Shown here: positions 1-64,000 of the stretch, piece after piece
How the letters are laid out: each line of letters begins with the position of its first letter
How positions within the stretch are numbered: position 1 is the stretch's first letter
Assembly: GCF_001632845.1 (NCBI RefSeq)
Contig: NZ_CP011994.1
Coordinates: forward strand, 1,116,001 to 1,180,000
DNA length: 64,000 bases
Origin: Ectothiorhodospira sp. BSL-9
GTDB taxonomy: Bacteria; Pseudomonadota; Gammaproteobacteria; Ectothiorhodospirales; Ectothiorhodospiraceae
Direction: 5' to 3'
Notes under the pieces: model-generated
Databases searched by the model: none
Seen by the model: only the letters and a program-made list of their open reading frames with translations
What the model was told of the DNA's origin: nothing
Translations under genes and position numbers: made by a program

Positions 1-243
1 ACTGATGATGATCCAGGCGGTGGAATCCATGGGAAGGGTCCTGATTCAGGTGTTGAGGGTCACCGGGTTCAGCCGGCATTCAGCACGGCGGGCTTATACA
101 TGAGCATGGGGGCCCACGGATCGGTTGCCGATCGGGCTGTCGCGAATATGGTGCCACAGACCATCCCCAAGAGGAGAGCTTCGACTGATGGAACAAGGGC
201 CGATTGATGACCCTCTTGTCCGCGTACTGGTAGACTGGAGACC
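1..243. other. Window edge and upstream region of the PepSY gene
   Basis: No complete gene is seen here. A frame open from base 2 to a TGA at 101-103 would encode the last 33 residues of a protein truncated by the window edge, rich in hydrophobic and arginine residues. A second frame, from base 1, stays open to about 207, so neither can be chosen from sequence alone. The stretch 104-243 should hold the promoter of the PepSY/response-regulator/kinase operon, but I see no convincing -35/-10 pair. Confidence 0.25.
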
Positions 244-579
244 ATGAACAACCCCATCCCTCATTCGCTGTCTGGCAAGGTCACCCCGGTGGTTGGGGGA
301 CTGTGCCTGCTGTGCCTGGCGATGTGGGGTGGGGTGCAGGCCGGCACCGCGGTGCCCTATTCGGGTGCCGGTGCCGGCCACGCCCTGCAGGTGGCCCAGA
401 ATGGCCCCGTCACCCTGGACGAGGCAGTGGCCCAGGTGCAGGAGCAGACCGGGGGGCGGGTGCTGTCCGCCGAGACCCAGGAGCACGAGGGCCGGCTGGT
501 GCATCGCATCCGTGTGTTGATCGAGGATCAGCGGGTGCGACACATCCTGGTGGACGCGGCCACGGGGGAATGGCAATAG
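244..579 (+). CDS. Periplasmic PepSY-domain protein
   Basis: A 111-residue exported protein. The N-terminus (about residues 1-33) is a signal peptide: a short polar start, a hydrophobic core (LCLLCLAMWGGVQA) and a small-residue cleavage region. Residues 55-111 form one PepSY domain: a helix beginning VTLDEAVAQVQEQTGG, then two strands ending HILVDAATGEWQ. PepSY domains are small periplasmic modules often found with proteases, cytochromes or sensor kinases and thought to inhibit or sense partners. The stop lies 3 nt before the response-regulator start, so it is the first gene of a three-gene operon with a PhoPQ-like system. It may modulate the neighbouring sensor kinase in the periplasm (inference). 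Family assignment is fairly firm; ligand and partner are unknown. Confidence 0.8.
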   Translation: MNNPIPHSLSGKVTPVVGGLCLLCLAMWGGVQAGTAVPYSGAGAGHALQVAQNGPVTLDEAVAQVQEQTGGRVLSAETQEHEGRLVHRIRVLIEDQRVRHILVDAATGEWQ

Positions 580-582
580 GTC

Positions 583-1269
583 ATGCGCGTGGTGGTCATC
601 GAGGATGAGCCGTCCCTGCTGGCACAGCTGCGCCATCGCCTGGAGCACGAGGGCTGGATGGTGGATACCAGCAGCGATGGCCGGGATGGCCTGTACCAGT
701 TGATGGAATACCCCGCCGATGTGGCCGTGGTGGACCTGGGTCTGCCCGAATTGCCGGGGCTGGAAGTCATCCGCCGTGCCCGGGCCCAGGGGAGACGCCT
801 GCCCATCCTCATCCTCACCGCCCGCGGGCAGTGGCAGGAAAAGGTACAGGGGCTTGAGGCCGGTGCGGACGATTATCTGGTGAAACCCTTTCACATGGAG
901 GAGTTGGTGGCCCGGCTCAAGGCCCTGGCCCGTCGGGCGGTGGGCAGCACCGATGGCTGTCTCACCCTCGGGCCGCTGGTGCTGGATACCCATGCCCAGC
1001 AGGTCTCCATGGAAGGTGATGCCGTGGCCCTCACCACCTTTGAGTACCGCCTGCTGGAACACCTGGCCCGACACCCCGGGCAGGTGCTGTCCAAGCAGGC
1101 CCTCACCGATTACCTCTATCCCCATGACGAGGATCGGGACAGCAATGTGCTGGAGGTGCTCATCGGGCGCCTGCGGCGCAAGCTGGACCCACAAGGTCGT
1201 CATACCCCCATCGAGACCCTGCGCGGCCGGGGCTACCGTCTGACGCTGCGGCCCGACGAGGGCGCATGA
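583..1269 (+). CDS. OmpR/PhoP-type response regulator
   Basis: A 228-residue two-component response regulator. The receiver domain (1-115) has the acidic pair after VVVIEDE, the phospho-acceptor Asp51 in VVDLGLP, the switch Thr near residue 79 and the invariant Lys101 in DDYLVKPF. The C-terminal winged helix (about 128-226) ends with the OmpR-family pattern VLIGRLRRKL...GRGYRL. It binds DNA as a phosphorylated dimer and should regulate genes in answer to the kinase encoded next; the kinase start overlaps this stop (ATGA). Of the OmpR family it most resembles PhoP/QseB-type regulators. Its regulon cannot be deduced here, and the order PepSY-regulator-kinase suggests an envelope signal. Confidence 0.93.
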   Translation: MRVVVIEDEPSLLAQLRHRLEHEGWMVDTSSDGRDGLYQLMEYPADVAVVDLGLPELPGLEVIRRARAQGRRLPILILTARGQWQEKVQGLEAGADDYLVKPFHMEELVARLKALARRAVGSTDGCLTLGPLVLDTHAQQVSMEGDAVALTTFEYRLLEHLARHPGQVLSKQALTDYLYPHDEDRDSNVLEVLIGRLRRKLDPQGRHTPIETLRGRGYRLTLRPDEGA

Positions 1270-2546
1270 ATTCCCTCACCCTGCGCGTGGGCCTGATTGC
1301 CACGTTGGTGGTGGCGGTCTTCGCTGGCCTCACCGCCCTGGCCCTGGAGCGGGCCTTTCGTGACAGTGCCACCCATGCTCTGCAGGAGCGCCTGCAGGCT
1401 CAGTTGTTCATGCTCATGGGAACCGTGGAGGTGGATGCGGGCGGTGCCGTGAGCATGCCGGAACGGCTGCCGGATGCGCGTCTCACCCTACCGGATTCGG
1501 GGCTGCAGGCCCATGTCACCGATGCCCGCGGGCGCATCCTCTGGCGCTCTCCGTCAGCGCTGGGCCTGCCCATGGGTGTCGGCGCGGAAGATCGATTCCT
1601 TGCCCGCATGACCGTGGACTGGGAGACCCCGGGCGGGCTGGTGCCGCTGACCTTCACGGTGATGGAGGATCGATCGGGACTCGAGGCGCAGTTGAGCGAG
1701 TACCGGCGCAGTCTGTGGGGCTGGCTCGCTGTCCTGGCGGTGCTGTTGCTGGCTGCCCAGTCCCTGGCCCTTTATCTGGGGCTGATGCCCTTGCGCCGGG
1801 TGGCCCGGGAGTTGCGGGCCATGGAGCAGGGCGATCAGGGTCAGATCACCGGCCATTACCCGGCGGAACTCAAGCCCCTCACCGATAACCTCAACACCCT
1901 CATCCAGCAGGAGCGCGCCCAGCTGGTCCGGTACCGGGACGGGCTGGCCGATCTGGCCCACAGCCTCAAGACCCCGCTGGCGGTGTTGCGCGGCAGCCTG
2001 GAGCAGCGGTCCGATACCGACAGCCGACAGGCGCTGGAACAACTGGAGCGGATGGACCGCATCGTGGCCTATCAGTTACAGCGCGCCGCCACTTCGGGGC
2101 TCAGCGCCCTGGCAACGCCGCTGGACGTGGCACCGGTGATGCAGCGCCTGGCGGACACCCTGAACAAGGTCTACCGGGACAAGGGGGTGGCGTTTTCCAT
2201 GCAGGTGCAGCCAGGCAGCCATTTTCGTGGCAATGAAGGGGATCTGATGGAGTTGCTGGGCAACCTCCTGGATAACGCCTGGAAGTTCTCTCGCCATCGC
2301 GTGAGGGCCTTGGTGGAGCACCGGGGGCGGGTGCTTGAGATCCGCGTGGAGGATGATGGCCCGGGCATCCCCGCCGACCGGGTGCCGGCCATTCTGGCCC
2401 GTGGGGGTCGGCTGGATGAGGGGGTGCCCGGGCAGGGCATCGGCCTTGCGGTGGTCAGCGAGATCGTCACGGCCTATGGGGGTGATCTGCTGGTTGAGGA
2501 CTCGGAACTGGGTGGGGCGGCGCTGGTGATTCGTCTCCCGGGTTGA
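1266..2546 (+). CDS. PhoQ-like membrane sensor histidine kinase
   Basis: A 426-residue inner-membrane histidine kinase. Transmembrane helix 1 is at about 8-27; the periplasmic sensor (about 28-150) is followed by helix 2 at about 152-172 (WLAVLAVLLLAAQSLALYLG). A HAMP-like linker leads to a dimerisation helix with the phospho-acceptor His232 in LADLAHSLKTPLAVL. The ATPase domain shows the N box (NLLDNAWKFS, near 333), G1 (EDDGPGIP) and G2 (GQGIGLAVV) motifs. The H box AHSLKTPL is typical of the PhoQ-like group. Start ATG 1266 overlaps the regulator stop, indicating translational coupling. It phosphorylates the neighbouring regulator; the signal is unknown, though the upstream PepSY protein makes a periplasmic input likely (inference). 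Confidence 0.92.
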   Translation: MNSLTLRVGLIATLVVAVFAGLTALALERAFRDSATHALQERLQAQLFMLMGTVEVDAGGAVSMPERLPDARLTLPDSGLQAHVTDARGRILWRSPSALGLPMGVGAEDRFLARMTVDWETPGGLVPLTFTVMEDRSGLEAQLSEYRRSLWGWLAVLAVLLLAAQSLALYLGLMPLRRVARELRAMEQGDQGQITGHYPAELKPLTDNLNTLIQQERAQLVRYRDGLADLAHSLKTPLAVLRGSLEQRSDTDSRQALEQLERMDRIVAYQLQRAATSGLSALATPLDVAPVMQRLADTLNKVYRDKGVAFSMQVQPGSHFRGNEGDLMELLGNLLDNAWKFSRHRVRALVEHRGRVLEIRVEDDGPGIPADRVPAILARGGRLDEGVPGQGIGLAVVSEIVTAYGGDLLVEDSELGGAALVIRLPG

Positions 2547-2550
2547 CGGG

Positions 2551-2850
2551 TCAGGCGCGACCCACGTTGAGGTCAGTGGGGGAGTGGAAGTAGTCACTGT
2601 CCCGGGCGTACTGTTCCAGGTCCTTGAGCAGTTGGGCCAGGCGTTCCTCGGCGGTACTGATGGCGGCGCATTCCTCGCAGAGGGGGTCACCGCAGGGCTG
2701 ACGGGTATACAGCCAGTAGTGTACTGCGCCGGCCAGCATGCCGTCGGCAATCTCCCACAGGTCGGCCTGGGGATCCTTTTCGGTGAGGGTGTTGGCCAGT
2801 TCCACGGTCTGGCTGGCGGCGCTGTCGAACAGGGTGGGGGCTTCTTTCAT
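2551..2850 (-). CDS. Small conserved-looking protein, unknown function
   Basis: A 99-residue cytoplasmic protein I do not recognise. I chose the ATG at 2850 (MKEAPTLF) because an AGGA Shine-Dalgarno lies 7 nt upstream; in-frame starts at 2868 and 2907 lack one, and the latter would overlap the next gene. It is acidic and helical. A central CGDPLCEEC segment supplies three Cys in nine residues, possibly a metal site, followed by a helix (AEERLAQLLKDLEQYARDSD). It shares the strand of the downstream-read phosphatase-like gene (start 4076, stop 2901), about 50 nt away, so the two may form one transcript. No signal peptide or membrane segment is present. Confidence 0.6.
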   Translation of the reverse strand: MKEAPTLFDSAASQTVELANTLTEKDPQADLWEIADGMLAGAVHYWLYTRQPCGDPLCEECAAISTAEERLAQLLKDLEQYARDSDYFHSPTDLNVGRA

Positions 2851-2900
2851 GGCGGTGTCCTGTTCCATGTGTGTGGGCAGCCCATGATAACACGCCCGTT

Positions 2901-4076
2901 TCAACACACCGTGCGGGCCAGGGGGATATAGAGCTCCCGCGGATCCAGCCCGCCGTGCACGCCCACCATGTCATGGGGATTCTGTCCCGGGATGCGGTCG
3001 TGGATGATCCAGCCGGGGTGCATCAGCAATGCATAGTCGCCGATGCGGGCCTCCAGTTCCGGGTGGGGCTCGCCCGGGCCGAACCAGCCCTGGTCCAGCA
3101 GCGCACGGCTGGGCAGCAAGGTGCAGGCATGACCCAGTTCCGCTTCAACGCGCTGCTGGAACACCTCGTGATAGCCGTGGCGCACATAGGCCCAGGCCAC
3201 CCGGGGCTCGCCGCACAGGGGCAGGGCCAGGCAACGGCTGATCTCGGGGTAGGCGCTCAGATCCAGTCGCTGGAGGACGTCCACCATGCCATGATCGGCG
3301 GTGACCACCAGCAGGGTATCGGTGCCCGCCAGGCGTCGGGCGAGGCGCGCCAGCGCCTCATCCACCCGGGCCAGCTGGTCCCGCGTCTGGGGCGAATCCG
3401 GTCCATGATGATGGCCCAGCGTGTCCAGTTCAGACCAGTAGGCATAGACATAACGGGCCCCGGCACGCCCGCGGATGGCGGTATCCACCCGGTTGACCAT
3501 GTCCTCCAGGCGCTTGAAGGGCAGCAGGCTGGCCTTGCCCAGGTGGAGCTTGTTGTAGGGGGTGCGGGCGATCTTTTCCGGGGCCGCCATGGCCGTCGGG
3601 CCCGGGATGCGATCGAAGAGGGTTCGGTGACCCAGGATCCCCTTGAGGTCGAGGTTCACACGATCATAGCCGACGCCGCCATGGCGGGGGGTGCCCGGTA
3701 GCACGGCCAGCACGGAGCCCAGCTCCCGAAAATGCACATACCAGCCACTCAGTCCATGCTGGGCTGGCGCGTCGCCGGTGAGCACGGTGGTTACACCGGT
3801 GGCCGTGGTGGTGGGGAACACCGAGTGAATGGCCCCCCGGCGATGGGTGTTCAGAAAGGGTGCCGGCTGACTCTTGAGGAACTCATCGCCCAGACCGTCC
3901 ACCACCACCAGGACCACGTGCCGGTGGCTCGATACTTCGTCGGGGGGCAGGAGTCGAAGCGGGGGTAAGGACGGAGGTGTTCCGCCCAATCCGGTGATGA
4001 GCGAACTCATCAGGTTGGCCAGACTGCCGCCCTGATAATCGGGGGGTGAGGGAAGGTCGCGCTGAGCGGATGACAT
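2901..4076 (-). CDS. Alkaline-phosphatase-superfamily nucleotide pyrophosphatase/phosphodiesterase
   Basis: A 391-residue metal-dependent phosphoesterase of the type I phosphodiesterase/nucleotide pyrophosphatase family. Zinc-site signatures are visible in order: VVVDGLGDEF (near 57-66), a Thr nucleophile in the block FPTTTATGVTTVLTG (about 88-102), a ligand cluster SELDTLGHHHGP (about 215-226), VTADHGMVD (about 259-267) and VGVHGGLDP near the C-terminus. No signal peptide is seen, so it is probably cytoplasmic. The family hydrolyses phosphodiester or pyrophosphate bonds of nucleotides or lipids; the substrate here cannot be predicted. Length fits bacterial single-domain members. The region upstream of the start has no strong ribosome-binding site, so a later start is possible. 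Confidence 0.82.
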   Translation of the reverse strand: MSSAQRDLPSPPDYQGGSLANLMSSLITGLGGTPPSLPPLRLLPPDEVSSHRHVVLVVVDGLGDEFLKSQPAPFLNTHRRGAIHSVFPTTTATGVTTVLTGDAPAQHGLSGWYVHFRELGSVLAVLPGTPRHGGVGYDRVNLDLKGILGHRTLFDRIPGPTAMAAPEKIARTPYNKLHLGKASLLPFKRLEDMVNRVDTAIRGRAGARYVYAYWSELDTLGHHHGPDSPQTRDQLARVDEALARLARRLAGTDTLLVVTADHGMVDVLQRLDLSAYPEISRCLALPLCGEPRVAWAYVRHGYHEVFQQRVEAELGHACTLLPSRALLDQGWFGPGEPHPELEARIGDYALLMHPGWIIHDRIPGQNPHDMVGVHGGLDPRELYIPLARTVC

Positions 4077-4088
4077 CGGTGAATGTTA

Positions 4089-4109
4089 ACGCCCCCACGG
4101 CGGGGGCGT
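4089..4109 (-). terminator. Hairpin after the Old Yellow Enzyme gene
   Basis: A perfect 8-bp GC-rich inverted repeat (4089-4096 with 4102-4109, 5-nt loop) lies just beyond the stop of the minus-strand flavin enzyme gene and before the phosphodiesterase start. Read on the minus strand it is followed by only a short T-containing tract (GTTAAC), so terminator strength is uncertain. Confidence 0.45.
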
Positions 4110-4127
4110 CACGCAGGGTCTGGCGGT

Positions 4128-5201
4128 TTATTCGTCCAACCCCGGATAGTCCACATACCCCTGGGGGCCGGATGAGTAGAACGTGTCCTTGTCCGCCTCG
4201 GCCAGGGGCGCGTTGCGGCGGAACCGCTCGGGCAGATCCGGGTTGGCAATGAAGGGTGTGCCGTAAACGGCCGCATCCGCGCGCCCCGACTGGATGAGCG
4301 CTTCGCCGCTCTCCCGGGTGAGGCCGCCGCCTACCAGATAGGCATCGCCGCGGAAACGGGGCTTGAGCAGGCCGTGGTAGTCCACCTCGGTGCCGAACAG
4401 GGCCACGTGCAGGTAGGCCAGCCGGTAATCCCCCAGCTGATCCACCAGGTAGCCATAGGTCTCCTGGGGGTTGTCGTCGTGGATGTCGTTAAAGCCCATC
4501 TCCGGGGCGATCTTGATGCCGATGTAATCGCCGCTGCGCACGGAGGTCATGGCCTCCAGCAACTCCAGGATGAAACGGGCCCGGTTCTCCACGCTGCCAC
4601 CGTAATCGTCGGTACGCTGATTGGTGCTTGAGCACAGGAACTGTTCCGGCAGATAACCGGAGGCTGCATGCAGCTCCACGCCATCGAAGCCCGCCTGGAA
4701 GGCCATGGCGGTGGCGATGCGATAGTCCTCGATGATTTCCTCGATCTCGTCCACCTCAAGTGCCCGGGGTGTGACGTGCGGCTTGAGGCCCTCGGCGGTG
4801 TAGGATTGCCCCTCGGGGCGCACCGCCGAGGCGGACACCGGCGTGGCCCCCTCGGGCAGGAACGAAGGGTCGGAAATGCGCCCGGCATGCATCAACTGCA
4901 GCACGATGGAGCCGCCCGCGGCATGGACCGCCTCGGTCACCTTGCCCCAGGCGTCCACCTGCTCCTCGGTGTAGATGCCGGGGGTGCGGATATAGCCCTT
5001 GCCCATGGGGCAGGGCCAGGTGCCCTCACTGATGATCAGCCCCGCCCCGGCGCGCTGGGCGTAGTACTGGGCCATCAACTCCGTGGGCATGCCGTCATCA
5101 TCGGCCCGGGAGCGGGTCATGGGGGCCATGACGATGCGGTTCTTCAGATCCAGGGCGCCAGCATACAGTCGGGAAAACAGATCGATGTCTTTCTTGGGCA
5201 T
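4128..5201 (-). CDS. Old Yellow Enzyme family NADH:flavin oxidoreductase
   Basis: A 357-residue FMN enzyme of the OYE family (NemA/xenobiotic reductase class), a TIM barrel that reduces activated C=C bonds, nitro compounds or nitrate esters with NAD(P)H. Landmarks: RIVMAPMTRSRA at about 22-33 (FMN-binding strand 1), HAGRISDPSFLP near 105-116, and the active-site block GVELHAASGYLPEQFL near 172-187 followed by TNQRTDDYGGSVENRARF, and the C-terminal phosphate-binding GGGLTRE...GTPFIANPDL. Most family members have His-x-x-His or His-x-x-Asn at the substrate-anion site; here it reads H-A-A-S, a Ser in the second position. Length is normal. It is transcribed singly on the minus strand, with a hairpin downstream. 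Confidence 0.9.
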   Translation of the reverse strand: MPKKDIDLFSRLYAGALDLKNRIVMAPMTRSRADDDGMPTELMAQYYAQRAGAGLIISEGTWPCPMGKGYIRTPGIYTEEQVDAWGKVTEAVHAAGGSIVLQLMHAGRISDPSFLPEGATPVSASAVRPEGQSYTAEGLKPHVTPRALEVDEIEEIIEDYRIATAMAFQAGFDGVELHAASGYLPEQFLCSSTNQRTDDYGGSVENRARFILELLEAMTSVRSGDYIGIKIAPEMGFNDIHDDNPQETYGYLVDQLGDYRLAYLHVALFGTEVDYHGLLKPRFRGDAYLVGGGLTRESGEALIQSGRADAAVYGTPFIANPDLPERFRRNAPLAEADKDTFYSSGPQGYVDYPGLDE

Positions 5202-5381
5202 GATGCCTTCCTGCCAGGATGGGGTTGATCACTCGGGGATGAAATCCAAGCGGGAAGTCTAGCAGGATTCGGCGGGGGGGCATGCACCCCGAGGGGCTGG
5301 GCTGGAAGCCCTGGCGCCCGTGTGCCTGGGATGGGGGAAGGGTCTATCATGGGGGTCCACCCATCCACGCAAGGGATCACC

Positions 5382-6530
5382 ATGGCAGGCACTCTCATCC
5401 TGGGTACCGGGTTGGCCGGTTACAACGTGGCGCGGGAATTTCGCAAACACGACACATCCACGCCGCTCACCCTGATCACGCAGGATGACGGCGATTACTA
5501 CACCAAGCCCATGCTGTCCAATGCCCTGACCCAGGGCAGGACCGCTGAGTCTCTGGTGCAGCAGTCGGCGCAGGACATGGCACGGGAGCTGGACGCGGAT
5601 ATCCGGGCACGCACCACGGTGGCCTCCCTGGACACCCAGGCGCGCAAGCTGCGCCTGGAATCGGGTGAATCACTGGAATTTGACAGTCTGGTGCTGGCTG
5701 TGGGGGCCAGCCCCATCGAGTTCTCCTACGAGGGTGACGGGGCAGGGGACATCATGACCGTGAATTCCCTGGCGGATTACGCCCGTTTCCGGGGGGCCCT
5801 GGAGGGCGTCGACCGGGTGGCCCTCATTGGTCCGGGATTGATCGGCTGTGAGTTTGCCAACGATATCTCTGGCAGCGGGCGCCGGGTGGAGGTGATCGGG
5901 CCGGATGCCTGTCCCCTGGGTCGGCTGGTGCCCGAAGCGGCGGGCCGCGCCCTGCAGCGGGGGCTGGAGCAATCGGGCATCAGCTTTCACCTGGAGACGG
6001 TGGTGACCCGGGTCGATCGTGAGGGTGAGGGTTATTGCCTGCACCTGAAGAACGGCGACAGGGTCCGGGCAGGAGCCGTGCTCTCTGCCATCGGACTGCG
6101 CCCGCGCACGGCTCTGGCCGAGGCGGCGGGACTGGAGGTGAACCGCGGGATCGTGGTGGATCGTCACCTGACCACCTCCGTGGAGGGGATCCATGCCCTG
6201 GGGGATTGTGCCGAGGTGGAGGGGCAGGTTCTGCCCTATGTGATGCCCATCATGCAGGCAGCTCCCGCCCTGGGTCGCACCCTGGCGGGACAGCCCACGG
6301 CGGTGTCCTATCCGGCGATGCCGGTTCGGGTGAAGACCCCAAGCCACCCGGTGGTGGTCTCGCCGGTCTCGCCGGATGCCCGGGGACAATGGTCGGTGGA
6401 AGAGGTCGGGGAGGGGGTCAAGGCCCTGTTCCATGACGAGCAGGGCAAATTGCTGGGCTTTGCACTCACCGGTCGGGAAGCCACCCGCGAGCATCAGGCG
6501 CTCACCCGGCAGTTGCCTTCGATTCTGTAA
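5382..6530 (+). CDS. Rubredoxin-NAD+ reductase-like FAD flavoprotein
   Basis: A 382-residue pyridine-nucleotide-disulphide-type oxidoreductase without a redox-active disulphide. Start ATG 5382 is preferred: AAGGGA lies at proper spacing and the FAD-binding motif LILGTGLAGYNVAREF begins at residue 5. The second dinucleotide fold is VALIGPGLIGCEFA (about 145-158), and the FAD-closing motif is GIHALGDCAEVEG near 268-280. Overall it matches rubredoxin reductases such as AlkT/RubB, which pass electrons from NADH to rubredoxin for hydroxylation or oxygen/ROS detoxification. No rubredoxin gene is next to it, so the acceptor is uncertain; other single-domain ferredoxin reductases are an alternative. 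The C-terminal domain (about 300-382) is the usual interface domain. Confidence 0.82.
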   Translation: MAGTLILGTGLAGYNVAREFRKHDTSTPLTLITQDDGDYYTKPMLSNALTQGRTAESLVQQSAQDMARELDADIRARTTVASLDTQARKLRLESGESLEFDSLVLAVGASPIEFSYEGDGAGDIMTVNSLADYARFRGALEGVDRVALIGPGLIGCEFANDISGSGRRVEVIGPDACPLGRLVPEAAGRALQRGLEQSGISFHLETVVTRVDREGEGYCLHLKNGDRVRAGAVLSAIGLRPRTALAEAAGLEVNRGIVVDRHLTTSVEGIHALGDCAEVEGQVLPYVMPIMQAAPALGRTLAGQPTAVSYPAMPVRVKTPSHPVVVSPVSPDARGQWSVEEVGEGVKALFHDEQGKLLGFALTGREATREHQALTRQLPSIL

Positions 6531-6556
6531 AATCTCCACCACACGATCTTTAAGGT

Positions 6557-8212
6557 ATGGGTTTCATGGGTGTGTATGCCAATCGACTGGCCCGGTTGTG
6601 GCGCCAGTTCTCTGTGGTGGGCCTGCTGGTGGGCACGCTGTTCTTCGCCTTCTCGCTCACCCCCAGTCTGGTGCCCCGTCCCTTTCTGGTTCAGGGGCTG
6701 ATCTCCGGTTTGTCCTTCACCGCCGGTTACGCGGTGGGTTTCTTTGGTCGCTGGCTGTGGTCCTACGTGGAACTGCCGGTGCCCGGCCCGCGGGTGGATT
6801 GGGTCATCAAGATACTGGCCACGGTGATCTGTTCGGTGGTGGCGGTGACCTTCCTATGGCAGGCGGGGGAGTGGCAGAACGCCCTGCGGGCGCTCATGGA
6901 GATGGAAGAGGCCGGGGGCGTGCAGCCGGTGAGCGTGGGCCTGATGACCCTGGTGGTGTTCGTGATGCTGCTCACGCTGGCCAGATTGTTCAAGCATACC
7001 TTCCGCTTCCTGGCGCTATGGCTGGGGCGCTATATCCCTCAGCACGTTTCCAATGTGGTGGGTGTGCTGGTGGCCGCCGCCCTGTTCTGGTCGGTCATCG
7101 ATGGCGTGATCTTCTCTCTGGCCCTGAGGGCCGCCGATAACTCGTATCAGCAGGTGGATGCCCTGATCGAGGATGAACTGACCCGGCCCACGGATCCCCT
7201 CAAGGCAGGCAGCGTGGATTCCTATGTGGACTGGCGCGATCTGGGGCGTCAGGGTCGCAATTTTGTTTCATCCGGGCCCAGGGCGTCGGATCTAAGGGAA
7301 TTCTTTGGCGAAAACACCTTGGAGCCCATCCGTATCTACGTGGGCCTGAACGCCGCAGAGACGGCAGAAGAGCGGGCCGATCTGGCCCTGAGGGAACTCA
7401 AGCGGGTCAATGCCTTCGAGCGTTCCGTCCTTTTGCTGGTGACGCCCACGGGTACCGGATGGGTGGACCCCGCTGCGCTGAACCCGGTGGAGTATCTGCA
7501 CCGGGGGGATATCGCTACGGTCACGGCCCAGTATTCCTATCTGCCCAGCGCCCTGTCACTGATGGTGGAAGGTGAATACGGGGCCGAGATGGCCCGGGCC
7601 CTGTTCGAGAAGGTGTATGGGCACTGGTCGAGCCTGCCCGCCGATGAACGCCCCCGGCTTTACCTTCACGGCCTGAGCCTGGGAGCCCTCAATTCGGATC
7701 GTTCCTTCGATATCTACGATGTGATCCAGGATCCTTTCCATGGCGCCCTGTGGAGCGGCCCCCCATTTCGCAGCGAGACCTGGCGCAAGGCCACCCGGGA
7801 GCGTGACCCGGGCACGCCGGCCTGGCTGCCCAGCTTCCGCGATGGTGACGTGGTGCGATTCATGAACCAGCATCAGGGGCTTGATCGCTACGACGGCGAG
7901 TGGGGTGCGTTCCGCATCGCCTACCTGCAGCATGCCAGTGACCCCATCACCTTTTTCGACCCGGAGAGCTTCTATCGGGAACCCGAATGGATACGGGAAC
8001 CCCGTGGACCGGATGTGTCGCCGGATCTGCGCTGGTACCCCATCGTGACCATGCTGCAACTGGCAGCGGACATGGCGGCCGGGTCAACGCCTGCGGGCTA
8101 CGGTCACACCTTCTCGGCGAGCGACTACATCGACGCCTGGCGTGTGCTGACCGAACCGGAGGGGTGGAGTGCATCGGATATCGAGCGTTTGCGGGCCCTG
8201 TTCAGCGACTGA
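6557..8212 (+). CDS. Membrane-anchored alpha/beta-hydrolase family protein
   Basis: A 551-residue inner-membrane protein with two parts. Residues about 15-190 carry about five hydrophobic helices and match the membrane N-terminal domain (Abhydrolase_9_N type). The soluble remainder matches the paired C-terminal alpha/beta-hydrolase domain, with the nucleophile elbow HGLSLGALNS (Ser near 373) and a late His in YGHTFSASDY. Family members are annotated only as hydrolases; no substrate is known to me. The conserved PSLVPR motif (about 33-38) after the first helix supports the family call. It is 26 nt downstream of the flavoprotein gene, so perhaps co-transcribed, and ends about 75 bp upstream of the first antenna operator. 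Confidence 0.8.
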   Translation: MGFMGVYANRLARLWRQFSVVGLLVGTLFFAFSLTPSLVPRPFLVQGLISGLSFTAGYAVGFFGRWLWSYVELPVPGPRVDWVIKILATVICSVVAVTFLWQAGEWQNALRALMEMEEAGGVQPVSVGLMTLVVFVMLLTLARLFKHTFRFLALWLGRYIPQHVSNVVGVLVAAALFWSVIDGVIFSLALRAADNSYQQVDALIEDELTRPTDPLKAGSVDSYVDWRDLGRQGRNFVSSGPRASDLREFFGENTLEPIRIYVGLNAAETAEERADLALRELKRVNAFERSVLLLVTPTGTGWVDPAALNPVEYLHRGDIATVTAQYSYLPSALSLMVEGEYGAEMARALFEKVYGHWSSLPADERPRLYLHGLSLGALNSDRSFDIYDVIQDPFHGALWSGPPFRSETWRKATRERDPGTPAWLPSFRDGDVVRFMNQHQGLDRYDGEWGAFRIAYLQHASDPITFFDPESFYREPEWIREPRGPDVSPDLRWYPIVTMLQLAADMAAGSTPAGYGHTFSASDYIDAWRVLTEPEGWSASDIERLRALFSD

Positions 8213-8288
8213 AAATCGAGTCTGCCGGGTCGCCCTGTTGACGTGGCTCAAGCTTTTGGGAGTCTTGCGGGAGAGTTGGGCTTGTCCG

Positions 8289-8306
8289 TGTATCGGTGCC
8301 TTGACA
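8289..8306 (+). promoter_or_regulatory. Distal PpsR/CrtJ-type operator (TGT-N12-ACA)
   Basis: TGT at 8289-8291 and ACA at 8304-8306 are separated by exactly 12 nt, the recognition pattern of the photosynthesis repressor PpsR/CrtJ. The ACA half-site is the last three bases of the -35 hexamer. A second identical-pattern site begins 8 bp downstream. Repressor identity is inferred from the pattern and from the gene controlled. Confidence 0.65.
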
Positions 8307-8328
8307 TCCCCCTGTGTCCTCGTAGACT
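8301..8328 (+). promoter_or_regulatory. Antenna operon promoter, sigma70 type
   Basis: A consensus -35 TTGACA (8301-8306), a 16-nt spacer and a -10 TAGACT (8323-8328) lie 126 nt upstream of the antenna alpha start. It is the best promoter match I noticed in the window. Both hexamers are overlapped by TGT-N12-ACA palindromes, so a bound repressor would exclude RNA polymerase. Confidence 0.7.
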
Positions 8329-8332
8329 TACA
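8315..8332 (+). promoter_or_regulatory. Proximal PpsR/CrtJ-type operator (TGT-N12-ACA)
   Basis: TGT at 8315-8317 and ACA at 8330-8332 with a 12-nt centre, covering the whole -10 hexamer. It is 8 bp from the distal site, the same spacing known for cooperative CrtJ binding at the Rhodobacter bchC promoter (knowledge from the family, not tested here). Confidence 0.65.
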
Positions 8333-8410
8333 CCCCAACGCCAGCCCGGTGGCGCAGCGCAAACGGGCTTGGTGAGACCAAGTTTGAGTAGTTGTGGCGA
8401 GTGCAATGAC

Positions 8411-8432
8411 CCGGATCTCGCACGAGGTCCGG
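8411..8432 (+). promoter_or_regulatory. Leader hairpin upstream of the antenna alpha gene
   Basis: Ten complementary bases (8411-8420 and 8423-8432, including one G-T pair) surround a CA centre; in practice a nine-pair stem closed by a GCAC tetraloop. It sits just before the ribosome-binding site (GAGG at 8442-8445) in the 5' leader. A 5' stem of this kind commonly protects antenna mRNA; that role is inference. Confidence 0.5.
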
Positions 8433-8454
8433 AAAAACCAAGAGGACTAAAGAA

Positions 8455-8667
8455 ATGAGCGAATACAGACCGAGCAAGCCGAGCAACCCCAGAGACGACT
8501 GGAAGCTGTGGCTGGTGGTGAACCCCGGCACTTGGCTGATGCCCATCCTGATGACCGTCCTGGTCGTGGCCTTGGTCGTTCACGCTTTCGTGTACAGCAA
8601 CGACAGCTACAACCCGCTGACCTTTGATGCGTCTGCGGAAGTTGCTGCCGAAGAAGCTGCTGAGTAA
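8455..8667 (+). CDS. Light-harvesting antenna alpha polypeptide (LH2-like)
   Basis: A 70-residue membrane polypeptide that binds bacteriochlorophyll and carotenoid in an antenna ring. The order is a polar N-terminus (1-15), the interfacial motif DDWKLWLVVNPGTWL (14-28), one transmembrane helix (about 28-48) with the bacteriochlorophyll ligand His43, and an acidic Ala/Glu-rich tail. The VVNP motif is typical of peripheral LH2 (puc) alphas; core LH1 alphas have DPRR there. After His43 neither the +11 Trp of LH1 nor the +13 Tyr of LH2 is present (Pro54, Thr56, Phe57), so hydrogen bonding to the chromophore may be altered. It precedes its beta partner, reverse of the usual beta-alpha order. A GAGG ribosome site is 9 nt upstream. 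Confidence 0.9.
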   Translation: MSEYRPSKPSNPRDDWKLWLVVNPGTWLMPILMTVLVVALVVHAFVYSNDSYNPLTFDASAEVAAEEAAE

Positions 8668-8686
8668 GCGATTCCTTCGCTCACTC
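8662..8686 (+). promoter_or_regulatory. Intercistronic hairpin between antenna alpha and beta
   Basis: Arms 8662-8671 and 8677-8686 pair at nine of ten positions around a TTCCT loop; the left arm contains the alpha stop codon. It could protect the alpha message from 3' decay and help set alpha/beta stoichiometry, as intercistronic hairpins do in puf and puc operons (inference). Confidence 0.5.
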
Positions 8687-8717
8687 AAGCCATCGACCAA
8701 GTTAGAGGATTACGATC

Positions 8718-8858
8718 ATGTATGACAACAGCATCTCCGGTCTGACCGAAGAACAGGCCAAGGAATTCCACGAGCAGTTCAAGACCACCTTCACCGTGTT
8801 CATGGTGCTGGCTGCTGCTGCTCACTTCCTGGTGTTCCTGTGGAGACCTTTCTACTAA
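8718..8858 (+). CDS. Light-harvesting antenna beta polypeptide
   Basis: A 46-residue antenna beta subunit. It shows the family pattern SGLTEEQAKEFHEQF at the N-terminal side with conserved His18, a transmembrane helix (about 21-41) with the bacteriochlorophyll ligand His36 in AAAAHFLVFLWRPFY, and the WRP terminus. The His18-His36 spacing of 18 is canonical. The core-antenna Trp at +9 from His36 is Phe here, again favouring a peripheral antenna. An AGAGGA ribosome site lies 9 nt upstream. The gene is 50 nt after alpha and ends the operon; there are no reaction-centre (pufLM) or bacteriochlorophyll synthesis genes nearby, so this is an isolated antenna pair. Confidence 0.9.
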   Translation: MYDNSISGLTEEQAKEFHEQFKTTFTVFMVLAAAAHFLVFLWRPFY

Positions 8859-8893
8859 GGTCTGCTACGCCGCTTCCACGAAGCAGCGGTGCA

Positions 8894-8981
8894 GGTAGAG
8901 GAGTGGCTGATTCGCCCATCAACGATCGACTGTGACTTTTGCAGAGGCCAGTTGATCGGCGGCGAATCAGGCTCCTCTACC
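8894..8981 (+). terminator. Long 3' hairpin of the antenna operon
   Basis: A large imperfect inverted repeat. 8894-8903 pairs with 8972-8981 (10/10), 8907-8916 with 8961-8970 (10/10); then either 8918-8923 with 8951-8956 or, alternatively, 8924-8932 with 8949-8957. The two inner pairings exclude each other. No T-run follows, so it is as likely a 3' stabiliser as an intrinsic terminator. The next gene is convergent, so transcription should end near here. Confidence 0.6.
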
Positions 8982-9126
8982 GTTCCCAGAGGACTTGATA
9001 CCGAGTTTGACTAAAATGCTCGGGTATTGCAACCCCCCCTCAGTACCGAATCCCCAACACGCCTCCCCGGCGTGATGTCTGGCCCCGCCTTTCCCTCCTG
9101 ATGTGCAGTCCCCTCCCCCGGGTACT

Positions 9127-10038
9127 CTACTGGTCTGACTGGACTCCGACCTGATTTCGCCCCGAGGCCTTGGCCTTGTAGAGGGCTTCATCGGCAAGGC
9201 TGACGAGTTTCCCAGGGTCTCCCTCATGGAGCTTTGGCCGTGCCGAGGCCACACCCAGGCTCACCGTCAGATGTGCGTGAGTGTTTGAGGCCGCATGCGG
9301 AATGCCACGCTCTAGAACAGCTGCCTGAATCCTTTGGGCCACCGTCAACACACCCTCAAGCTCGGTACCGGGCAGGACACACACAAATTCCTCCCCGCCG
9401 TAGCGAGCCACCAGATCCGTGGTGCGCGGCAGGGTCTCGCTCAGCGTCCGGGCCACCGTCTTCAGGGCATCATCGCCCGCCACGTGGCCGTAGTGGTCGT
9501 TGAAGGGCTTGAAGTGATCAATGTCCAGCAGGATGAGCCCGATGCACCCGCCGGTGCGACTGGCGTGATTCCACTCCTGCATGAGTACATCATCGAACTG
9601 GCGTCGGTTGGCGATGCCGGTGAGACCGTCGATGCGGGACAAGCGTGCCAGCGTGTCTCGCTGGCGCTTGAGCTCGATATGGTTGCGCACACGCGCTTCG
9701 ACAATGGCGGGGTGAAAGGGCTTGGTGATGTAGTCCACGGCGCCCAGTTCCAGGCCCTTGCGCTCTTCCTCCTGCTGATCCTTGGCCGTGACAAAGATCA
9801 CCGGGATATCCTGGGTGGTTTCCAGCGCGCTCAGGCGCCGACAGACCTCATAGCCGTCCATGCCCTCCATCTTGATATCCAGCAGAATCAGGCCGGGTCG
9901 CAGCGACTCGGCCCGTCTCAGGGCCTGCTCGCCATTGATGGCCACACTCACCTGATAATGCCGGTTGAGGATGTTATGCAGCAGTTGCAGGTTCATGCGG
10001 TTGTCATCCACCACCAGAATCCTGGGCCTTTCATCCAT
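9127..10038 (-). CDS. Response regulator with GGDEF (diguanylate cyclase) domain
   Basis: A 303-residue PleD-like regulator. The receiver domain (about 5-120) has acidic residues in VVDDN, phospho-acceptor Asp54 in LILLDIKMEGMDG, and the conserved Lys in DYITKPFHP. The GGDEF domain (about 135-300) has the active-site motif RYGGEEFV preceded by an RxxD inhibitory site (RTTD) five residues before, so it should make cyclic di-GMP and be feedback-inhibited. I start it at the ATG at 10038, which overlaps the 3' end of the hybrid kinase gene by 8 nt; a further upstream start would intrude into that gene. Phosphotransfer from the adjacent hybrid kinase is likely (inference). Confidence 0.9.
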   Translation of the reverse strand: MDERPRILVVDDNRMNLQLLHNILNRHYQVSVAINGEQALRRAESLRPGLILLDIKMEGMDGYEVCRRLSALETTQDIPVIFVTAKDQQEEERKGLELGAVDYITKPFHPAIVEARVRNHIELKRQRDTLARLSRIDGLTGIANRRQFDDVLMQEWNHASRTGGCIGLILLDIDHFKPFNDHYGHVAGDDALKTVARTLSETLPRTTDLVARYGGEEFVCVLPGTELEGVLTVAQRIQAAVLERGIPHAASNTHAHLTVSLGVASARPKLHEGDPGKLVSLADEALYKAKASGRNQVGVQSDQ

Positions 10039-12364
10039 GCCTGTTGCCTTCCACCTGATCGAGCAGTGGTGCCAGGACCTGTGAAGCCTGCTCGAATTCA
10101 AAGTCCTCCAGGAGTTCGGCCACCTGGTCCAGCACGGCTGATTCCTCAGGCAACGCCATGTCCTGCAACTGTGTCACCAGGTCCGATGCATCGGGACTGC
10201 AGGCCTCGAGCTGTGTGGCCAGGGTCCGCAAGTGTGCGACGGGGGATCGCCTCGGGGTGTCTGCGTCATGGGGGGTGCGCTTCACGGCCTGTTCATCCGC
10301 AGCCTTGGGAAGCCACTGCGCCAGCACCTGGTGCATCTGCGCCGGATCGATGGGCTTGGCAATGAAGTCATTCATGCCGCTGGCCAGGCAGCGTTCCCGG
10401 TCCTCGGCCATGGTATGGGCGGTCATGGCGATAACGGGCAGCTTATCCAGGGCCTTCTGACCACGGATCTGGCGGGTGGTCTCGTAACCGTCCAGTACCG
10501 GCATCTGTATGTCCATCAGTATCAGGTCGAAAACCGATTGCGACAATTGCTTCAGGGCCTGTTCGCCATTGTCTGCCAGAGTCACGGTCAGACCCATGCG
10601 CGTCAATAGCGCCTGAGCCACCTCCTGGTTGAGCGGGGTATCCTCCACCAATAATACCCGACCGACAAGGCGCGCCCGGGCATGGGGTGGCTGGGTTAAG
10701 CGGGCTGCTGGCAAAGCGGCCTTGGGAAGTGTCAGGTCAAACCAGAATTCACTGCCCTTGCCCGGCTGACTTTGCAACTGGATCTGCCCGCCCATGAGCC
10801 GGGTCAGGTGCTGCGAGATGGACAGCCCCAGGCCGGTGCCGCCAAAGCGGCGGGTGGTGGAGGCATCCGCCTGGGAGAAGGGCTTGAACAGCCGCGCCTG
10901 CTGATCCGGCGTGATGCCGATCCCGGAGTCACGCACTGCAAAGCGCAGGCATACGGCTTCGCGGTCTTCCCTCAGCAGATCCACGCAGAGGCGCACATAT
11001 CCCTCGGGGGTGAACTTGACCGCATTGGCCACCAGGTTGGACAGGATCTGGCCAAGGCGCAGGGGGTCGCCCATGAGCAGGCGGGGGACATTCGAGGGGC
11101 ACACGACCGTCAGTTCCAGGCCCTGGCTCTCCGCTGTCACGGCGAAGCCCGAGACCACATTGTCCAGCGCGGCGGACAGGTCAAATCGGGTTCGCTCCAG
11201 CTCCACCCGGTTGGCCTCCACCTTGGACAGGTCAAGGATGTCATTGAGCAGGCCCAGCAGGTTGTTGGCAGACCCTTGCAGCTTGCTCAGGTAATCCCTT
11301 TGTTGTTCGGTGAGGCCCGTCTGGGCGAGCAGATGACCCATGCCCGTGATGGCATTCATGGGGGTTCGAATTTCGTGGCTCATGTTGGCCAGGAAACGAC
11401 TCTTGGCCAGGGTGGCGGCTTCGGCGGCGTCCTTGGCCTCGCGCAGGGTGCGCTCCACTTCCCGACGGGCAAAGGCCCCGGAAAGGATCTGGGCGATGGT
11501 CTTGAGCAGGCCAATCTCGTTCTCGCTCCAGGTGTAGCTGCGATCCACGATATCCAGCCCGCAGAATCCGGTCAGGGTCTCGTCGTTGAACAGGGGCAGG
11601 GCCAGCAGGGAGCAGATGTCCTGGGACTGGAGCAACGCCCGTTCTGCGGCGCCCTCATCGGGGATGGCTGACACATCCGGCAGATGCAGGCAGCGGGTGT
11701 GGCGCAGTTGTGCCATGAACCAGGGCGACTCTGAGGTCGATAAGTTGATCAATTGCTGGATCTGGGGTGTCACACCTTCGGCGCACCATTCATGGGTGTT
11801 ACTCATGAGCGCGCCTTCGTCCCTGACCTGGAACACATAAGCGCGACTGGCCTGGAAAAACCGGCCCATGCTGGCCAGGGCATCATCCACGGCCACGTCC
11901 ACTCCGTCGTCTGTGGCGCTGACGAATCGGGCAGAGATATCCGAGACCATCGCCTCGAATCGCAATTGCCGTCGCAGGCTGGCCTCGGCCTGTTTGCGAT
12001 CATCGATCCGGTTCCAGACCGCGTGGAGCAGGTCCTCACCGTCGTGCTGAATCCGGGTGAGCAGGACCTCCATCCAGGTGTTGCGACCGGCACGGGTCCG
12101 GTGCACCCATTCAAAACGGTGTGAGCCATGGGCCGCGGCGGTGGCATTCATCTCACGGGCCTTCTCCAGGGAGTCACGCCCGTCCGGCTGGGTGGGAGGG
12201 GAAAACAGGCCAGGGCTCAGGTTCAGTAAATCCGAACGGTCGTCGTAGTCCAGCATCTGCACGGCCGCCTGATTGCAATCCACGATCAGGTCATTGGCGA
12301 TCAGCAGCATGCCGTTGGCGCTATGCTCGAACAAGGCTGGAATGAGTGCCTGATGGAGTTTCAC
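10031..12364 (-). CDS. Hybrid sensor histidine kinase (PAS-GAF-HisKA-ATPase-REC)
   Basis: A 777-residue cytosolic sensor kinase without transmembrane helices. Order: PAS domain (about 5-125), GAF domain (about 140-300; [17 protein letters not shown] is GAF-like), coiled coil, HisKA with the H box [12 protein letters not shown] (about 330), HATPase with [20 protein letters not shown] and [10 protein letters not shown], and a receiver (about 575-695) with [13 protein letters not shown]. About 75 C-terminal residues are acidic and helical without a clear HPt His. The GAF domain suggests a small-molecule, redox or light input; no chromophore Cys could be assigned with confidence. Its stop overlaps the start of the downstream diguanylate cyclase regulator, a probable cognate output. 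Confidence 0.9.
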
Positions 12365-12583
12365 TGAATCCCTGCACCTTTCTGTTTATCAGCCGGGGAG
12401 CCACCGCGGCGTTTGTTCGTGAGTTTAGTTTCACGGTAGCAGTTGCGTTACATCAAGACGACCCGGGGTGCGAGGGGCGGGATGAGCGGCAGGTTCGGTG
12501 TTGGATGATTGCCCCTGGCGGTTGGACTCGCTAAGCTTGTCGCCCCGCTTTCGCCCACTGCGGCGCCGTCCGCATTCGAATCC
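12365..12583. other. Divergent intergenic region between hybrid kinase and cobH
   Basis: This should hold the promoters of the minus-strand kinase and the plus-strand cobHIJ genes. I looked for a cobalamin riboswitch B12-box and found none convincing, and I see no strong -35/-10 pair. Confidence 0.4.
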
Positions 12584-13216
12584 ATGCCCCATACCTACGA
12601 CTATATCAAGGATGGCCAGGCCATCTACGCCAAGTCCTTCGCCACCATCCGTTCCGAGGCACGCCTCGATCGGTTCAATACCGAGGAGGCCCGGGTGGTG
12701 GTGCGTGTCATCCATGCCTGCGGGATGGTGGACGTGGCTGAAGAGGTGATCTTCTCGTCTCACGCCGCCCGCGCCGGACGCGAGGCCCTGCTGGCAGGCA
12801 AGCCCATTCTGTGTGACAGCCAGATGGTGGCGCATGGGATTACCCGCGCGCGGCTGCCGGCGGATAACCCGATCCTGTGTACCCTGAATGATCCCAAGGT
12901 GCCGGAGCTGGCACGCCAGATCGGCAATACCCGATCTGCCGCCGCCCTGGATCTTTGGGGGGAGCACATGGACGGGGCCGTGGTGGCCATCGGCAATGCC
13001 CCGACGGCACTGTTCCGTCTGCTGGAGTTGATCGACGCGGGCGCGCCGCGCCCGGCCCTGGTGATCGGTATGGCAGTGGGGTTCGTGGGGGCGGCAGAGT
13101 CCAAGGATGCCCTGGCGGCCTATCCGGGGCTGGAGTCGGTGATCGTGCGGGGCCGTCTGGGGGGCAGTGCCATGGCCGTGGCTGCGGTGAATGCCCTGGC
13201 CAGTGAGCAGGAATGA
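12584..13216 (+). CDS. cobH: Precorrin-8X methylmutase
   Basis: A 210-residue enzyme that moves the C11 methyl of (cobalt-)precorrin-8 to C12, giving (hydrogeno)cobyrinate; equivalent to CbiC. Signatures: YIKDGQAIYAKSFATIR at 7-23, the catalytic His44 in RVIHACGMVD, and the glycine-rich IGMAVGFVGAAESK near 164-177. I start at the ATG at 12584, where family similarity begins; no strong Shine-Dalgarno is present and the frame is open further upstream. The stop overlaps the cobI start (ATGA). It is the first gene of a cobHIJ run in the corrin-ring part of B12 synthesis. Confidence 0.93.
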   Translation: MPHTYDYIKDGQAIYAKSFATIRSEARLDRFNTEEARVVVRVIHACGMVDVAEEVIFSSHAARAGREALLAGKPILCDSQMVAHGITRARLPADNPILCTLNDPKVPELARQIGNTRSAAALDLWGEHMDGAVVAIGNAPTALFRLLELIDAGAPRPALVIGMAVGFVGAAESKDALAAYPGLESVIVRGRLGGSAMAVAAVNALASEQE

Positions 13217-13947
13217 TGTCGACCGGCACCCTGTACGGCATCGGTCTGGGCCCCGGTGACCCGGAGCTGATCACCCTCAAGGCCCTGCGCCTGCTTCAGG
13301 CGTCACCGGTGGTGGCGGCCTTCTCCAAGGCCGGGCGCACCGGCAATGCCTGGACCATCGCCACGCCCCATCTGCGGGAAGACCAGACCCGTCTGCGCCT
13401 GGAGTATCCCTTCACCCTGGAAGTGTCGGTGACCGACCCCCGTTATCACCAGGAGATGGGGGTGTTTTACGAGGAGTGCGCGGCCCGATTGGCGGAACAT
13501 CTGGAGGCGGGCCGTGATGTGGCGGTGATCTGTGAGGGGGATCCTTTCTTCTATGGCTCGTACATGTATCTTCATGACCGTCTGGTGGGGCGTTTCCCGG
13601 TGCAGGTGGTCCCGGGCATCACGGGCATGAGTGCCTGCTGGACGCAGGCCAATACGCCGATCACTCATGGGGATGATGTGCTGACGGTATTGCCCGGTAC
13701 GCTCCCGGAGGACACTCTGGTGGAGCGTCTGGCCCATACGGATGCCGCCGTGTTCATGAAGGTGGGCCGTAATCTGCCGCGGGTTCGCTCGGCGCTGGCT
13801 CGGGCGGGGATGCTGGAGCGGGCCTTGCTGGTGGAGCGGGGTTCCATGGAGGGGGAACGGGTGCAGCGGCTGGCGGAGCGCGCCGAGGATGAGCCGGCAC
13901 CTTATTTCACCATTGTGCTGGTTCCCGGCAGGCAGGGGGTGCGATGA
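13213..13947 (+). CDS. cobI: Precorrin-2 C20-methyltransferase
   Basis: A 244-residue SAM-dependent tetrapyrrole methylase (CbiL in the cobalt-first route). N-terminal LYGIGLGPGDPELITLKA (8-25) is the first family motif; CEGDPFFYGSYMYLHDRL around 113-130 and VVPGITGMSACW near 135-146 are typical of the C20 enzyme. It methylates C20 of precorrin-2 or cobalt-precorrin-2. Starts at 13213 and 13216 are both possible (double Met). Start overlaps cobH and stop overlaps cobJ, each by an ATGA, so cobHIJ are translationally coupled. Confidence 0.94.
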   Translation: MMSTGTLYGIGLGPGDPELITLKALRLLQASPVVAAFSKAGRTGNAWTIATPHLREDQTRLRLEYPFTLEVSVTDPRYHQEMGVFYEECAARLAEHLEAGRDVAVICEGDPFFYGSYMYLHDRLVGRFPVQVVPGITGMSACWTQANTPITHGDDVLTVLPGTLPEDTLVERLAHTDAAVFMKVGRNLPRVRSALARAGMLERALLVERGSMEGERVQRLAERAEDEPAPYFTIVLVPGRQGVR

Positions 13948-14702
13948 GCGGTCGTGTGGATATCATCGGTCTGGGGCCGGGCGCTGAGGATTTGCGTTGC
14001 CCCCGGGCTGCCCGGGCTCTGGAGCAGGCCACGGATCTGGTGGGTTATGTGCCTTATGTGGAGCGCGTGGCCGCGGATAGGGGGCAGCGTGTCCATGGTT
14101 CGGACAATCGCGAGGAGATCATGCGGGCGCGTCTGGCGCTGGAGCTGGCGGAGCAGGGTCGTCGGGTGGCGGTGGTGTCGTCCGGTGATGGGGGTGTCTT
14201 CGGTATGGCAGCGGCGGTGTTCGAGGCCATGGATCATGGTGAGCCGCATTGGCGGGATCTGGATGTGCAGGTGTATCCGGGGGTGTCGGCGGTACTGGCG
14301 GCGGCGGCGCGTCTGGGTGCGCCGTTCGGGAATGATTTTTGTGTGATTTCCTTGTCGGATAATCTCAAGCCCTGGGGGGTGATCCTGAACCGTGTGGAGG
14401 CGGCGGCTCAGGTGGGGTTTGCGATGGCATTTTACAATCCGATTTCGAAGGCCCGGCCCTGGCAGTTGGGGGAGGTGCTGGATCGGCTGCGGGTGCATTT
14501 GCCGGCATCGGTGCCGGTGATGTTTGCCCGTGCGGTGAGTCGCCCGGAGGAGCATGTGGAGTTCACGACCTTGGGCGATGCCCGTCCGGAGCAGGCGGAT
14601 ATGCGAACGCTGGTGATCGTGGGCAATGCGGAGACGCGGGTGATTGAACGTGCCGGGCGTGATCCCTGGGTGTATACGCCTCGGAGTGTGGGTGGGGGCT
14701 GA
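13944..14702 (+). CDS. cobJ: Precorrin-3B C17-methyltransferase (CobJ/CbiH)
   Basis: A 252-residue methylase that also contracts the ring (C17 methylation). Motifs: VDIIGLGPGAEDLRCPRA at 5-22, LVGYVPYVERV around 31-41, VVSSGDGGVFGMAAAVFE around 75-92, and FYNPISKARPWQL in the second half. Length fits a stand-alone enzyme with no fused CbiG part. No CobG is seen in the window and CbiD is present, so it probably works as CbiH in the cobalt-first pathway (inference). It is the last gene of the coupled cobHIJ set; two tandem repeat units follow directly. Confidence 0.92.
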   Translation: MSGRVDIIGLGPGAEDLRCPRAARALEQATDLVGYVPYVERVAADRGQRVHGSDNREEIMRARLALELAEQGRRVAVVSSGDGGVFGMAAAVFEAMDHGEPHWRDLDVQVYPGVSAVLAAAARLGAPFGNDFCVISLSDNLKPWGVILNRVEAAAQVGFAMAFYNPISKARPWQLGEVLDRLRVHLPASVPVMFARAVSRPEEHVEFTTLGDARPEQADMRTLVIVGNAETRVIERAGRDPWVYTPRSVGGG

Positions 14703-14711
14703 GGTGTTTGG

Positions 14712-15049
14712 GCTGGTTGGCTTCGTTCAGGTGCCTGGGTTTTGCTTCGGTGGTGGTTCCCCTCACCGAGGCTGTGTTCCTTGCGGCGGGATGCCGTGAA
14801 TACCTCCCTGTAGGCTTGGCCATCGCATCCATGCGATGAACACCCGTCTCCAGGAACCCGCCCCCGCCGAGGGGATTCAGCTGTTGTGGCTTCGTTCGGG
14901 TGCCTGGGTTTTGCTTCGGTGGTGGTTCCCCTCATCGAGGCCGCGTTCCTTGCGGCGGCACGCCGTGAATACTTCCCTGTAGGCTTGGCCATCGCATCCA
15001 TGCGATGAACACCCACCTTCAGGAACCCGCCCCCGCTGAGGGGATTCGG
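14712..15049. repeat. Two tandem 169-bp units of a dispersed repeat
   Basis: Units 14712-14880 and 14881-15049 are about 90% identical, with the first 16 or so bases of a third unit from 15050. Each contains a core beginning GTGAATAC, then a TGTAGGCTTG box and a small palindrome GCATCCATGC. The core is flanked by imperfect complementary arms (CCCCTCA/GTTCCT on the left; AGGAAC/GAGGGG on the right). The same core occurs at 54.1 and 62.5 kb with different arms. This fills the space between convergent cobJ and cobK and has no gene of its own. The cobK frame runs through unit 2. Confidence 0.85.
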
Positions 15050-15827
15050 CTGTTGTGGCTTCGCTCTTCGCGCTGAATTGATGTAGCCATTCCAGTGCTG
15101 CCTGGGGGGTGTCTGCCTCGTGGGTGGCCTTGGGCAGGGGGGGGCGCTCCACCATGATCACTTCTACGCCGCATTGACGGGCGGCCTGCAGCTTGGCCTG
15201 GGTGGCATTGCCGCCGGAATTCTTGGTGACCAGGGTGTCGATGTGGTGTTCGCGTAGCAGGGTCAGTTCATCTTCCAGTTGGAAGGGGCCCCGTTGGGTG
15301 AGGCACAGGCATTGGGGCGGGCGGGTTTCGGGGAGTTCGACGCTGCGGGTGATGTAGTGGTGCTGGGGGGCCTGGCAGAAGGCGGCCAGTTCCAGTTGGC
15401 CGATGGTGAGCAGCACCCGTTTTGGGGTGTCGCCCAGGGCCTGGGCGGCGGCGGCCATGTGGGGCACGCTGCGCCAGTGATCCTCGCGCTCGGGATTCCA
15501 TGCCGGACGGCGCAGGGCCAGGAGTTGGCAACCGGCTTGATCCGCTGCGGCGGCTGCGTTGGCGGAGATTTGGGCTGCGAAGGGGTGGGTGGCGTCGATG
15601 ATGATGTGGGTGCCTTCGGTGCGCAGCCATTCCACCAGGCCTGGAACGCCTCCGAAGCCGCCGGTGCGGCAGCGCAGGTTGGGCAGGCGGGGCTTGCGGG
15701 TGCGGCCTGCGACGGAGTAGACCGGGTCGAAGCGCGTGTCGTCTTCCAGGGCCCTGGCCAGTTCCATGGCTTCGCCGGTGCCACCGAGGATGAGGAGTTT
15801 GAGGGGAGGGCTGATGTCTGCGGGCAT
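14877..15827 (-). CDS. cobK: Precorrin-6A reductase with repeat-encoded C-terminal tail
   Basis: A 316-residue protein whose first 255 or so residues are precorrin-6A (cobalt-precorrin-6A, CbiJ) reductase, which reduces the C18-C19 double bond with NADPH. Motifs: LLILGGTGEAMELARAL (10-26), DATHPFAAQISANA (about 78-91), VTKNSGGNATQAKLQAA (about 198-214) and VIMVERPPLP. After LEWLHQFSAKSE the frame enters a dispersed repeat and encodes about 60 low-complexity residues before a TGA in the next repeat unit. The native stop seems to have been lost or displaced by the repeat. Orientation is opposite to the other cob genes, convergent with cobJ and divergent from cobL. Confidence 0.9.
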   Translation of the reverse strand: MPADISPPLKLLILGGTGEAMELARALEDDTRFDPVYSVAGRTRKPRLPNLRCRTGGFGGVPGLVEWLRTEGTHIIIDATHPFAAQISANAAAAADQAGCQLLALRRPAWNPEREDHWRSVPHMAAAAQALGDTPKRVLLTIGQLELAAFCQAPQHHYITRSVELPETRPPQCLCLTQRGPFQLEDELTLLREHHIDTLVTKNSGGNATQAKLQAARQCGVEVIMVERPPLPKATHEADTPQAALEWLHQFSAKSEATTAESPQRGRVPEGGCSSHGCDGQAYREVFTACRRKERGLDEGNHHRSKTQAPERSHNS

Positions 15828-15985
15828 GGGAGGCGACGGGTTTCAGGGGATGGCTGTTGATGGTACTGCACCTTACTGAACGTGTCCGGGATGTTCCATC
15901 GTCGTTGGCCTCCGCGCCCCTCATCCCCGGCACGAGCCCCAGTTTATGGCACACTTGGAACGATCTTCCCGCGACCGCATCGCCC

Positions 15986-17278
15986 ATGATGGATTCTCCT
16001 ACTACCCAACCTTTCCCATCCCGCCCCTGGCTGCACCTGATTGGCCTCGGAGAGGAGGGTGTCGACGGTTTGACACCCACCGCTCAGGCCCTGGTGCGTT
16101 CCGCCGAGCTTGTGGTGGGTGGCCGGCGCCATCTGAAGCTGGCCTCTTCGTTGATTCAGGGCCGGGCGCTGCCCTGGGCATCGCCTCTGGCGGATTCGCT
16201 GCCTGAACTCATGGCCCATCGGGGGCGCCCGGTGGCGGTGCTGGCCTCGGGAGATCCCTTTTTCTTTGGCGTGGGCAGCACCTTGCGTCCGCATGTGGAG
16301 CCGGGCGAATGGCTGTGTTTGCCGCATCCTTCCAGTGTGGCGCTGGCGGCGTCCCGGCTGGGTTGGTCGCAGCAGGAATGTGCGGTGATCTCCCTGACGG
16401 GGCGGCCCCTGGAGAGCCTGCGTCCGGCCTTGCAGCCGGGTGGCCGGGTTTTCGTGCTCAGTGCCGATGCGACGACGCCCTTTCAGGTGGCCCGGGCACT
16501 GGTGGATTGGGGCTTCGGGGAGAGCATCGTGACCGTCCTGGAGGCCCTGGGCGGTCCTCATGAACGCCAGCGATCGTCGGTGGCCCATCGCTTCGATCTG
16601 GATGACGTCAACCCGTTGAACCTTCTGGCCATTCAGGTGGTGGCGGGGCCGGAGGCCCGGGTGTTGCCGCGGTCACCGGGTTTGCCCGATGACTGGTTCG
16701 AGCACGATGGTCAGATCACCAAGCGCGAGGTGCGCGCCGTGACCCTGTCCAGCCTGCGACCCCGGGCGGGTGAGCGACTCTGGGATGTGGGATGTGGCTC
16801 GGGGTCGGTGTCCATTGAATGGCTTTTGGCGCATCCCTCCACCCAGGCCATTGCCCTGGAGAGTCATGAGGATCGTGCGGCCCGGGCTGCCCGCAATGCG
16901 GCATCGCTGGGGGTGCCTCGTCTGGAGTTCAAGGTAGGACGGGCTCCGGCCGTGCTGGAGGGTTTGCCGACGCCGGATGCCGTCTTTCTGGGTGGAGGGG
17001 CGCGGGACCCGGAGGTGATCGAGCGTTGCTGGGAGGCATTGCGGCCTGGTGGGCGGCTGGTGGCCAATGTGGTGGTGCTGGAGACGGAGCAGGTGATTCA
17101 GGCTGCGTGGCAGCGCCTGGGCGGCAGTCTCACCCGGCTCTCTGTGGAGCGTCTGGATACCGTCGGTGGACTGCATGCCTTCCGGCCGGCCATGTCGGTG
17201 GTGCAGTGGGTGGTGGACAAGCCGGTTTCGGGTGCCGCCCCCGGCCCCGATGAGGGGATTGGGCTGTTGTCGCGCTGA
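15986..17278 (+). CDS. cobL: Precorrin-6Y C5,15-methyltransferase (decarboxylating), CbiE-CbiT fusion
   Basis: A 430-residue bifunctional enzyme. Residues about 12-215 are the CbiE methylase (PWLHLIGLGEEGVDGL; ASGDPFFFGVG); residues about 230-415 are the CbiT domain with the SAM loop LWDVGCGSGSVSIEWL and FLGGGARDPEVIE. It methylates C5 and C15 and decarboxylates the C12 acetate. I place the start at 15986 (MMDSPTTQPF), close to the domain; an in-frame ATG at 15860 would add a 42-residue unconserved-looking extension. It is divergent from cobK with about 160 bp between, room for both promoters. cobM follows 65 nt later. Confidence 0.92.
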   Translation: MMDSPTTQPFPSRPWLHLIGLGEEGVDGLTPTAQALVRSAELVVGGRRHLKLASSLIQGRALPWASPLADSLPELMAHRGRPVAVLASGDPFFFGVGSTLRPHVEPGEWLCLPHPSSVALAASRLGWSQQECAVISLTGRPLESLRPALQPGGRVFVLSADATTPFQVARALVDWGFGESIVTVLEALGGPHERQRSSVAHRFDLDDVNPLNLLAIQVVAGPEARVLPRSPGLPDDWFEHDGQITKREVRAVTLSSLRPRAGERLWDVGCGSGSVSIEWLLAHPSTQAIALESHEDRAARAARNAASLGVPRLEFKVGRAPAVLEGLPTPDAVFLGGGARDPEVIERCWEALRPGGRLVANVVVLETEQVIQAAWQRLGGSLTRLSVERLDTVGGLHAFRPAMSVVQWVVDKPVSGAAPGPDEGIGLLSR

Positions 17279-17343
17279 TCTTGTATGGTGTGTTGCTCGA
17301 CCGATCATCTTCACTGTCATTCGGATCTTCACAGGATTAACCC

Positions 17344-18108
17344 ATGACTGTTCATTTCATCGGCGCCGGGCCCGGTGCCGCCGACCTGATCACCTTGCGT
17401 GCGGCGCGTTTGCTGGGCGAGTGCCCGGTGTGTCTGTATGCGGGTTCCATCGTCCCCCAGGAGGTGCTGGAGCATTGTCCGGCAGGGGCGCGTCTGGTGG
17501 ATACCGCGCCGCTGGATCTGGATGCCATTGAGGCGGAGTATGTGCGTGCCTTCAAGGCGGGGGAGGATGTGGCGCGGCTGCATTCCGGTGATCTCTCGGT
17601 ATATAGCGCTGTGGCGGAGCAAATGCGGCGTCTCGAGCGTCTGGGCATTCCGTACACCCTCACCCCCGGTGTGCCGGCCTTTGGTGCGGCGGCCGCCGTG
17701 CTGGGTCGGGAGTTGACGGTGCCGGAGGTGAGTCAGAGCCTGGTGATCACCCGGGTGTCGGGGCGGGCTTCGAAGATGCCGCCGGATGAGACCCTGGAGA
17801 ATTTTGCCCGTACCCAAGCCACGCTGGCGATTCATCTGGCGATTCATCGTCTGGAGGAGGTGGTGGAGCGCCTGGAACCGTTTTATGGGGCGGATTGTCC
17901 GGCAGCGGTGGTGGCCCGCGCCACCTGGCCGGATCAGGTGGTGGTGCGTGGCACCCTGGGGGATCTGGTGGAGATGATGCGGGCCTCGCCAGTGGAGCGC
18001 ACGGGGTTGATCCTGGTGGGGCAGGCCCTGGGGAGTCGGGATTTCCGGGAGAGCGCCCTTTATGACCCGGGCTATCGACGTCGCTATCGGTCCGGGGGGG
18101 CTGGATAG
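17344..18108 (+). CDS. cobM: Precorrin-4 C11-methyltransferase
   Basis: A 254-residue tetrapyrrole methylase (CbiF) that adds the C11 methyl to (cobalt-)precorrin-4. It has [18 protein letters not shown] at 3-20, the C11-specific [17 protein letters not shown] at about 34-50, [16 protein letters not shown] near 79-94 and the long block [17 protein letters not shown] near 136-152. Length and motifs are typical. It ends just upstream of a strong inverted repeat shared with convergent cbiD. Confidence 0.94.
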
Positions 18109-18138
18109 GTTGGATGCCCGCCGTCCCCTCATCCCCAG

Positions 18139-18163
18139 CCCTTCTCCCCAGAGGGGAGAAGGG
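18139..18163. terminator. Bidirectional hairpin between cobM and cbiD
   Basis: A perfect 11-bp inverted repeat (18139-18149 with 18153-18163, AGA loop) lies between two convergent genes. It can act as terminator on either strand, though no long T-tract follows. The surrounding CCCTCATCCCCAGCC text resembles widespread intergenic repeats in proteobacteria. Confidence 0.55.
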
Positions 18164-18207
18164 AGCCGACCCTGACATTCCGGCGTGTTCTCCCTTGGGG
18201 TGAGGGC

Positions 18208-19320
18208 CTACGGGGCCGAGGTGGCCCCGCCCACCAGATGACCGGAGCGGTCAAACACCAGGATCTCCAACTGGCTCTGCTGAGGGTCGATCAGATGCAG
18301 CGCAAAATGCAGCGCTGCCTGGGCTACGGCGTCGCCGATGGGAACGCCGGCGGCCCGGGCATGGTCGAAGGCTTCAGCTACGGTGTTGGACTGGCGAATC
18401 CTGTCCTGACAGGTTTCGTCTGCCCCCGCGGTGGCTGCCAGATCCGCCAATTGCCCCAGGTCCGCCTGGCCACGTCGGGAGTGTACATCCATGAAACCCT
18501 GGGACAGCTTCGTGATCTTGGCCATGCCGCCGGCCACCGTGATGCGTGGTATGGGATGAGTGCGCAGATATTTGAGCATGCCGCCGATGAAGTCTCCCAT
18601 GTCGATGAGCGCCTCTTCGGGCAGATCATGATGGGCCTGCACGGCCTTCTCGGAGGTGCGACCGGTGGAGCCGGCCACGTGGGGCAGCCCCGCGGCCCGG
18701 GCCACGTCGATGCCCCGCTGGATGGAATGGATCCAGGCCGAACAGGAGAAGGGGATCACCACGCCCGTGGTACCCAGGATGGACAGCCCACCGACGATGC
18801 CGAGGCGGGGATTGAGGGTCTCGATGGCAATTTCCGCGCCCCCGGGGACAGAAATTTCCACTTGAACATCGCCGGGCACGTTAAACTGTGCGGCTACCTC
18901 GCTCACGGCCTGCTGAATCATGGCCCGGGGCGATGGATTGATGGCGGGTTCGCCCGCCGGGATGGGCAGACCCGCGCGGGTTACCATGCCCACCCCTTCG
19001 CCAGCGGCGAATGTGACGCCGCTTCCCGGTACGCCCAGGCGTACCGTGGCCCGTATCAGGGCGCCGTGGGTGACATCCGGATCATCCCCGGCGTCCTTGA
19101 TGATGCCCGCCATGGCGGTGCCATCCCCCTGTTCCTGCACCGCCAGGGAAAATGCCGGGGTGCGGTTCTTGGGCAGGGTCACCTGGACGGGGTCCGGGAA
19201 ATGGCCGCTGACCAGGGCTGTGAAGGCCGCCTTGGTGGCCGCGGTGGCGCAGGCCCCCGTGGTCCAACCGCGTCGGAGGGCTGTACCCTGTTCAGGGGGC
19301 GTAGGGGTCTGCTCGGACAT
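18208..19320 (-). CDS. cbiD: Cobalt-precorrin-5B C1-methyltransferase
   Basis: A 370-residue enzyme of the cobalt-first (anaerobic) corrin pathway that methylates C1. Signatures: RRGWTTGACATAATKAA at about 16-32, PRLGIVGGLSILGTTG near 182-197, and ITVAGGMAKITKLSQG near 269-284. Start at 19320 (MSEQTPTPP) fits family length; an upstream in-frame start would cross into the divergent cobA start region. Only about 20 bp separate this start from the divergent cobA start, so the two promoters must overlap each other's coding ends. CbiD has no counterpart in the aerobic CobF/CobG route, so its presence marks the pathway type. Confidence 0.94.
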   Translation of the reverse strand: MSEQTPTPPEQGTALRRGWTTGACATAATKAAFTALVSGHFPDPVQVTLPKNRTPAFSLAVQEQGDGTAMAGIIKDAGDDPDVTHGALIRATVRLGVPGSGVTFAAGEGVGMVTRAGLPIPAGEPAINPSPRAMIQQAVSEVAAQFNVPGDVQVEISVPGGAEIAIETLNPRLGIVGGLSILGTTGVVIPFSCSAWIHSIQRGIDVARAAGLPHVAGSTGRTSEKAVQAHHDLPEEALIDMGDFIGGMLKYLRTHPIPRITVAGGMAKITKLSQGFMDVHSRRGQADLGQLADLAATAGADETCQDRIRQSNTVAEAFDHARAAGVPIGDAVAQAALHFALHLIDPQQSQLEILVFDRSGHLVGGATSAP

Positions 19321-19340
19321 AGCACGGAGTATACTGATCG

Positions 19341-20203
19341 ATGAATTCACTGTCCCGGACAAGCCATCCCGTCATGGGTACGGCGCTGGATACACTGGAC
19401 GCCCTGATCCCGGGGCTACCGCGCATGCGCCCGGGCGAGGTGTGGATCGTGGGTGCCGGGCCGGGTGATCCGGGGCTGCTGACCCTGCACGCGCTCTCGG
19501 CCCTGTTGCAGGCGGATGTGCTGGTGCATGATGCCCTGATCGACCCCAGAACCCTGGCCATGGTGCGCCCCGACGCGGTACGCATCTTTGCCGGCAAACG
19601 TGGCGGCAAACCCTCCACTCATCAGGACGACATCACGGCCACCCTGGTGGATCAGGCCCGGCGCGGTTTTCGCGTGGTGCGCCTCAAGGGGGGCGACCCC
19701 TTCATGTTCGGTCGGGGGGCGAGGAAGTGGCTGCGCTGCTGGAGGAGGGGATTCCCAATCGCGTGATTCCCGGCCTCACCTCGGGTCTGGCCGGATTGAG
19801 TGCCGTGGGCATTCCGGCCACCTGTCGGGGTGTGAATCAGGCGGTGTTCCTGGCCACCGGCCATGGGGCCGGGCGCAAGCCCACGCCGGAGGGCATCGAC
19901 TGGACCCTGGTGGCTCGCCTGGGACAGCCCGTGGTGCTTTACATGGCCATCAAGAACCTGCCCCATATCCTTCAGGGCCTCACCGATGGGGGCATGGCAG
20001 CAGACACGCCGGCCGCCGTGGTGACCTCGGCCACCACGCCCCAGGAACGGGTGGTGATCGCCACGCGGGCGACCCTGCTGGAGACCATCACCCGGGAGCG
20101 CCTGGAGGCGCCGGCCATCATTGTGCTGGGGGAGATTGTCCAATGCCGCACCACCCTCAACCGGGTGGTGACCCACACGGCGCAGGAGATGTCAGGCAGC
20201 TGA
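19341..20203 (+). pseudogene. cobA: Uroporphyrinogen-III C-methyltransferase, frameshifted
   Basis: Two overlapping frames together spell a complete SUMT enzyme, which makes precorrin-2 from uroporphyrinogen III, the first committed step towards B12 and siroheme. The first frame (from 19341) has VWIVGAGPGDPGLLTLHA and VRLKGGDPFMFGRG; the second continues EEGIPNRVIPGLTSGLAG and ends with LGEIVQCRTTLN. The break is at a run of six G (19714-19719): seven would restore GRGGEEVAALLEEG. Either a real 1-nt deletion or a homopolymer sequencing error. Codon use and motifs on both sides look intact, so I favour a read error or a very recent mutation. The real start could be later (19374 or 19425). Confidence 0.88.
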
Positions 20204-20269
20204 GCGTTTTACTGGCTGGCAGTTTCCGGCCATGTATTCCAGGTCCGTTTGTCCCGGGAGCACCCTGTC

Positions 20270-20611
20270 ATGAGCAATGTTCGTCAAAGGTTGGTCTCCA
20301 TGCGCAGGCATCTGGATGCCCTGCAGTCCGCCGCCGGCGAGGCGGATGCCCATGTGCGGGATCTTGTCGCGCAGTTGAGCGGCGAGTTGGCCGGCCTTGA
20401 GCAGGCCCTGGACCCGCGCCAGTCAGAGTCCTCGCCGGGCCACGCGGTCACCCGGGAGCCGGATGGCGATGCGGAGAAGTGTCCCTGCTGCACCCTGCGT
20501 TCCCTGTATGCGGTGCCGGGAGAGGTGCGGGACAGTCAGGATCGTGACGGTGGCCGGGAGGCCCTGTTCCACTGCTGGAGCTGTGGCTACGACACCTGGC
20601 GTCCTATCTGA
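20270..20611 (+). CDS. Small zinc-ribbon protein, unknown function
   Basis: A 113-residue protein I cannot name. The N-terminal half (about 1-50) is helical and acidic (RQRLVSMRRHLDALQS..LAGLEQAL). The C-terminal half has a probable zinc ribbon: Cys71-x-Cys73-Cys74 and Cys102-x-x-Cys105 in CPCCTLRSLY and FHCWSCGYDTW. Start ATG 20270 follows GGGAG at a wide 9-nt spacing. It lies 46 nt upstream of greB on the same strand, so may be co-transcribed; a role in transcription is only suggested by that neighbour and the helical-plus-zinc layout. Confidence 0.65.
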   Translation: MSNVRQRLVSMRRHLDALQSAAGEADAHVRDLVAQLSGELAGLEQALDPRQSESSPGHAVTREPDGDAEKCPCCTLRSLYAVPGEVRDSQDRDGGREALFHCWSCGYDTWRPI

Positions 20612-20657
20612 GGCCCGAGGCCGTGATGAAATATCGGATTGATAAGGTTTTCTTCTG

Positions 20658-21176
20658 ATGGCACGCTGGCGCCCGCCGCAACCCCGTTCATCCCCCCACA
20701 TCACCGCCGAGGGTCACGCGGCCCTTGAGGCGGAGCTGCAGGGTCTTTGGACGCGCCGCGCCGATGTGACCCGCCACCTGTCCGCCGCAGCGGCCGAGGG
20801 CGATCGCTCGGAGAATGCCGAATATATCTATCGCAAGAAGGAATTGCGGGAGATCGACCGGCGCATCCGCTACCTGCAGAAGCGAATACCGTCCCTGCAG
20901 GTGGTACGCGATCCCCCGACGGATCAGGCCCGTGTCTTCTTCGGTGCCTGGGTCACCCTGGCCGATACCTCGGGTCGGGAGGTGCTCTACCGCATCGTCG
21001 GTGCCGATGAGTTTGACCCGGAGCGGGGCTGGATCAGCCTGGATTCCCCCGTGGCCCGGGCGCTACTGGGCAAGCACCTGGACGACGAGGTGGAGGTGGA
21101 AACGCCCGGCGGGGTCGTCCGCTACGAGGTGGTGGATGTGGCTTACCGGGATGCCGAGGCTTCCCCTGACTCATGA
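20658..21176 (+). CDS. greB: Transcript cleavage factor GreB
   Basis: A 172-residue Gre factor. The N-terminal coiled coil (about 16-84) carries the acidic tip [23 protein letters not shown] region (Asp49 and Glu52 in [10 protein letters not shown]), which enters the RNA polymerase secondary channel and stimulates cleavage of backtracked RNA. The C-terminal FKBP-like domain includes [16 protein letters not shown] and [18 protein letters not shown]. The GreB-type helix sequence [18 protein letters not shown] distinguishes it from GreA. Length is slightly above the E. coli protein. It follows the zinc-ribbon gene and precedes the lptM-lysA pair. Confidence 0.92.
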
Positions 21177-21186
21177 GGTGCATACC

Positions 21187-21321
21187 ATGCGTTTTTGCTG
21201 GTCCAATCTGTTGCTCATCGCCGTGGTCGTGATTCTGGGGACGGCCAGCATGCTGTCCAGTTGTGGTCAGCGTGGCGACCTGTACCTGCCCGATGATGAG
21301 ACTCAACGGGCCGACCCCTAG
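21187..21321 (+). CDS. lptM: LptM (YifL)-like small lipoprotein
   Basis: A 44-residue lipoprotein. A short N-terminus and hydrophobic stretch (about 8-22, LLLIAVVVILGTAS) lead to a lipobox LSSC with Cys26 as the lipidated residue, followed by the family motif CGQRGDLYLP. LptM helps mature the LptD lipopolysaccharide translocon at the outer membrane. The position directly upstream of lysA is the conserved one in many gammaproteobacteria. Too short for routine gene finding; no strong ribosome site is visible (GAGG lies 10 nt upstream of ATG). Confidence 0.85.
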   Translation: MRFCWSNLLLIAVVVILGTASMLSSCGQRGDLYLPDDETQRADP

Positions 21322-21389
21322 GCCCTTCAATCCATTACCACACGCAACCCACCGGGCCATCGGCCCGCCCCCGAACCGGATATCGACGG

Positions 21390-22637
21390 ATGGATCATTT
21401 CAATTACCAGGACGGCGTTCTCTGTGCCGAGGACGTGAGTCTGCAGGCTCTGGCCGAAGCCCATGGCACGCCCCTCTACGTGTATTCCCGGGCCACGCTG
21501 GAGCGACACTGGAAGGCCTTTGACGATGCCCTGGGGGATCACCCCCATCTGGTGTGCTACGCCGTGAAGGCCAATTCCAGCCTGGCGGTGCTGAACGTGC
21601 TGGCACGTCTGGGGGCGGGTTTCGATATCGTCTCCGGTGGCGAGCTGGAGCGGGTGCTGCGGGCCGGTGGCGATCCCGGGCGCGTGGTGTTCTCGGGTGT
21701 GGGCAAGCAGGTGGGGGAGATGCGCCGGGCGCTGGAGGTGGGTATCCGCTGTTTCAACGTGGAATCGGTGGCGGAACTGGAGCGCCTGAACCGGGAGGCG
21801 GGGGCGCTGGACATGATCGCGCCGGTCTCCATCCGCGTGAATCCCGATGTGGATGCCGGTACTCACCCTTATATCTCCACCGGCCTGAAGGAGAACAAGT
21901 TCGGGGTGGATGTGGAAGATGCCCTGGATCTCTACCGCCAGGCGGCCGCTCTGCCCCATCTGAGGGTCACGGGACTGGATTGCCACATTGGTTCCCAGCT
22001 CACGTCCCTGGATCCGTTCGTGGATGCCCTGCGGCGGGTGATTCTGCTCACCCGGGCCCTGCAGGCAGAGGGTATTCAACTGGAGCACCTGGATCTGGGA
22101 GGCGGCCTGGGCATCCGTTACCAGAACGAGACGCCGCCCTCGCCGCGCGACTATGCTCAGGCGATGCTGGCGGAGCTCAAGGACACCGGCTACGAGATCC
22201 TGCTGGAGCCCGGTCGGGCCATTGCCGGTAATGCCGGGGTGCTGGTCACCCGCGTGGAGTACCTCAAGCCCACCCGCCACAAGGATTTTGCCATTGTGGA
22301 TGCGGCCATGAACGATCTCATCCGCCCGGCCCTGTACGACGCCTGGATGGATATCCTGCCGGTGCGCCCCCGCAGCGGTGAAAGCCGTGAATATGATGTG
22401 GTGGGTCCTGTCTGCGAGACCGGCGACTTCCTGGGCAAGGGGCGCTCGCTGGTGCTGGAGCAGGGGGATCTGCTGGCGGTACGCTCCGCCGGTGCCTACG
22501 GTTATGTGATGAGTTCCAACTACAATACCCGGGCCCGGGCCGCCGAGGTGATGGTGGAGGGTAATCGTGCCCATGTGATCACCCGGCGCGAGACCCTGGA
22601 GGACCTGCTGGCGCGGGAGACGGTATTGCCCGGGTAG
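21390..22637 (+). CDS. lysA: Diaminopimelate decarboxylase
   Basis: A 415-residue PLP enzyme that decarboxylates meso-diaminopimelate to L-lysine, the last step of lysine synthesis. The PLP Lys60 is in VCYAVKANSS; other motifs are SGGELERVLRAGG, HIGSQLTSLDPF, GGGLGIRY, LEPGRAIAGNAG and GPVCETGDFLGKG (the cysteine that contributes to the active site). Length is standard. It follows lptM; dapF, normally adjacent in many relatives, lies 23 kb away in this window. Start ATG 21390 begins the conserved protein (DHFNYQDGVLCAEDV). Confidence 0.96.
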   Translation: MDHFNYQDGVLCAEDVSLQALAEAHGTPLYVYSRATLERHWKAFDDALGDHPHLVCYAVKANSSLAVLNVLARLGAGFDIVSGGELERVLRAGGDPGRVVFSGVGKQVGEMRRALEVGIRCFNVESVAELERLNREAGALDMIAPVSIRVNPDVDAGTHPYISTGLKENKFGVDVEDALDLYRQAAALPHLRVTGLDCHIGSQLTSLDPFVDALRRVILLTRALQAEGIQLEHLDLGGGLGIRYQNETPPSPRDYAQAMLAELKDTGYEILLEPGRAIAGNAGVLVTRVEYLKPTRHKDFAIVDAAMNDLIRPALYDAWMDILPVRPRSGESREYDVVGPVCETGDFLGKGRSLVLEQGDLLAVRSAGAYGYVMSSNYNTRARAAEVMVEGNRAHVITRRETLEDLLARETVLPG

Positions 22638-22680
22638 CATGAGATAATAGACAACCCATCATGACCCATAAGGAGTCCCC

Positions 22681-23064
22681 ATGGCACGCGAGATCATCGC
22701 CACCCCCAAGGCCCCTCAGGCCATCGGCCCCTATTCACAGGCAGTGAAAACGGGCAGCACCGTGTACCTGTCGGGCCAGATCCCGCTCATCCCCGAGACC
22801 ATGGAGCTGGTGGATGGGCCCATCGAGGACCAGGTGCGCCGCGTCTTCGATAACCTGTCGGCGGTGGCCGAGGCCGCGGGAGGGGATCTCAACGATATTG
22901 CCAAACTCAATATCTTTCTCACTGACCTGGGACATTTTGCCATCGTCAACGAGATCATGAGCCAGTACTTTGCCGAGCCCTATCCGGCCCGCGCCGCCAT
23001 CGGCGTGGCCAGCCTGCCCAAGGGCGCGCAGGTGGAGATGGATGCCATCATGGTCCTGGAGTAA
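22681..23064 (+). CDS. ridA: RidA enamine/imine deaminase
   Basis: A 127-residue YjgF/YER057c/UK114-family protein, a homotrimer that hydrolyses reactive 2-aminoacrylate and other imine intermediates from PLP enzymes. Motifs: [20 protein letters not shown] at 14-33 and the C-terminal substrate-binding Arg in [25 protein letters not shown] is 7 nt before the start. It sits 30 nt upstream of recG, a pair retained in many gammaproteobacteria (commonly after spoT). Confidence 0.95.
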
Positions 23065-23094
23065 GCCTGACTCCCCCACGCAACGGACGCACCC

Positions 23095-25155
23095 ATGACT
23101 GAACCCATCACCGCCCTCAAGGGCGTGGGTCCGAAGATGGCTGCCCGGCTGGAGCGCCTGGGCATCGCCACCGTCACCGACCTGCTGTTCCACCTGCCGG
23201 CCCGCTATCAGGATCGCACCCGCCTCGTGCCCATCGGCAGCCTGCGGCCCGGGGACGAGGGGGTGGTGGAAGGGGAGGTGGATCACACCGAGGTGGTGGC
23301 CCGTTCCCGGCGCATGCTGCTGGTGCATCTGGGCGATGGCACCGGTGGGGTCACCCTGAGGTTCTTCCATTTCTCCGGTGCCCAGCAGCAGGCCATGGCC
23401 CGGGGCACGCGCCTGCGCTGTTTTGGCGAGGCCCGCATGGGTAAGGCGGGCATGGAGCTGGTGCATCCCGAGTACCGCATCCTGCGTGAGGGCGAGGCGG
23501 TGGTGGAAGAATCCCTCACGCCCATCTATCCCACCACCGAGGGCCTGCATCAGATGAGCCTGCGCCGGCTCACCGATGAAGCCCTGGCTCGCCTGGACCG
23601 GATCCCGGAGTGGCTGCCGCCGCCTATCCTCGATTCGGCGGGCCTGCCGGATCTGGTCACGGCCCTGCGTACCGTGCACCGCCCGCCCCCGGATGCCCCC
23701 GTGTCCAGCCTGCTGGAAGGCTGTCATCCGGCTCAGCGGCGCCTGGCCTTCGAGGAACTGGTGGCTCATCACCTGAGCCTGGGGCGCGTCAGGGCGCGGA
23801 CCACGGATCAGCCCGCCCCTCCGGTGCGGGTGGCCGGCCAACTCCTGCAGCGATTACTGGACAGCCTGCCGTTCCCGCTCACCGGGGCTCAGCAGCGGGT
23901 GATCCGTGAACTGGTCACTGACATGGCCCGACCCCATCCCATGTTGCGTCTGGTGCAGGGGGACGTGGGGGCGGGCAAGACCCTGGTGGCCGTGGCCGCC
24001 TGTCTGCATGCGGTGGAGGCGGGTTATCAGGCGGCGGTGATGGCGCCCACGGAGATTCTGGCCGAACAGCATCACCGCAACTTCAAGGCCCTGCTGGAGC
24101 CCCTGGGCGTTGAGGTGGCCTGGTTTTCCGGCAAGCAGGGGGCACGCTCCCGCCGCGAAGCCAGCGAGGCGCTGGCCTCCGGGCGGGCCGCCGTGGCGGT
24201 GGGCACCCATGCCCTGTTCCAGGGGGACGTGACTTTCCGGGATCTGGCCCTGGTGGTGGTGGATGAGCAGCATCGTTTCGGGGTGCACCAGCGCATGGCC
24301 CTTAGGGAGAAGGGTGCCCGGGACGGGCGTCTGCCCCACCAGTTGATCATGACGGCCACGCCCATCCCCCGCACCCTGGCCATGACCGCCTATGCGGACC
24401 TGGACTATTCCGTCATCGACGAACTGCCGCCGGGGCGCACGCCCATCAAGACCGTGGCTCTGAGTGATGACCGGCGCGATGAGGTGGTGCAGCGCATTCA
24501 CCACGCCATTGGCGAGGGGCGCCAGGCCTATTGGGTGTGTACCCTGGTGGAGGAATCCGATGTGCTGCAGGCCCAGGCGGCGGAGGATACCCATGCCCAG
24601 CTGGAGGAGGCCCTGGAGGGCATCCGTGTGGGGTTGGTGCACGGGCGCATGAAGCCCCGGGACAAGGAGGCGGTGATGGCCCGGTTCAAGGCCGGGGAGG
24701 TGCAGTTGCTGGTGGCCACCACGGTGATCGAGGTGGGCGTGGATGTGCCCAATGCGTCACTGATGATCATCGAGAATGCCGAGCGTCTGGGCCTGGCCCA
24801 GCTGCATCAGTTGCGGGGGCGCGTGGGGCGCGGCGAGGCGGCCAGTGCCTGTGTGCTCATGTATCACCCGCCCCTGTCCCAGACGGCCCACCGGCGTCTG
24901 GAGGCGTTGCGTAACAGCACTGATGGCTTCGAGATCGCCCGCATCGACCTGGATCTGCGCGGCCCCGGCGAGGTGCTGGGGACGCGTCAGACCGGGATGA
25001 TGCAGTTTCGCATCGCCGACATCGTCCGTGATCAGGACATGCTGGAGGACGTGAAGATCGCCGCCACCCGCCTCACCGCCGAACACCCGGACCATGTGGA
25101 CCCGCTGATCGACCGCTGGCTGACCGGCTCCCAGGAGTACGGCCGTGTGGGTTGA
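23095..25155 (+). CDS. recG: ATP-dependent DNA helicase RecG
   Basis: A 686-residue branched-DNA helicase that rewinds stalled replication forks and processes Holliday junctions and R-loops. The N-terminal wedge (about 5-180) includes the OB fold starting after GVGPKMAARLERLGI; the helicase core has Walker A GDVGAGKTLVA (about 287-297), DEQHRFGV (about 389), MTATPIPRTLAM and the C-terminal block LATTVIEVGVDVPNA..QLHQLRGRVGRG. Length is normal. It is co-directional with ridA, 30 nt downstream, and is followed by a hairpin before a convergent outer-membrane gene. Confidence 0.96.
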   Translation: MTEPITALKGVGPKMAARLERLGIATVTDLLFHLPARYQDRTRLVPIGSLRPGDEGVVEGEVDHTEVVARSRRMLLVHLGDGTGGVTLRFFHFSGAQQQAMARGTRLRCFGEARMGKAGMELVHPEYRILREGEAVVEESLTPIYPTTEGLHQMSLRRLTDEALARLDRIPEWLPPPILDSAGLPDLVTALRTVHRPPPDAPVSSLLEGCHPAQRRLAFEELVAHHLSLGRVRARTTDQPAPPVRVAGQLLQRLLDSLPFPLTGAQQRVIRELVTDMARPHPMLRLVQGDVGAGKTLVAVAACLHAVEAGYQAAVMAPTEILAEQHHRNFKALLEPLGVEVAWFSGKQGARSRREASEALASGRAAVAVGTHALFQGDVTFRDLALVVVDEQHRFGVHQRMALREKGARDGRLPHQLIMTATPIPRTLAMTAYADLDYSVIDELPPGRTPIKTVALSDDRRDEVVQRIHHAIGEGRQAYWVCTLVEESDVLQAQAAEDTHAQLEEALEGIRVGLVHGRMKPRDKEAVMARFKAGEVQLLVATTVIEVGVDVPNASLMIIENAERLGLAQLHQLRGRVGRGEAASACVLMYHPPLSQTAHRRLEALRNSTDGFEIARIDLDLRGPGEVLGTRQTGMMQFRIADIVRDQDMLEDVKIAATRLTAEHPDHVDPLIDRWLTGSQEYGRVG

Positions 25156-25158
25156 GGC

Positions 25159-25185
25159 GCCGCGCCGCCCCATGGACGGCGCGGC
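25159..25185. terminator. GC-rich hairpin between recG and the outer-membrane gene
   Basis: A 9-bp perfect stem (25159-25167 with 25177-25185, 9-nt loop) four bases after the recG stop, between convergent genes; plausible bidirectional terminator, no T-tract. Confidence 0.45.
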
Positions 25186-25200
25186 CTGGGGCGGCAGGGG

Positions 25201-25857
25201 TCAGAAGCGGTAGGTCACGCCCAGGCTCACGACCGGGTAGTACTTGAAGTCGTCCAGATCGTCCTGGAGTTCTTCCTGCTCCCTACGCACGTCTTGGTCG
25301 AATTCGTCTTGAAGGGCAGGGTCGTTGACCCGCCCCTTAAGGCTGACATCCGGTGACCCCGTGAACATCACACCCGCGTCAAAGGCAAAGGACCAGCGCC
25401 CACCCTGGACCGCATTGCCATAACCAATGCCCAGGTAGGGGGCAAAGCTGCGCCAGTCAATGGTGGCATCCAGCGAGCCTTGATAAGGGCCGTCATCGCC
25501 AATATCAAGCTCACCCTGGGCCTTACCGGTCAGCTCATTGCCGTTGTAATACGCCCCGGCACTCAAGCGGAAACCGCCATTGAACGGATGCCAATCCGCC
25601 AGCAGCGCAGCGCTGCGCAGCTTGAGATCGGCGTCGTAGTCCACATCGGTCTCCTCCACATCGGTGCTGTAGGTGAAGCCGTACAGCCCGCCGCGCAGAT
25701 TCACGTTCTCGCGCAGGCCGTAGGTGCCTTCCAGGCCCAGGCCCGTGGTCCCCACCTTGGCCCCCAGGGCGAAGGAGCCCGCCTGTGCCGCCCCCCCGGC
25801 GGTCAGCAGCCCTACGGACATCACGACAACGGCGAGTTTGATCGACTTCCTGTTCAT
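25201..25857 (-). CDS. Outer-membrane beta-barrel protein, unknown function
   Basis: A 218-residue exported protein. Residues 1-26 form a signal peptide (MNRKSIKLAVVVMSVGLL...AQA). The mature part alternates amphipathic strands (NVNLRGGLYGFTYS, FRLSAGAYYNGNE, APYLGIGYGNA, WSFAFDAGVMF) and ends in YYPVVSLGVTYRF with a terminal Phe, the outer-membrane barrel signal. An acidic segment (about 180-204, DEFDQDVRREQEELQDD) near the C-terminus resembles families of small barrels annotated as hypothetical outer-membrane proteins. A GGGGGG-rich ribosome site lies before the start. Function not deduced. Confidence 0.78.
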   Translation of the reverse strand: MNRKSIKLAVVVMSVGLLTAGGAAQAGSFALGAKVGTTGLGLEGTYGLRENVNLRGGLYGFTYSTDVEETDVDYDADLKLRSAALLADWHPFNGGFRLSAGAYYNGNELTGKAQGELDIGDDGPYQGSLDATIDWRSFAPYLGIGYGNAVQGGRWSFAFDAGVMFTGSPDVSLKGRVNDPALQDEFDQDVRREQEELQDDLDDFKYYPVVSLGVTYRF

Positions 25858-26106
25858 GCTGTGTTCCCCCCAAAAAGCTGAAGATAAAGATCGAATTGAA
25901 CAAAACCCTGCTGGCAGTGGACCAATACGGGAAATCGGCCACTGTACAACTGTGTTCAGTGTAAGGTCCGGATGACGCAGGGGGTCCCCGTCCGTCGGTG
26001 ATATGAACGCGCTTCTCGGCCGGGGGCGCGCGTGCGGCGGGTCCCCAGCAGATGGACGACCCGGGATTCCCCGTCTTGCTCACTCACTCACGAAAGGAGA
26101 CTCTTC

Positions 26107-26559
26107 ATGCAATTGAATCTCAACGAGCTGCTCTTCGGCGGCCAGACGCCAGCCTCCATGGCCACGGATGCGGGCATGACCGTGCTGCGGGTGGCGGCGG
26201 GGCTGATGATGGCGTTCGGGCACGGGCTGGGCAAGCTGCCCCCTTCACCGGGGTTCGTGGGCATGGTGGAAGGGCTTGGATTCCACTCGCCCGAACTCTT
26301 TGCCTGGATGGCCGGGCTGGCCGAGGGGATCGGCGGGTTGCTGCTGGCCGCCGGTTTGCTGACGCGGGTCTCTGCGGTGGCCATCCTGGGGGCCATGATG
26401 GTGGCAGCCTTCATGGCCCATGGAGGTGATCCGCTGTTTGCCACCGCTGGCCCAAGCAAGGAGTTGGCCCTGCTATATGCCGCTGTGATGGTGCCCTTCC
26501 TGTTCGCCGGCTCCGGCCGCTATGGGGTGGACTCCATGTTCCGCCGTCAGGAAGGCTGA
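26107..26559 (+). CDS. DoxX-family membrane protein
   Basis: A 150-residue inner-membrane protein with four hydrophobic helices (about 21-40, 60-80, 85-107 and 120-140). Family features are the Gly-rich first helix VLRVAAGLMMAFGHGLGKL and AAGLLTRVSAVAILGAMMVAAF. AAGGAG lies 8 nt before the ATG at 26107, deciding this start over in-frame upstream codons. DoxX proteins are linked to quinone or thiol redox and detoxification; no specific substrate is indicated. A strong hairpin follows at 26578. Confidence 0.85.
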   Translation: MQLNLNELLFGGQTPASMATDAGMTVLRVAAGLMMAFGHGLGKLPPSPGFVGMVEGLGFHSPELFAWMAGLAEGIGGLLLAAGLLTRVSAVAILGAMMVAAFMAHGGDPLFATAGPSKELALLYAAVMVPFLFAGSGRYGVDSMFRRQEG

Positions 26560-26577
26560 TCGGCAGGGATTTGAATC

Positions 26578-26616
26578 CGGGCGGCCCCGCACGAGTATGA
26601 TGTCTGGGGCCGCCCG
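26578..26616 (+). terminator. Terminator hairpin after the DoxX gene
   Basis: A perfect 11-bp GC-rich stem (26578-26588 with 26606-26616, 17-nt loop) begins 18 nt after the DoxX stop and precedes the CHAD gene. Only two T follow immediately. Confidence 0.55.
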
Positions 26617-26712
26617 TTCCCCCCAACTTTCCCCGCAGCTGTCATACTTTCATCATACTGTCATCTTCCTCGGTCTTAATGTTGCCCCTGATATCCATTG
26701 ATCCGGAGCCCC

Positions 26713-27702
26713 ATGAAACAAGCCCTGGCAGCCCAACCCGCCTCCCGCGCCGTCCGTCACCTGGCCAGGACCTATCTGGATCAGGCCCAGGCGGCCTGCG
26801 ACCGGCTGGATGACCCCGCAGACACCGAGGCACTGCACGATTTTCGGGTGGCGCTGCGGCGCCTGCGCAGTCTGCTCAAGGCCCACAAGGGCTATGCAAA
26901 GCAATGGTTGTCCAAAAAACTTCGCCAGCGCGCCAAGGACCTGGCATCCAGTACCGGGCTGGCGCGGGATACCGAGGTTCAGCTGGCCTGGCTCATGACG
27001 CAGCAGGATCGCATCAAGTCCCATCAGCGCCCGGGTTTTCTGTGGATGAAGGAGCGTTTGCAGGATCGCCTTGGTGATGAATACGCGGATATCCGGCAGG
27101 CAACACCATCTGCCTTCAAGCGTTTCCGCAAGCGCATGAATGAGCGACTGGATCTGGACAAGGACGATGACGCACCGCCGTTCGGTCGGGTCACGGCCCT
27201 GCGCCTGACGGAGGCCGCCGAGGATTTCCGTGCTCACCTGGACCAGATGAAGACGGGGGTCGCCCAGGACGAGGTGCATCAGGCACGCATTGCCGGCAAG
27301 CGTCTGCGCTATCTGCTGGAACCGGTGGCCAGGGAACTGGAGGGTGGCAAGGACCTCATCAAGGAACTCAAGGAGATGCAGGACCTCATGGGCGAGGTTC
27401 ATGACATCCAGGTGTTTGCCGAGGAACTGGCCCAGGCCTCCGAGGAGGCCGGAGCCGAGCGCATGCGGCGGATGGTGGAACTCTCCCTGGCGCGCGGTCA
27501 GGACGATCCGGATCTGCAGGCAGCCCGGCGCACCGACGAACGGGCGGGCCTGATGAGCCTGGCCCGGCAGCTCCATGATCGCCAGGAACACCTCATGTCG
27601 AGACTGACCGCCAAACTGGAGGATGGCGAGGCCGAGCGCTTCCTGGCGCATCTGGAACAGACGGCAGAGCAGCTTGATGTGCTGGCGTACCCGGAGGGCT
27701 GA
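26713..27702 (+). CDS. CHAD-domain protein
   Basis: A 329-residue cytoplasmic helical protein with conserved histidines and basic residues. Two CHAD half-repeats are visible: HDFRVALRRLRSLLKAHKG (about 45-63) and HQARIAGKRLRYLLEPV (about 190-206), each with the His..R..RLR pattern. CHAD domains bind inorganic polyphosphate and often partner a CYTH/triphosphatase domain; that domain is absent here, so the protein is a stand-alone CHAD. Start ATG 26713 follows GGAG; an upstream non-ATG frame was rejected. No operon partner. Confidence 0.85.
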   Translation: MKQALAAQPASRAVRHLARTYLDQAQAACDRLDDPADTEALHDFRVALRRLRSLLKAHKGYAKQWLSKKLRQRAKDLASSTGLARDTEVQLAWLMTQQDRIKSHQRPGFLWMKERLQDRLGDEYADIRQATPSAFKRFRKRMNERLDLDKDDDAPPFGRVTALRLTEAAEDFRAHLDQMKTGVAQDEVHQARIAGKRLRYLLEPVARELEGGKDLIKELKEMQDLMGEVHDIQVFAEELAQASEEAGAERMRRMVELSLARGQDDPDLQAARRTDERAGLMSLARQLHDRQEHLMSRLTAKLEDGEAERFLAHLEQTAEQLDVLAYPEG

Positions 27703-27936
27703 CCTCGGGGGCTGGGCCCTGGCGGCAAGCAATCCTCCGCATTTCGCCTGCAATTTTCGTCCATTGACTTCAACCGAATCCGTCAATCCGTAATAATCCG
27801 CACCCGGTCTATGCTATCTTCCGAATCGGGCTTGACCGGCGGGGACATGGCAGTCTGTCCGGATGGCCCACGTTTCAAACCATCCAGAAGAACGGGAGAC
27901 CGGAACGGTCCCCAGACTCCCAGGAGGAGTTTTGCC

Positions 27937-28935
27937 ATGCTAAAAAGTTGTATGCGTTGGGCGGGTGTGGCCGCCCTGAGCTGTGCGATGGCCCTGGGCG
28001 GTGCCGTATCCGCCGACGATCGCTCCGATTGGCCGCGTTCGGCCAACGTAGGCACCGCCTCTCAGGGTGGAACCTACTTTATCTACGGTGCCGGCTGGGC
28101 AGGACTGGTTGACGAAGCAACCGGTGTCAACATGTCCGCCGAGGTGACCGGTGGCCCCGCCCAGAACATGGTGCTGGTGCATCAGGGCCAGCTGCATTTC
28201 GGGATGACCACCATGGGACCGGCCTTTGAAGGTTGGCACGGCCAGTTGCAGGTGGCCCGCGGGCTTGAGACCCGCAATGTGCGTGCCATGTTCCCCATGT
28301 ATCAGACCCCGCTGCAGGTGGTGGCATTGCAGCGTTCCGGCATTGCGACCATTTCCGACCTGGATGGCAAGCGTGTGGGCGTGGGCCCCCGGGGTGGCAC
28401 CGCCAGCATGTTCTGGCCGCGCTTCTTTGAGGACCTGGGTCTGAACGTGCGCGTACGCTTTGGTGGTGCCGCCGACCAGGTGGGTCAGGTACAGGACGGC
28501 ATCCTGGATGCCTTCGCCTTTGCCGCTGGCGTGCCCATCTCCGCTTTCAGTCAGATCGAAGCCCAGCAGCCGGTGAACATCTTCTCCCTCAACGAGGAAG
28601 AGATTGCCCAGATGGTAGAAAACCACCCCGTGAGCCGCATCGTCATCCCCGGTGGCACCTATCGCACCGTGGAAGAAGACCAGCCCACCGTGGCTCTGTG
28701 GAACTTCGCCATTGCCAACAAGGACATGCCCGAAAGCTTCGTGTACGAAATCATGAAGACGGTGCTGGACAACAACGACCGCATGAGAAGCATCCACCGC
28801 TCCGCGGCGGAAACCTTGCCCGAGAACATGGAACACAACAGCTTCATGTGGTTCCATCCGGGCGCAGTGCGCTACTACCAGGAACGGGGCATCGAGGTGC
28901 CTGAGAACCTCATTCCGCCCGAGTACGAGAGCTGA
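27937..28935 (+). CDS. TAXI-family TRAP transporter solute-binding protein
   Basis: A 332-residue periplasmic binding protein. Signal peptide about 1-26 (CMRWAGVAALSCAMALGGAVSA). The mature N-terminus ANVGTASQGGTYFIYGAGWAGLV is the TAXI pattern, followed by GGPAQNMVLVHQGQLHFGMTT and the GKRVGVGPRGGTASMFWP block. Such proteins deliver carboxylates or other small solutes to a fused TRAP permease. AGGAGGAG at perfect spacing selects ATG 27937. The permease gene follows after a perfect hairpin, which would favour excess binding protein over permease. Substrate unknown (glutamate-like or C4 compounds are common). Confidence 0.9.
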   Translation: MLKSCMRWAGVAALSCAMALGGAVSADDRSDWPRSANVGTASQGGTYFIYGAGWAGLVDEATGVNMSAEVTGGPAQNMVLVHQGQLHFGMTTMGPAFEGWHGQLQVARGLETRNVRAMFPMYQTPLQVVALQRSGIATISDLDGKRVGVGPRGGTASMFWPRFFEDLGLNVRVRFGGAADQVGQVQDGILDAFAFAAGVPISAFSQIEAQQPVNIFSLNEEEIAQMVENHPVSRIVIPGGTYRTVEEDQPTVALWNFAIANKDMPESFVYEIMKTVLDNNDRMRSIHRSAAETLPENMEHNSFMWFHPGAVRYYQERGIEVPENLIPPEYES

Positions 28936-28956
28936 TCAGCCATCAGGATGGCATGG

Positions 28957-28991
28957 AAGGGTTCGGGCCGCATCATGCGGCCCGAACCCTT
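28957..28991 (+). terminator. Partial terminator/stabiliser between TRAP binding protein and permease
   Basis: A perfect 15-bp stem (28957-28971 with 28977-28991, ATCAT loop) ends in TTT. Placed 21 nt after the binding-protein stop and 89 nt before the permease start, it probably attenuates or stabilises the upstream message. Confidence 0.6.
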
Positions 28992-29080
28992 TGCCGCTGA
29001 ACCTTACTGACGCCCCGATGACGTGCATCCGCGCCCGGCGTGTCATGTCAACATAACAGTATGCTCAGAAGAACTCTCCC

Positions 29081-31264
29081 ATGACGAGCTCCGAAAAATC
29101 GGGCCCCGCTGAAGACAAAGACATTGTTGCCGCCGCGGCTGCCGCCGCCGAGGAAGGGACCTCGTCACAGCGTAATCTCACCCGCTGGCAATACTGGCTG
29201 CTGTTCGCGCTGGGTCTCACCTATACCAGTTTCCACCTGTTGGTCCTCAACGTCTTCCCCATGGAGACCTGGACCTTCCGGATCATCCACGTGGCTGGCG
29301 CCCTGGTGATCGGTTTCGCCATTGTCGCCGCCTGTGTACCGCCTTCTGATCAATCGCCCAGGCGACGATGGCTACTGGAGTTGCTGCCCATGGTGATCAC
29401 TGTGGGTACGGCGCTCTACGCCGTGGGTGCCATCATTGCCGCCTACCTCATGCGCCATGTATGGGGGTATGACTCATGGTCCATGCCTGACTGGCTGTTC
29501 CAGAGTTTCAGCTGGACCCTGCTGGCCGCCACGGTACTGGGCATCCTTTTCGCCTGGGTCTTCAAGCCCCGTTCGGACCGCATCGGCTGGTACGACTGGT
29601 CGCTGATGGCCACCAGTCTTTCCGTGGGGGCCTACCTGGTCTTCCATCTGGAGGATCTGCAATTCCGATCCGGCGTGATGCCCACCCAGCCGGACTTCTG
29701 GGTCGCGGTGGCCGGTATCCTGCTCATCCTGGAGCTCACCCGGCGTGTGGCCGGCATGGCCCTGGTGGTGATTGCAGCCGTCTTCATCCTGTATGGATTC
29801 ATCGGCCCCTGGCTACCCGGGGTGCTGGAACACGGCGGCTATGAGGCAGATCGCTTCTTCACCTATCTGTACACCGACAACGGCATTCTGGGTCCCACCA
29901 CGGCCGTGTCCTCCACCTACATCATCCTGTTCATCGCCTTTGCCGCCTTCCTGCAGGCCTCCAAGGTGGGTGATTATTTCGTGAACTTCGCCTTCGCCGC
30001 CGCCGGGCGGGCCCGGGGTGGTCCGGCCAAGGTGGCCATATTCGCCAGTGGCCTGATGGGCATGATCAATGGCACCTCGGCCGGTAACGTGGTGGCCACC
30101 GGCTCCCTGACCATCCCCCTGATGAAGCGCGTGGGTTATAAGCCACGCAGTGCAGGGGCCATCGAGGCGGCGGCCTCGTCCGGCGGGCAGATCATGCCGC
30201 CAGTGATGGGGGCGGGTGCCTTCATCATGGCGGAGATCACCGGCATCCCCTATACCGAACTCATCATCGCCGCCCTGATCCCGGCGGTGCTGTACTTTGC
30301 CTCCGTCTACTTCATGGTGGATCTTGAAGCGGCCAAGACGGGGATGAAGGGGCTGCCCTCCAAGGACCTGCCCAAGGTGGGCAAGCTGTTGCGCCAGATC
30401 TACCTGTTCGCGCCCATCATCATCCTCATCGGTGCGCTCTTCATGGGGTATTCGGTGATCCGCGCCGGGACCGTCGCCCTGATGAGTGCCGTGGTGGTGA
30501 GCTGGCTCACACCCTTCCGTCTGGGGTTCGTCGGCTCTGCCAAGGCATTGGAGCTGGCGGCCCGCATGTCCATCCAGTTGATTGCCGTGTGTGCCTGTGC
30601 GGGTATCATTGTGGGCGTCATCGGCTTGACCGGGGTGGGGCTGCGCTTCTCCTCCATGCTCCTGGCGGTGGCTGACAACAGCCAGTTGCTGGCCCTGTTC
30701 TTTGCCATGGGGATCTCGGTGATCCTGGGCATGGGCATGCCCACCACCGCTGCCTATGCCGTGGCCGCCTCCGTGGTGGCACCGGGTCTCATCCAGATGG
30801 GAGTCGAGCCGCTGGTGGCGCACTTCTTTGTCTTTTACTACGCGGTGATGTCGGCCATCACCCCGCCGGTGGCCCTGGCGGCCTATGCGGGCGCGGCGAT
30901 CGCCGGCTCGGAGCCCATGCGCACCTCGGTGACGGCCTTCAAGATCGGTCTGGCGGCCTTTATCGTGCCGTTCATCTTCTTCTATCACCCGGCCCTGCTC
31001 ATGGTGGGTGAATGGTGGCAGATCAGCCAGAGCTTCCTGTCGGCCCTGCTGGGCGTGTTCTTGCTGGCGGCTGCGGCCCAGGGCTGGTTCTTCGGACAGG
31101 CCGGTCGCGTGGTGCGGCTCCTGTTGTTCATTGGTGCCCTGATGGCCATCTCCGGTGAATTGGTCAGCGACATCATCGGTGTGGGCCTGGCGATTGCCTT
31201 GGTGATATGGCAGCTGAAGATGGCTGGTGGGGGTGGAAAACCCTCGACAGTCGAGGCATCGTGA
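29081..31264 (+). CDS. TRAP transporter fused permease (4TM/12TM)
   Basis: A 727-residue integral membrane protein. After a polar N-terminus (1-35), four helices correspond to the small DctQ-like subunit (about 38-170) and the remainder to the DctM-like large permease. Typical sequences: FAAFLQASKVGDYFVNFAFA, GLMGMINGTSAGNVVATGSL, GQIMPPVMGAGAFIMAEITG and ILGMGMPTTAAYAVAASVVA. Fused permeases of this kind pair with TAXI binding proteins, the gene just upstream. Transport is sodium- or proton-coupled import. No stop or frameshift. Confidence 0.93.
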   Translation: MTSSEKSGPAEDKDIVAAAAAAAEEGTSSQRNLTRWQYWLLFALGLTYTSFHLLVLNVFPMETWTFRIIHVAGALVIGFAIVAACVPPSDQSPRRRWLLELLPMVITVGTALYAVGAIIAAYLMRHVWGYDSWSMPDWLFQSFSWTLLAATVLGILFAWVFKPRSDRIGWYDWSLMATSLSVGAYLVFHLEDLQFRSGVMPTQPDFWVAVAGILLILELTRRVAGMALVVIAAVFILYGFIGPWLPGVLEHGGYEADRFFTYLYTDNGILGPTTAVSSTYIILFIAFAAFLQASKVGDYFVNFAFAAAGRARGGPAKVAIFASGLMGMINGTSAGNVVATGSLTIPLMKRVGYKPRSAGAIEAAASSGGQIMPPVMGAGAFIMAEITGIPYTELIIAALIPAVLYFASVYFMVDLEAAKTGMKGLPSKDLPKVGKLLRQIYLFAPIIILIGALFMGYSVIRAGTVALMSAVVVSWLTPFRLGFVGSAKALELAARMSIQLIAVCACAGIIVGVIGLTGVGLRFSSMLLAVADNSQLLALFFAMGISVILGMGMPTTAAYAVAASVVAPGLIQMGVEPLVAHFFVFYYAVMSAITPPVALAAYAGAAIAGSEPMRTSVTAFKIGLAAFIVPFIFFYHPALLMVGEWWQISQSFLSALLGVFLLAAAAQGWFFGQAGRVVRLLLFIGALMAISGELVSDIIGVGLAIALVIWQLKMAGGGGKPSTVEAS

Positions 31265-31376
31265 CCATCGCGTGGGGGCTCTGATTCAGGGCCTCCCCCT
31301 TGGGTGGCGGCAAAGTGATGTGTACCGGCTTTCATCGGGAAGATGACAAGGCGGTCAACGGTGATAAGGGGGCGTC

Positions 31377-31955
31377 ATGGGAGACAAGGCCTATCTGGTG
31401 GCGGTGACCGGGCAGTTGGTCGATGGCGTCGACCATGCCACCGCCCAGGCCAATCTGGCCCGGCTGTTCCGCATCCCCGAGGCGCGGGCGGCGGCGATGC
31501 TCTCGGGCAAGCCCGTGGTCATCAAGAAGGGTGTGGACGAGGTCACGGCCAGGCGCTATCAAGCCTCCCTCAGGGAGGCCGGCGTGCTGGCCCGGCTGAT
31601 GGCCTGCGCCTCCGAGCCTGATGAGTCGCCCCCCGCCAACGTCGAACCGGATCCGCCGGCCCCCGCGTCCAGTGGCGACCTGAACGAGTCGCCCAACCCA
31701 CCGGTTGCACAGGTGGAGCCTGCAGGGCCGGACTGGATACTGGCACCCGTGGGTACCGATCTCAGTGATCGCGAGGAACCACCTCCCCTGGAGGTGGATC
31801 TGTCGGAGCTGTCCCTGGCTGAACCCGGCGTCACGCTGGGCACCCCCCGGGACGACCCCCCTCTGGAGGTGGATACCAGCGATCTCACCCTGGCACCGCC
31901 CCCAAATGAAGAAGATGGGTCATCAGCAGAGGAGCCGGACAACCCCCGTCCATAA
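31377..31955 (+). CDS. Unknown protein with L7/L12-like N-terminal module and acidic repeats
   Basis: A 192-residue cytoplasmic protein. Residues 5-75 look like the small module found at the N-terminus of many uncharacterised proteins (ARLFRIPEARAAAMLSGKPV followed by IKKGVDEVTARRYQASL). The rest is Pro/Glu/Asp-rich and probably disordered, with two near-copies of an acidic motif: PPLEVDLSELSLAEPG and PPLEVDTSDLTLAPPP. AAGGGGG precedes the ATG. No signal peptide. Unlike its neighbours it has low sequence complexity; function unknown. Confidence 0.6.
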   Translation: MGDKAYLVAVTGQLVDGVDHATAQANLARLFRIPEARAAAMLSGKPVVIKKGVDEVTARRYQASLREAGVLARLMACASEPDESPPANVEPDPPAPASSGDLNESPNPPVAQVEPAGPDWILAPVGTDLSDREEPPPLEVDLSELSLAEPGVTLGTPRDDPPLEVDTSDLTLAPPPNEEDGSSAEEPDNPRP

Positions 31956-32041
31956 CCTCAGCCCCCAATAACCAAACTTTCCCGCTCCGGCGCTTTCCAA
32001 GTGAGGCAAGCCCGCCATCCATCTCCGGGAGGTGACCCACC

Positions 32042-32670
<629 letters not shown>

Positions 32671-32683
<13 letters not shown>

Positions 32684-33771
32684 TCCGTCTCGTCGCTGAG
32701 GATGACGGCGCCGCGCTCGTCCACCATGGGGCGGTCGAGCACTGCGGTGGTGGCCACGTGGGGCCAGGCACCTGAGCGGGCGATGGTTCGGGTATGCCGC
32801 ATCCAGATGCCAGCCAGGGCCAGTTGCAGCAGCCACTGCATGGCCCCGGCATGACCGGTGGCAGCGCCGCTATCCAGGGAGGGGGGCGTGATGGGCTCCG
32901 GGGGCAAGGGATCTTCGTCGGGCTCCCGGGGCAGTGACACGCCTTCCGGGATGTCGGCGCGCAACGGCCATAGATGCACCTGGCAACTCCACCACTCCCG
33001 ATCCCCTTCGGCCCCGTTCCCCGGCGGCAGCAGGATGCCATCCAGGCTGGATGCCTCAAGGCCTGCCTGCGTCAGGGCACTGGCCAGCGCCTGGGCAAGG
33101 GCGGGATGCTCCCCTGTAGAGTCAGGTCTGGCTACCGGAGTGGGGCAGCTATCCCAACCCAGAATCCGCACGCCATCGCCGCCATCCCGCACAGGGATGA
33201 AGACCGCCGCCTCACCCGGGACGAGGCCATCCTCGCCGTCCCAGGCCAGCGGCACCTGCTGATCCACCAGGGCCAGCAGGGTGTCCGGGTCCAGCAGGCT
33301 ATCCGCTCCGCCCAGAACCAATGCCCGGTCCGGATGATGGGACCATGCCTCCTCTGCATGGTCCAGGAGCGTGACGGCCGACTCATCCAGGTAAACAGGC
33401 TGCAACCGGGCCTCTGGATGGCGCAGGCCCTCCTTGCCCATCCAGTTCCAGAGTGCTTGTGGGTGCAGCCGTGAGTGTTCAACCAGGGTGGAGCGATACG
33501 GCCACAGAACCAGGGTCTGGGCGGGCAGGGGATGTTGCTCCAGTGCCCCTCTGAGCAGTGCCTGTATCCGGCTGAGGGTGTCCTGCTGACCGCCCATCGC
33601 CGGCGCCCCGCGCAACACCTGATGACGGCCGCCCGGCGAGGCCAGCGCGGCGGAGTGGGTCAGGCGTTGCTCCCTGCCAAGGGGTGTGGCGGCTGCCGCC
33701 CAGAGCGCCAGAGGATCGTTGCCGGTCGCGGCGCATAGGCGAATGTGGTCCGGGTGGAACACCAGCCTCAT
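32671..33771 (-). CDS. Degenerate ketosynthase-like protein (T6SS-associated type)
   Basis: A 366-residue protein with a thiolase/ketosynthase feel: [20 protein letters not shown] followed by [12 protein letters not shown] resembles the catalytic-half pattern of beta-ketoacyl synthases, but I find no Cys-His-His triad. The C-terminal part (about 285-366) is Pro-rich then hydrophobic ([19 protein letters not shown]). It is the last of three minus-strand genes resembling type VI secretion accessory families. Its role is unknown; a structural or binding role rather than catalysis is inferred from the missing residues. GAGGG precedes the start. Overlaps msrA at the 3' ends. Confidence 0.55.
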
Positions 33772-33798
33772 GAACGACCCTCTTTGACTGCAATGAAT

Positions 33799-34968
33799 TC
33801 ATGCATGCACGGCCTCCCGAGGGGATTCCGCCTGCAGCGCCTGGATGCGCCCGGCGAGCTGGCGTCGCCGTCGATACTGCCAGTGTTCCCGCGGCGCCGC
33901 TGGAGGCGCCCCCAGGGCCAGGGCAAGCCGCAACTGCAGCCCATCGGCCTCGCGCCCGGCCGTGGCCATGACATGGCGGGCCAGACTCACGGGTGTTTGT
34001 GGTGCCCCCTGCCAGAGGCGTTGGCGAGTGTGAAGGCGGGGACGCGTCTTGCGCCACCAGGCCTGGGCCATCATCTGGGGATCGGGCCCGGCGTTGCCGC
34101 GCAATGGCCGGGGCCCGCGCGGCCCCCTTGGCAGGCGCAGCCCGGAGACCGCTTCCAGGGCAGCGTGAATGTCACTCAGGTGACGGGGCTGGGCCAGGCC
34201 TGCGATCAGGGCATCCACCGCCGCCGGCGTACCGTTTAAAGCCAGCCCCCATGCCGCACCCGCATGCCGGGGCAGGGCGTCGACGAGGGTTTCCAGGGCC
34301 TCGGACAGGCCCAGCACGCCCATGAGTCGCAGTACGGCATCGCTGCTTTCCATGTCCAGCAAGTGCTGCAAGCCTTCCCGGGCAGAGATCCGGCCTCGGG
34401 CACAGGCGCCGCGCACCCACCAATACCGTGCCGCGGCACGGGCATGACATCCCGGGGTGTTCGGCTCGATCACCGGGGCACGGGGATGATCTGCCATCCA
34501 GCGCAGCCGGGCCAGAACGGTGTCGGGGTCATCGTTGGGCGAGGGTTCGGGCAGCCCGGCTGGCACGGTGTTCTGGCAGCGGGCGATTTCCCAGCAGAGC
34601 GGACGCAGGGTCGGCACCGATCCCAGCGTGGTCAGCCAGGGTCCCAGTGGTTCAGGAGGCAGGTGAATCAGCAGCCAGCGCCAGGGGTGTTGTGCATCCT
34701 CGCTCAAGGCACTGACCACGTCCTCCATGGCGGGCCGCTGCTGACTCACCCAGGTGGCGGCGCAGCGCAGGAAGTGGGCGGAGGTCGAGGCGTCGTCGGG
34801 CAGCACGGCTCCGGCATCACGGCCCAGTAACAGCCATTGCGTGAGCAGCCGTCGCTCCAGCCGCTCCAGGCTGGCGGCATCGTCCAGTGGCAGCGCCTGA
34901 CGCCGACCGTGTTGATCCCACAGGGCTCGGGCCAGGTCCTCATGTTGTTTCCAGAGAGGCCGTTCCAT
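33799..34968 (-). CDS. TIGR02270-like HEAT-repeat protein (T6SS-associated)
   Basis: A 389-residue helical protein. The N-terminal region (about 1-160) starts ...LWKQHEDLARALWDQHGRRQ with a LERLERRLLTQWLLLGRDAG pattern typical of the uncharacterised TIGR02270 family; the middle (about 170-290) has HEAT-like helical pairs (AREGLQHLLDMESSDAVLRL). Members sit in type VI secretion clusters next to VgrG or PAAR genes. Adjacent genes fit that context though no VgrG, Hcp or baseplate gene is in the window. Function is unknown. Gap to the neighbours is only 15 and 27 nt, so one operon is likely. Confidence 0.6.
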   Translation of the reverse strand: MERPLWKQHEDLARALWDQHGRRQALPLDDAASLERLERRLLTQWLLLGRDAGAVLPDDASTSAHFLRCAATWVSQQRPAMEDVVSALSEDAQHPWRWLLIHLPPEPLGPWLTTLGSVPTLRPLCWEIARCQNTVPAGLPEPSPNDDPDTVLARLRWMADHPRAPVIEPNTPGCHARAAARYWWVRGACARGRISAREGLQHLLDMESSDAVLRLMGVLGLSEALETLVDALPRHAGAAWGLALNGTPAAVDALIAGLAQPRHLSDIHAALEAVSGLRLPRGPRGPRPLRGNAGPDPQMMAQAWWRKTRPRLHTRQRLWQGAPQTPVSLARHVMATAGREADGLQLRLALALGAPPAAPREHWQYRRRRQLAGRIQALQAESPREAVHA

Positions 34969-34983
34969 GGCGATGCTCCCGGG

Positions 34984-35433
34984 TCAGTTGAAGTGGATCC
35001 GGGCCGCCAGAAAGTGCATCAGCCGCGCCATGATGCCGTGCAGTTCCCGGCCTCGCATCTCCATGCGCCCTTCGGGCTCCAGGGTCATGGCGGATTCACC
35101 GCAGCGCAGGTACAGGCCGCGCTCGGCTCGCAGATGCACATGGCCGTCACGTTCGGTCACCGCCTGGGAGGGCGGAGCCTCACCATGGCGCCGGAGACGG
35201 TCCAGGATCACCGGGCCTGTGGCTGGCTGGAGCAAGACCAGCACCCGGTCGCCGGGGCGCAGGGCGGGAGTCGATTGAGCATGGCCCATGGGGGGCAGGG
35301 TGGCGCCGTTGCAGTCCACCCAAAGGGCCTCGCCGGCCTGGGCCTGGACCACCCGGGCCAGGGCGACCTGGCTTGGGTCTGGGGTAGATGACTGAGGGGT
35401 GGGGTTCAGCGGCAAGACGTCCTTGGCCTGCAT
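34984..35433 (-). CDS. DUF6484-like protein (T6SS-associated)
   Basis: A 149-residue protein. Residues about 21-90 form an OB-like beta domain (ALARVVQAQAGEALWVDCNG, PGDRVLVLLQPATGPVILD); the second half is a short beta-rich tail (HLRAERGLYLRCGESAMTLE) that looks like the end of the VgrG needle or spike families, ending in a helix. GGGAG is 6 nt before the ATG at 35433, deciding this start. First of the three accessory genes on this strand. The family assignment is tentative; binding to a spike or cargo is inference. Confidence 0.5.
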   Translation of the reverse strand: MQAKDVLPLNPTPQSSTPDPSQVALARVVQAQAGEALWVDCNGATLPPMGHAQSTPALRPGDRVLVLLQPATGPVILDRLRRHGEAPPSQAVTERDGHVHLRAERGLYLRCGESAMTLEPEGRMEMRGRELHGIMARLMHFLAARIHFN

Positions 35434-35510
35434 GGATGCACTCTCCCTGTGGGCGGGGCCAGGCCCCTGGATGATGGATCGGGCGATTCCCGTCGCCCGG
35501 TCGCTCAATC

Positions 35511-36305
35511 CTACTGGGATCGGGCCCTGGCCGACAAGTCCCGGCTGGAGTCCACCAGACCCTGGAACAGACGTCGCTGGCGGGCCTTCTGGGGCAGATA
35601 CTCCGGATGCCATTGCACCCCCAGGATGAGGGGGGCGCGTCGACTCTCGATGGCCTGGACTACGCCGCTGGCCTCCCGGGCCGCCACCACCAGATCCTGG
35701 CCCAGGTCTGCCACCGCCTGATTATGCAGGGCGTTGACGGGCAGGGGGTCCTTACCGGTCAGGGCGGCGATACGCGAGCCTTCGGTGAGGGTGACCACCT
35801 TGCGTGGCAGCACGCTGCGCACCTGGGGGTGTTCACGGTAAAATCCTTCCAGATTCTGGTACAGGGTGCCGCCGCACACCACGTTCAGCAACTGCATGCC
35901 CCGGCAGATGCCCAGGATGGGCAGCCCGCGGTCCAGGGCCTCCCGGATCAGGGCCTGTTCGAGACGATCCCGGTCAGCGTCGCCGCCGTGCAGCTTGGTG
36001 TACAGCACCCTGCGCAGCAGCCACAGCAGGGGGTAGAGCACAAAGCCGAGGATGCGCTGTCGCCAGCCGGTCTCGGTGGCATCGATCTCCCGGATCAGGC
36101 TCAAGGGATCCTGACCATAGAGGCTGGGGTCCACATCCGCGCCCCCACCCACCACCAGGCCGTCCAGTTCCTGGCAGCTGCGGGGCCGCCCAGGGGTAAT
36201 GTGAATGGCCTTGCCGCCGGCCCGCCGGATGGCCCACCAGGTCATGATCCAGGCAGCCACGCCGCCCCGGTCCGGCCCCGTGACGCCGATGCGGGGTCTC
36301 GCCAT
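35511..36305 (-). CDS. Class I glutamine amidotransferase / gamma-glutamyl hydrolase-like protein
   Basis: A 264-residue PuuD-type (peptidase C26) hydrolase. Nucleophile Cys134 in LGICRGMQLLN, catalytic His and Glu in LGVQWHPEYL (about 233-238) and the oxyanion-side GLVVGGGADVDPSLYG (49-64). An unusual hydrophobic insert at about residues 84-105 (ILGFVLYPLLWLLRRVLYTK) may anchor it to the membrane or a partner. In E. coli PuuD the enzyme cleaves gamma-glutamyl-GABA. Here it follows an amidoligase gene by 3 nt, an arrangement predicted in comparative genomics to make and break gamma-glutamyl or similar amide bonds. Substrate unknown. Confidence 0.85.
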   Translation of the reverse strand: MARPRIGVTGPDRGGVAAWIMTWWAIRRAGGKAIHITPGRPRSCQELDGLVVGGGADVDPSLYGQDPLSLIREIDATETGWRQRILGFVLYPLLWLLRRVLYTKLHGGDADRDRLEQALIREALDRGLPILGICRGMQLLNVVCGGTLYQNLEGFYREHPQVRSVLPRKVVTLTEGSRIAALTGKDPLPVNALHNQAVADLGQDLVVAAREASGVVQAIESRRAPLILGVQWHPEYLPQKARQRRLFQGLVDSSRDLSARARSQ

Positions 36306-36308
36306 GGT

Positions 36309-37307
36309 TCAGCTCCGCAGCCAGTCGGTGACTTTTTCCACCCAGCGTTGCCCCTTGCTGGCCAGGGTCTCGGGTTCTGCCGCCAGGTATTCACGGGCCA
36401 TGGCCCCCAGGCGTTGAGGGTCCGCGGCCAGGCGTTCCACCTCCACCCAGGCGTTCCAGGGCACGCTCAGATCCCAGTCCGGTTCGTCGATGCGACAGTC
36501 CGGCAGGCGGTAGTGAAAGGTGGGCCGAGGGCGGATCAGATGATGTTCCACCGGCGCCGCATCCACCTGTTCCGGGGATAGATGGGCAAACAGCGGCAGC
36601 ATGTCCAGTGGCCGATTACGGGTGGGGTTGTGGGCCAGATAATCATCAATCAGGCCCGACAGGTCCGGGTGATAGCCCGACGCCAGGATCAGGCGGGGGT
36701 AGTCCTCGGGGAACGGGTCCACGAAGGGCGTGAGGCGCCGGGACAGATCCGCCTGGGAATGGCTGAGCAGCCAGTCATACAGGAGCATGAAGGCCTGAAG
36801 ATGATGCAGGATGTGATCGGCATCCAGGCGCGCCAGCTCCAGGTTGATCTGCAGGCCGAAGGCGTAGAACAGGGAGCTATGGGTCCCCTTGGCCCCTTCC
36901 TGCTGCAGGCGCTGGCGCAGCCTGTCCAGTTCCGGTAGGGCATCGTGGGGGATGGGCGGGGCCACCACCTCATGGGGCACCACCAGTCCGGCCACCTGGG
37001 ACAGGGCGTTCTCCAGGGCATGGGGCTCGGCGTCCCGGTCGATCTCGATGCCCATGTTTTCCAGGTAGTCCAGATATTCCCGGCGTTTGAGCAGGTCGCT
37101 GTCCAGTTCCAGGCCGAAATCACCGAATCGTGTTCCGGTTACGTGGTGTTCAAAGGGAGAGTCCTGCTGATGCACGCCCCCGAAAAGATCCACAATGGAA
37201 TCGGCAATGACATCCAGCGAGATCTCCGCCATTTCCATCTCGATGCCCACGCGGCGCAACTCGCCGTCCGGGTTCTGGCTGTGGGGAAGGTGCCTGAATT
37301 CTGTCAT
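36309..37307 (-). CDS. Amidoligase-family protein (glutamine-synthetase fold)
   Basis: A 332-residue protein of the putative amidoligase enzyme family (GS-like COOH-NH2 ligase). Family marks: the N-terminal catalytic Glu pair in RRVGIEMEMAEI (Glu23, Glu25), HHVTGTRFGDFGLELDSD near 54-71, VVPHEVVAPPIPHDALPELD near 108-127, and the block GTHSSLFYAFGLQINLELARL. The family is predicted to join carboxyl and amino groups with ATP. Its start ATG overlaps the stop of the diguanylate cyclase gene (ATGA) and its stop is 3 nt before the glutamine amidotransferase start. The acceptor is unknown: small peptide, polyamine or protein are options. Confidence 0.8.
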   Translation of the reverse strand: MTEFRHLPHSQNPDGELRRVGIEMEMAEISLDVIADSIVDLFGGVHQQDSPFEHHVTGTRFGDFGLELDSDLLKRREYLDYLENMGIEIDRDAEPHALENALSQVAGLVVPHEVVAPPIPHDALPELDRLRQRLQQEGAKGTHSSLFYAFGLQINLELARLDADHILHHLQAFMLLYDWLLSHSQADLSRRLTPFVDPFPEDYPRLILASGYHPDLSGLIDDYLAHNPTRNRPLDMLPLFAHLSPEQVDAAPVEHHLIRPRPTFHYRLPDCRIDEPDWDLSVPWNAWVEVERLAADPQRLGAMAREYLAAEPETLASKGQRWVEKVTDWLRS

Positions 37308-38215
37308 GTGTCAGCCTGGTATTGGTTACGCCCGTTCTTCTTGGCCTGGTAAAGGGCAGTATCAGCGGCCTTTTTCAGTGCTTCCGCCGAAGCCTTGGGA
37401 TGCTGCCTGGAATGGGTGGCACCGCCTGCGCTGATGGTGACATGGGGCGCCACATCCGAGTACTCATGGGTGATGCCAAGGGCGCTTATCGCGTCGATCA
37501 TTCCCTCGGCCACGTGCCGGGCGCCTTGTGCGTCGGTCTCCGGCAGTAACACCACGAACTCCTCGCCCCCATAACGGGCCACCAGATCCATGGCACGCAC
37601 AGGCACGCGCTCCAGGGCCTGCGCCACCCGTCTGAGACACTCATCACCGGCCCCATGGCCGTAATGGTCGTTATAGGGCTTGAACTGATCAATGTCGATC
37701 ATGAGCAGGGAAAGGGATTGATTATTTCGACTCAATCGGGCCCATTCTTCTGCCAGCTTCTGGTCGAAGTAGCGCCGGTTATGTATTTCCGTCAGGCCGT
37801 CCTGCAGGGAGATCTTCTCCAGCAAGTCTGTCTTGAGCTTGAGATTCACCTGGTTGCGCACCCGGGCACGCACGACGGCCGGGCTGAAGGGCTTGGAGAT
37901 ATAGTCGGCGGCACCCAGGTTCAGGCCTTCCTCCTCGTCCTTCTCATGGTCCAGGGCCGTCACGAAGATCACCGGGATGGCCCGGGTGGCCTCGTTGTCC
38001 TTGAGTCGACGGCAGATCTCGTAGCCGTCCATGTCCGGCATGACGATATCCATCAGGATCAGGTCCGGAGCTTGCTTGCCCTGGGCCAGTTCCAGTGCCT
38101 TTTCGCCCCGCGTGGCGGTCAGGATCCGGTAATCCCCCTTGAGCAGGGAGGCCAATGCATGGATGTTGGTCGGTTGATCGTCGACGATCAGTACCGTCGC
38201 TCTTGTATGGGGCAC
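37304..38215 (-). CDS. Response regulator with GGDEF (diguanylate cyclase) domain
   Basis: A 303-residue PleD-like regulator. Receiver with phospho-acceptor Asp56 in LILMDIVMPDMDG and Lys in DYISKPFSP; GGDEF domain with active RYGGEEFV (about 216-223) and an RxxD inhibitory site (RAMD). It should make cyclic di-GMP when phosphorylated. A GTG start (38213-38215) is chosen because GAGG lies 6 nt upstream, just inside the kinase stop region; an ATG two bases upstream is out of frame. It sits 8 nt after the giant hybrid kinase and is coupled by ATGA to the amidoligase gene, which ties the signal to that enzyme. Confidence 0.92.
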   Translation of the reverse strand: MPHTRATVLIVDDQPTNIHALASLLKGDYRILTATRGEKALELAQGKQAPDLILMDIVMPDMDGYEICRRLKDNEATRAIPVIFVTALDHEKDEEEGLNLGAADYISKPFSPAVVRARVRNQVNLKLKTDLLEKISLQDGLTEIHNRRYFDQKLAEEWARLSRNNQSLSLLMIDIDQFKPYNDHYGHGAGDECLRRVAQALERVPVRAMDLVARYGGEEFVVLLPETDAQGARHVAEGMIDAISALGITHEYSDVAPHVTISAGGATHSRQHPKASAEALKKAADTALYQAKKNGRNQYQADT

Positions 38216-38223
38216 ATCAGACC

Positions 38224-41200
38224 TCAGGAAAGTTTGACGCCGGCCTGCCTGGCCAGTTGTTTGAGCAGCGCGGCCGCTCCATCATGATCGAATTGATCCA
38301 CCCGTTCTGCCAGCTCCTGGGCGGCGCGTGTATCCACCTGCTGGCCCAGGTAGGACGTGACCTGACCCAGCTCCCGTTGGTCCAGCAGCTCCCCCGAGGC
38401 AAGGCATTGCAGGATATGCTGCATCGCTTGTAGCGGGGGCTGTGGGTTCGTGCCTTGAATGCCTTCAGAGCCTTGCGTTTGCGGAAGGGTGGCCAGTTGA
38501 GCCCGGACGGTGTTCAGGGCCTCCATGAAGGCACTCAGGTCGTCTTCGGGAATGGTCTTTCCCTCCTTCAGCATGGTCTCCAGGCGTCCGGCCCTGTGGG
38601 CCAGATCAAGGGCGCCGATGGTGCCCGCCAGGCCCTTGAGGGTGTGGATCATCCGCCCCGTGCGGGGGTTCTCGGGCTGATCCAGGCATCCGCATAGCTC
38701 GTCGAACTCCGCTTCCATCTGCGCTGCGAAGCGTTGCAGGGTGCGCAGATACAGGCTTATGTCGCCGTCGAAGCGCTTGAGCCCCGCCGCCAGATCGAAG
38801 GCCTTCAGTGTATCAGGCAGCTCCGCGCCTGGGGTGTCTTCGTCCCGGGGTTCGACGCAGATGCCGTCGCTTTGCAGCCACTTCTCCAGCGTGTGCAGCA
38901 GCGCCTCACTGTCGATGGGCTTGGCCAGGTGGTCGTTCATGCCGGCGGCCCGCGCCCGCTCGCGATCATCCTCCATCACGGCCGCCGACAGGGCAATGAT
39001 GGGCAGGTCGGGGAACCGTTCGCGGATGTGACGGGTGGCTTCGAAGCCGTCCATGACGGGCATCTGCAGATCCATCAGCACCAGATCGATGGGGTATTGT
39101 GCCACCTGGTCCACCGCCTCGCGGCCATCATTGGCCAGGATGACCCGGACCTGGGTCTTCTTGAGCATCTCCCGGGCCACTTCCTGATTCAGGGCGTTGT
39201 CCTCCACCAGCAGGATGGTCCGACCCTGGAAGCATGGGACTTGCATCAAGTCACTAACGGATGCTTCCGTGGTTTGTTCCGCCACCGCCTTGTTCATGGC
39301 CTCCACCAGGGAACGCGGTGTGACAGGTTTGCTCAAAAAGGCGCTGAAGCGATCCGAATGGGGCACCAGATCCTCCTGGCTGTAGGCGCTGATAATCAAT
39401 GCAGGAATGGTCGTCTGCTGCAGATCTCCCTGCTGGCGCAGCGCATGCAACCGATCCAGTGCCTGCAACCCATCCAGCTCGCCGGGCATCTTCCAGTCCA
39501 TGAGGATGAAGTCAAAGGACATGCCGGCCCGTTCCGCCGCCCGCACGGCCTTGATCGCCGCCTCTCCGCTGTCGGCTTCCTGCGTCTGGAAACCATAGCT
39601 TTGAAGCATGTTGTTAAGCACGATCCGCGCGGTGGCATGGTCGTCCACCACCAGGACACGGGCCCCGGGTCTTATGGATTCATGTGTCGATGCCAGCCCT
39701 TGATCCGGTGACAGCGGCAGGGTGAGTTCGAAATGGAAGCTGCTGCCGGCCCCCGGGCTGGAATCCAGTTGCAACACGCCTCCCATCCTTTCCAGCAGCT
39801 TGCGACTGATCACCAGACCGAGGCCGGTGCCGCCATATTTTCGGGTGGTGGATGTGTCGACCTGTGAGAAGGCCTGGAACAGCCGTGTCTGCTGTTCTGC
39901 ATCGATGCCGATACCCGTGTCGCGCACCTCGAAATGCAGGCGCGCGCCCTGCGCGTCGCGGCCCAACCGACGAATGGACAAGACCACCTGCCCCTGATCG
40001 GTGAATTTGATGGCGTTGCTGAGCAGGTTGGTGAGCACCTGCCCCAGGCGCAGGGCGTCGCCTTCGACGCTGATCGAACCCTGAGTGTCCAATTCGAACA
40101 CCAGTTCGATGCCCTTGGCATCGGCCGCCGAGGCAAACAGGGTGCGCATTTGATCGAGCAGATCATCGATGCGGAAGCTATGGTTCTCCAGATCCAGCCT
40201 GCCGGCCTCGATCTTGGAATAATCCAGGATGTCGTTGATGATGCCCAGCAGCATGCGGGACGAGTCGCGTATCTTGCCCAGGTAATCCCGCTGTTTGGCG
40301 TTGAGTGACGAGCTCAGCAGCAGATCACTCAGGCCGATCACGGCGTTCATGGGCGTGCGGATTTCATGGCTCATGTTGGCCAGGAACTGACTCTTGGCAA
40401 GATTGGCCCGTTCGGCGGTCTCCTGTGCCTGCTTGATCTCGGTGAGGTCGTTGTAGACGGCCACCACTTCGCCGGAGGAAAGTTTGAACAGCGTGTTTTC
40501 GCGCCAGCCCTTGAGGTGCCCATCGTCATACTGGGAGAGGGGCAGGAATTCGCCCTGCCCGGTACGGGCCACCCGGCGCAAGGCGTCCATCAGCCCCATC
40601 TCATGGACGGCGGGGAAGCGCTCCGATAGCCGGTAACCGATGACGTCCTCACGGCATGTGTGGTCCATCTGCTCGGCGGCGGGATTGTAATCGGTGAACA
40701 CGAAGTCCTGGGCATCATTTACCGGCCGGTAGACAGCCACGCCGCTACCCGTCTTCTCGAAAATCCCCCGGAAACGTTCTTTCTCGGCTTCCAGGGCCTG
40801 CTTGGCATCGACGGCCTCGGTGACATCCAGGTCGCTGCCCCGATACCCCCGGAATATCCCCTGTTCATCCATCAGCGGGAAGGCGTGGGTGGACATCCAG
40901 AGTGTTCGTCCCTGTTTGTCGTTAACGGGATTGATCAGTCCTTGCACGGTCTCGCGCCGCTCAATCATCTGGAAGGCTTTGGTCTTGAAGGCCGGCCGAT
41001 GGGCTTCGGGGTAGAGTTCGTAAAAGTATTTGTGGCCCACCAACTCATCACTTGAATACCCCCAGACGGCCTCGGCTACGGGGCTCACGTAGGTAAAACA
41101 CCCTTCAACATCCATTTCCCAGGTGACGTTGCGGCTATGGGCCGCCAGTTGCTGCAGCCGCTCCTCACGGTCCTTGAGTTCCTGTTGCGCCTGTTTGACG

Positions 41201-43926
41201 GCCGATATGTCCTGAATGATCGACCAGATGACTTCCCGCCCTTCTGCGGTGGTGGTCTTGAAGCCATGGAGCAGCACCGGGTAGCGCGTGCCGTCCTTGC
41301 GGATGTACTCCTTTTCGAAGGGGCCGTAGATGCCTGCCCGGTTCATGGACTCCAGCACCCGCTGTTCATCCGGCAGGTATTCTGATGGGGTGACCTCCCA
41401 GTAACTCAGCCGACGAAATTCCTCGGGACTGTAGCCGGCCGGCTCGTTGATGGCGGTGTTGAACTCCAGAAACTCCCCCGTATGGAAGTCGTTCATGGCG
41501 ATGCCCACTGGCGAGAGTTCGAACAGGGTGCGGAACTTGGCCTCCTCCGCGGCCAGTTTGCGGTCGGCCAGGATGCGTTCGGTGATGTCCTCGTTGACCC
41601 CCACCACCCGGATGGCCTTGCCCTGGTCGTCACGGATGGCCCGAGCCAGCCCGCGCAGGCTACGGATCTGGCCGTCACTGGGGCGGCGTATCTGGATCTG
41701 CACATCAAAAGGCGTGTCGTCCTGGATCAGGGCCCGGAAGGCTGGCTGAACCCGGGACAATGATTCGGGCATCAGGGTGTGGGCCCAGTCGTCGAATCGG
41801 TGCCCGAACTGCGCTGGATCCACGCCGTAGAGCATGTACATCCGTTCATCCCAGATCAGGCGGTCCTTCTCCACGTCATAGTCCCAGATGCCCATTCCGG
41901 CGGCCTCGGTGGCCAGTTTCAGGCGGTCCTCGCTGTCATGTAGGCGCTGTTCGGCCTGCTTTCGCTGGGTGATATCCCGAAACACGGCCAGCATGCAGGG
42001 CTGCTCGCCCAGTTCCAGGAGGGTGACCGTCACGTTCACATCGATCAGGCTGCCATCCTTGCAGCGATGGCGGGTTTCAAAATCGTCCCGGCCTTGCGCC
42101 TTTATCCTCTGTATGTGCCTGGCCACCTCGGCGGGCGTTTCCAGGGCCTCGTAGTCCGTGATGCGCAGGCCAGCGAACTCTTCGGCGGTGTAGCTCAGTT
42201 GCTGGTGGGCCTTGGTATTGAACTCCAGAGTGCGGCCATCAGCCACGTCGATCAGCAGCGTGGCGTCGGGATAAAGCTCGAACAGGGTGCGAAACCGCCT
42301 TTCCTGCTCCTCCAGGGCGTTTCGGGTTTCCAGTTGTTCCGTCTGGTCCAGCAGGTAGCCACGCAGGGCCACCAGACGGCCGTCGGCGTCATATTCGGGG
42401 AAGGAGTAGTCGTAAAATCGCCGGTATTCGCCGTCCTTTCTCCTCAGGCGATACTGATGCTCCATGACCGGGGCCCGCCGGGCCAGGTAGTCAGCGATTT
42501 CCCTTTCCACACGGATAACATCCTGTTCGTGGCCCAGATGGGAAAAGCCTTGCCCACCGCTGAGCAGTTCCTCCCGGGTGAAGCCCAGGATATCCTGGGC
42601 GTTGGGGGAGACATACTTGAGGGGCCAGCCGGGTTCGGGCAACCAGACGCAGACTATCACCGGCCCACGGGAAAAGAGCTCCAGTTCCTTCTCCAGCTGA
42701 CGCGCCTTCAAGGCCGCATCGCTGACATCCTGCAGCAACAGGAGGAACCCGCGACTCTGGGCCATGGGCTTGGCCTTGAGTTCCACGATGATCGGGCTGC
42801 CCTCCCGGTTGAACATCACCTCGCGCCCCGCGAACGGCTGACCATCCCGCAGGGATTCGAACACCCGACAGCGTTCCGCAGGGATCCAGCTCTGGGTATG
42901 GTCACAGTGCAGCCAGCTGGAGTCTCCATTCCTGTGGTGTGCGCAGCGAAATAAGTCCAGGGCTTTCTGCCCCAACACCTCGTCGGATGCGTAACCCAGA
43001 AGTTCCGTCGTGGCCTGGTTGATGCGCGTGATGATGCCCGCGTTGTCGATGACCATCAGACCGGCCGGCACCTCTTCGGTCAGGCTCGTCAGGGCCTGGT
43101 TGGTGTCGCTCAGTTCCTGATTGAGCTGGTCCAGTTGCTGCTGATGGTCCTTGAGCAGGTTGAACCAGCGGTTGTAATACAGGCTCACCAGCTCCTTTTG
43201 ACCCACCAGGCCAGTGAAGCGACGATCGGCATCCACCACGACCACCCGCTTGATCCGGTGTTGACGGCAGAAGCGCAGTGCCTCGGAGATGGTGGTGTCC
43301 TTGCTGAGGGTCTGCAGCGGGGAGGTCATGTACTCGCCAATGGGCCGATCCAGATCGGCACTGGCATCGATGAGGTGGATCACGTCCCGCTGGGTGAGGA
43401 TGCCCACGGGGATGCCCTGTTGGATCACGATGGCGGGGGTGAAGTGATCCCGGTCCATGCGCTGCATCACCTGGCGCACGGGCTGGTTCTCCTCCACGGT
43501 GAGGGGCTGCAGGCCGTGGATCAGTTGCCCCAGGCTCTGGCTTTCAGCCAGCACTTCCGGGTCCAGGCTGCAGGCCAGGTCGCTGTAGCTGACAATGCCT
43601 TTCAAGACCCCCTCTGCATCGACCAGGCAGATGTGCTCGGCCTCGTTGCGGATGGCCTTGAGTCCCTCCAGCACGGTCTCTTCGGGGTTCAGGATGGCCG
43701 GCGCAGGGAGCTGCAGATCCCCCAGGGGGGTGGACAGCGGCACACCCTGGATCTGCAGCTTCAGCAGCAGGCTGGAGAGCAGCAGGCGATAGTCATCGCC
43801 GAGGGTGACCACCACATCACGGATATTGTGCCGCCGCATGCTGTGCACCGCCTCTGTCAGGGTGGCGGTCGCTGGTAGGGTGATCACCCTGGCTGTGGCG
43901 ATGCTGCGAAGCTTCGGGAAGAACAT
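38224..43926 (-). CDS. Giant hybrid sensor kinase: CBS pairs, seven PAS, HisKA-ATPase, two receivers, HPt
   Basis: A 1900-residue cytosolic hybrid kinase, far above the usual 600-1200. About 1-245: two CBS pairs (typically adenine-nucleotide sensors; e.g. LRFCRQHRIKRVVVVDADRR). About 285-1165: seven PAS domains in series, several with PAC tails (LFELYPDATLLIDVADGRT, LFELSPVGIAMNDFHTGE). HisKA with [15 protein letters not shown] (His near 1188), ATPase with NLLSNAIKFTDQG, RDTGIGI and GGTGLGLVIS, receiver 1 with ILMDWKMPGELDG, receiver 2 with LVLMDLQMPVMDG, and an HPt with IHTLKGLAGTIGA. It can complete a full phosphorelay alone. I start at the ATG at 43926, where GAGGTGA is well spaced; a GTG two codons earlier is possible. 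First gene of the operon. Confidence 0.93.
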   Translation of the reverse strand: MFFPKLRSIATARVITLPATATLTEAVHSMRRHNIRDVVVTLGDDYRLLLSSLLLKLQIQGVPLSTPLGDLQLPAPAILNPEETVLEGLKAIRNEAEHICLVDAEGVLKGIVSYSDLACSLDPEVLAESQSLGQLIHGLQPLTVEENQPVRQVMQRMDRDHFTPAIVIQQGIPVGILTQRDVIHLIDASADLDRPIGEYMTSPLQTLSKDTTISEALRFCRQHRIKRVVVVDADRRFTGLVGQKELVSLYYNRWFNLLKDHQQQLDQLNQELSDTNQALTSLTEEVPAGLMVIDNAGIITRINQATTELLGYASDEVLGQKALDLFRCAHHRNGDSSWLHCDHTQSWIPAERCRVFESLRDGQPFAGREVMFNREGSPIIVELKAKPMAQSRGFLLLLQDVSDAALKARQLEKELELFSRGPVIVCVWLPEPGWPLKYVSPNAQDILGFTREELLSGGQGFSHLGHEQDVIRVEREIADYLARRAPVMEHQYRLRRKDGEYRRFYDYSFPEYDADGRLVALRGYLLDQTEQLETRNALEEQERRFRTLFELYPDATLLIDVADGRTLEFNTKAHQQLSYTAEEFAGLRITDYEALETPAEVARHIQRIKAQGRDDFETRHRCKDGSLIDVNVTVTLLELGEQPCMLAVFRDITQRKQAEQRLHDSEDRLKLATEAAGMGIWDYDVEKDRLIWDERMYMLYGVDPAQFGHRFDDWAHTLMPESLSRVQPAFRALIQDDTPFDVQIQIRRPSDGQIRSLRGLARAIRDDQGKAIRVVGVNEDITERILADRKLAAEEAKFRTLFELSPVGIAMNDFHTGEFLEFNTAINEPAGYSPEEFRRLSYWEVTPSEYLPDEQRVLESMNRAGIYGPFEKEYIRKDGTRYPVLLHGFKTTTAEGREVIWSIIQDISAVKQAQQELKDREERLQQLAAHSRNVTWEMDVEGCFTYVSPVAEAVWGYSSDELVGHKYFYELYPEAHRPAFKTKAFQMIERRETVQGLINPVNDKQGRTLWMSTHAFPLMDEQGIFRGYRGSDLDVTEAVDAKQALEAEKERFRGIFEKTGSGVAVYRPVNDAQDFVFTDYNPAAEQMDHTCREDVIGYRLSERFPAVHEMGLMDALRRVARTGQGEFLPLSQYDDGHLKGWRENTLFKLSSGEVVAVYNDLTEIKQAQETAERANLAKSQFLANMSHEIRTPMNAVIGLSDLLLSSSLNAKQRDYLGKIRDSSRMLLGIINDILDYSKIEAGRLDLENHSFRIDDLLDQMRTLFASAADAKGIELVFELDTQGSISVEGDALRLGQVLTNLLSNAIKFTDQGQVVLSIRRLGRDAQGARLHFEVRDTGIGIDAEQQTRLFQAFSQVDTSTTRKYGGTGLGLVISRKLLERMGGVLQLDSSPGAGSSFHFELTLPLSPDQGLASTHESIRPGARVLVVDDHATARIVLNNMLQSYGFQTQEADSGEAAIKAVRAAERAGMSFDFILMDWKMPGELDGLQALDRLHALRQQGDLQQTTIPALIISAYSQEDLVPHSDRFSAFLSKPVTPRSLVEAMNKAVAEQTTEASVSDLMQVPCFQGRTILLVEDNALNQEVAREMLKKTQVRVILANDGREAVDQVAQYPIDLVLMDLQMPVMDGFEATRHIRERFPDLPIIALSAAVMEDDRERARAAGMNDHLAKPIDSEALLHTLEKWLQSDGICVEPRDEDTPGAELPDTLKAFDLAAGLKRFDGDISLYLRTLQRFAAQMEAEFDELCGCLDQPENPRTGRMIHTLKGLAGTIGALDLAHRAGRLETMLKEGKTIPEDDLSAFMEALNTVRAQLATLPQTQGSEGIQGTNPQPPLQAMQHILQCLASGELLDQRELGQVTSYLGQQVDTRAAQELAERVDQFDHDGAAALLKQLARQAGVKLS

Positions 43927-44091
43927 TCTCACCTCGGTGGAATTCGACGGCGACAGGTCTTGATGTTACCAAGCCCGGGCGCCGAGGTGAGACCCGCGCA
44001 GCCCGGTCTGCGGTGGGTTATTTGCAATGGCGGTGGAGGGCGGTATCGTGAATACCATGACGAACGGGAGTTCGTCCCAAAGGAGCATGCC
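43927..44091. other. Divergent promoter region between giant kinase and membrane cyclase
   Basis: About 165 bp separate the divergent starts of the hybrid kinase (minus) and the membrane diguanylate cyclase (plus), so it should hold both promoters. I see no consensus hexamer pair; the AAAGGAG at 44077-44083 is the cyclase ribosome site. Confidence 0.35.
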
Positions 44092-45768
44092 ATGGGACCC
44101 GCTGGCAAGGGTCGTGATACCCGTCACTGGAAAACGTCACCTGGTCCGATTCATGTCGCTGGGCGACGCCTCTGGCGCGGCCTGGGTCTGCGCCCCCGGC
44201 TGCTGATGGCCTTTTTGCTGGTGGCCCTGATTCCCATGGGACTGTTGTTCATGCTCCAGTACCATCATACCCGCAGCCTCACCCTGTCCTTTGCCGAGGT
44301 CGGCCTGGAGCGGGTGGCGCAGGTTCAGCAGCGTCGGCTGAACGTGGAACTCGGTCGCATGTTCGATCATATGGATCTGGTGGCCAGTCGCACGCAGATG
44401 CGCCTGAGCCTGCGGGCCTACACGCGCACCGGCGAGGACGCGCACCGGCAACTCATCGAGCGCATCCTGCAGGACGCCATCGACCCCATCGTCATGCTCG
44501 ACGGGGCCTGGATCCGTGATGCACGGGGTCATCTGGTAACAGGCGTGAACCATGATGGGGGACTGGATGAGCCGGATATCCAGCCCCCGTTGCATGAGGG
44601 CTCGCAGGGCCGCCTGGATGTTTACTGGCCCGAAGGCGACACACCCATGATCTGGGTCAGCGGTCCTCTGGAACTGGATGGTGAGGAGATTGGCAGTGTG
44701 CATCTGCTGATGCGGCTGGATGACCTGAAAGCCGTGCTGGAAGATTTCCCCTATGAAGAACTGGGCGGCAAAACCCTGCTGCTGCTGGAAGAGCCCGGGC
44801 GCAAGCCTGCATTGATCGGGGGTGGTCAGCAAACGGATCTTTTCCTGTGCGAGCAACGCCGTGATTTTCCGCTCGCCTCAGGTGGCGGACCGATACGCGT
44901 GTGTGACTATCTGATGGTGGTCCTGCCGCTGGATCATGTGCCGGGCGAGGTGCTGGTCTACGCGTCGCTCGATGCATTGAAAGCGGCGCTACGGGAACAG
45001 ACGCGTTTCATGTTGTGGAGCGTGCTGTTCATGCTGATGCTTGGTCTGCTCATGGCCATCGCATTCACCCGCATGATCTCGCGACCGGTGACGATGCTGA
45101 CCCGGGCCACGCGGGCCTTGCGCAAGCATCGGGGCGATGTCCTGGTCAGGGAGCCCTTCTGGGGGGAGTTCACGGAACTGGCCCGCTCCTTCAATCAGGC
45201 GGCGGGCATCATTACCCGCCGCACCCATGACCTGAGTCGGGAACTGGAGGCGCGACGTCACGCACAGCATCAGCTCACCGAGCTTGCCAATACGGATGCC
45301 CTCACCGGTCTGGTGAACCGCCGGCGATTCATGGAAATCCTCGAGTCCCGGATGGAGGAAAGCCGGGAGATGGGAGGCAGCCTGACGCTCCTCTACCTGG
45401 ACCTGGATGGATTCAAGCCCGTCAACGATCAGTTGGGGCATGATGCAGGCGACATCGTCCTGCAGGTGGTGGCAGAGCGTCTGCGTTACCTGGTGCGTGG
45501 CGAAGACATCGCCGCGCGCCTGGGGGGGGACGAATTTGCCCTGCTGCTCGCGGACGACAACGGGGACAGGCATGCCGATCCCCGCCGCCTGGCCAGGCGC
45601 GCCGAGGAACAGCTCTCCCTGCCCATCGAGGTCAAGGGCCGCCTGGTGAAGGTGGGTTGCAGCGTCGGCGTCGCCACAACCCGGCCCGAGGACAAGCCCC
45701 AGGACGTGCTCAACCGCGCAGATGAGGCCATGTATCAAGTGAAAAGGTCTCGTCGCGAGAGGGGTTGA
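44092..45768 (+). CDS. Membrane sensor diguanylate cyclase (periplasmic sensor-HAMP-GGDEF)
   Basis: A 558-residue inner-membrane protein. Transmembrane helix 1 is about 36-55 ([19 protein letters not shown]), followed by a large periplasmic domain (about 60-300) probably of the Cache type, helix 2 about 318-340 ([20 protein letters not shown]) and a HAMP linker. The GGDEF domain (about 395-555) has the active motif RLGGDEFA with an RxxD inhibitory site (RGED) five residues before. AAAGGAG 8 nt upstream decides the ATG at 44092. Divergent from the giant hybrid kinase, so both may serve one regulatory unit; its external signal is unknown. Confidence 0.9.
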
Positions 45769-45817
45769 GGAGGGGCCGCTCTTCCCAGCCGGGCCTCCAC
45801 CCTTTACGCTTTCGCCG

Positions 45818-46654
45818 ATGACACTCTTCTTTACCAAGATGCAGGGCCTGGGCAACGACTTCGTGGTGATCGACGGGGTGCGCCAGGCGGTTGAACTCAC
45901 GCCGGAGCGGGTGCGGTTTCTGGCCCATCGCCGGCTGGGCGTGGGTTGTGATCAGGTGCTCCTGGTGGAGCCGCCCGCCGATCCCGCCAGGGCGGCCTTT
46001 CGCTACCGGATCTTCAACGCCGATGGCGGCGAGGTGGAGCAGTGTGGCAACGGCGCCCGCTGTTTTGCCGTATTCGTGCGCGATCAGGGCCTGACGGACC
46101 AGACCCTGATTCCGGTGGAGACGGCCGGGGGGCTGATCCAGCTTCAGGTGGAGGGCAATGGCGAGGTCACGGTGAACATGGGCCGGCCCCGGTTCGAGCC
46201 AGCCGAGATACCGTTTGAGGCATCTGCCATGGCACCGGTCTACGCGCTGGAAGTGGATGGGCAAACCGTGGAAATCGGTGCGGTCTCCATGGGCAACCCC
46301 CATGCGGTGCTGCGGGTGGAGGATGTTTGCAAGGCCCCGGTGGAATCCCTGGGACCCGCCATGGAGTCCCATCCGCGTTTCCCCAGGCGCGTGAATGTGG
46401 GCTTCATGGAAGTGATGGCAGGGGATCATGTGCGTCTGCGGGTGTTCGAGCGCGGGGCAGGGGAGACCCAGGCCTGCGGCACCGGTGCCTGCGCCGCCGT
46501 GGTGTCCGGGCGCAAGCGCGGCTGGCTGGACGAACGGGTGGCAGTGGATCTGCCTGGCGGGCGGCTTGTGATACAGTGGGAGGGCTGCGAAGACGCCCCG
46601 GTCTTCATGACCGGCCCCGCGACATCGGTCTTTACGGGTAACATCAAGCTATGA
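45818..46654 (+). CDS. dapF: Diaminopimelate epimerase
   Basis: A 278-residue PLP-independent epimerase that converts LL- to meso-diaminopimelate for lysine and peptidoglycan. The catalytic Cys pair is Cys76 in [17 protein letters not shown] and the Cys in [14 protein letters not shown] (about 222). Motif [15 protein letters not shown] is at 6-20. Its stop overlaps the next start (ATGA). dapF-DUF484-xerC is a conserved gammaproteobacterial unit. lysA lies 23 kb upstream instead of next door. Confidence 0.96.
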
Positions 46655-47349
46655 GCACACAAGGCAAGGGCGCGCTGGCCGAAGAGGCCTTGTCCGAGGA
46701 GGCGGTGGAGTCCTATCTGCGCGCGCATCCCGATTTCTTCGAACGTCACTTATCCCTGCTGGAGGTGTTGCGTCTGCCTCATCCCAGCGGCGCGGCCGTC
46801 TCCCTCATTGAGCGCCAGATGGCCGTGATGCGGGACAAGAATCGCGCCCTGGAGCGCAAGCTCATGGATCTGGTGCACACGGCCCGGGAGAACGAGCGCC
46901 TCAGCCAGCGCATGCACCAGCTGGCCCTGGGAGTGATGGAGGCGGAAAGCCTGGATGCCGTGCTGGCCATCACCCAGGAGCAGTTGCGCAACGAGTTCCG
47001 TGCCGACGTGGTGGTGGTGCGCCTCTGTGGCGATCCGGCACAGGGCATGCACTTCATGGCCGAGGATGACCCGGCCATGCAGAGCCTCTCCCATCTGTTC
47101 GAGCATCGCCGCCCGGTATGCGGGCGCCTGTCGGACACTCAGCTCCAGGCTCTGTTCTCCGCAGAAGATGCCCCGGGTGTGGCCTCAGCCGTGGCCGTGC
47201 CGCTGCTGGACGGCACCCAGCCCCTGGGTTTCGTGGCCCTGGGCAGCCAGGAGGCCTCACGGTTCCATCCGGGGATGGGCACGCTGTTCCTGGGTTACCT
47301 GGGCGAGATCATCTCCCACGCCATCGGGGGCCGTCTGGGGCAGGCATGA
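46651..47349 (+). CDS. DUF484-family protein
   Basis: A 232-residue cytoplasmic protein of the DUF484 family (GAF-like fold). Its N-terminus [24 protein letters not shown] is the family signature, followed by a coiled coil (about 50-95) and a GAF-like C-terminal half ([20 protein letters not shown]). Function is not established; it is consistently found between dapF and xerC. Start and stop each overlap the neighbour (ATGA), so three-gene coupling is likely. Confidence 0.88.
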
Positions 47350-48263
47350 ATACATCCCTGGATCCCTGGATCGATGCCTACCTGGGGCATCTGGGCCGGG
47401 AGCGGGGCTGCTCGCCGCATACCATCAGCAATTACCGCCGGGATCTTCTGGTCCTGCAGGGGCATGTACCGTTGCCGGCGTCGTCGGATCGCCGTGACTG
47501 GGCGACGGTCACTGTCCACGACATCCGCGCGCTGGTGTCGGCACTTCACCGGGGTGGCAAGGCCGGCCGCAGCCTGCAGCGGCTGCTCTCCTCGGTGCGT
47601 GGATTCTTCAATTATCTGATCCGTGAAGGTGTACTCGGGGCCAATCCCGCCCAGGGCCTGCGGGCACCGCGTACCCCCCGCAAGCTGCCCGAGGTGCTGG
47701 ATGCCGAGCAGGTGGCGCGACTGGTGGAAGTGCCCGGGGACGACCTGTTGCTGGTGAGGGACCGGGCCCTGCTGGAGCTGTTCTATTCCTCCGGTCTGCG
47801 CCTGGCTGAACTTACCGACCTGAACTGCACCGATCTGGATAGGGCGGATGCCATGGTGCGAGTCACTGGCAAGGGCCGCAAGACACGCACCCTGCCGGTG
47901 GGCCGCAAGGCCCTGGAGGCCCTGGACGTCTGGCTGAAGCGTCGCGGTGAATGGGCGGCCCCGGATGAACCGGCCCTGTTCGTGAGTCGTCGCGGAGGGC
48001 GCCTTACGCCCCGCTCGGTGCAAAAGCGCATGGCCGGTCATGCCCTCACCCAGGGCCTGGAGCGACGGGTGCATCCGCACCTGCTGCGCCATTCCTTCGC
48101 CAGCCATCTGCTGGAGTCCTCCCAGGATCTGCGGGCGGTGCAGGAGTTGCTGGGGCATGCCGACATCGGCACCACCCAGATCTACACCCATCTGGACTAT
48201 CAGCACCTGGCGCGGGTCTATGACGCCGCGCATCCAAGGGCGCGGCGCAAGGAAAAGGGCTGA
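47346..48263 (+). CDS. xerC: Site-specific tyrosine recombinase XerC
   Basis: A 305-residue tyrosine recombinase that with XerD resolves chromosome dimers at dif. The N-terminal SAM-like domain (about 5-95; LGRERGCSPHTISNYRRDL) and catalytic domain show the nucleophilic pattern: Arg in SSGLRLAEL, HLLRHSFASHLL (His-x-x-Arg), LGHADIGTTQIYTH with the active Tyr. ATG 47346 overlaps the DUF484 stop. Its chromosomal role is housekeeping. A Pseudomonas-like REP element follows. Confidence 0.93.
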   Translation: MNTSLDPWIDAYLGHLGRERGCSPHTISNYRRDLLVLQGHVPLPASSDRRDWATVTVHDIRALVSALHRGGKAGRSLQRLLSSVRGFFNYLIREGVLGANPAQGLRAPRTPRKLPEVLDAEQVARLVEVPGDDLLLVRDRALLELFYSSGLRLAELTDLNCTDLDRADAMVRVTGKGRKTRTLPVGRKALEALDVWLKRRGEWAAPDEPALFVSRRGGRLTPRSVQKRMAGHALTQGLERRVHPHLLRHSFASHLLESSQDLRAVQELLGHADIGTTQIYTHLDYQHLARVYDAAHPRARRKEKG

Positions 48264-48272
48264 TCCTCTTCC

Positions 48273-48368
48273 TGGTGGGAGCGGGCCTCGCCCGCGAAGG
48301 CGGCGGCCACACGGCCTGGCCCCGGCGCTGCTGACGCAGCGCATCGCCGGCAGGCCAGCTCCCACAGG
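48273..48368. repeat. Pseudomonas-type REP-like structured repeat
   Basis: The sequence GTGGGAGCGGGCCTCGCCCG from 48275 resembles the 35-bp REP of fluorescent pseudomonads, and a mirror image (GCTCCCAC at 48358-48365) closes the element. Inside, GCGCTGC and GCAGCGC at 48326-48343 pair around a TGAC loop. Forms a BIME-like unit between xerC and hslV; no coding frame. Confidence 0.55.
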
Positions 48369-48539
48369 GGCGGTGCGGTTGCAGATGGGGCCACTCCGGT
48401 CTCTGGTTTGAACGGCAAGCTTGAGGCGTTTCGCCGTTCGCGGCAGAGGGCCGCCTCCAGCGGGGCGGTTGCCCATCCCTCATGGCAGCGCTTTCCGTTA
48501 CAATGCCCCTTTTGAATGGCGGCACATCGGAGTCTTTCC

Positions 48540-49073
48540 TTGGAACAGTTTCGCGGCACCACCATCGTCAGCGTCCGTCGCAATGGCCGGGTTGCCCTGG
48601 GCGGCGACGGTCAGGTCTCCCTGGGGAACACGGTCATGAAGGGCAACGCCCGCAAGGTGCGGCGTCTGCATCATGACAAGGTCCTGGCGGGTTTCGCTGG
48701 CGGCACCGCCGATGCCTTCACCCTGTTTGAGCGCTTCGAGGGCAAGCTGGAAAAATACAGCGGCAACCTGGTGCGTGCCGCCGTGGAACTGGCCAAGGAC
48801 TGGCGCACCGAGCGCAGCCTGCGCCGTCTGGAGGCCCTGCTGGCGGTGGCCGATCAGGACGCCTCGCTGATCATCTCCGGCAACGGCGATGTGATCGAGC
48901 CCGAGGAAGGCCTGATCGCCATTGGCTCCGGCGGCCCCTTCGCTCAGGCTGCGGCCCGTGCGCTGATGGAAAACACGGAACTGGAGGCCCGGGAGATCAC
49001 CGAAAAGGCCTTGAACATTGCCGCCGATATCTGCATCTATACCAACCGTAACCTGAGCATGGAAGAACTGTGA
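48540..49073 (+). CDS. hslV: ATP-dependent protease subunit HslV
   Basis: A 177-residue proteasome-like peptidase that forms the core of HslVU. The catalytic Thr is exposed after removal of a short propeptide in [20 protein letters not shown]. Start at the TTG of 48540 ([10 protein letters not shown]) is preferred: GGAG lies 8 nt upstream and the protein then begins as in homologues; an in-frame ATG at 48516 would add eight residues. [15 protein letters not shown] is the substrate-side motif. hslU follows 57 nt later. Regulated by heat shock in relatives; I could not find a clear sigma32 promoter. Confidence 0.94.
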
Positions 49074-49130
49074 TGCCCGGTTGCGTTGCGTACAAACCCC
49101 AGTCCCCATGCATTATGAAGGGATGTTCCC

Positions 49131-50474
49131 ATGTCTGAGATGACACCCAGAGAAATCGTTCAGGAGCTGGACCGCTTCATCATCGGTCAGGATCCTGCCA
49201 AACGCTCGGTGGCCATCGCCCTGCGCAATCGCTGGCGTCGTCAGCAGCTGCCGCCGGAGCTGGCCCGGGAGGTCACCCCCAAGAACATCCTCATGATCGG
49301 CCCCACCGGGGTGGGCAAGACGGAGATTGCCCGGCGCCTGGCGCGTCTGGCCAATGCCCCGTTCATCAAGGTGGAGGCCACCAAGTTCACTGAAGTGGGC
49401 TATGTGGGTCGGGATGTGGAATCCATCATCCGCGATCTGGTGGAGGCCGCGGTGAAGATGGTGCGTGAGCAGGAAATGGAAAAGATGCGCCCCCGCGCCG
49501 AAGAGGCCGCAGAAGAACGGATTCTGGACGCCCTGCTGCCGCCGCCGCGCAGCAGCGGCACCGGCTTCATGGCAGAAGAACCCCAGCCCACCCGCCAGGA
49601 TAACGAGACCCGGCAGAAATTCCGCAAGCGCCTGCGCGAAGGCAAGCTGGACGACAAGGAGATCGACATCCAGGTGCAGGCCATCCCCTCCGGCGTGGAG
49701 ATCATGTCGCCGCCGGGCATGGAGGACATGGCCAGTCAGCTGCAAGGCCTGTTCCAGAACCTGGGTGGCCAGCGCACCCGCACCCGCAAGCTCAAGATCA
49801 AGGAAGCCTTCAAGCTCATCACCGATGAGGAAGCCGCACGCCTGCTCAACGATGAGGACATCAAGCTGCGCGCCGTCTCCCATGTGGAGCAGAACGGCAT
49901 CGTCTTCCTGGACGAGATCGACAAGGTGGTACGCAAGGGGGAATACAGTGGTGGCGACGTCTCCCGCGAGGGCGTGCAGCGCGACCTGCTGCCCCTGGTG
50001 GAGGGCTGCACCGTGACCACCAAGGTGGGCTCGGTGCATACCGACCACATCCTGTTCATTGCTTCCGGCGCCTTCCATCTCTCCAAGCCCTCGGACCTGA
50101 TCCCCGAGTTGCAGGGGCGGTTGCCCATCCGGGTGGAACTGGAGGCCCTGACCGCCGCGGACTTCGTGCGTATCCTCACCGAACCCAAGGCCTCCCTCAC
50201 CGAGCAATACGCCGCCCTGATGGCCACCGAAGGGGTGACCGTGGAGTTCACCGAGGATGGTGTGCACCGTCTGGCGGAGATCGCCTTCCAGGTGAACGAG
50301 CGCACCGAGAATATTGGCGCGCGGCGACTGCATACCGTGATGGAGCGGGTGGTGGAGGTCATTTCCTACGAGGCCCCCGACTGCTCCAGCCCCATCCGTA
50401 TCGACGCCGAATACGTGAACCAGCGTCTGGATGATCTGGTTCAGGATGAGGATCTGAGCCGTTACATCCTCTAG
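49131..50474 (+). CDS. hslU: ATP-dependent protease ATPase subunit HslU
   Basis: A 447-residue AAA+ unfoldase that feeds HslV. Walker [17 protein letters not shown] (57-72), Walker [11 protein letters not shown] (about 258-267), the I-domain (about 110-235) and sensor 2 region [14 protein letters not shown] near 383-396. The C-terminus ends DLSRYIL, the tail that docks into HslV. Length is standard. A short palindrome (GGGGGTTAACCCCC, 50491-50504) follows the stop. Confidence 0.97.
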
Positions 50475-50526
50475 GGTCCGTCACCGGTCCGGGGGTTAAC
50501 CCCCTCGGCGAGGGAGTACCAGCACG

Positions 50527-50889
50527 ATGACCACCAAGAACCGCCCCACCGACATCCGGCTGCACCAGCAGTCGCGTGTTCTGGAACTGGTTTACACGGA
50601 TGGCGAGACGCATCGGCTCAGCTGCGAGTTCCTGCGGGTGCATTCGCCTTCGGCGGAGGTCACCGGCCATGGGCCGGGCCAGGAGGTGCTGCAGGTGGGC
50701 AAGGAAGACGTGAACATCACCGGCATCGAGCCGGTGGGCCATTACGGCATCAAGCTGGTGTTCTCCGATGGACACGACACCGGCATCTTCGACTGGAACT
50801 ATCTTTACCACCTGGGCGTCAACCAGACCCAGTTGTGGGACAAGTACCTGGAGCGACTGGCGGCCGCAGGCCACCAGCGCAAGGGCTGA
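50527..50889 (+). CDS. DUF971-family protein
   Basis: A 120-residue protein of the gamma-butyrobetaine hydroxylase N-terminal-like (DUF971) family. Typical features are [34 protein letters not shown] spread over residues 12-45, and [21 protein letters not shown] near 76-96. The family is thought to bind metal or serve iron-sulfur/electron functions but is not well defined. It sits between hslU and ubiE, a common gammaproteobacterial order, 14 nt before ubiE. Confidence 0.88.
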
Positions 50890-50903
50890 TAACGGGAGCA
50901 GGC

Positions 50904-51653
50904 ATGTCCGACGACAACACCACTGATTTCGGCTACGAACGTGTGCCGACTACGGAAAAGGCCAAACGAGTGGGGCAGGTGTTCCACTCCGTGGCTCAGC
51001 GCTACGATGTGATGAACGACCTGATGTCCATGGGCATCCATCGCGTGTGGAAGCGCTTCACCATCGAGGTGGCTGCGGCTCGCCCGGGCTGGAAGATCCT
51101 GGACCTGGCCGGTGGTACCGGTGACCTGGCCGCCAAGTTCTCGCGCATCGTCGGACCCAAGGGGCATGTGGTGCTCTGCGACATCAATGCGTCCATGCTG
51201 GAATGCGGCCGCGCCCGCCTGGTGGATGAAGGGCTGGTGGAGAATCTCAACTACGTGCAGGGCAATGCCGAGTGCCTGCCCTACCCGGATGACTATTTCG
51301 ACCTGATCACCATTGCCTTCGGCCTGCGCAACGTGACCGACAAGAACAAGGCCCTGTCGTCCATGCTGCGGGTGCTCAAGCCCGGTGGCAAGCTGCTGGT
51401 GCTGGAGTTTTCCCAACCCACGTCCAAGGGCTTTAGCCAGATCTACGATCTGTACAGCTTCAAGGCCCTGCCGATGATGGGCAAACTGGTGGCCAACGAT
51501 GCCGAAAGCTATCGCTACCTGGCAGAGAGCATCCGCATGCACCCGGACCAGGAGACCCTCAAGCAGATGATGGAAACAGCGGGTTTCGAGCGCTGCGACT
51601 ACCACAACCTCACCGGGGGCGTGGTGGCGCTGCACAAGGGCTACAAGCTGTAG
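50904..51653 (+). CDS. ubiE: Ubiquinone/menaquinone C-methyltransferase UbiE
   Basis: A 249-residue SAM-dependent methyltransferase adding the ring C-methyl in ubiquinone (and menaquinone) synthesis. SAM loop [14 protein letters not shown] (about 64-77), the post-loop [13 protein letters not shown] and the C-terminal [37 protein letters not shown] lies 6 nt upstream of ATG 50904, which decides the start. Next genes ubiJ and ubiB complete the conserved operon. Confidence 0.96.
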
Positions 51654-51746
51654 ACACAACGGGGTTTCCTGGCGGTTCAAACGCAACCTCCCGGGAGCCT
51701 GTCCAACCCCTCACGGTCAAAGCCTCACTCGCTTGGGAGAGACGCC

Positions 51747-52367
51747 ATGAGCTCAGCACTGACGCCGGTCACCGCCTTGCTGGAAGCGGCCATCAATCAG
51801 TACCTCTCCATGGACCCCGGCAGCCAGAGACGACTGGCGGCCCTGAAGGGGGGCGTGGTGGCGCTGCATGTGACTGGCGTGGGCGTGACCCTGTATTTCA
51901 TTCCCGGCGAGGAAGACCTACAGGTCTCCGGGCAGTTCGATGGAGACCCGGACGCACACATTGCCGGCACCCCCCTGGCCCTGGCCGGTCTGCTGGCCAG
52001 CGAGCCCGCAGCCCGCATGCCCGAATCCGTCACCCTCGTGGGGGATGTGGAACTGGCGCGGCATTTCAATGACCTGCTGCGCCGGGTGGACCTGGACTGG
52101 GAGGAACTGCTGTCACGCTTCACCGGTGATCTGTTTGCCCATCGGGTCGGTGAAACGTTTCGGGAATTCGAGTCCTGGCTCAAGCGGGCACGGGAATCCT
52201 TCCGTGGCGATGTGGCCGAATACCTTCAGGAAGAAACCCAGACCCTGCCCGCCCGTTCGCAGGTGGAGTCCTTCATGGATGAAGTGGATGGTCTGCGCAG
52301 TGACGCCGACCGCCTGGAGGCGCGCATTCAGCGCCTCGAACAAGCCCGGGATCGGGCAAGATCATGA
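51747..52367 (+). CDS. ubiJ: Ubiquinone biosynthesis accessory factor UbiJ
   Basis: A 206-residue SCP2-domain protein. SCP2 lipid-binding domain about 15-115 (LKGGVVALHVTGVGVTLYFI, FDGDPDAHIAGTPLALAGLL), then a C-terminal coiled coil (about 170-206, DGLRSDADRLEARIQRLEQ). UbiJ scaffolds the ubiquinone hydroxylase/methylase complex and binds its lipid intermediates. Position between ubiE and ubiB matches E. coli. The stop is 8 nt before the ubiB start. Confidence 0.9.
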   Translation: MSSALTPVTALLEAAINQYLSMDPGSQRRLAALKGGVVALHVTGVGVTLYFIPGEEDLQVSGQFDGDPDAHIAGTPLALAGLLASEPAARMPESVTLVGDVELARHFNDLLRRVDLDWEELLSRFTGDLFAHRVGETFREFESWLKRARESFRGDVAEYLQEETQTLPARSQVESFMDEVDGLRSDADRLEARIQRLEQARDRARS

Positions 52368-52375
52368 GAATCTAA

Positions 52376-54061
52376 ATGCTGCAGCACCTGCATCCTGCCC
52401 AGCTGCTCCGGCTGCTGACCATCAACCGCGTACTCATCCGTCATGGCCTGGATGAGGTGGTACTGGCCATCCGCCTGTTCCGGCCCGTGCGTTTTCTGCT
52501 GTACATGGCGCCCTGGAACTGGTTCCGCACGGTGTCTTATGGCCGAGGCGAGCGCATTCGCCGCGCACTGGAAGATCTGGGCCCCATTTTCATCAAGTTT
52601 GGCCAGATGGTCTCCACCCGGCGCGACCTGCTGCCGGATGACATTGCCAACGAACTCTCCCGACTGCAGGACCGGGTGCCCCCGTTTCCCAACGAAGAGG
52701 CGCGGGCAATCATCGAGAAATCACTGGGTCAACCGGTGGAGACCCTGTTCGCCTCCTTCGAGGCCACCCCCATGGCGTCGGCTTCCATTGCCCAGGTGCA
52801 TGGGGCGGTGCTCCACGACGGCCGTCGGGTGGTGGTCAAGGTCCTGCGTCCCAATATCGAAAAGGCCATCCGGCGCGACGTGGAATTGATGTACGTGATC
52901 GCCGAGCTGGCGGAACGCTACTGGCCCGAGGGGCGCCGCCTGCGGCCCGTGGAGGTGGTGCGCGAGTACGAACAGACCATCATCGATGAACTGGACCTGC
53001 TCAGGGAAGCCGCCAACGCCTCACAATTGCGCCGCAACTTTGAAGGCTCCGGTGTGCTCTACACCCCCGAAGTACACTGGGACTACTGCCGTCGCAACGT
53101 CATGGTGATGGAACGCATTCAGGGCGTACCCGTCTCCGACGTGGCCACACTGAAGGCCCGGGGTGTGGATCTCAAGCTGCTGGCCGAGCGGGGTGTGGAG
53201 GTCTTCTTCACCCAGGTGTTCCGCCACAACTTCTTCCACGCCGACATGCACCCGGGCAACGTCTTCATCGACGCCACCGACCCCGCCGACCCCAGCTACC
53301 TGGCGGTGGATTTTGGCATCATCGGCACCCTGTCACCCGCCGACCAACGCTACCTGGCGGAAAACTTCTACGCCTTCTTCAACCGCGACTATGCCCGTGT
53401 GGCAGAACTGCACGTGGAATCCGGCTGGGTGCCACGGGATGTGCGGGTGGCAGACCTGGAAGGGGCCATCCGCACCGTCTGCGAGCCCATCTTCGAAAAA
53501 CCCCTGAAGGACATCTCCTTCGGCAACGTGCTGGTGCGCCTCTTCCAGACGGCACGGCGCTTCAACATGGAAGTACAGCCCCAGCTGGTGCTGCTGGAGA
53601 AGACCCTGCTCAACATCGAGGGCATGGGCCGCGACCTCTACCCGGAACTGGATCTGTGGCAAACGGCCCGCCCCTTCATCCAGCGCTGGATGGACGAGCA
53701 GGTGGGCGTGCGCGCCCTGGTCAAGGGGCTGCGCCGCAACCTGCCCTTCATCCTGGAAAAGACCCCCGACCTGCCGGGCCTGATCCACGAAACCCTGCGC
53801 CAGCAGGCCACCGCCGACGAGCGCCACGCCCTCCAGCAGGCCCAGTTATACCAATTGCAAAGGGAAATCCGCGCCTCCAATCGGCGCACGGTCTATGCCG
53901 TGATGGGCAGCGCCCTGGCCCTGGGCGCCGTGCTGCTCACCTCCCAGTCACCGGACATGCCCGAACTCCTCACCGTACCCTGGCCCGCCTGGGTGCTGGG
54001 CACCCTGGGGCTGGCCTTCCTGCTGGGCGCCGTCTGGAAACGCAGCGAACTGACGAACTGA
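52376..54061 (+). CDS. ubiB: Atypical kinase/ATPase UbiB
   Basis: A 561-residue ABC1/ADCK-family protein needed for ubiquinone synthesis. The KxGQ motif (IFIKFGQMVSTRRDLLP) near 74-90, the Ala-rich loop SASIAQVHGA near 139, HADMHPGNVF (catalytic region) near 288-297 and DFGIIG near 314. Two C-terminal hydrophobic helices (about 508-553) anchor it in the membrane. The family has ATPase rather than kinase activity towards proteins. It is the last gene of the ubiE-J-B unit; a perfect inverted-repeat element lies downstream. Confidence 0.95.
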   Translation: MLQHLHPAQLLRLLTINRVLIRHGLDEVVLAIRLFRPVRFLLYMAPWNWFRTVSYGRGERIRRALEDLGPIFIKFGQMVSTRRDLLPDDIANELSRLQDRVPPFPNEEARAIIEKSLGQPVETLFASFEATPMASASIAQVHGAVLHDGRRVVVKVLRPNIEKAIRRDVELMYVIAELAERYWPEGRRLRPVEVVREYEQTIIDELDLLREAANASQLRRNFEGSGVLYTPEVHWDYCRRNVMVMERIQGVPVSDVATLKARGVDLKLLAERGVEVFFTQVFRHNFFHADMHPGNVFIDATDPADPSYLAVDFGIIGTLSPADQRYLAENFYAFFNRDYARVAELHVESGWVPRDVRVADLEGAIRTVCEPIFEKPLKDISFGNVLVRLFQTARRFNMEVQPQLVLLEKTLLNIEGMGRDLYPELDLWQTARPFIQRWMDEQVGVRALVKGLRRNLPFILEKTPDLPGLIHETLRQQATADERHALQQAQLYQLQREIRASNRRTVYAVMGSALALGAVLLTSQSPDMPELLTVPWPAWVLGTLGLAFLLGAVWKRSELTN

Positions 54062-54091
54062 CGCCATCAAGCTGACGTAACCACCGCCGCA

Positions 54092-54203
54092 GCGTCCGGA
54101 GGGGGTATCCCTGTGGGCGGGTGTGCGCCGCATGGATGCGGCGCCCAAACCTCCATGGACGGATTCACGGCGTCCCGCCTGCAGGGATACCCCCTCCGGA
54201 CGC
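54092..54203. repeat. Dispersed repeat copy with perfect 22-bp inverted arms
   Basis: Arms 54092-54113 and 54182-54203 are exact reverse complements (22/22). The 68-bp centre read on the minus strand contains the family core (CGGGACGCCGTGAAT, then CGCCGCATCCATGCGGCG). Core is shared with 14.7 and 62.5 kb; the arms are not. Between convergent ubiB and lpdA, where it may also act as a terminator. Confidence 0.85.
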
Positions 54204-54250
54204 GGTCCACGGGCACCCGCATGGACCACCTCCCGGCATCAGCAGGACAA

Positions 54251-55714
<1,464 letters not shown>

Positions 55715-55780
55715 TCATTCTCGTCGATATCTGGTTTCGCCCGCCTTCGAGCGGGCGCATGGTTTCTGGCCGCGGAGCGA

Positions 55781-57109
55781 TCACACCTCCAGCAGCAGGC
55801 GGGCCGGATCCTCCAGCATGTCCTTGATGGTGACCAGGAACTGCACGGCCTCGCGCCCGTCCACCAGGCGATGGTCGTAGGACAGGGCCAGGTACATCAT
55901 GGGCCGGATCACCACCTGACCATTCTCGGCCATGGGACGCTCCTGGATGCGGTGCATGCCCAGGATGGCGCTCTGCGGTGGATTGATGATGGGGGTGGAA
56001 AGCAGCGAGCCGAACACGCCACCATTGGAAATGGTGAAGGTACCGCCGGTGAGGTCCTCCATGCTCAGATTGCCCGACTCGGCCTTCTTGCCATATTCAT
56101 TGATGCTGCGCTCCACATCCGACATGGTCAGGGTGTCCGTGTCCCTGAGGATGGGTACCACCAGGCCCCGGGGAGCCGAGACGGCGATGCCGATATCGAA
56201 ATAACCGTGGTAGACGATGTCCTTGCCGTCGATGGAGGCGTTCACCTCCGGGAAGCGTTTGAGGGCCTCGGTGGCGGCCTTGACGAAAAAGGACATGAAG
56301 CCCAGGCGCACGCCGTGACGCTTCTCGAAGCGATCCTTGTACTGGGCCCGCAGGTCCATGACCGGCTTCATGTTCACCTCGTTGAAGGTGGTGAGCATGG
56401 CCGCTGTTTGCTGGGCTTCCACCAGCCGTTCCGCCACCCGGGCTCGAAGGCGGGTCATGGGGACGCGCTTCTCCGTGCGCCCGCCGGCGGTACTGGTACT
56501 GGCCGTGGGTGGCGTGGAGGGCTTCTTCTCCGATGGCGCACTGGCCGGTTCGGCCTGGGTGCCCCCAGATTCGGTTTCGGGCCTGGATTGAGGCGCCGGA
56601 GCGGATGGGGTGTCCGACTCCTCCAGGTGCTTGACGACGTCCTCCTTGAGGATGCGCCCGCCCTTGCCGCTGCCCTGGATTTCCCCGGGATCCAGGTCGT
56701 GTTCATTGATCAGCTTGCGCACCGCCGGGCTCAGGGCCGGATCATCCTGAGACGGGTCCCGTGAGGAACGACTCGCGTCTTCGGCAGCCTTCTCTGTCTG
56801 CTTGTCCTTGCCGCGGTCCTTTTTGCCGGACTTCTTCTTGCCCGAATCCTTATCGCCCGAATCCTTGCCTTCACTGATCTCCACATGGCCGATCACCTGC
56901 CCGGCGGTGACCACCGATCCCTCGTCCTCGATGATGTCCCCCATGACTCCGTCTTGCGGCGCGGGGACTTCGAGAACCACCTTGTCGGTCTCGATGTCCA
57001 CCAGGATCTCATCCCTCTGCACGGCGTCACCGGGGCGCTTGTGCCAGGAGACGATGGTGGCGTCGGACACGGATTCGGGAAGTTGCGGGATCTTAACCTC
57101 TGTACTCAT
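55781..57109 (-). CDS. sucB: Dihydrolipoyllysine succinyltransferase (E2 of 2-oxoglutarate dehydrogenase)
   Basis: A 442-residue E2. The lipoyl domain (1-75) has the lipoylated Lys43 in [15 protein letters not shown]; an unusually Lys/Asp-rich linker (about 80-115) follows; the E1/E3-binding domain is [18 protein letters not shown]; a second Pro/Ser/Thr-rich linker precedes the catalytic domain (about 215-440) with [19 protein letters not shown] and the active His in [15 protein letters not shown]. It transfers succinyl groups to CoA. Adjacent to sucA and lpdA as expected. Confidence 0.96.
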
Positions 57110-57209
57110 ATCGTCTTGTCCTTATTGGTTTCGGCAACAGGGTCATGGGCGGTGGCTGTGCCGACAGTATCAATGAATGCGTCCGCTGGCGCGATGGGGT
57201 GATCGCCGC

Positions 57210-60044
57210 CTACGACTGACGCAGGGCGCGTTCGATCAGGGCTTCCTGCTGCTTCACGTGCACATCCAGGTGTCCCACGGCGGGCGCCGCGCTGGCGGGC
57301 CGGGTCACGTGCTGCAGATAACGGTCGGGGCCGAGCAGGGTGCGCATGTGATGCTGGCTGGAATACCAGGCCCCCTGATTGAGTGGTTCCTCCTGCACCC
57401 AGTAGAACTCCTTGGCATTGGGGAAGGCGTCCAGGGCGCGTGACAGGTCTTCCTCCGGGAACGGATAGAGCTGCTCGATGCGTAGCACGGCGATATTGTG
57501 CTTCTCTTCCTTGCGGCGGCGTTCGAGCAGGTCGTAATAGACCTTGCCAGAACACATGACGACCCGGGTAACGCCCTGGGGATCCAGATCGTCGATCTCG
57601 CCGATCACGTTCTGGAAGCGGCCCTCGGTCAGGTCCTCCAGGCTGCTTACCGCCAATTTGTGGCGCAGCAGGCTCTTGGGCGTCATGACCACCAGGGGCT
57701 TGCGGTACGGGCGTACCATCTGCCGGCGCAGCAGGTGGAAGATCTGCGAGGGGGTGGTGGGCACGCATACCTGCATGTTGTTCTGTGCGCACAGCTGCAT
57801 GTAGCGCTCCAGGCGTGCCGAGGAGTGCTCGGGACCCTGCCCCTCGTAGCCATGGGGCAACAACATCACCAGGCCGCACAGACGCCCCCATTTCTGTTCG
57901 CCGGAACTGATGAACTGGTCGATGACCACCTGGGCACCGTTGGCAAAGTCCCCGAACTGGGCCTCCCACAGTGTGAGTGTGTTGGGGGTGGCGGTGGCAT
58001 AGCCGTATTCAAAGGCCAGTACGGCCTCTTCGGAGAGCAGGGAGTCGATCACCAGAAAATCAGCCTGTTGCTCCGACAGATGCCGCAACGGGATCCAGCG
58101 GTCTCCGTCCTTTTGGTTGAACAGTACCGAGTGCCGGTGGAAGAACGTACCCCGGCCACTATCCTGGCCGGTGAGCCTGACCGGATAGCCGTCCGCCAGC
58201 AGAGCCGCATAGGCGCTGGTCTCGGCAAACCCCCAGTCCAGGGGCAGGGAGCCAGCGGCCATCTTGCGCCGGTCGTCCATGATCTTGGCCACCCGCGGGT
58301 GGAGCTCGAACCCCTCGGGGATATCACATATGCGCTTCCACAGGTCCCGCAGCGTATCCAGGCCCACGCGGGTCTGAGCGCTCTGGCGCCAGTCCTGGTC
58401 CAGGAAGGGCTTCCAGTCCACGGCGGACTTGTCATGGCCCTGATCGCTGCCCTCCAGCACGTAGGGCATGATGCCCTCGCCGGCGTCCAGACGGGTGCGC
58501 AGGGAGGCCTCCATGGAGCGGGCCTCATCATCGTCGATGACCCCTGCCTTTTCCAGGCGCTGGGCGTAACGGGCCCGGGTGGTGGGGCTCTCCTTGATGC
58601 GCCGGTACATGGCTGGCTGTGTCACTGCGGGCTCGTCCGCTTCGTTGTGCCCCTGTCGCCGGTAGCAGATCAGGTCGATGACCACGTCCTTCTTGAAGGT
58701 CATGCGGTAGTCCAGGGCGATCTGGGCGGCAAACATCACCATTTCCGGGTCGTCGCCGTTCACGTGCAGGATGGGAGCATTCACCATCTTGGCCACGTCG
58801 GTGCAGTAGGGGGTGGAACGGGCGTCCTTGAGGGTGCTGGTGGTGAATCCGATCTGGTTGTTGATCACCACGTGCAGCGTGCCCTTGGTGGCAAAGCCGC
58901 GGGTCTGGGACATGTTCAGGGTTTCCATGACCACACCCTGGCCGGCAAAGGCGGCATCACCATGGATCACCAAGGGCAGGACCTGGTCTCCATCCTTGTC
59001 GCCGCGCCGGTTCTGGCGTGCCCGTACCGAGCCTTCCACCACGGGGCCGACGATCTCCAGGTGGGACGGGTTGAAGGCCAGTGCCAGGTGCATGGGCCCC
59101 CCAGGGGTTTCCAGATTCGAAGAGAAACCCATGTGGTATTTCACGTCGCCGGTGCCCGGGTGGCGACGTCCGGTGCCCTCGAATTCCTGGAAGAGTTCCG
59201 CCGGGGATTTGCCCAGAATATTCACCAGCACATTGAGGCGGCCGCGGTGGGCCAGGCCCATGACGGTTTCCTTCACGCCCCGCTCGCCAGCCTGGTGGAT
59301 GACCTCGTCCAGTAACGGGATCAGGCTTTCTCCGCCCTCGAGCGAGAAGCGCTTTTGACCCACGTAGCGACTGTGCAGGTAGCGCTCCAGGCCTTCGGCA
59401 GCGGTCAGGCGGTCCAGGATGTAGCGCCGGCGCGCATCGCTGAAATGGGGCTCGCCGCGCACCGACTCCAGCTTCTGCTGCAGCCAGCGCTTCTCGCCCG
59501 TGTCGGTGATATGCATGTATTCGGCGCCCATGGTCTTGCAGTAGGTGCCGTTGAGGATGCGCGTGATTTCCCTCAGTTGCGCCTCGTCGGGGCCCACCAG
59601 GGAGCCGGTGTTGAACACCGTGCCCAGGTCCTGCTCGGACAGGTCATGATGTTCCAGGGTGAGTTCCGGCAGCGGCGCCGGTTGCGACAGGCCCAAGGGA
59701 TCCAGGTCTGCCTGCAGGTGCCCCAGGAAACGGAAGGCGTTGATGTACTGCAGCACCCGCACCTGTTTGCGCTCATGTTCCAGACTGCCCATGGGCAGGC
59801 CACGTCCCGGGCCCGCCTCGGCCAGCTCGCGAAACTCTTCCCGCACCTGGCTGTGGAGCACGGAGGTGTCGTCCCTGCCGCCGTGGGTGATGTCGTCGAA
59901 GTGCTGTCGCCAGATCTCCGGTACTTGATCCGGATCCTGCTGGTAGGCCTCGAAGAGTTGTTCCAGATAGGCGGCATTGCCCGCGTCCAGAAAGGAGGAG
60001 TCCCAATGGGACTGCATGTCGCGGGCTTGGCTGGGCTTGGTCAT
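57210..60044 (-). CDS. sucA: 2-oxoglutarate dehydrogenase E1
   Basis: A 944-residue thiamine-diphosphate enzyme that decarboxylates 2-oxoglutarate. Motifs: MGLAHRGRLNVLVNILGKSP (about 260-279), VHGDAAFAGQGVV (about 366-378), a TPP-binding stretch with NNQIGFTTS, and the C-terminal FANGAQVVIDQFISSGEQKWG and VMCSGKVYYDLLERR. Start ATG 60044 (MTKPSQARDMQ) is preferred over an upstream in-frame start at 60110 lacking support. It is divergent from uvrD with 136 nt between. First gene of the sucA-sucB-lpdA operon. Confidence 0.96.
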   Translation of the reverse strand: MTKPSQARDMQSHWDSSFLDAGNAAYLEQLFEAYQQDPDQVPEIWRQHFDDITHGGRDDTSVLHSQVREEFRELAEAGPGRGLPMGSLEHERKQVRVLQYINAFRFLGHLQADLDPLGLSQPAPLPELTLEHHDLSEQDLGTVFNTGSLVGPDEAQLREITRILNGTYCKTMGAEYMHITDTGEKRWLQQKLESVRGEPHFSDARRRYILDRLTAAEGLERYLHSRYVGQKRFSLEGGESLIPLLDEVIHQAGERGVKETVMGLAHRGRLNVLVNILGKSPAELFQEFEGTGRRHPGTGDVKYHMGFSSNLETPGGPMHLALAFNPSHLEIVGPVVEGSVRARQNRRGDKDGDQVLPLVIHGDAAFAGQGVVMETLNMSQTRGFATKGTLHVVINNQIGFTTSTLKDARSTPYCTDVAKMVNAPILHVNGDDPEMVMFAAQIALDYRMTFKKDVVIDLICYRRQGHNEADEPAVTQPAMYRRIKESPTTRARYAQRLEKAGVIDDDEARSMEASLRTRLDAGEGIMPYVLEGSDQGHDKSAVDWKPFLDQDWRQSAQTRVGLDTLRDLWKRICDIPEGFELHPRVAKIMDDRRKMAAGSLPLDWGFAETSAYAALLADGYPVRLTGQDSGRGTFFHRHSVLFNQKDGDRWIPLRHLSEQQADFLVIDSLLSEEAVLAFEYGYATATPNTLTLWEAQFGDFANGAQVVIDQFISSGEQKWGRLCGLVMLLPHGYEGQGPEHSSARLERYMQLCAQNNMQVCVPTTPSQIFHLLRRQMVRPYRKPLVVMTPKSLLRHKLAVSSLEDLTEGRFQNVIGEIDDLDPQGVTRVVMCSGKVYYDLLERRRKEEKHNIAVLRIEQLYPFPEEDLSRALDAFPNAKEFYWVQEEPLNQGAWYSSQHHMRTLLGPDRYLQHVTRPASAAPAVGHLDVHVKQQEALIERALRQS

Positions 60045-60180
60045 GGGCGTGTCTGTCTTTGGGCGCTGTGGGAGTGTGGGATGCCTGTATTGCGTTTTGC
60101 TCAGGATCAAGTCTCGACCTTAAACGCCGAACTGGCAAGTGGTGCGTTCCGGGAGGTCGGGGTTTTGATAAGATTCGGCC

Positions 60181-62352
60181 ATGGATGTTTCCCCTTTGTT
60201 TGATTCCCTGAACGAGGCCCAACGCCAAGCGGTGGGCAGCCCCTCTGGTCCTATCCTGGTGCTGGCCGGTGCCGGCAGTGGCAAGACCCGCGTGCTGGTG
60301 CATCGCATCGCCTGGTTGATTCAGGCGGAGGGCCTGTCTCCCCACAGCATTCTGGCGGTCACCTTCACCAACAAGGCGGCCAGCGAGATGCGTGGGCGGC
60401 TGGAAGGCCTGCTGGGCATGCCGCCCCGGGGGCTTTGGGTAGGCACCTTTCACGGCCTGTCTCACCGCCTGTTGCGGGCCCATTGGCGCGAGGCCAGGCT
60501 GCCGGAGAACTTCCAGATCCTGGACTCGGACGATCAGTATCGCTTGGTGAAGCGCGTGCTCAAGGCCCTGGAGCTGGACGAGGCCCACTGGCCGCCGCGC
60601 AAGATGCAGTGGTTCGTCAATGGTCGCAAGGATGAGGGGGTGCGCCCGGCGCACATGCAGGACACCGGCGATCCGGTGAACCGGCAGATGATCCGCTTCT
60701 ACACGGCCTACGAGCAGGCCTGTCAGCGTGCCGGTGTGGTGGATTTTGCCGAGCTCATGCTGCGCAGCCTGGAGTTGCTGCGCGACAACCCGAGCTTGCT
60801 GGAGCATTACCGCAGTCGCTTCCGCCATCTGCTGGTGGATGAGTTCCAGGATACCAACGACATCCAGTATGCCTGGCTGCGTCTGCTGGCCGGTGAGAAA
60901 ACGCCGGTGTTCGCCGTGGGTGACGATGATCAGTCCATCTATGGCTGGCGAGGTGCCCGCATCGAGCACATCCAGAAGTTCACGCGGGACTTCCCCGGCG
61001 CCCTGACGGTGCGTCTGGAACAGAATTACCGCTCCACCGCCACCATCCTGGGGGCGGCCAATACCCTGATCCGTCAGAACGGCTCGCGCCTGGGCAAGGA
61101 GTTGTGGACCGACGGGTTGCAGGGGGAGCCGATCAAGCTCTACGGTGCCTTCAATGAATACGATGAGGCCCGGTTCGTGGCCGACCAGCTCCGCGGCTGG
61201 CGGGAGGGGGGTGGGGCCTGTCGTGAGGTGGCCATTCTCTATCGCTCCAACGCCCAGTCGCGGGTGCTGGAGGAAACCCTGATCCAGGCGGGCATCCCCT
61301 ACCGGGTATACGGGGGGCTGCGGTTCTTCGAGCGGGCCGAGATCAAGGATGCCCTGTGCTACATGCGCCTGGTGGCGTCGCGTGACGATGACATGGCCCT
61401 GGAACGGGTGATCAATCAACCCACGCGGGGCCTGGGGGAGCGCACCGTGGCGTTGATCCGTGAACAGGCCCGGGAGCAGGGGGTGTCTTTGTGGGATGCC
61501 GCTGGCAGGCTGCTGGAGCAGGGCGCCCTGGCGGCCCGGGCCGGTAATGCCCTGAGGGGGTTCAGGGCACTGGTGGACGACATGGCTGCTGCCTGTGCGA
61601 CTCTGGATCTGCATGAGCAGGTGGAGCATGTGGTCGCGCATTCGGGTCTCAAGGGTCATTACGAGGCAGAAAAAGGGGAGAAGGCTCAGGCGCGGGTGGA
61701 TAACCTGGAGGAGCTGGTGAGCGCGGCCCGGGGGTTTGTCCACGATCCGGAGCGGCATGAGGACATGAGTCCGCTGACGGCGTTTTTGTCCCACGCGGCC
61801 CTGGAGGCGGGCGAGGGTGAGGCGGACGCCTGGGAGGATTGTGTTCAGTTGATGACCCTGCATTCGGCCAAGGGTCTGGAGTTTCCGCTGGTGTTCCTGG
61901 TGGGGATGGAGGAGGGCCTGTTTCCGCACCGGATGTCGCTGGAGGAGCCGGGGCGGTTGGAGGAGGAGCGGCGTCTGGCCTATGTGGGGATCACCCGGGC
62001 CTGTCGTCGGCTGGTGCTGACGTATGCGGAGAGTCGGCGTCTGCATGGTCGGGAGAGTTATAACGCGCCTTCGCGGTTCATCGCGGAGTTGCCGGAGGAT
62101 CTGCTGGAGGATGTGCGCCCGCGGGCGACGCTGCGGCGACCGGTGGTGGAGCCGGTGCGAGCCAAGCGTGTGAAGGAGCCGCCGGCACAGGGGCTGGCTC
62201 TGGGCGCGCGGGTGCGGCACAGGAAGTTTGGTGAGGGTGTGATCCTGGATTCCGAGGGGCAGGGTTCTTCGGCGCGAGTGCAGGTGCGGTTTGATGGTGA
62301 GGGCACCAAGTGGCTGGTGGTGGGATATGCGAAGCTGGAGCCTGTGTCATAA
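60181..62352 (+). CDS. uvrD: DNA helicase II UvrD
   Basis: A 723-residue superfamily 1A helicase for excision and mismatch repair. Motif order: LNEAQRQAV (10-18), Walker A GAGSGKT (30-36), TFTNKAASEM, VDEFQDTNDIQY (about 219-230), DDDQSIYGWRGA (about 248-259), LEQNYRST, and the C-terminal LMTLHSAKGLEFPLVFLVG and RLAYVGITRA. A C-terminal Tudor-like tail (RHRKFGEGVILDSEG) is typical of UvrD/PcrA rather than Rep. No clear LexA box in the divergent region. A dispersed repeat follows. Confidence 0.96.
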   Translation: MDVSPLFDSLNEAQRQAVGSPSGPILVLAGAGSGKTRVLVHRIAWLIQAEGLSPHSILAVTFTNKAASEMRGRLEGLLGMPPRGLWVGTFHGLSHRLLRAHWREARLPENFQILDSDDQYRLVKRVLKALELDEAHWPPRKMQWFVNGRKDEGVRPAHMQDTGDPVNRQMIRFYTAYEQACQRAGVVDFAELMLRSLELLRDNPSLLEHYRSRFRHLLVDEFQDTNDIQYAWLRLLAGEKTPVFAVGDDDQSIYGWRGARIEHIQKFTRDFPGALTVRLEQNYRSTATILGAANTLIRQNGSRLGKELWTDGLQGEPIKLYGAFNEYDEARFVADQLRGWREGGGACREVAILYRSNAQSRVLEETLIQAGIPYRVYGGLRFFERAEIKDALCYMRLVASRDDDMALERVINQPTRGLGERTVALIREQAREQGVSLWDAAGRLLEQGALAARAGNALRGFRALVDDMAAACATLDLHEQVEHVVAHSGLKGHYEAEKGEKAQARVDNLEELVSAARGFVHDPERHEDMSPLTAFLSHAALEAGEGEADAWEDCVQLMTLHSAKGLEFPLVFLVGMEEGLFPHRMSLEEPGRLEEERRLAYVGITRACRRLVLTYAESRRLHGRESYNAPSRFIAELPEDLLEDVRPRATLRRPVVEPVRAKRVKEPPAQGLALGARVRHRKFGEGVILDSEGQGSSARVQVRFDGEGTKWLVVGYAKLEPVS

Positions 62353-62420
62353 GGTCGGGGTGCTGCGCCGCCCACCAGCGGCCTGCATCGTGGGGCGACG
62401 GGCATGGAGGTGCCTTCCCG

Positions 62421-62535
62421 GTCGTGGCTGGGGGGGTATCCCTGGCCGCGGGACGCCGTGAATACGTCCTTGTAGGCTCGACCGCCGCATCCATGCGGCG
62501 AACGCCCGCTCTCAGGGATGCCCCCCAGCCACGAC
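62421..62535. repeat. Dispersed repeat copy with locus-specific arms
   Basis: Left arm 62421-62444 and right arm 62513-62535 are complementary apart from one extra G in the left arm and a T/G wobble. The centre has GCCGTGAATACGTCC, TGTAGGCTCG and the small palindrome CGCCGCATCCATGCGGCG, matching the core at 14.7 and 54.1 kb. It lies between uvrD and the Tat-exported binding protein; no gene here. Confidence 0.82.
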
Positions 62536-62596
62536 CTGCATTGGGGCGGCATTGGCTACGCAGATTCCATCAAGAAGACATGTGGTGAGGTCTTTC

Positions 62597-63700
62597 ATGC
62601 GGCGAAGAGAGTTTCTGGGTAAGGCGGGTGGTCTGGCGGCCCTGGCTTCGGCGGGGGGGCTGGCGGGCTGTGGTTCGCCGGAGGGCAACGCCAGTGACGG
62701 GGTGCGGGATACGGGGCTGCGGTTCCACTGGCGCATGGTGACTGCCTGGCCCCATGGCTCTCCGGGTCTGGGAGCGGGGGCGGATTATCTGGCCCGGGCC
62801 ATCAATGAGCTCTCCGGGGGTCGTATCTCGGTGCGGGTCTTTGGGGCTGATGACCTGGTGCCGGCACTGGAGGTGTTTGATGCGGTGGCACGCGGTTCGG
62901 CGGAGATCGGCCATGGGGCGGCTCATTACTGGGATGATGTGGGCCCCGCGGCACAGTTGTTCACGTCGGTGCCCTTTGGCATGAATGCCCAGGAGACCCA
63001 TGCCTGGCTTTACAAGGGCGGAGGTCTGGAGTTGTGGCGGGATCTTTACCGGCACTTCGATGTCATTCCCTTCCCCTGCGGTAATACCGGTGCCCAGATG
63101 GGGGGCTGGTTCAAGCGGGAGATCAACGATTTTGGGGATCTGGAAGGGGTGTCGATCCGCATGTCCGGGCTGGGTGCCCAGGTCATGGATCGGGCCGGGG
63201 CCCAGGTGGTCTCCCTGGCCGGTGATGACATTCTTGACGCCCTGCGAGCGGGGCATATTGAGGCGGCGGAGTGGGTGGGTCCTTATGGGGACAAGGATCT
63301 GGGTCTGCACCGGTGGGGATGGCATTACTACTACCCGGGCTGGCAGCAGCCCAGTTCACTGGTGGAGGCGCTGATCAACCGTGATGCCTACGAGGCGCTT
63401 CCACACGGGTTGCGGCAGGCGGTGACCCATGCCTGCCGGCTGGCCAGTGACCACATGCTCATGGAGTTCACGGCCCGCAACCAGCAGGCGCTGGATGCGC
63501 TGATCAATGATTATGGCGTGCCGGTGCGGCGTTTGCCGGAACCGGTGCTGGCGTCGCTGCGACGGCTGACGGATGAGGTGCTGGATGAGATGGCCGAGGA
63601 GGACAGCACTGCCCGCCGGGTGATCCGTTCCTACCGGGATTTCCAGTCGCAACTGGCGCGCTGGCGTGCGTTTACGGACCTGGATCCGTTGGCGGGCTGA
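62597..63700 (+). CDS. TRAP-type dicarboxylate-like solute-binding protein, Tat-exported
   Basis: A 367-residue periplasmic binding protein of the DctP/TakP group. The N-terminus MRRREFLGKAGGLAALA is a twin-arginine signal (RRREF), and GLAGC following it may be a lipobox (Cys26). The mature protein has TAWPHGSPGLGAGADYLARAI, GHGAAHYWDDVGPAAQLFTS and MSGLGAQVMDRAGAQVV typical of alpha-keto-acid or mannitol-type binding proteins. Start ATG 62597 begins the signal; an in-frame frame further upstream was rejected. No permease genes are adjacent, so it is an orphan within this window. Confidence 0.85.
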   Translation: MRRREFLGKAGGLAALASAGGLAGCGSPEGNASDGVRDTGLRFHWRMVTAWPHGSPGLGAGADYLARAINELSGGRISVRVFGADDLVPALEVFDAVARGSAEIGHGAAHYWDDVGPAAQLFTSVPFGMNAQETHAWLYKGGGLELWRDLYRHFDVIPFPCGNTGAQMGGWFKREINDFGDLEGVSIRMSGLGAQVMDRAGAQVVSLAGDDILDALRAGHIEAAEWVGPYGDKDLGLHRWGWHYYYPGWQQPSSLVEALINRDAYEALPHGLRQAVTHACRLASDHMLMEFTARNQQALDALINDYGVPVRRLPEPVLASLRRLTDEVLDEMAEEDSTARRVIRSYRDFQSQLARWRAFTDLDPLAG

Positions 63701-63714
63701 CGAGGGCTCGAACG

Positions 63715-64000
63715 TTAAAAGCTGAAGATCACCCAGGCCGGGATGAGGATCTTGGGGTCCAGTTCGTCCATCTGGGTTTCCAGGCGACCGTCACCGTCGG
63801 TGTCCACCAGGTAGTAGGCTGGGGCATTTTCCGGCTGCACACGGATCATGTACAGCTCGCCCTGGATCCGGAATTCCTCGATACGTTCGCCCTCGCGCTC
63901 AATGATGGTGACCTGTGGTTCCATCAAATCCCGCGTGACCTGAGCCGAGTCGTCCAGCAGGGGTGGGGGCGGCGGCGCCGCCTGATCCTGGGCCGACAGG
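63715..64000 (-). CDS. DUF2782-family exported protein, 5' end beyond the window
   Basis: The last 94 residues of a small exported protein; the frame stays open to the window edge, where LSAQ followed by a Pro-rich run looks like the end of a signal peptide. The recognisable part is EVTII-type: QVTIIEREGERIEEFRIQG, then YYLVDTDGDGRLE and a C-terminal LDPKILIPAWVIFSF. DUF2782 proteins are typically 90-120 residues and occur beside polA in gammaproteobacteria; polA would lie outside this window. Function unknown. Confidence 0.8.
   Translation of the reverse strand, partial: LSAQDQAAPPPPPLLDDSAQVTRDLMEPQVTIIEREGERIEEFRIQGELYMIRVQPENAPAYYLVDTDGDGRLETQMDELDPKILIPAWVIFSF

Follow-up and report, generated by a model that had tools for sequence, protein, structure and literature searches.

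A candidate tandem PpsR/CrtJ operator over a peripheral antenna promoter of Ectothiorhodospira sp. BSL-9

Does the promoter of a light-harvesting operon in the gammaproteobacterium Ectothiorhodospira sp. BSL-9 carry a PpsR/CrtJ switch, and how widely is that switch shared among photosynthesis genes? The question arises from a window of 64,000 nucleotides, the whole stretch of DNA analysed here, in the 3.5-Mb, 63% G+C genome of this organism (PMC5064118). An original prediction placed two TGT-N12-ACA palindromes, 8 bp apart, on the promoter of an antenna operon and proposed oxygen/redox repression by a PpsR-like protein. The 44-bp element that they form is very probably a tandem PpsR/CrtJ operator that overlies a peripheral antenna promoter, that of an LH alpha-beta operon (probability about 0.87).

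The 44-bp element and the operon behind it

Both palindromes and their 8-bp spacing are read directly from the window, as is the claimed overlap of the first with TTGACA and of the second with TAGACT (Table 1). The spacing falls within the approximately 7-9 bp that marks tandem TGT-N12-ACA operators, and the pair covers the -35 and -10 of a photosynthesis gene, these hexamers being assigned by sequence only. The start of the LH alpha gene lies 122 bp downstream of the element. Scored on L115, an identical element, against the extended half-site consensus TGTcaN8tgACA (quoted in the accessible part of PMC2654016), it matches 12 of 12 core letters and 4 of 8 extension letters. Its half-sites are unequal in strength: the inner TTGACA and TGTC are strong, and the left-hand outer TGT is weak, as is the 'ca/tg' extension.

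Table 1. Features of the antenna promoter and operon, in window coordinates
Feature	Position	Strand	Details
Upper TGT-N12-ACA palindrome	8289..8306	+	TGTATCGGTGCCTTGACA; 3' end is the -35-like TTGACA; direct reading
-35-like hexamer TTGACA	8301..8306	+	Direct reading
8-bp spacer between palindromes	8307..8314	+	TCCCCCTG
Lower TGT-N12-ACA palindrome	8315..8332	+	TGTCCTCGTAGACTTACA; covers the -10-like TAGACT; direct reading
-10-like hexamer TAGACT	8323..8328	+	16 bp from the -35-like hexamer; direct reading
LH alpha-subunit gene, 70 aa, first in operon	8455..8667	+	PF00556, 51.2 bits (cut-off 23); translation
LH beta-subunit gene, 46 aa, second in operon	8718..8858	+	PF00556, 40.7 bits
Long hairpin 3' of the operon	8894..8983	+	Fold of 8885-8990: -56.7 kcal/mol, z -6.54

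The antenna operon at 8455-8858 has alpha before beta, the reverse of the usual puf/puc gene order (BA). The other alpha-beta operons of the genome share its order, and the four LH1-type operons have beta before alpha. At locus L108 (8561-9514), two near-identical LH1-type beta-alpha pairs stand in tandem, 627 bases from start to start. The hairpin that follows the window operon is a possible terminator or mRNA stabiliser, and no T-run was seen at it.

Frequency in the genome and distribution across the order

Single TGT-N12-ACA sites are not significantly enriched in the window: nine were seen and 7.71 expected, and 29 of 100 shuffles reach nine. One of these chance-level singles (TGTCATGTCAACATAACA, 29041-29058) lies 22 bases before an ORF at 29081 that matches the TRAP transporter DctM. 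Doublets with an 8-bp spacer (N8) appeared in none of 300 simulated windows, and about 0.06 is expected per 3.55 Mb if sites are taken as independent. The 3.55-Mb genome contains two exact N8 doublets, the reversed-pattern control none, and widening the spacer to N5-N11 still returns only these two. Both precede LH alpha-beta operons, the second at C1:3061776. With up to two mismatches, N8 doublets are in excess over the reversed control (52 vs 33) and N7 doublets are not (33 vs 31).

Allowing a single mismatch at N8 adds six places in the genome. Four are alpha-beta operons, two of which are one operon at overlapping contig ends, and a fifth is bchC; the sixth, at C1:3148828, has no gene assigned to it and counts against the PpsR reading. 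The overlap joins positions 1-22379 and 3527690-3550080 of contig G000:C1 (L113, L114 and L173-L176), which share about 22.4 kb, with a match of at least 99.8% in the parts compared; it is probably an untrimmed circular overlap that duplicates one antenna operon. Because the contig ends match at this level, C1:14-15 kb and C1:3542 kb were rejected as separate alpha-beta operons, which leaves five distinct operator-bearing alpha-beta operons (six by coordinate). Besides these, the genome holds one operator-free alpha-beta operon and four beta-alpha operons.

An extended motif, TTGACA-N8-TGTCAACGTAGACTTACA, was searched for across 47 genomes of the order, allowing up to three mismatches, a genome being counted as PpsR-positive on a PpsR match at E up to 1e-60. 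The motif occurs at 35 places in nine genomes, exactly the nine with PpsR; the other 38 have neither motif nor PpsR, and the reversed control found nothing in any of the 47. After removal of the contig-end duplicate, 34 distinct places remain, every one of them ahead of an LH alpha gene. This 9-versus-38 split is largely phylogeny, since the motif and PpsR occur in a single genus only, and among the 38 PpsR-negative genomes only one (G007) was shown to be phototrophic. The doublet is kept at the antenna promoters of close relatives, as the original prediction expected: 26 of 30 named Ectothiorhodospira alpha loci reach the threshold, a 27th (L118) has a degenerate upper arm, and L128, L130 and L139 are the loci without a doublet. 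Three loci outside the genus (L142, L146, L147) have beta before alpha and were excluded as evidence on their promoters; they are uninformative because the scan of 450 bases ahead of alpha runs mostly through the beta gene there.

The bare doublet is not diagnostic of PpsR, because it matches 16 of the 47 genomes and nine of these are PpsR-negative; the reversed control matches five of the same 38 PpsR-negative genomes. Five PpsR-negative genomes of another genus (L018-L021, L024) have in common a conserved N9 doublet element (TGTTCCCTTAAGGACACACAGATTRCTTGTGGGTTCC...), which is apparently not an antenna motif. Separately, a PpsR-positive genome contains a second exact doublet, N9 and A+T-rich, at L014 1501-1545.

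Conservation at antenna promoters and at other photosynthesis genes

The 34 distinct motif sites and two weaker E. mobilis sites make up an alignment of 36 antenna promoters, which are related sequences (paralogues and orthologues) and not independent draws. Such a block could be just a strong sigma-70 promoter inherited among antenna paralogues, with TGT and ACA incidental. That TTGACA and TAGACT are each present in 36 of 36 promoters fits this account, as do the kinship of the promoters, the ACA contained in TTGACA itself, and the variability of the upper outer half-site (TGT complete in 22 of 36 promoters, its middle G kept in 34; 0.83, 1.63 and 1.42 bits). The lower palindrome does not fit it. 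There the outer ACA is kept in 35 of 36 promoters (2.0, 2.0 and 1.8 bits) and the G and C of TGTC in all 36, so that the inner TGTC and the ACA after the -10 are conserved like the hexamers and unlike nearby columns. TTGACA, GTC, TAGACT and ACA all stand at or near 2 bits per column; the 8-bp spacer is mostly variable, apart from its first base (T in 34 of 36), and the 20 bases upstream of the element carry about 0.2 bits per column, near random. Two bases past the ACA, a CC is invariant in the 36 promoters. Neither the TGTC between -35 and -10 nor the trailing ACA is an element of a sigma-70 promoter, and their conservation calls for a binder.

Operator-free paralogues bear on the same point. 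The doublet is absent from the alpha-beta operon at C1:3451 in the BSL-9 genome, from its E. haloalkaliphila counterpart (L139), and from a single antenna operon apiece in two E. mobilis genomes (L128, L130). They retain TTGAC(A/C)-N16-TA(G/C)ACT and have lost the outer TGT, the inner TGTCA and the outer ACA together, which argues against simple inheritance of a promoter. The same doublet at bchC, a non-homologous gene, argues in the same direction, and a sigma-70 promoter with incidental half-sites is judged quite improbable.

At bchC, nine of nine PpsR-positive genomes have an N8 doublet that keeps 11 of the 12 core letters, 85 to 89 bp upstream of the start. The crtE-crtD intergenic region has a weaker doublet of 9-10 core letters, also in nine of nine (N8 in eight, N9 in one). 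No doublet was found in the 650 bases ahead of the LHC match in the four beta-alpha (LH1-type) operons of the genome. Stretches of 16-20 kb around ppsR, including bchFNB, and around LH1-type operons (L011, L105, L106, L108, L109, L110), scanned without use of annotation, gave none above threshold; both negatives count against the PpsR reading.

These promoters also bear on whether the operator is instead the inner inverted repeat TTGACA-N8-TGTCAA, bound by another regulator. The inner arms are indeed the best conserved at antenna promoters. However, the window promoter reads TGTCCT and not TGTCAA, the right arm at bchC is gGTCAC, and the outer TGT is conserved at antenna promoters and present at bchC in nine of nine genomes. 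At crtE/crtD, the inner arms are poor and non-palindromic and the outer TGT and ACA are good, the opposite of the antenna pattern, so the common denominator is the palindrome pair and not the inner repeat. A different regulator on the inner repeat is thus very improbable, and the tandem palindromes remain the preferred operator.

The regulator, its action and comparison with known systems

The original prediction stood or fell with a PpsR/CrtJ homologue in the genome, and one is present. It matches PpsR-CrtJ (TIGR02040) at about 537 bits (537.1-537.7, cut-off 275.4) over model positions 1-442 of 442, and its PAS region gives a 171-bit alignment with the solved PpsR 4hh2. C-terminal matches are to a Fis/NtrC-type helix-turn-helix (HTH), and the protein has the C-terminal HTH with a redox cysteine that characterises PpsR-CrtJ. 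This HTH-region cysteine (ERLC) is found in all eight relatives whose sequence reaches that point and is presumably the equivalent of CrtJ C420. A mid-protein cysteine is kept in eight of nine, with Ser in relative L032.

The BchG gene adjoins ppsR, and the gene next to ppsR encodes two B12-binding domains, PF02310 and PF02607, both over their cut-offs. Such domains are expected of AerR/PpaA, and on these matches the ORF is putatively AerR/PpaA-like; further ORFs beside ppsR read as putative bchP, bchF, bchN and bchB. The arrangement published for Ectothiorhodospira is ChlG-ppsR-ppaA-bchFNB, and Ectothiorhodosinus mongolicus is described as without ppsR and ppaA (both in the accessible part of PMC8877833). 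Within the window, a 1902-aa ORF at 38224-43932 combines CBS, many PAS, kinase, receiver and Hpt domains.

A phototroph without PpsR provides a natural contrast. G007 is identified as phototrophic by bchC and LHC genes, and no PpsR match was found in it even at E 0.01. It has no extended motif, no doublet reaching nine core letters within 300 bases ahead of bchC, and none found in the crtE-crtD interval. Its alpha-beta antenna operon does have a weak doublet with N7 spacing (10 of 12 core and 2 of 8 extension letters), which counts against the PpsR reading; such doublets number 10 per 135 kb, a background count that includes this one and another overlapping it, so that decay of an older operator or chance may account for it.

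In the proposed mechanism, PpsR dimers would occupy both palindromes and touch across the 8-bp spacer, binding cooperatively. Bound PpsR would cover the -35 and -10 and exclude RNA polymerase when the cell is oxidised, and the neighbouring AerR/PpaA-like B12 protein may modulate its action. The majority of alpha-beta antenna operons and bchC would thereby come under joint PpsR control, with crtE/crtD a probable addition. The proposal of oxygen/redox repression by a PpsR-like protein is supported, with binding, repression and redox response as predicted properties of the system.

PpsR might also bind redox-independently, or act with AerR/PpaA as a light activator, and not as an oxygen-dependent repressor. 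In Rubrivivax, its binding is redox-dependent at 9-bp and not at 8-bp spacing (accessible text of PMC4452267); CrtJ occupies R. capsulatus bchC both aerobically and photosynthetically, with AerR relieving repression (excerpts of PMC5362033); and the mid-protein cysteine is replaced by Ser in relative L032. Against this stand the conserved HTH-region cysteine and R. capsulatus CrtJ itself, which binds better when oxidised and also meets 8-bp spacing at bchC (same excerpts). Such a mode of action is unlikely, while keeping appreciable weight, and oxygen-dependent repression by PpsR is the favoured account.

A broader reading is held tentatively, at somewhat less than an even chance. Ectothiorhodospira may sort its antenna genes by the 44-bp PpsR doublet, most alpha-beta operons having it and one alpha-beta paralogue and the LH1-type operons lacking it. 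Oxygen or light would then alter the choice of antenna by way of PpsR and AerR/PpaA, and the operators of one relative would have decayed after it lost PpsR. The findings outline a predicted PpsR regulon of purple sulfur bacteria that is dense and open to experiment, with one operator common to many antenna operons. Operator-free paralogues in the same genomes and a PpsR-less phototrophic relative allow the doublet to be tested without building mutants first. A literature search whose scope excluded most subscription journals yielded no recognised description of PpsR sites on Ectothiorhodospira antenna promoters.

The doublet adds a further, well-supported case to a known type of switch and is no new mechanism. 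The kind of operator is known because tandem gammaproteobacterial sites were predicted in 2009 (PMC2654016) and an Ectothiorhodospira ppsR has been published (PMC8877833), as far as the accessible parts of these papers go. Its geometry was claimed to be that of Rhodobacter bchC, and the spacing agrees: in R. capsulatus, the CrtJ palindromes of the bchC operator lie at -47 to -30 and -21 to -4, i.e. two TGT-N12-ACA sites 8 bp apart over the -35 and -10 (excerpts of PMC5362033). Unlike that operator, the present one lies on an antenna operon (as well as on bchC), belongs to a gammaproteobacterium and is a predicted binding site.

Rubrivivax gelatinosus pucB likewise has tandem PpsR sites on an antenna promoter, with a spacing of 9 bp vs 8 bp here, and a ppsR mutant de-represses pucB about 190-fold under aerobic conditions; binding at the 8-bp crtI site showed no redox dependence there (accessible text of PMC4452267). 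Congregibacter litoralis KT71 is, like BSL-9, a gammaproteobacterium with tandem predicted PpsR sites, 12 of its 15 predicted sites being tandem and 7 or 8 nt apart (accessible part of PMC2654016). KT71 is an aerobic phototroph, whereas the present organism belongs to a purple-sulfur lineage and, unlike KT71, combines several peripheral antenna operons, one operator and a putative AerR/PpaA-like partner. What seems less ordinary here is that almost every alpha-beta antenna operon carries the one operator and that paralogues without it stand alongside.
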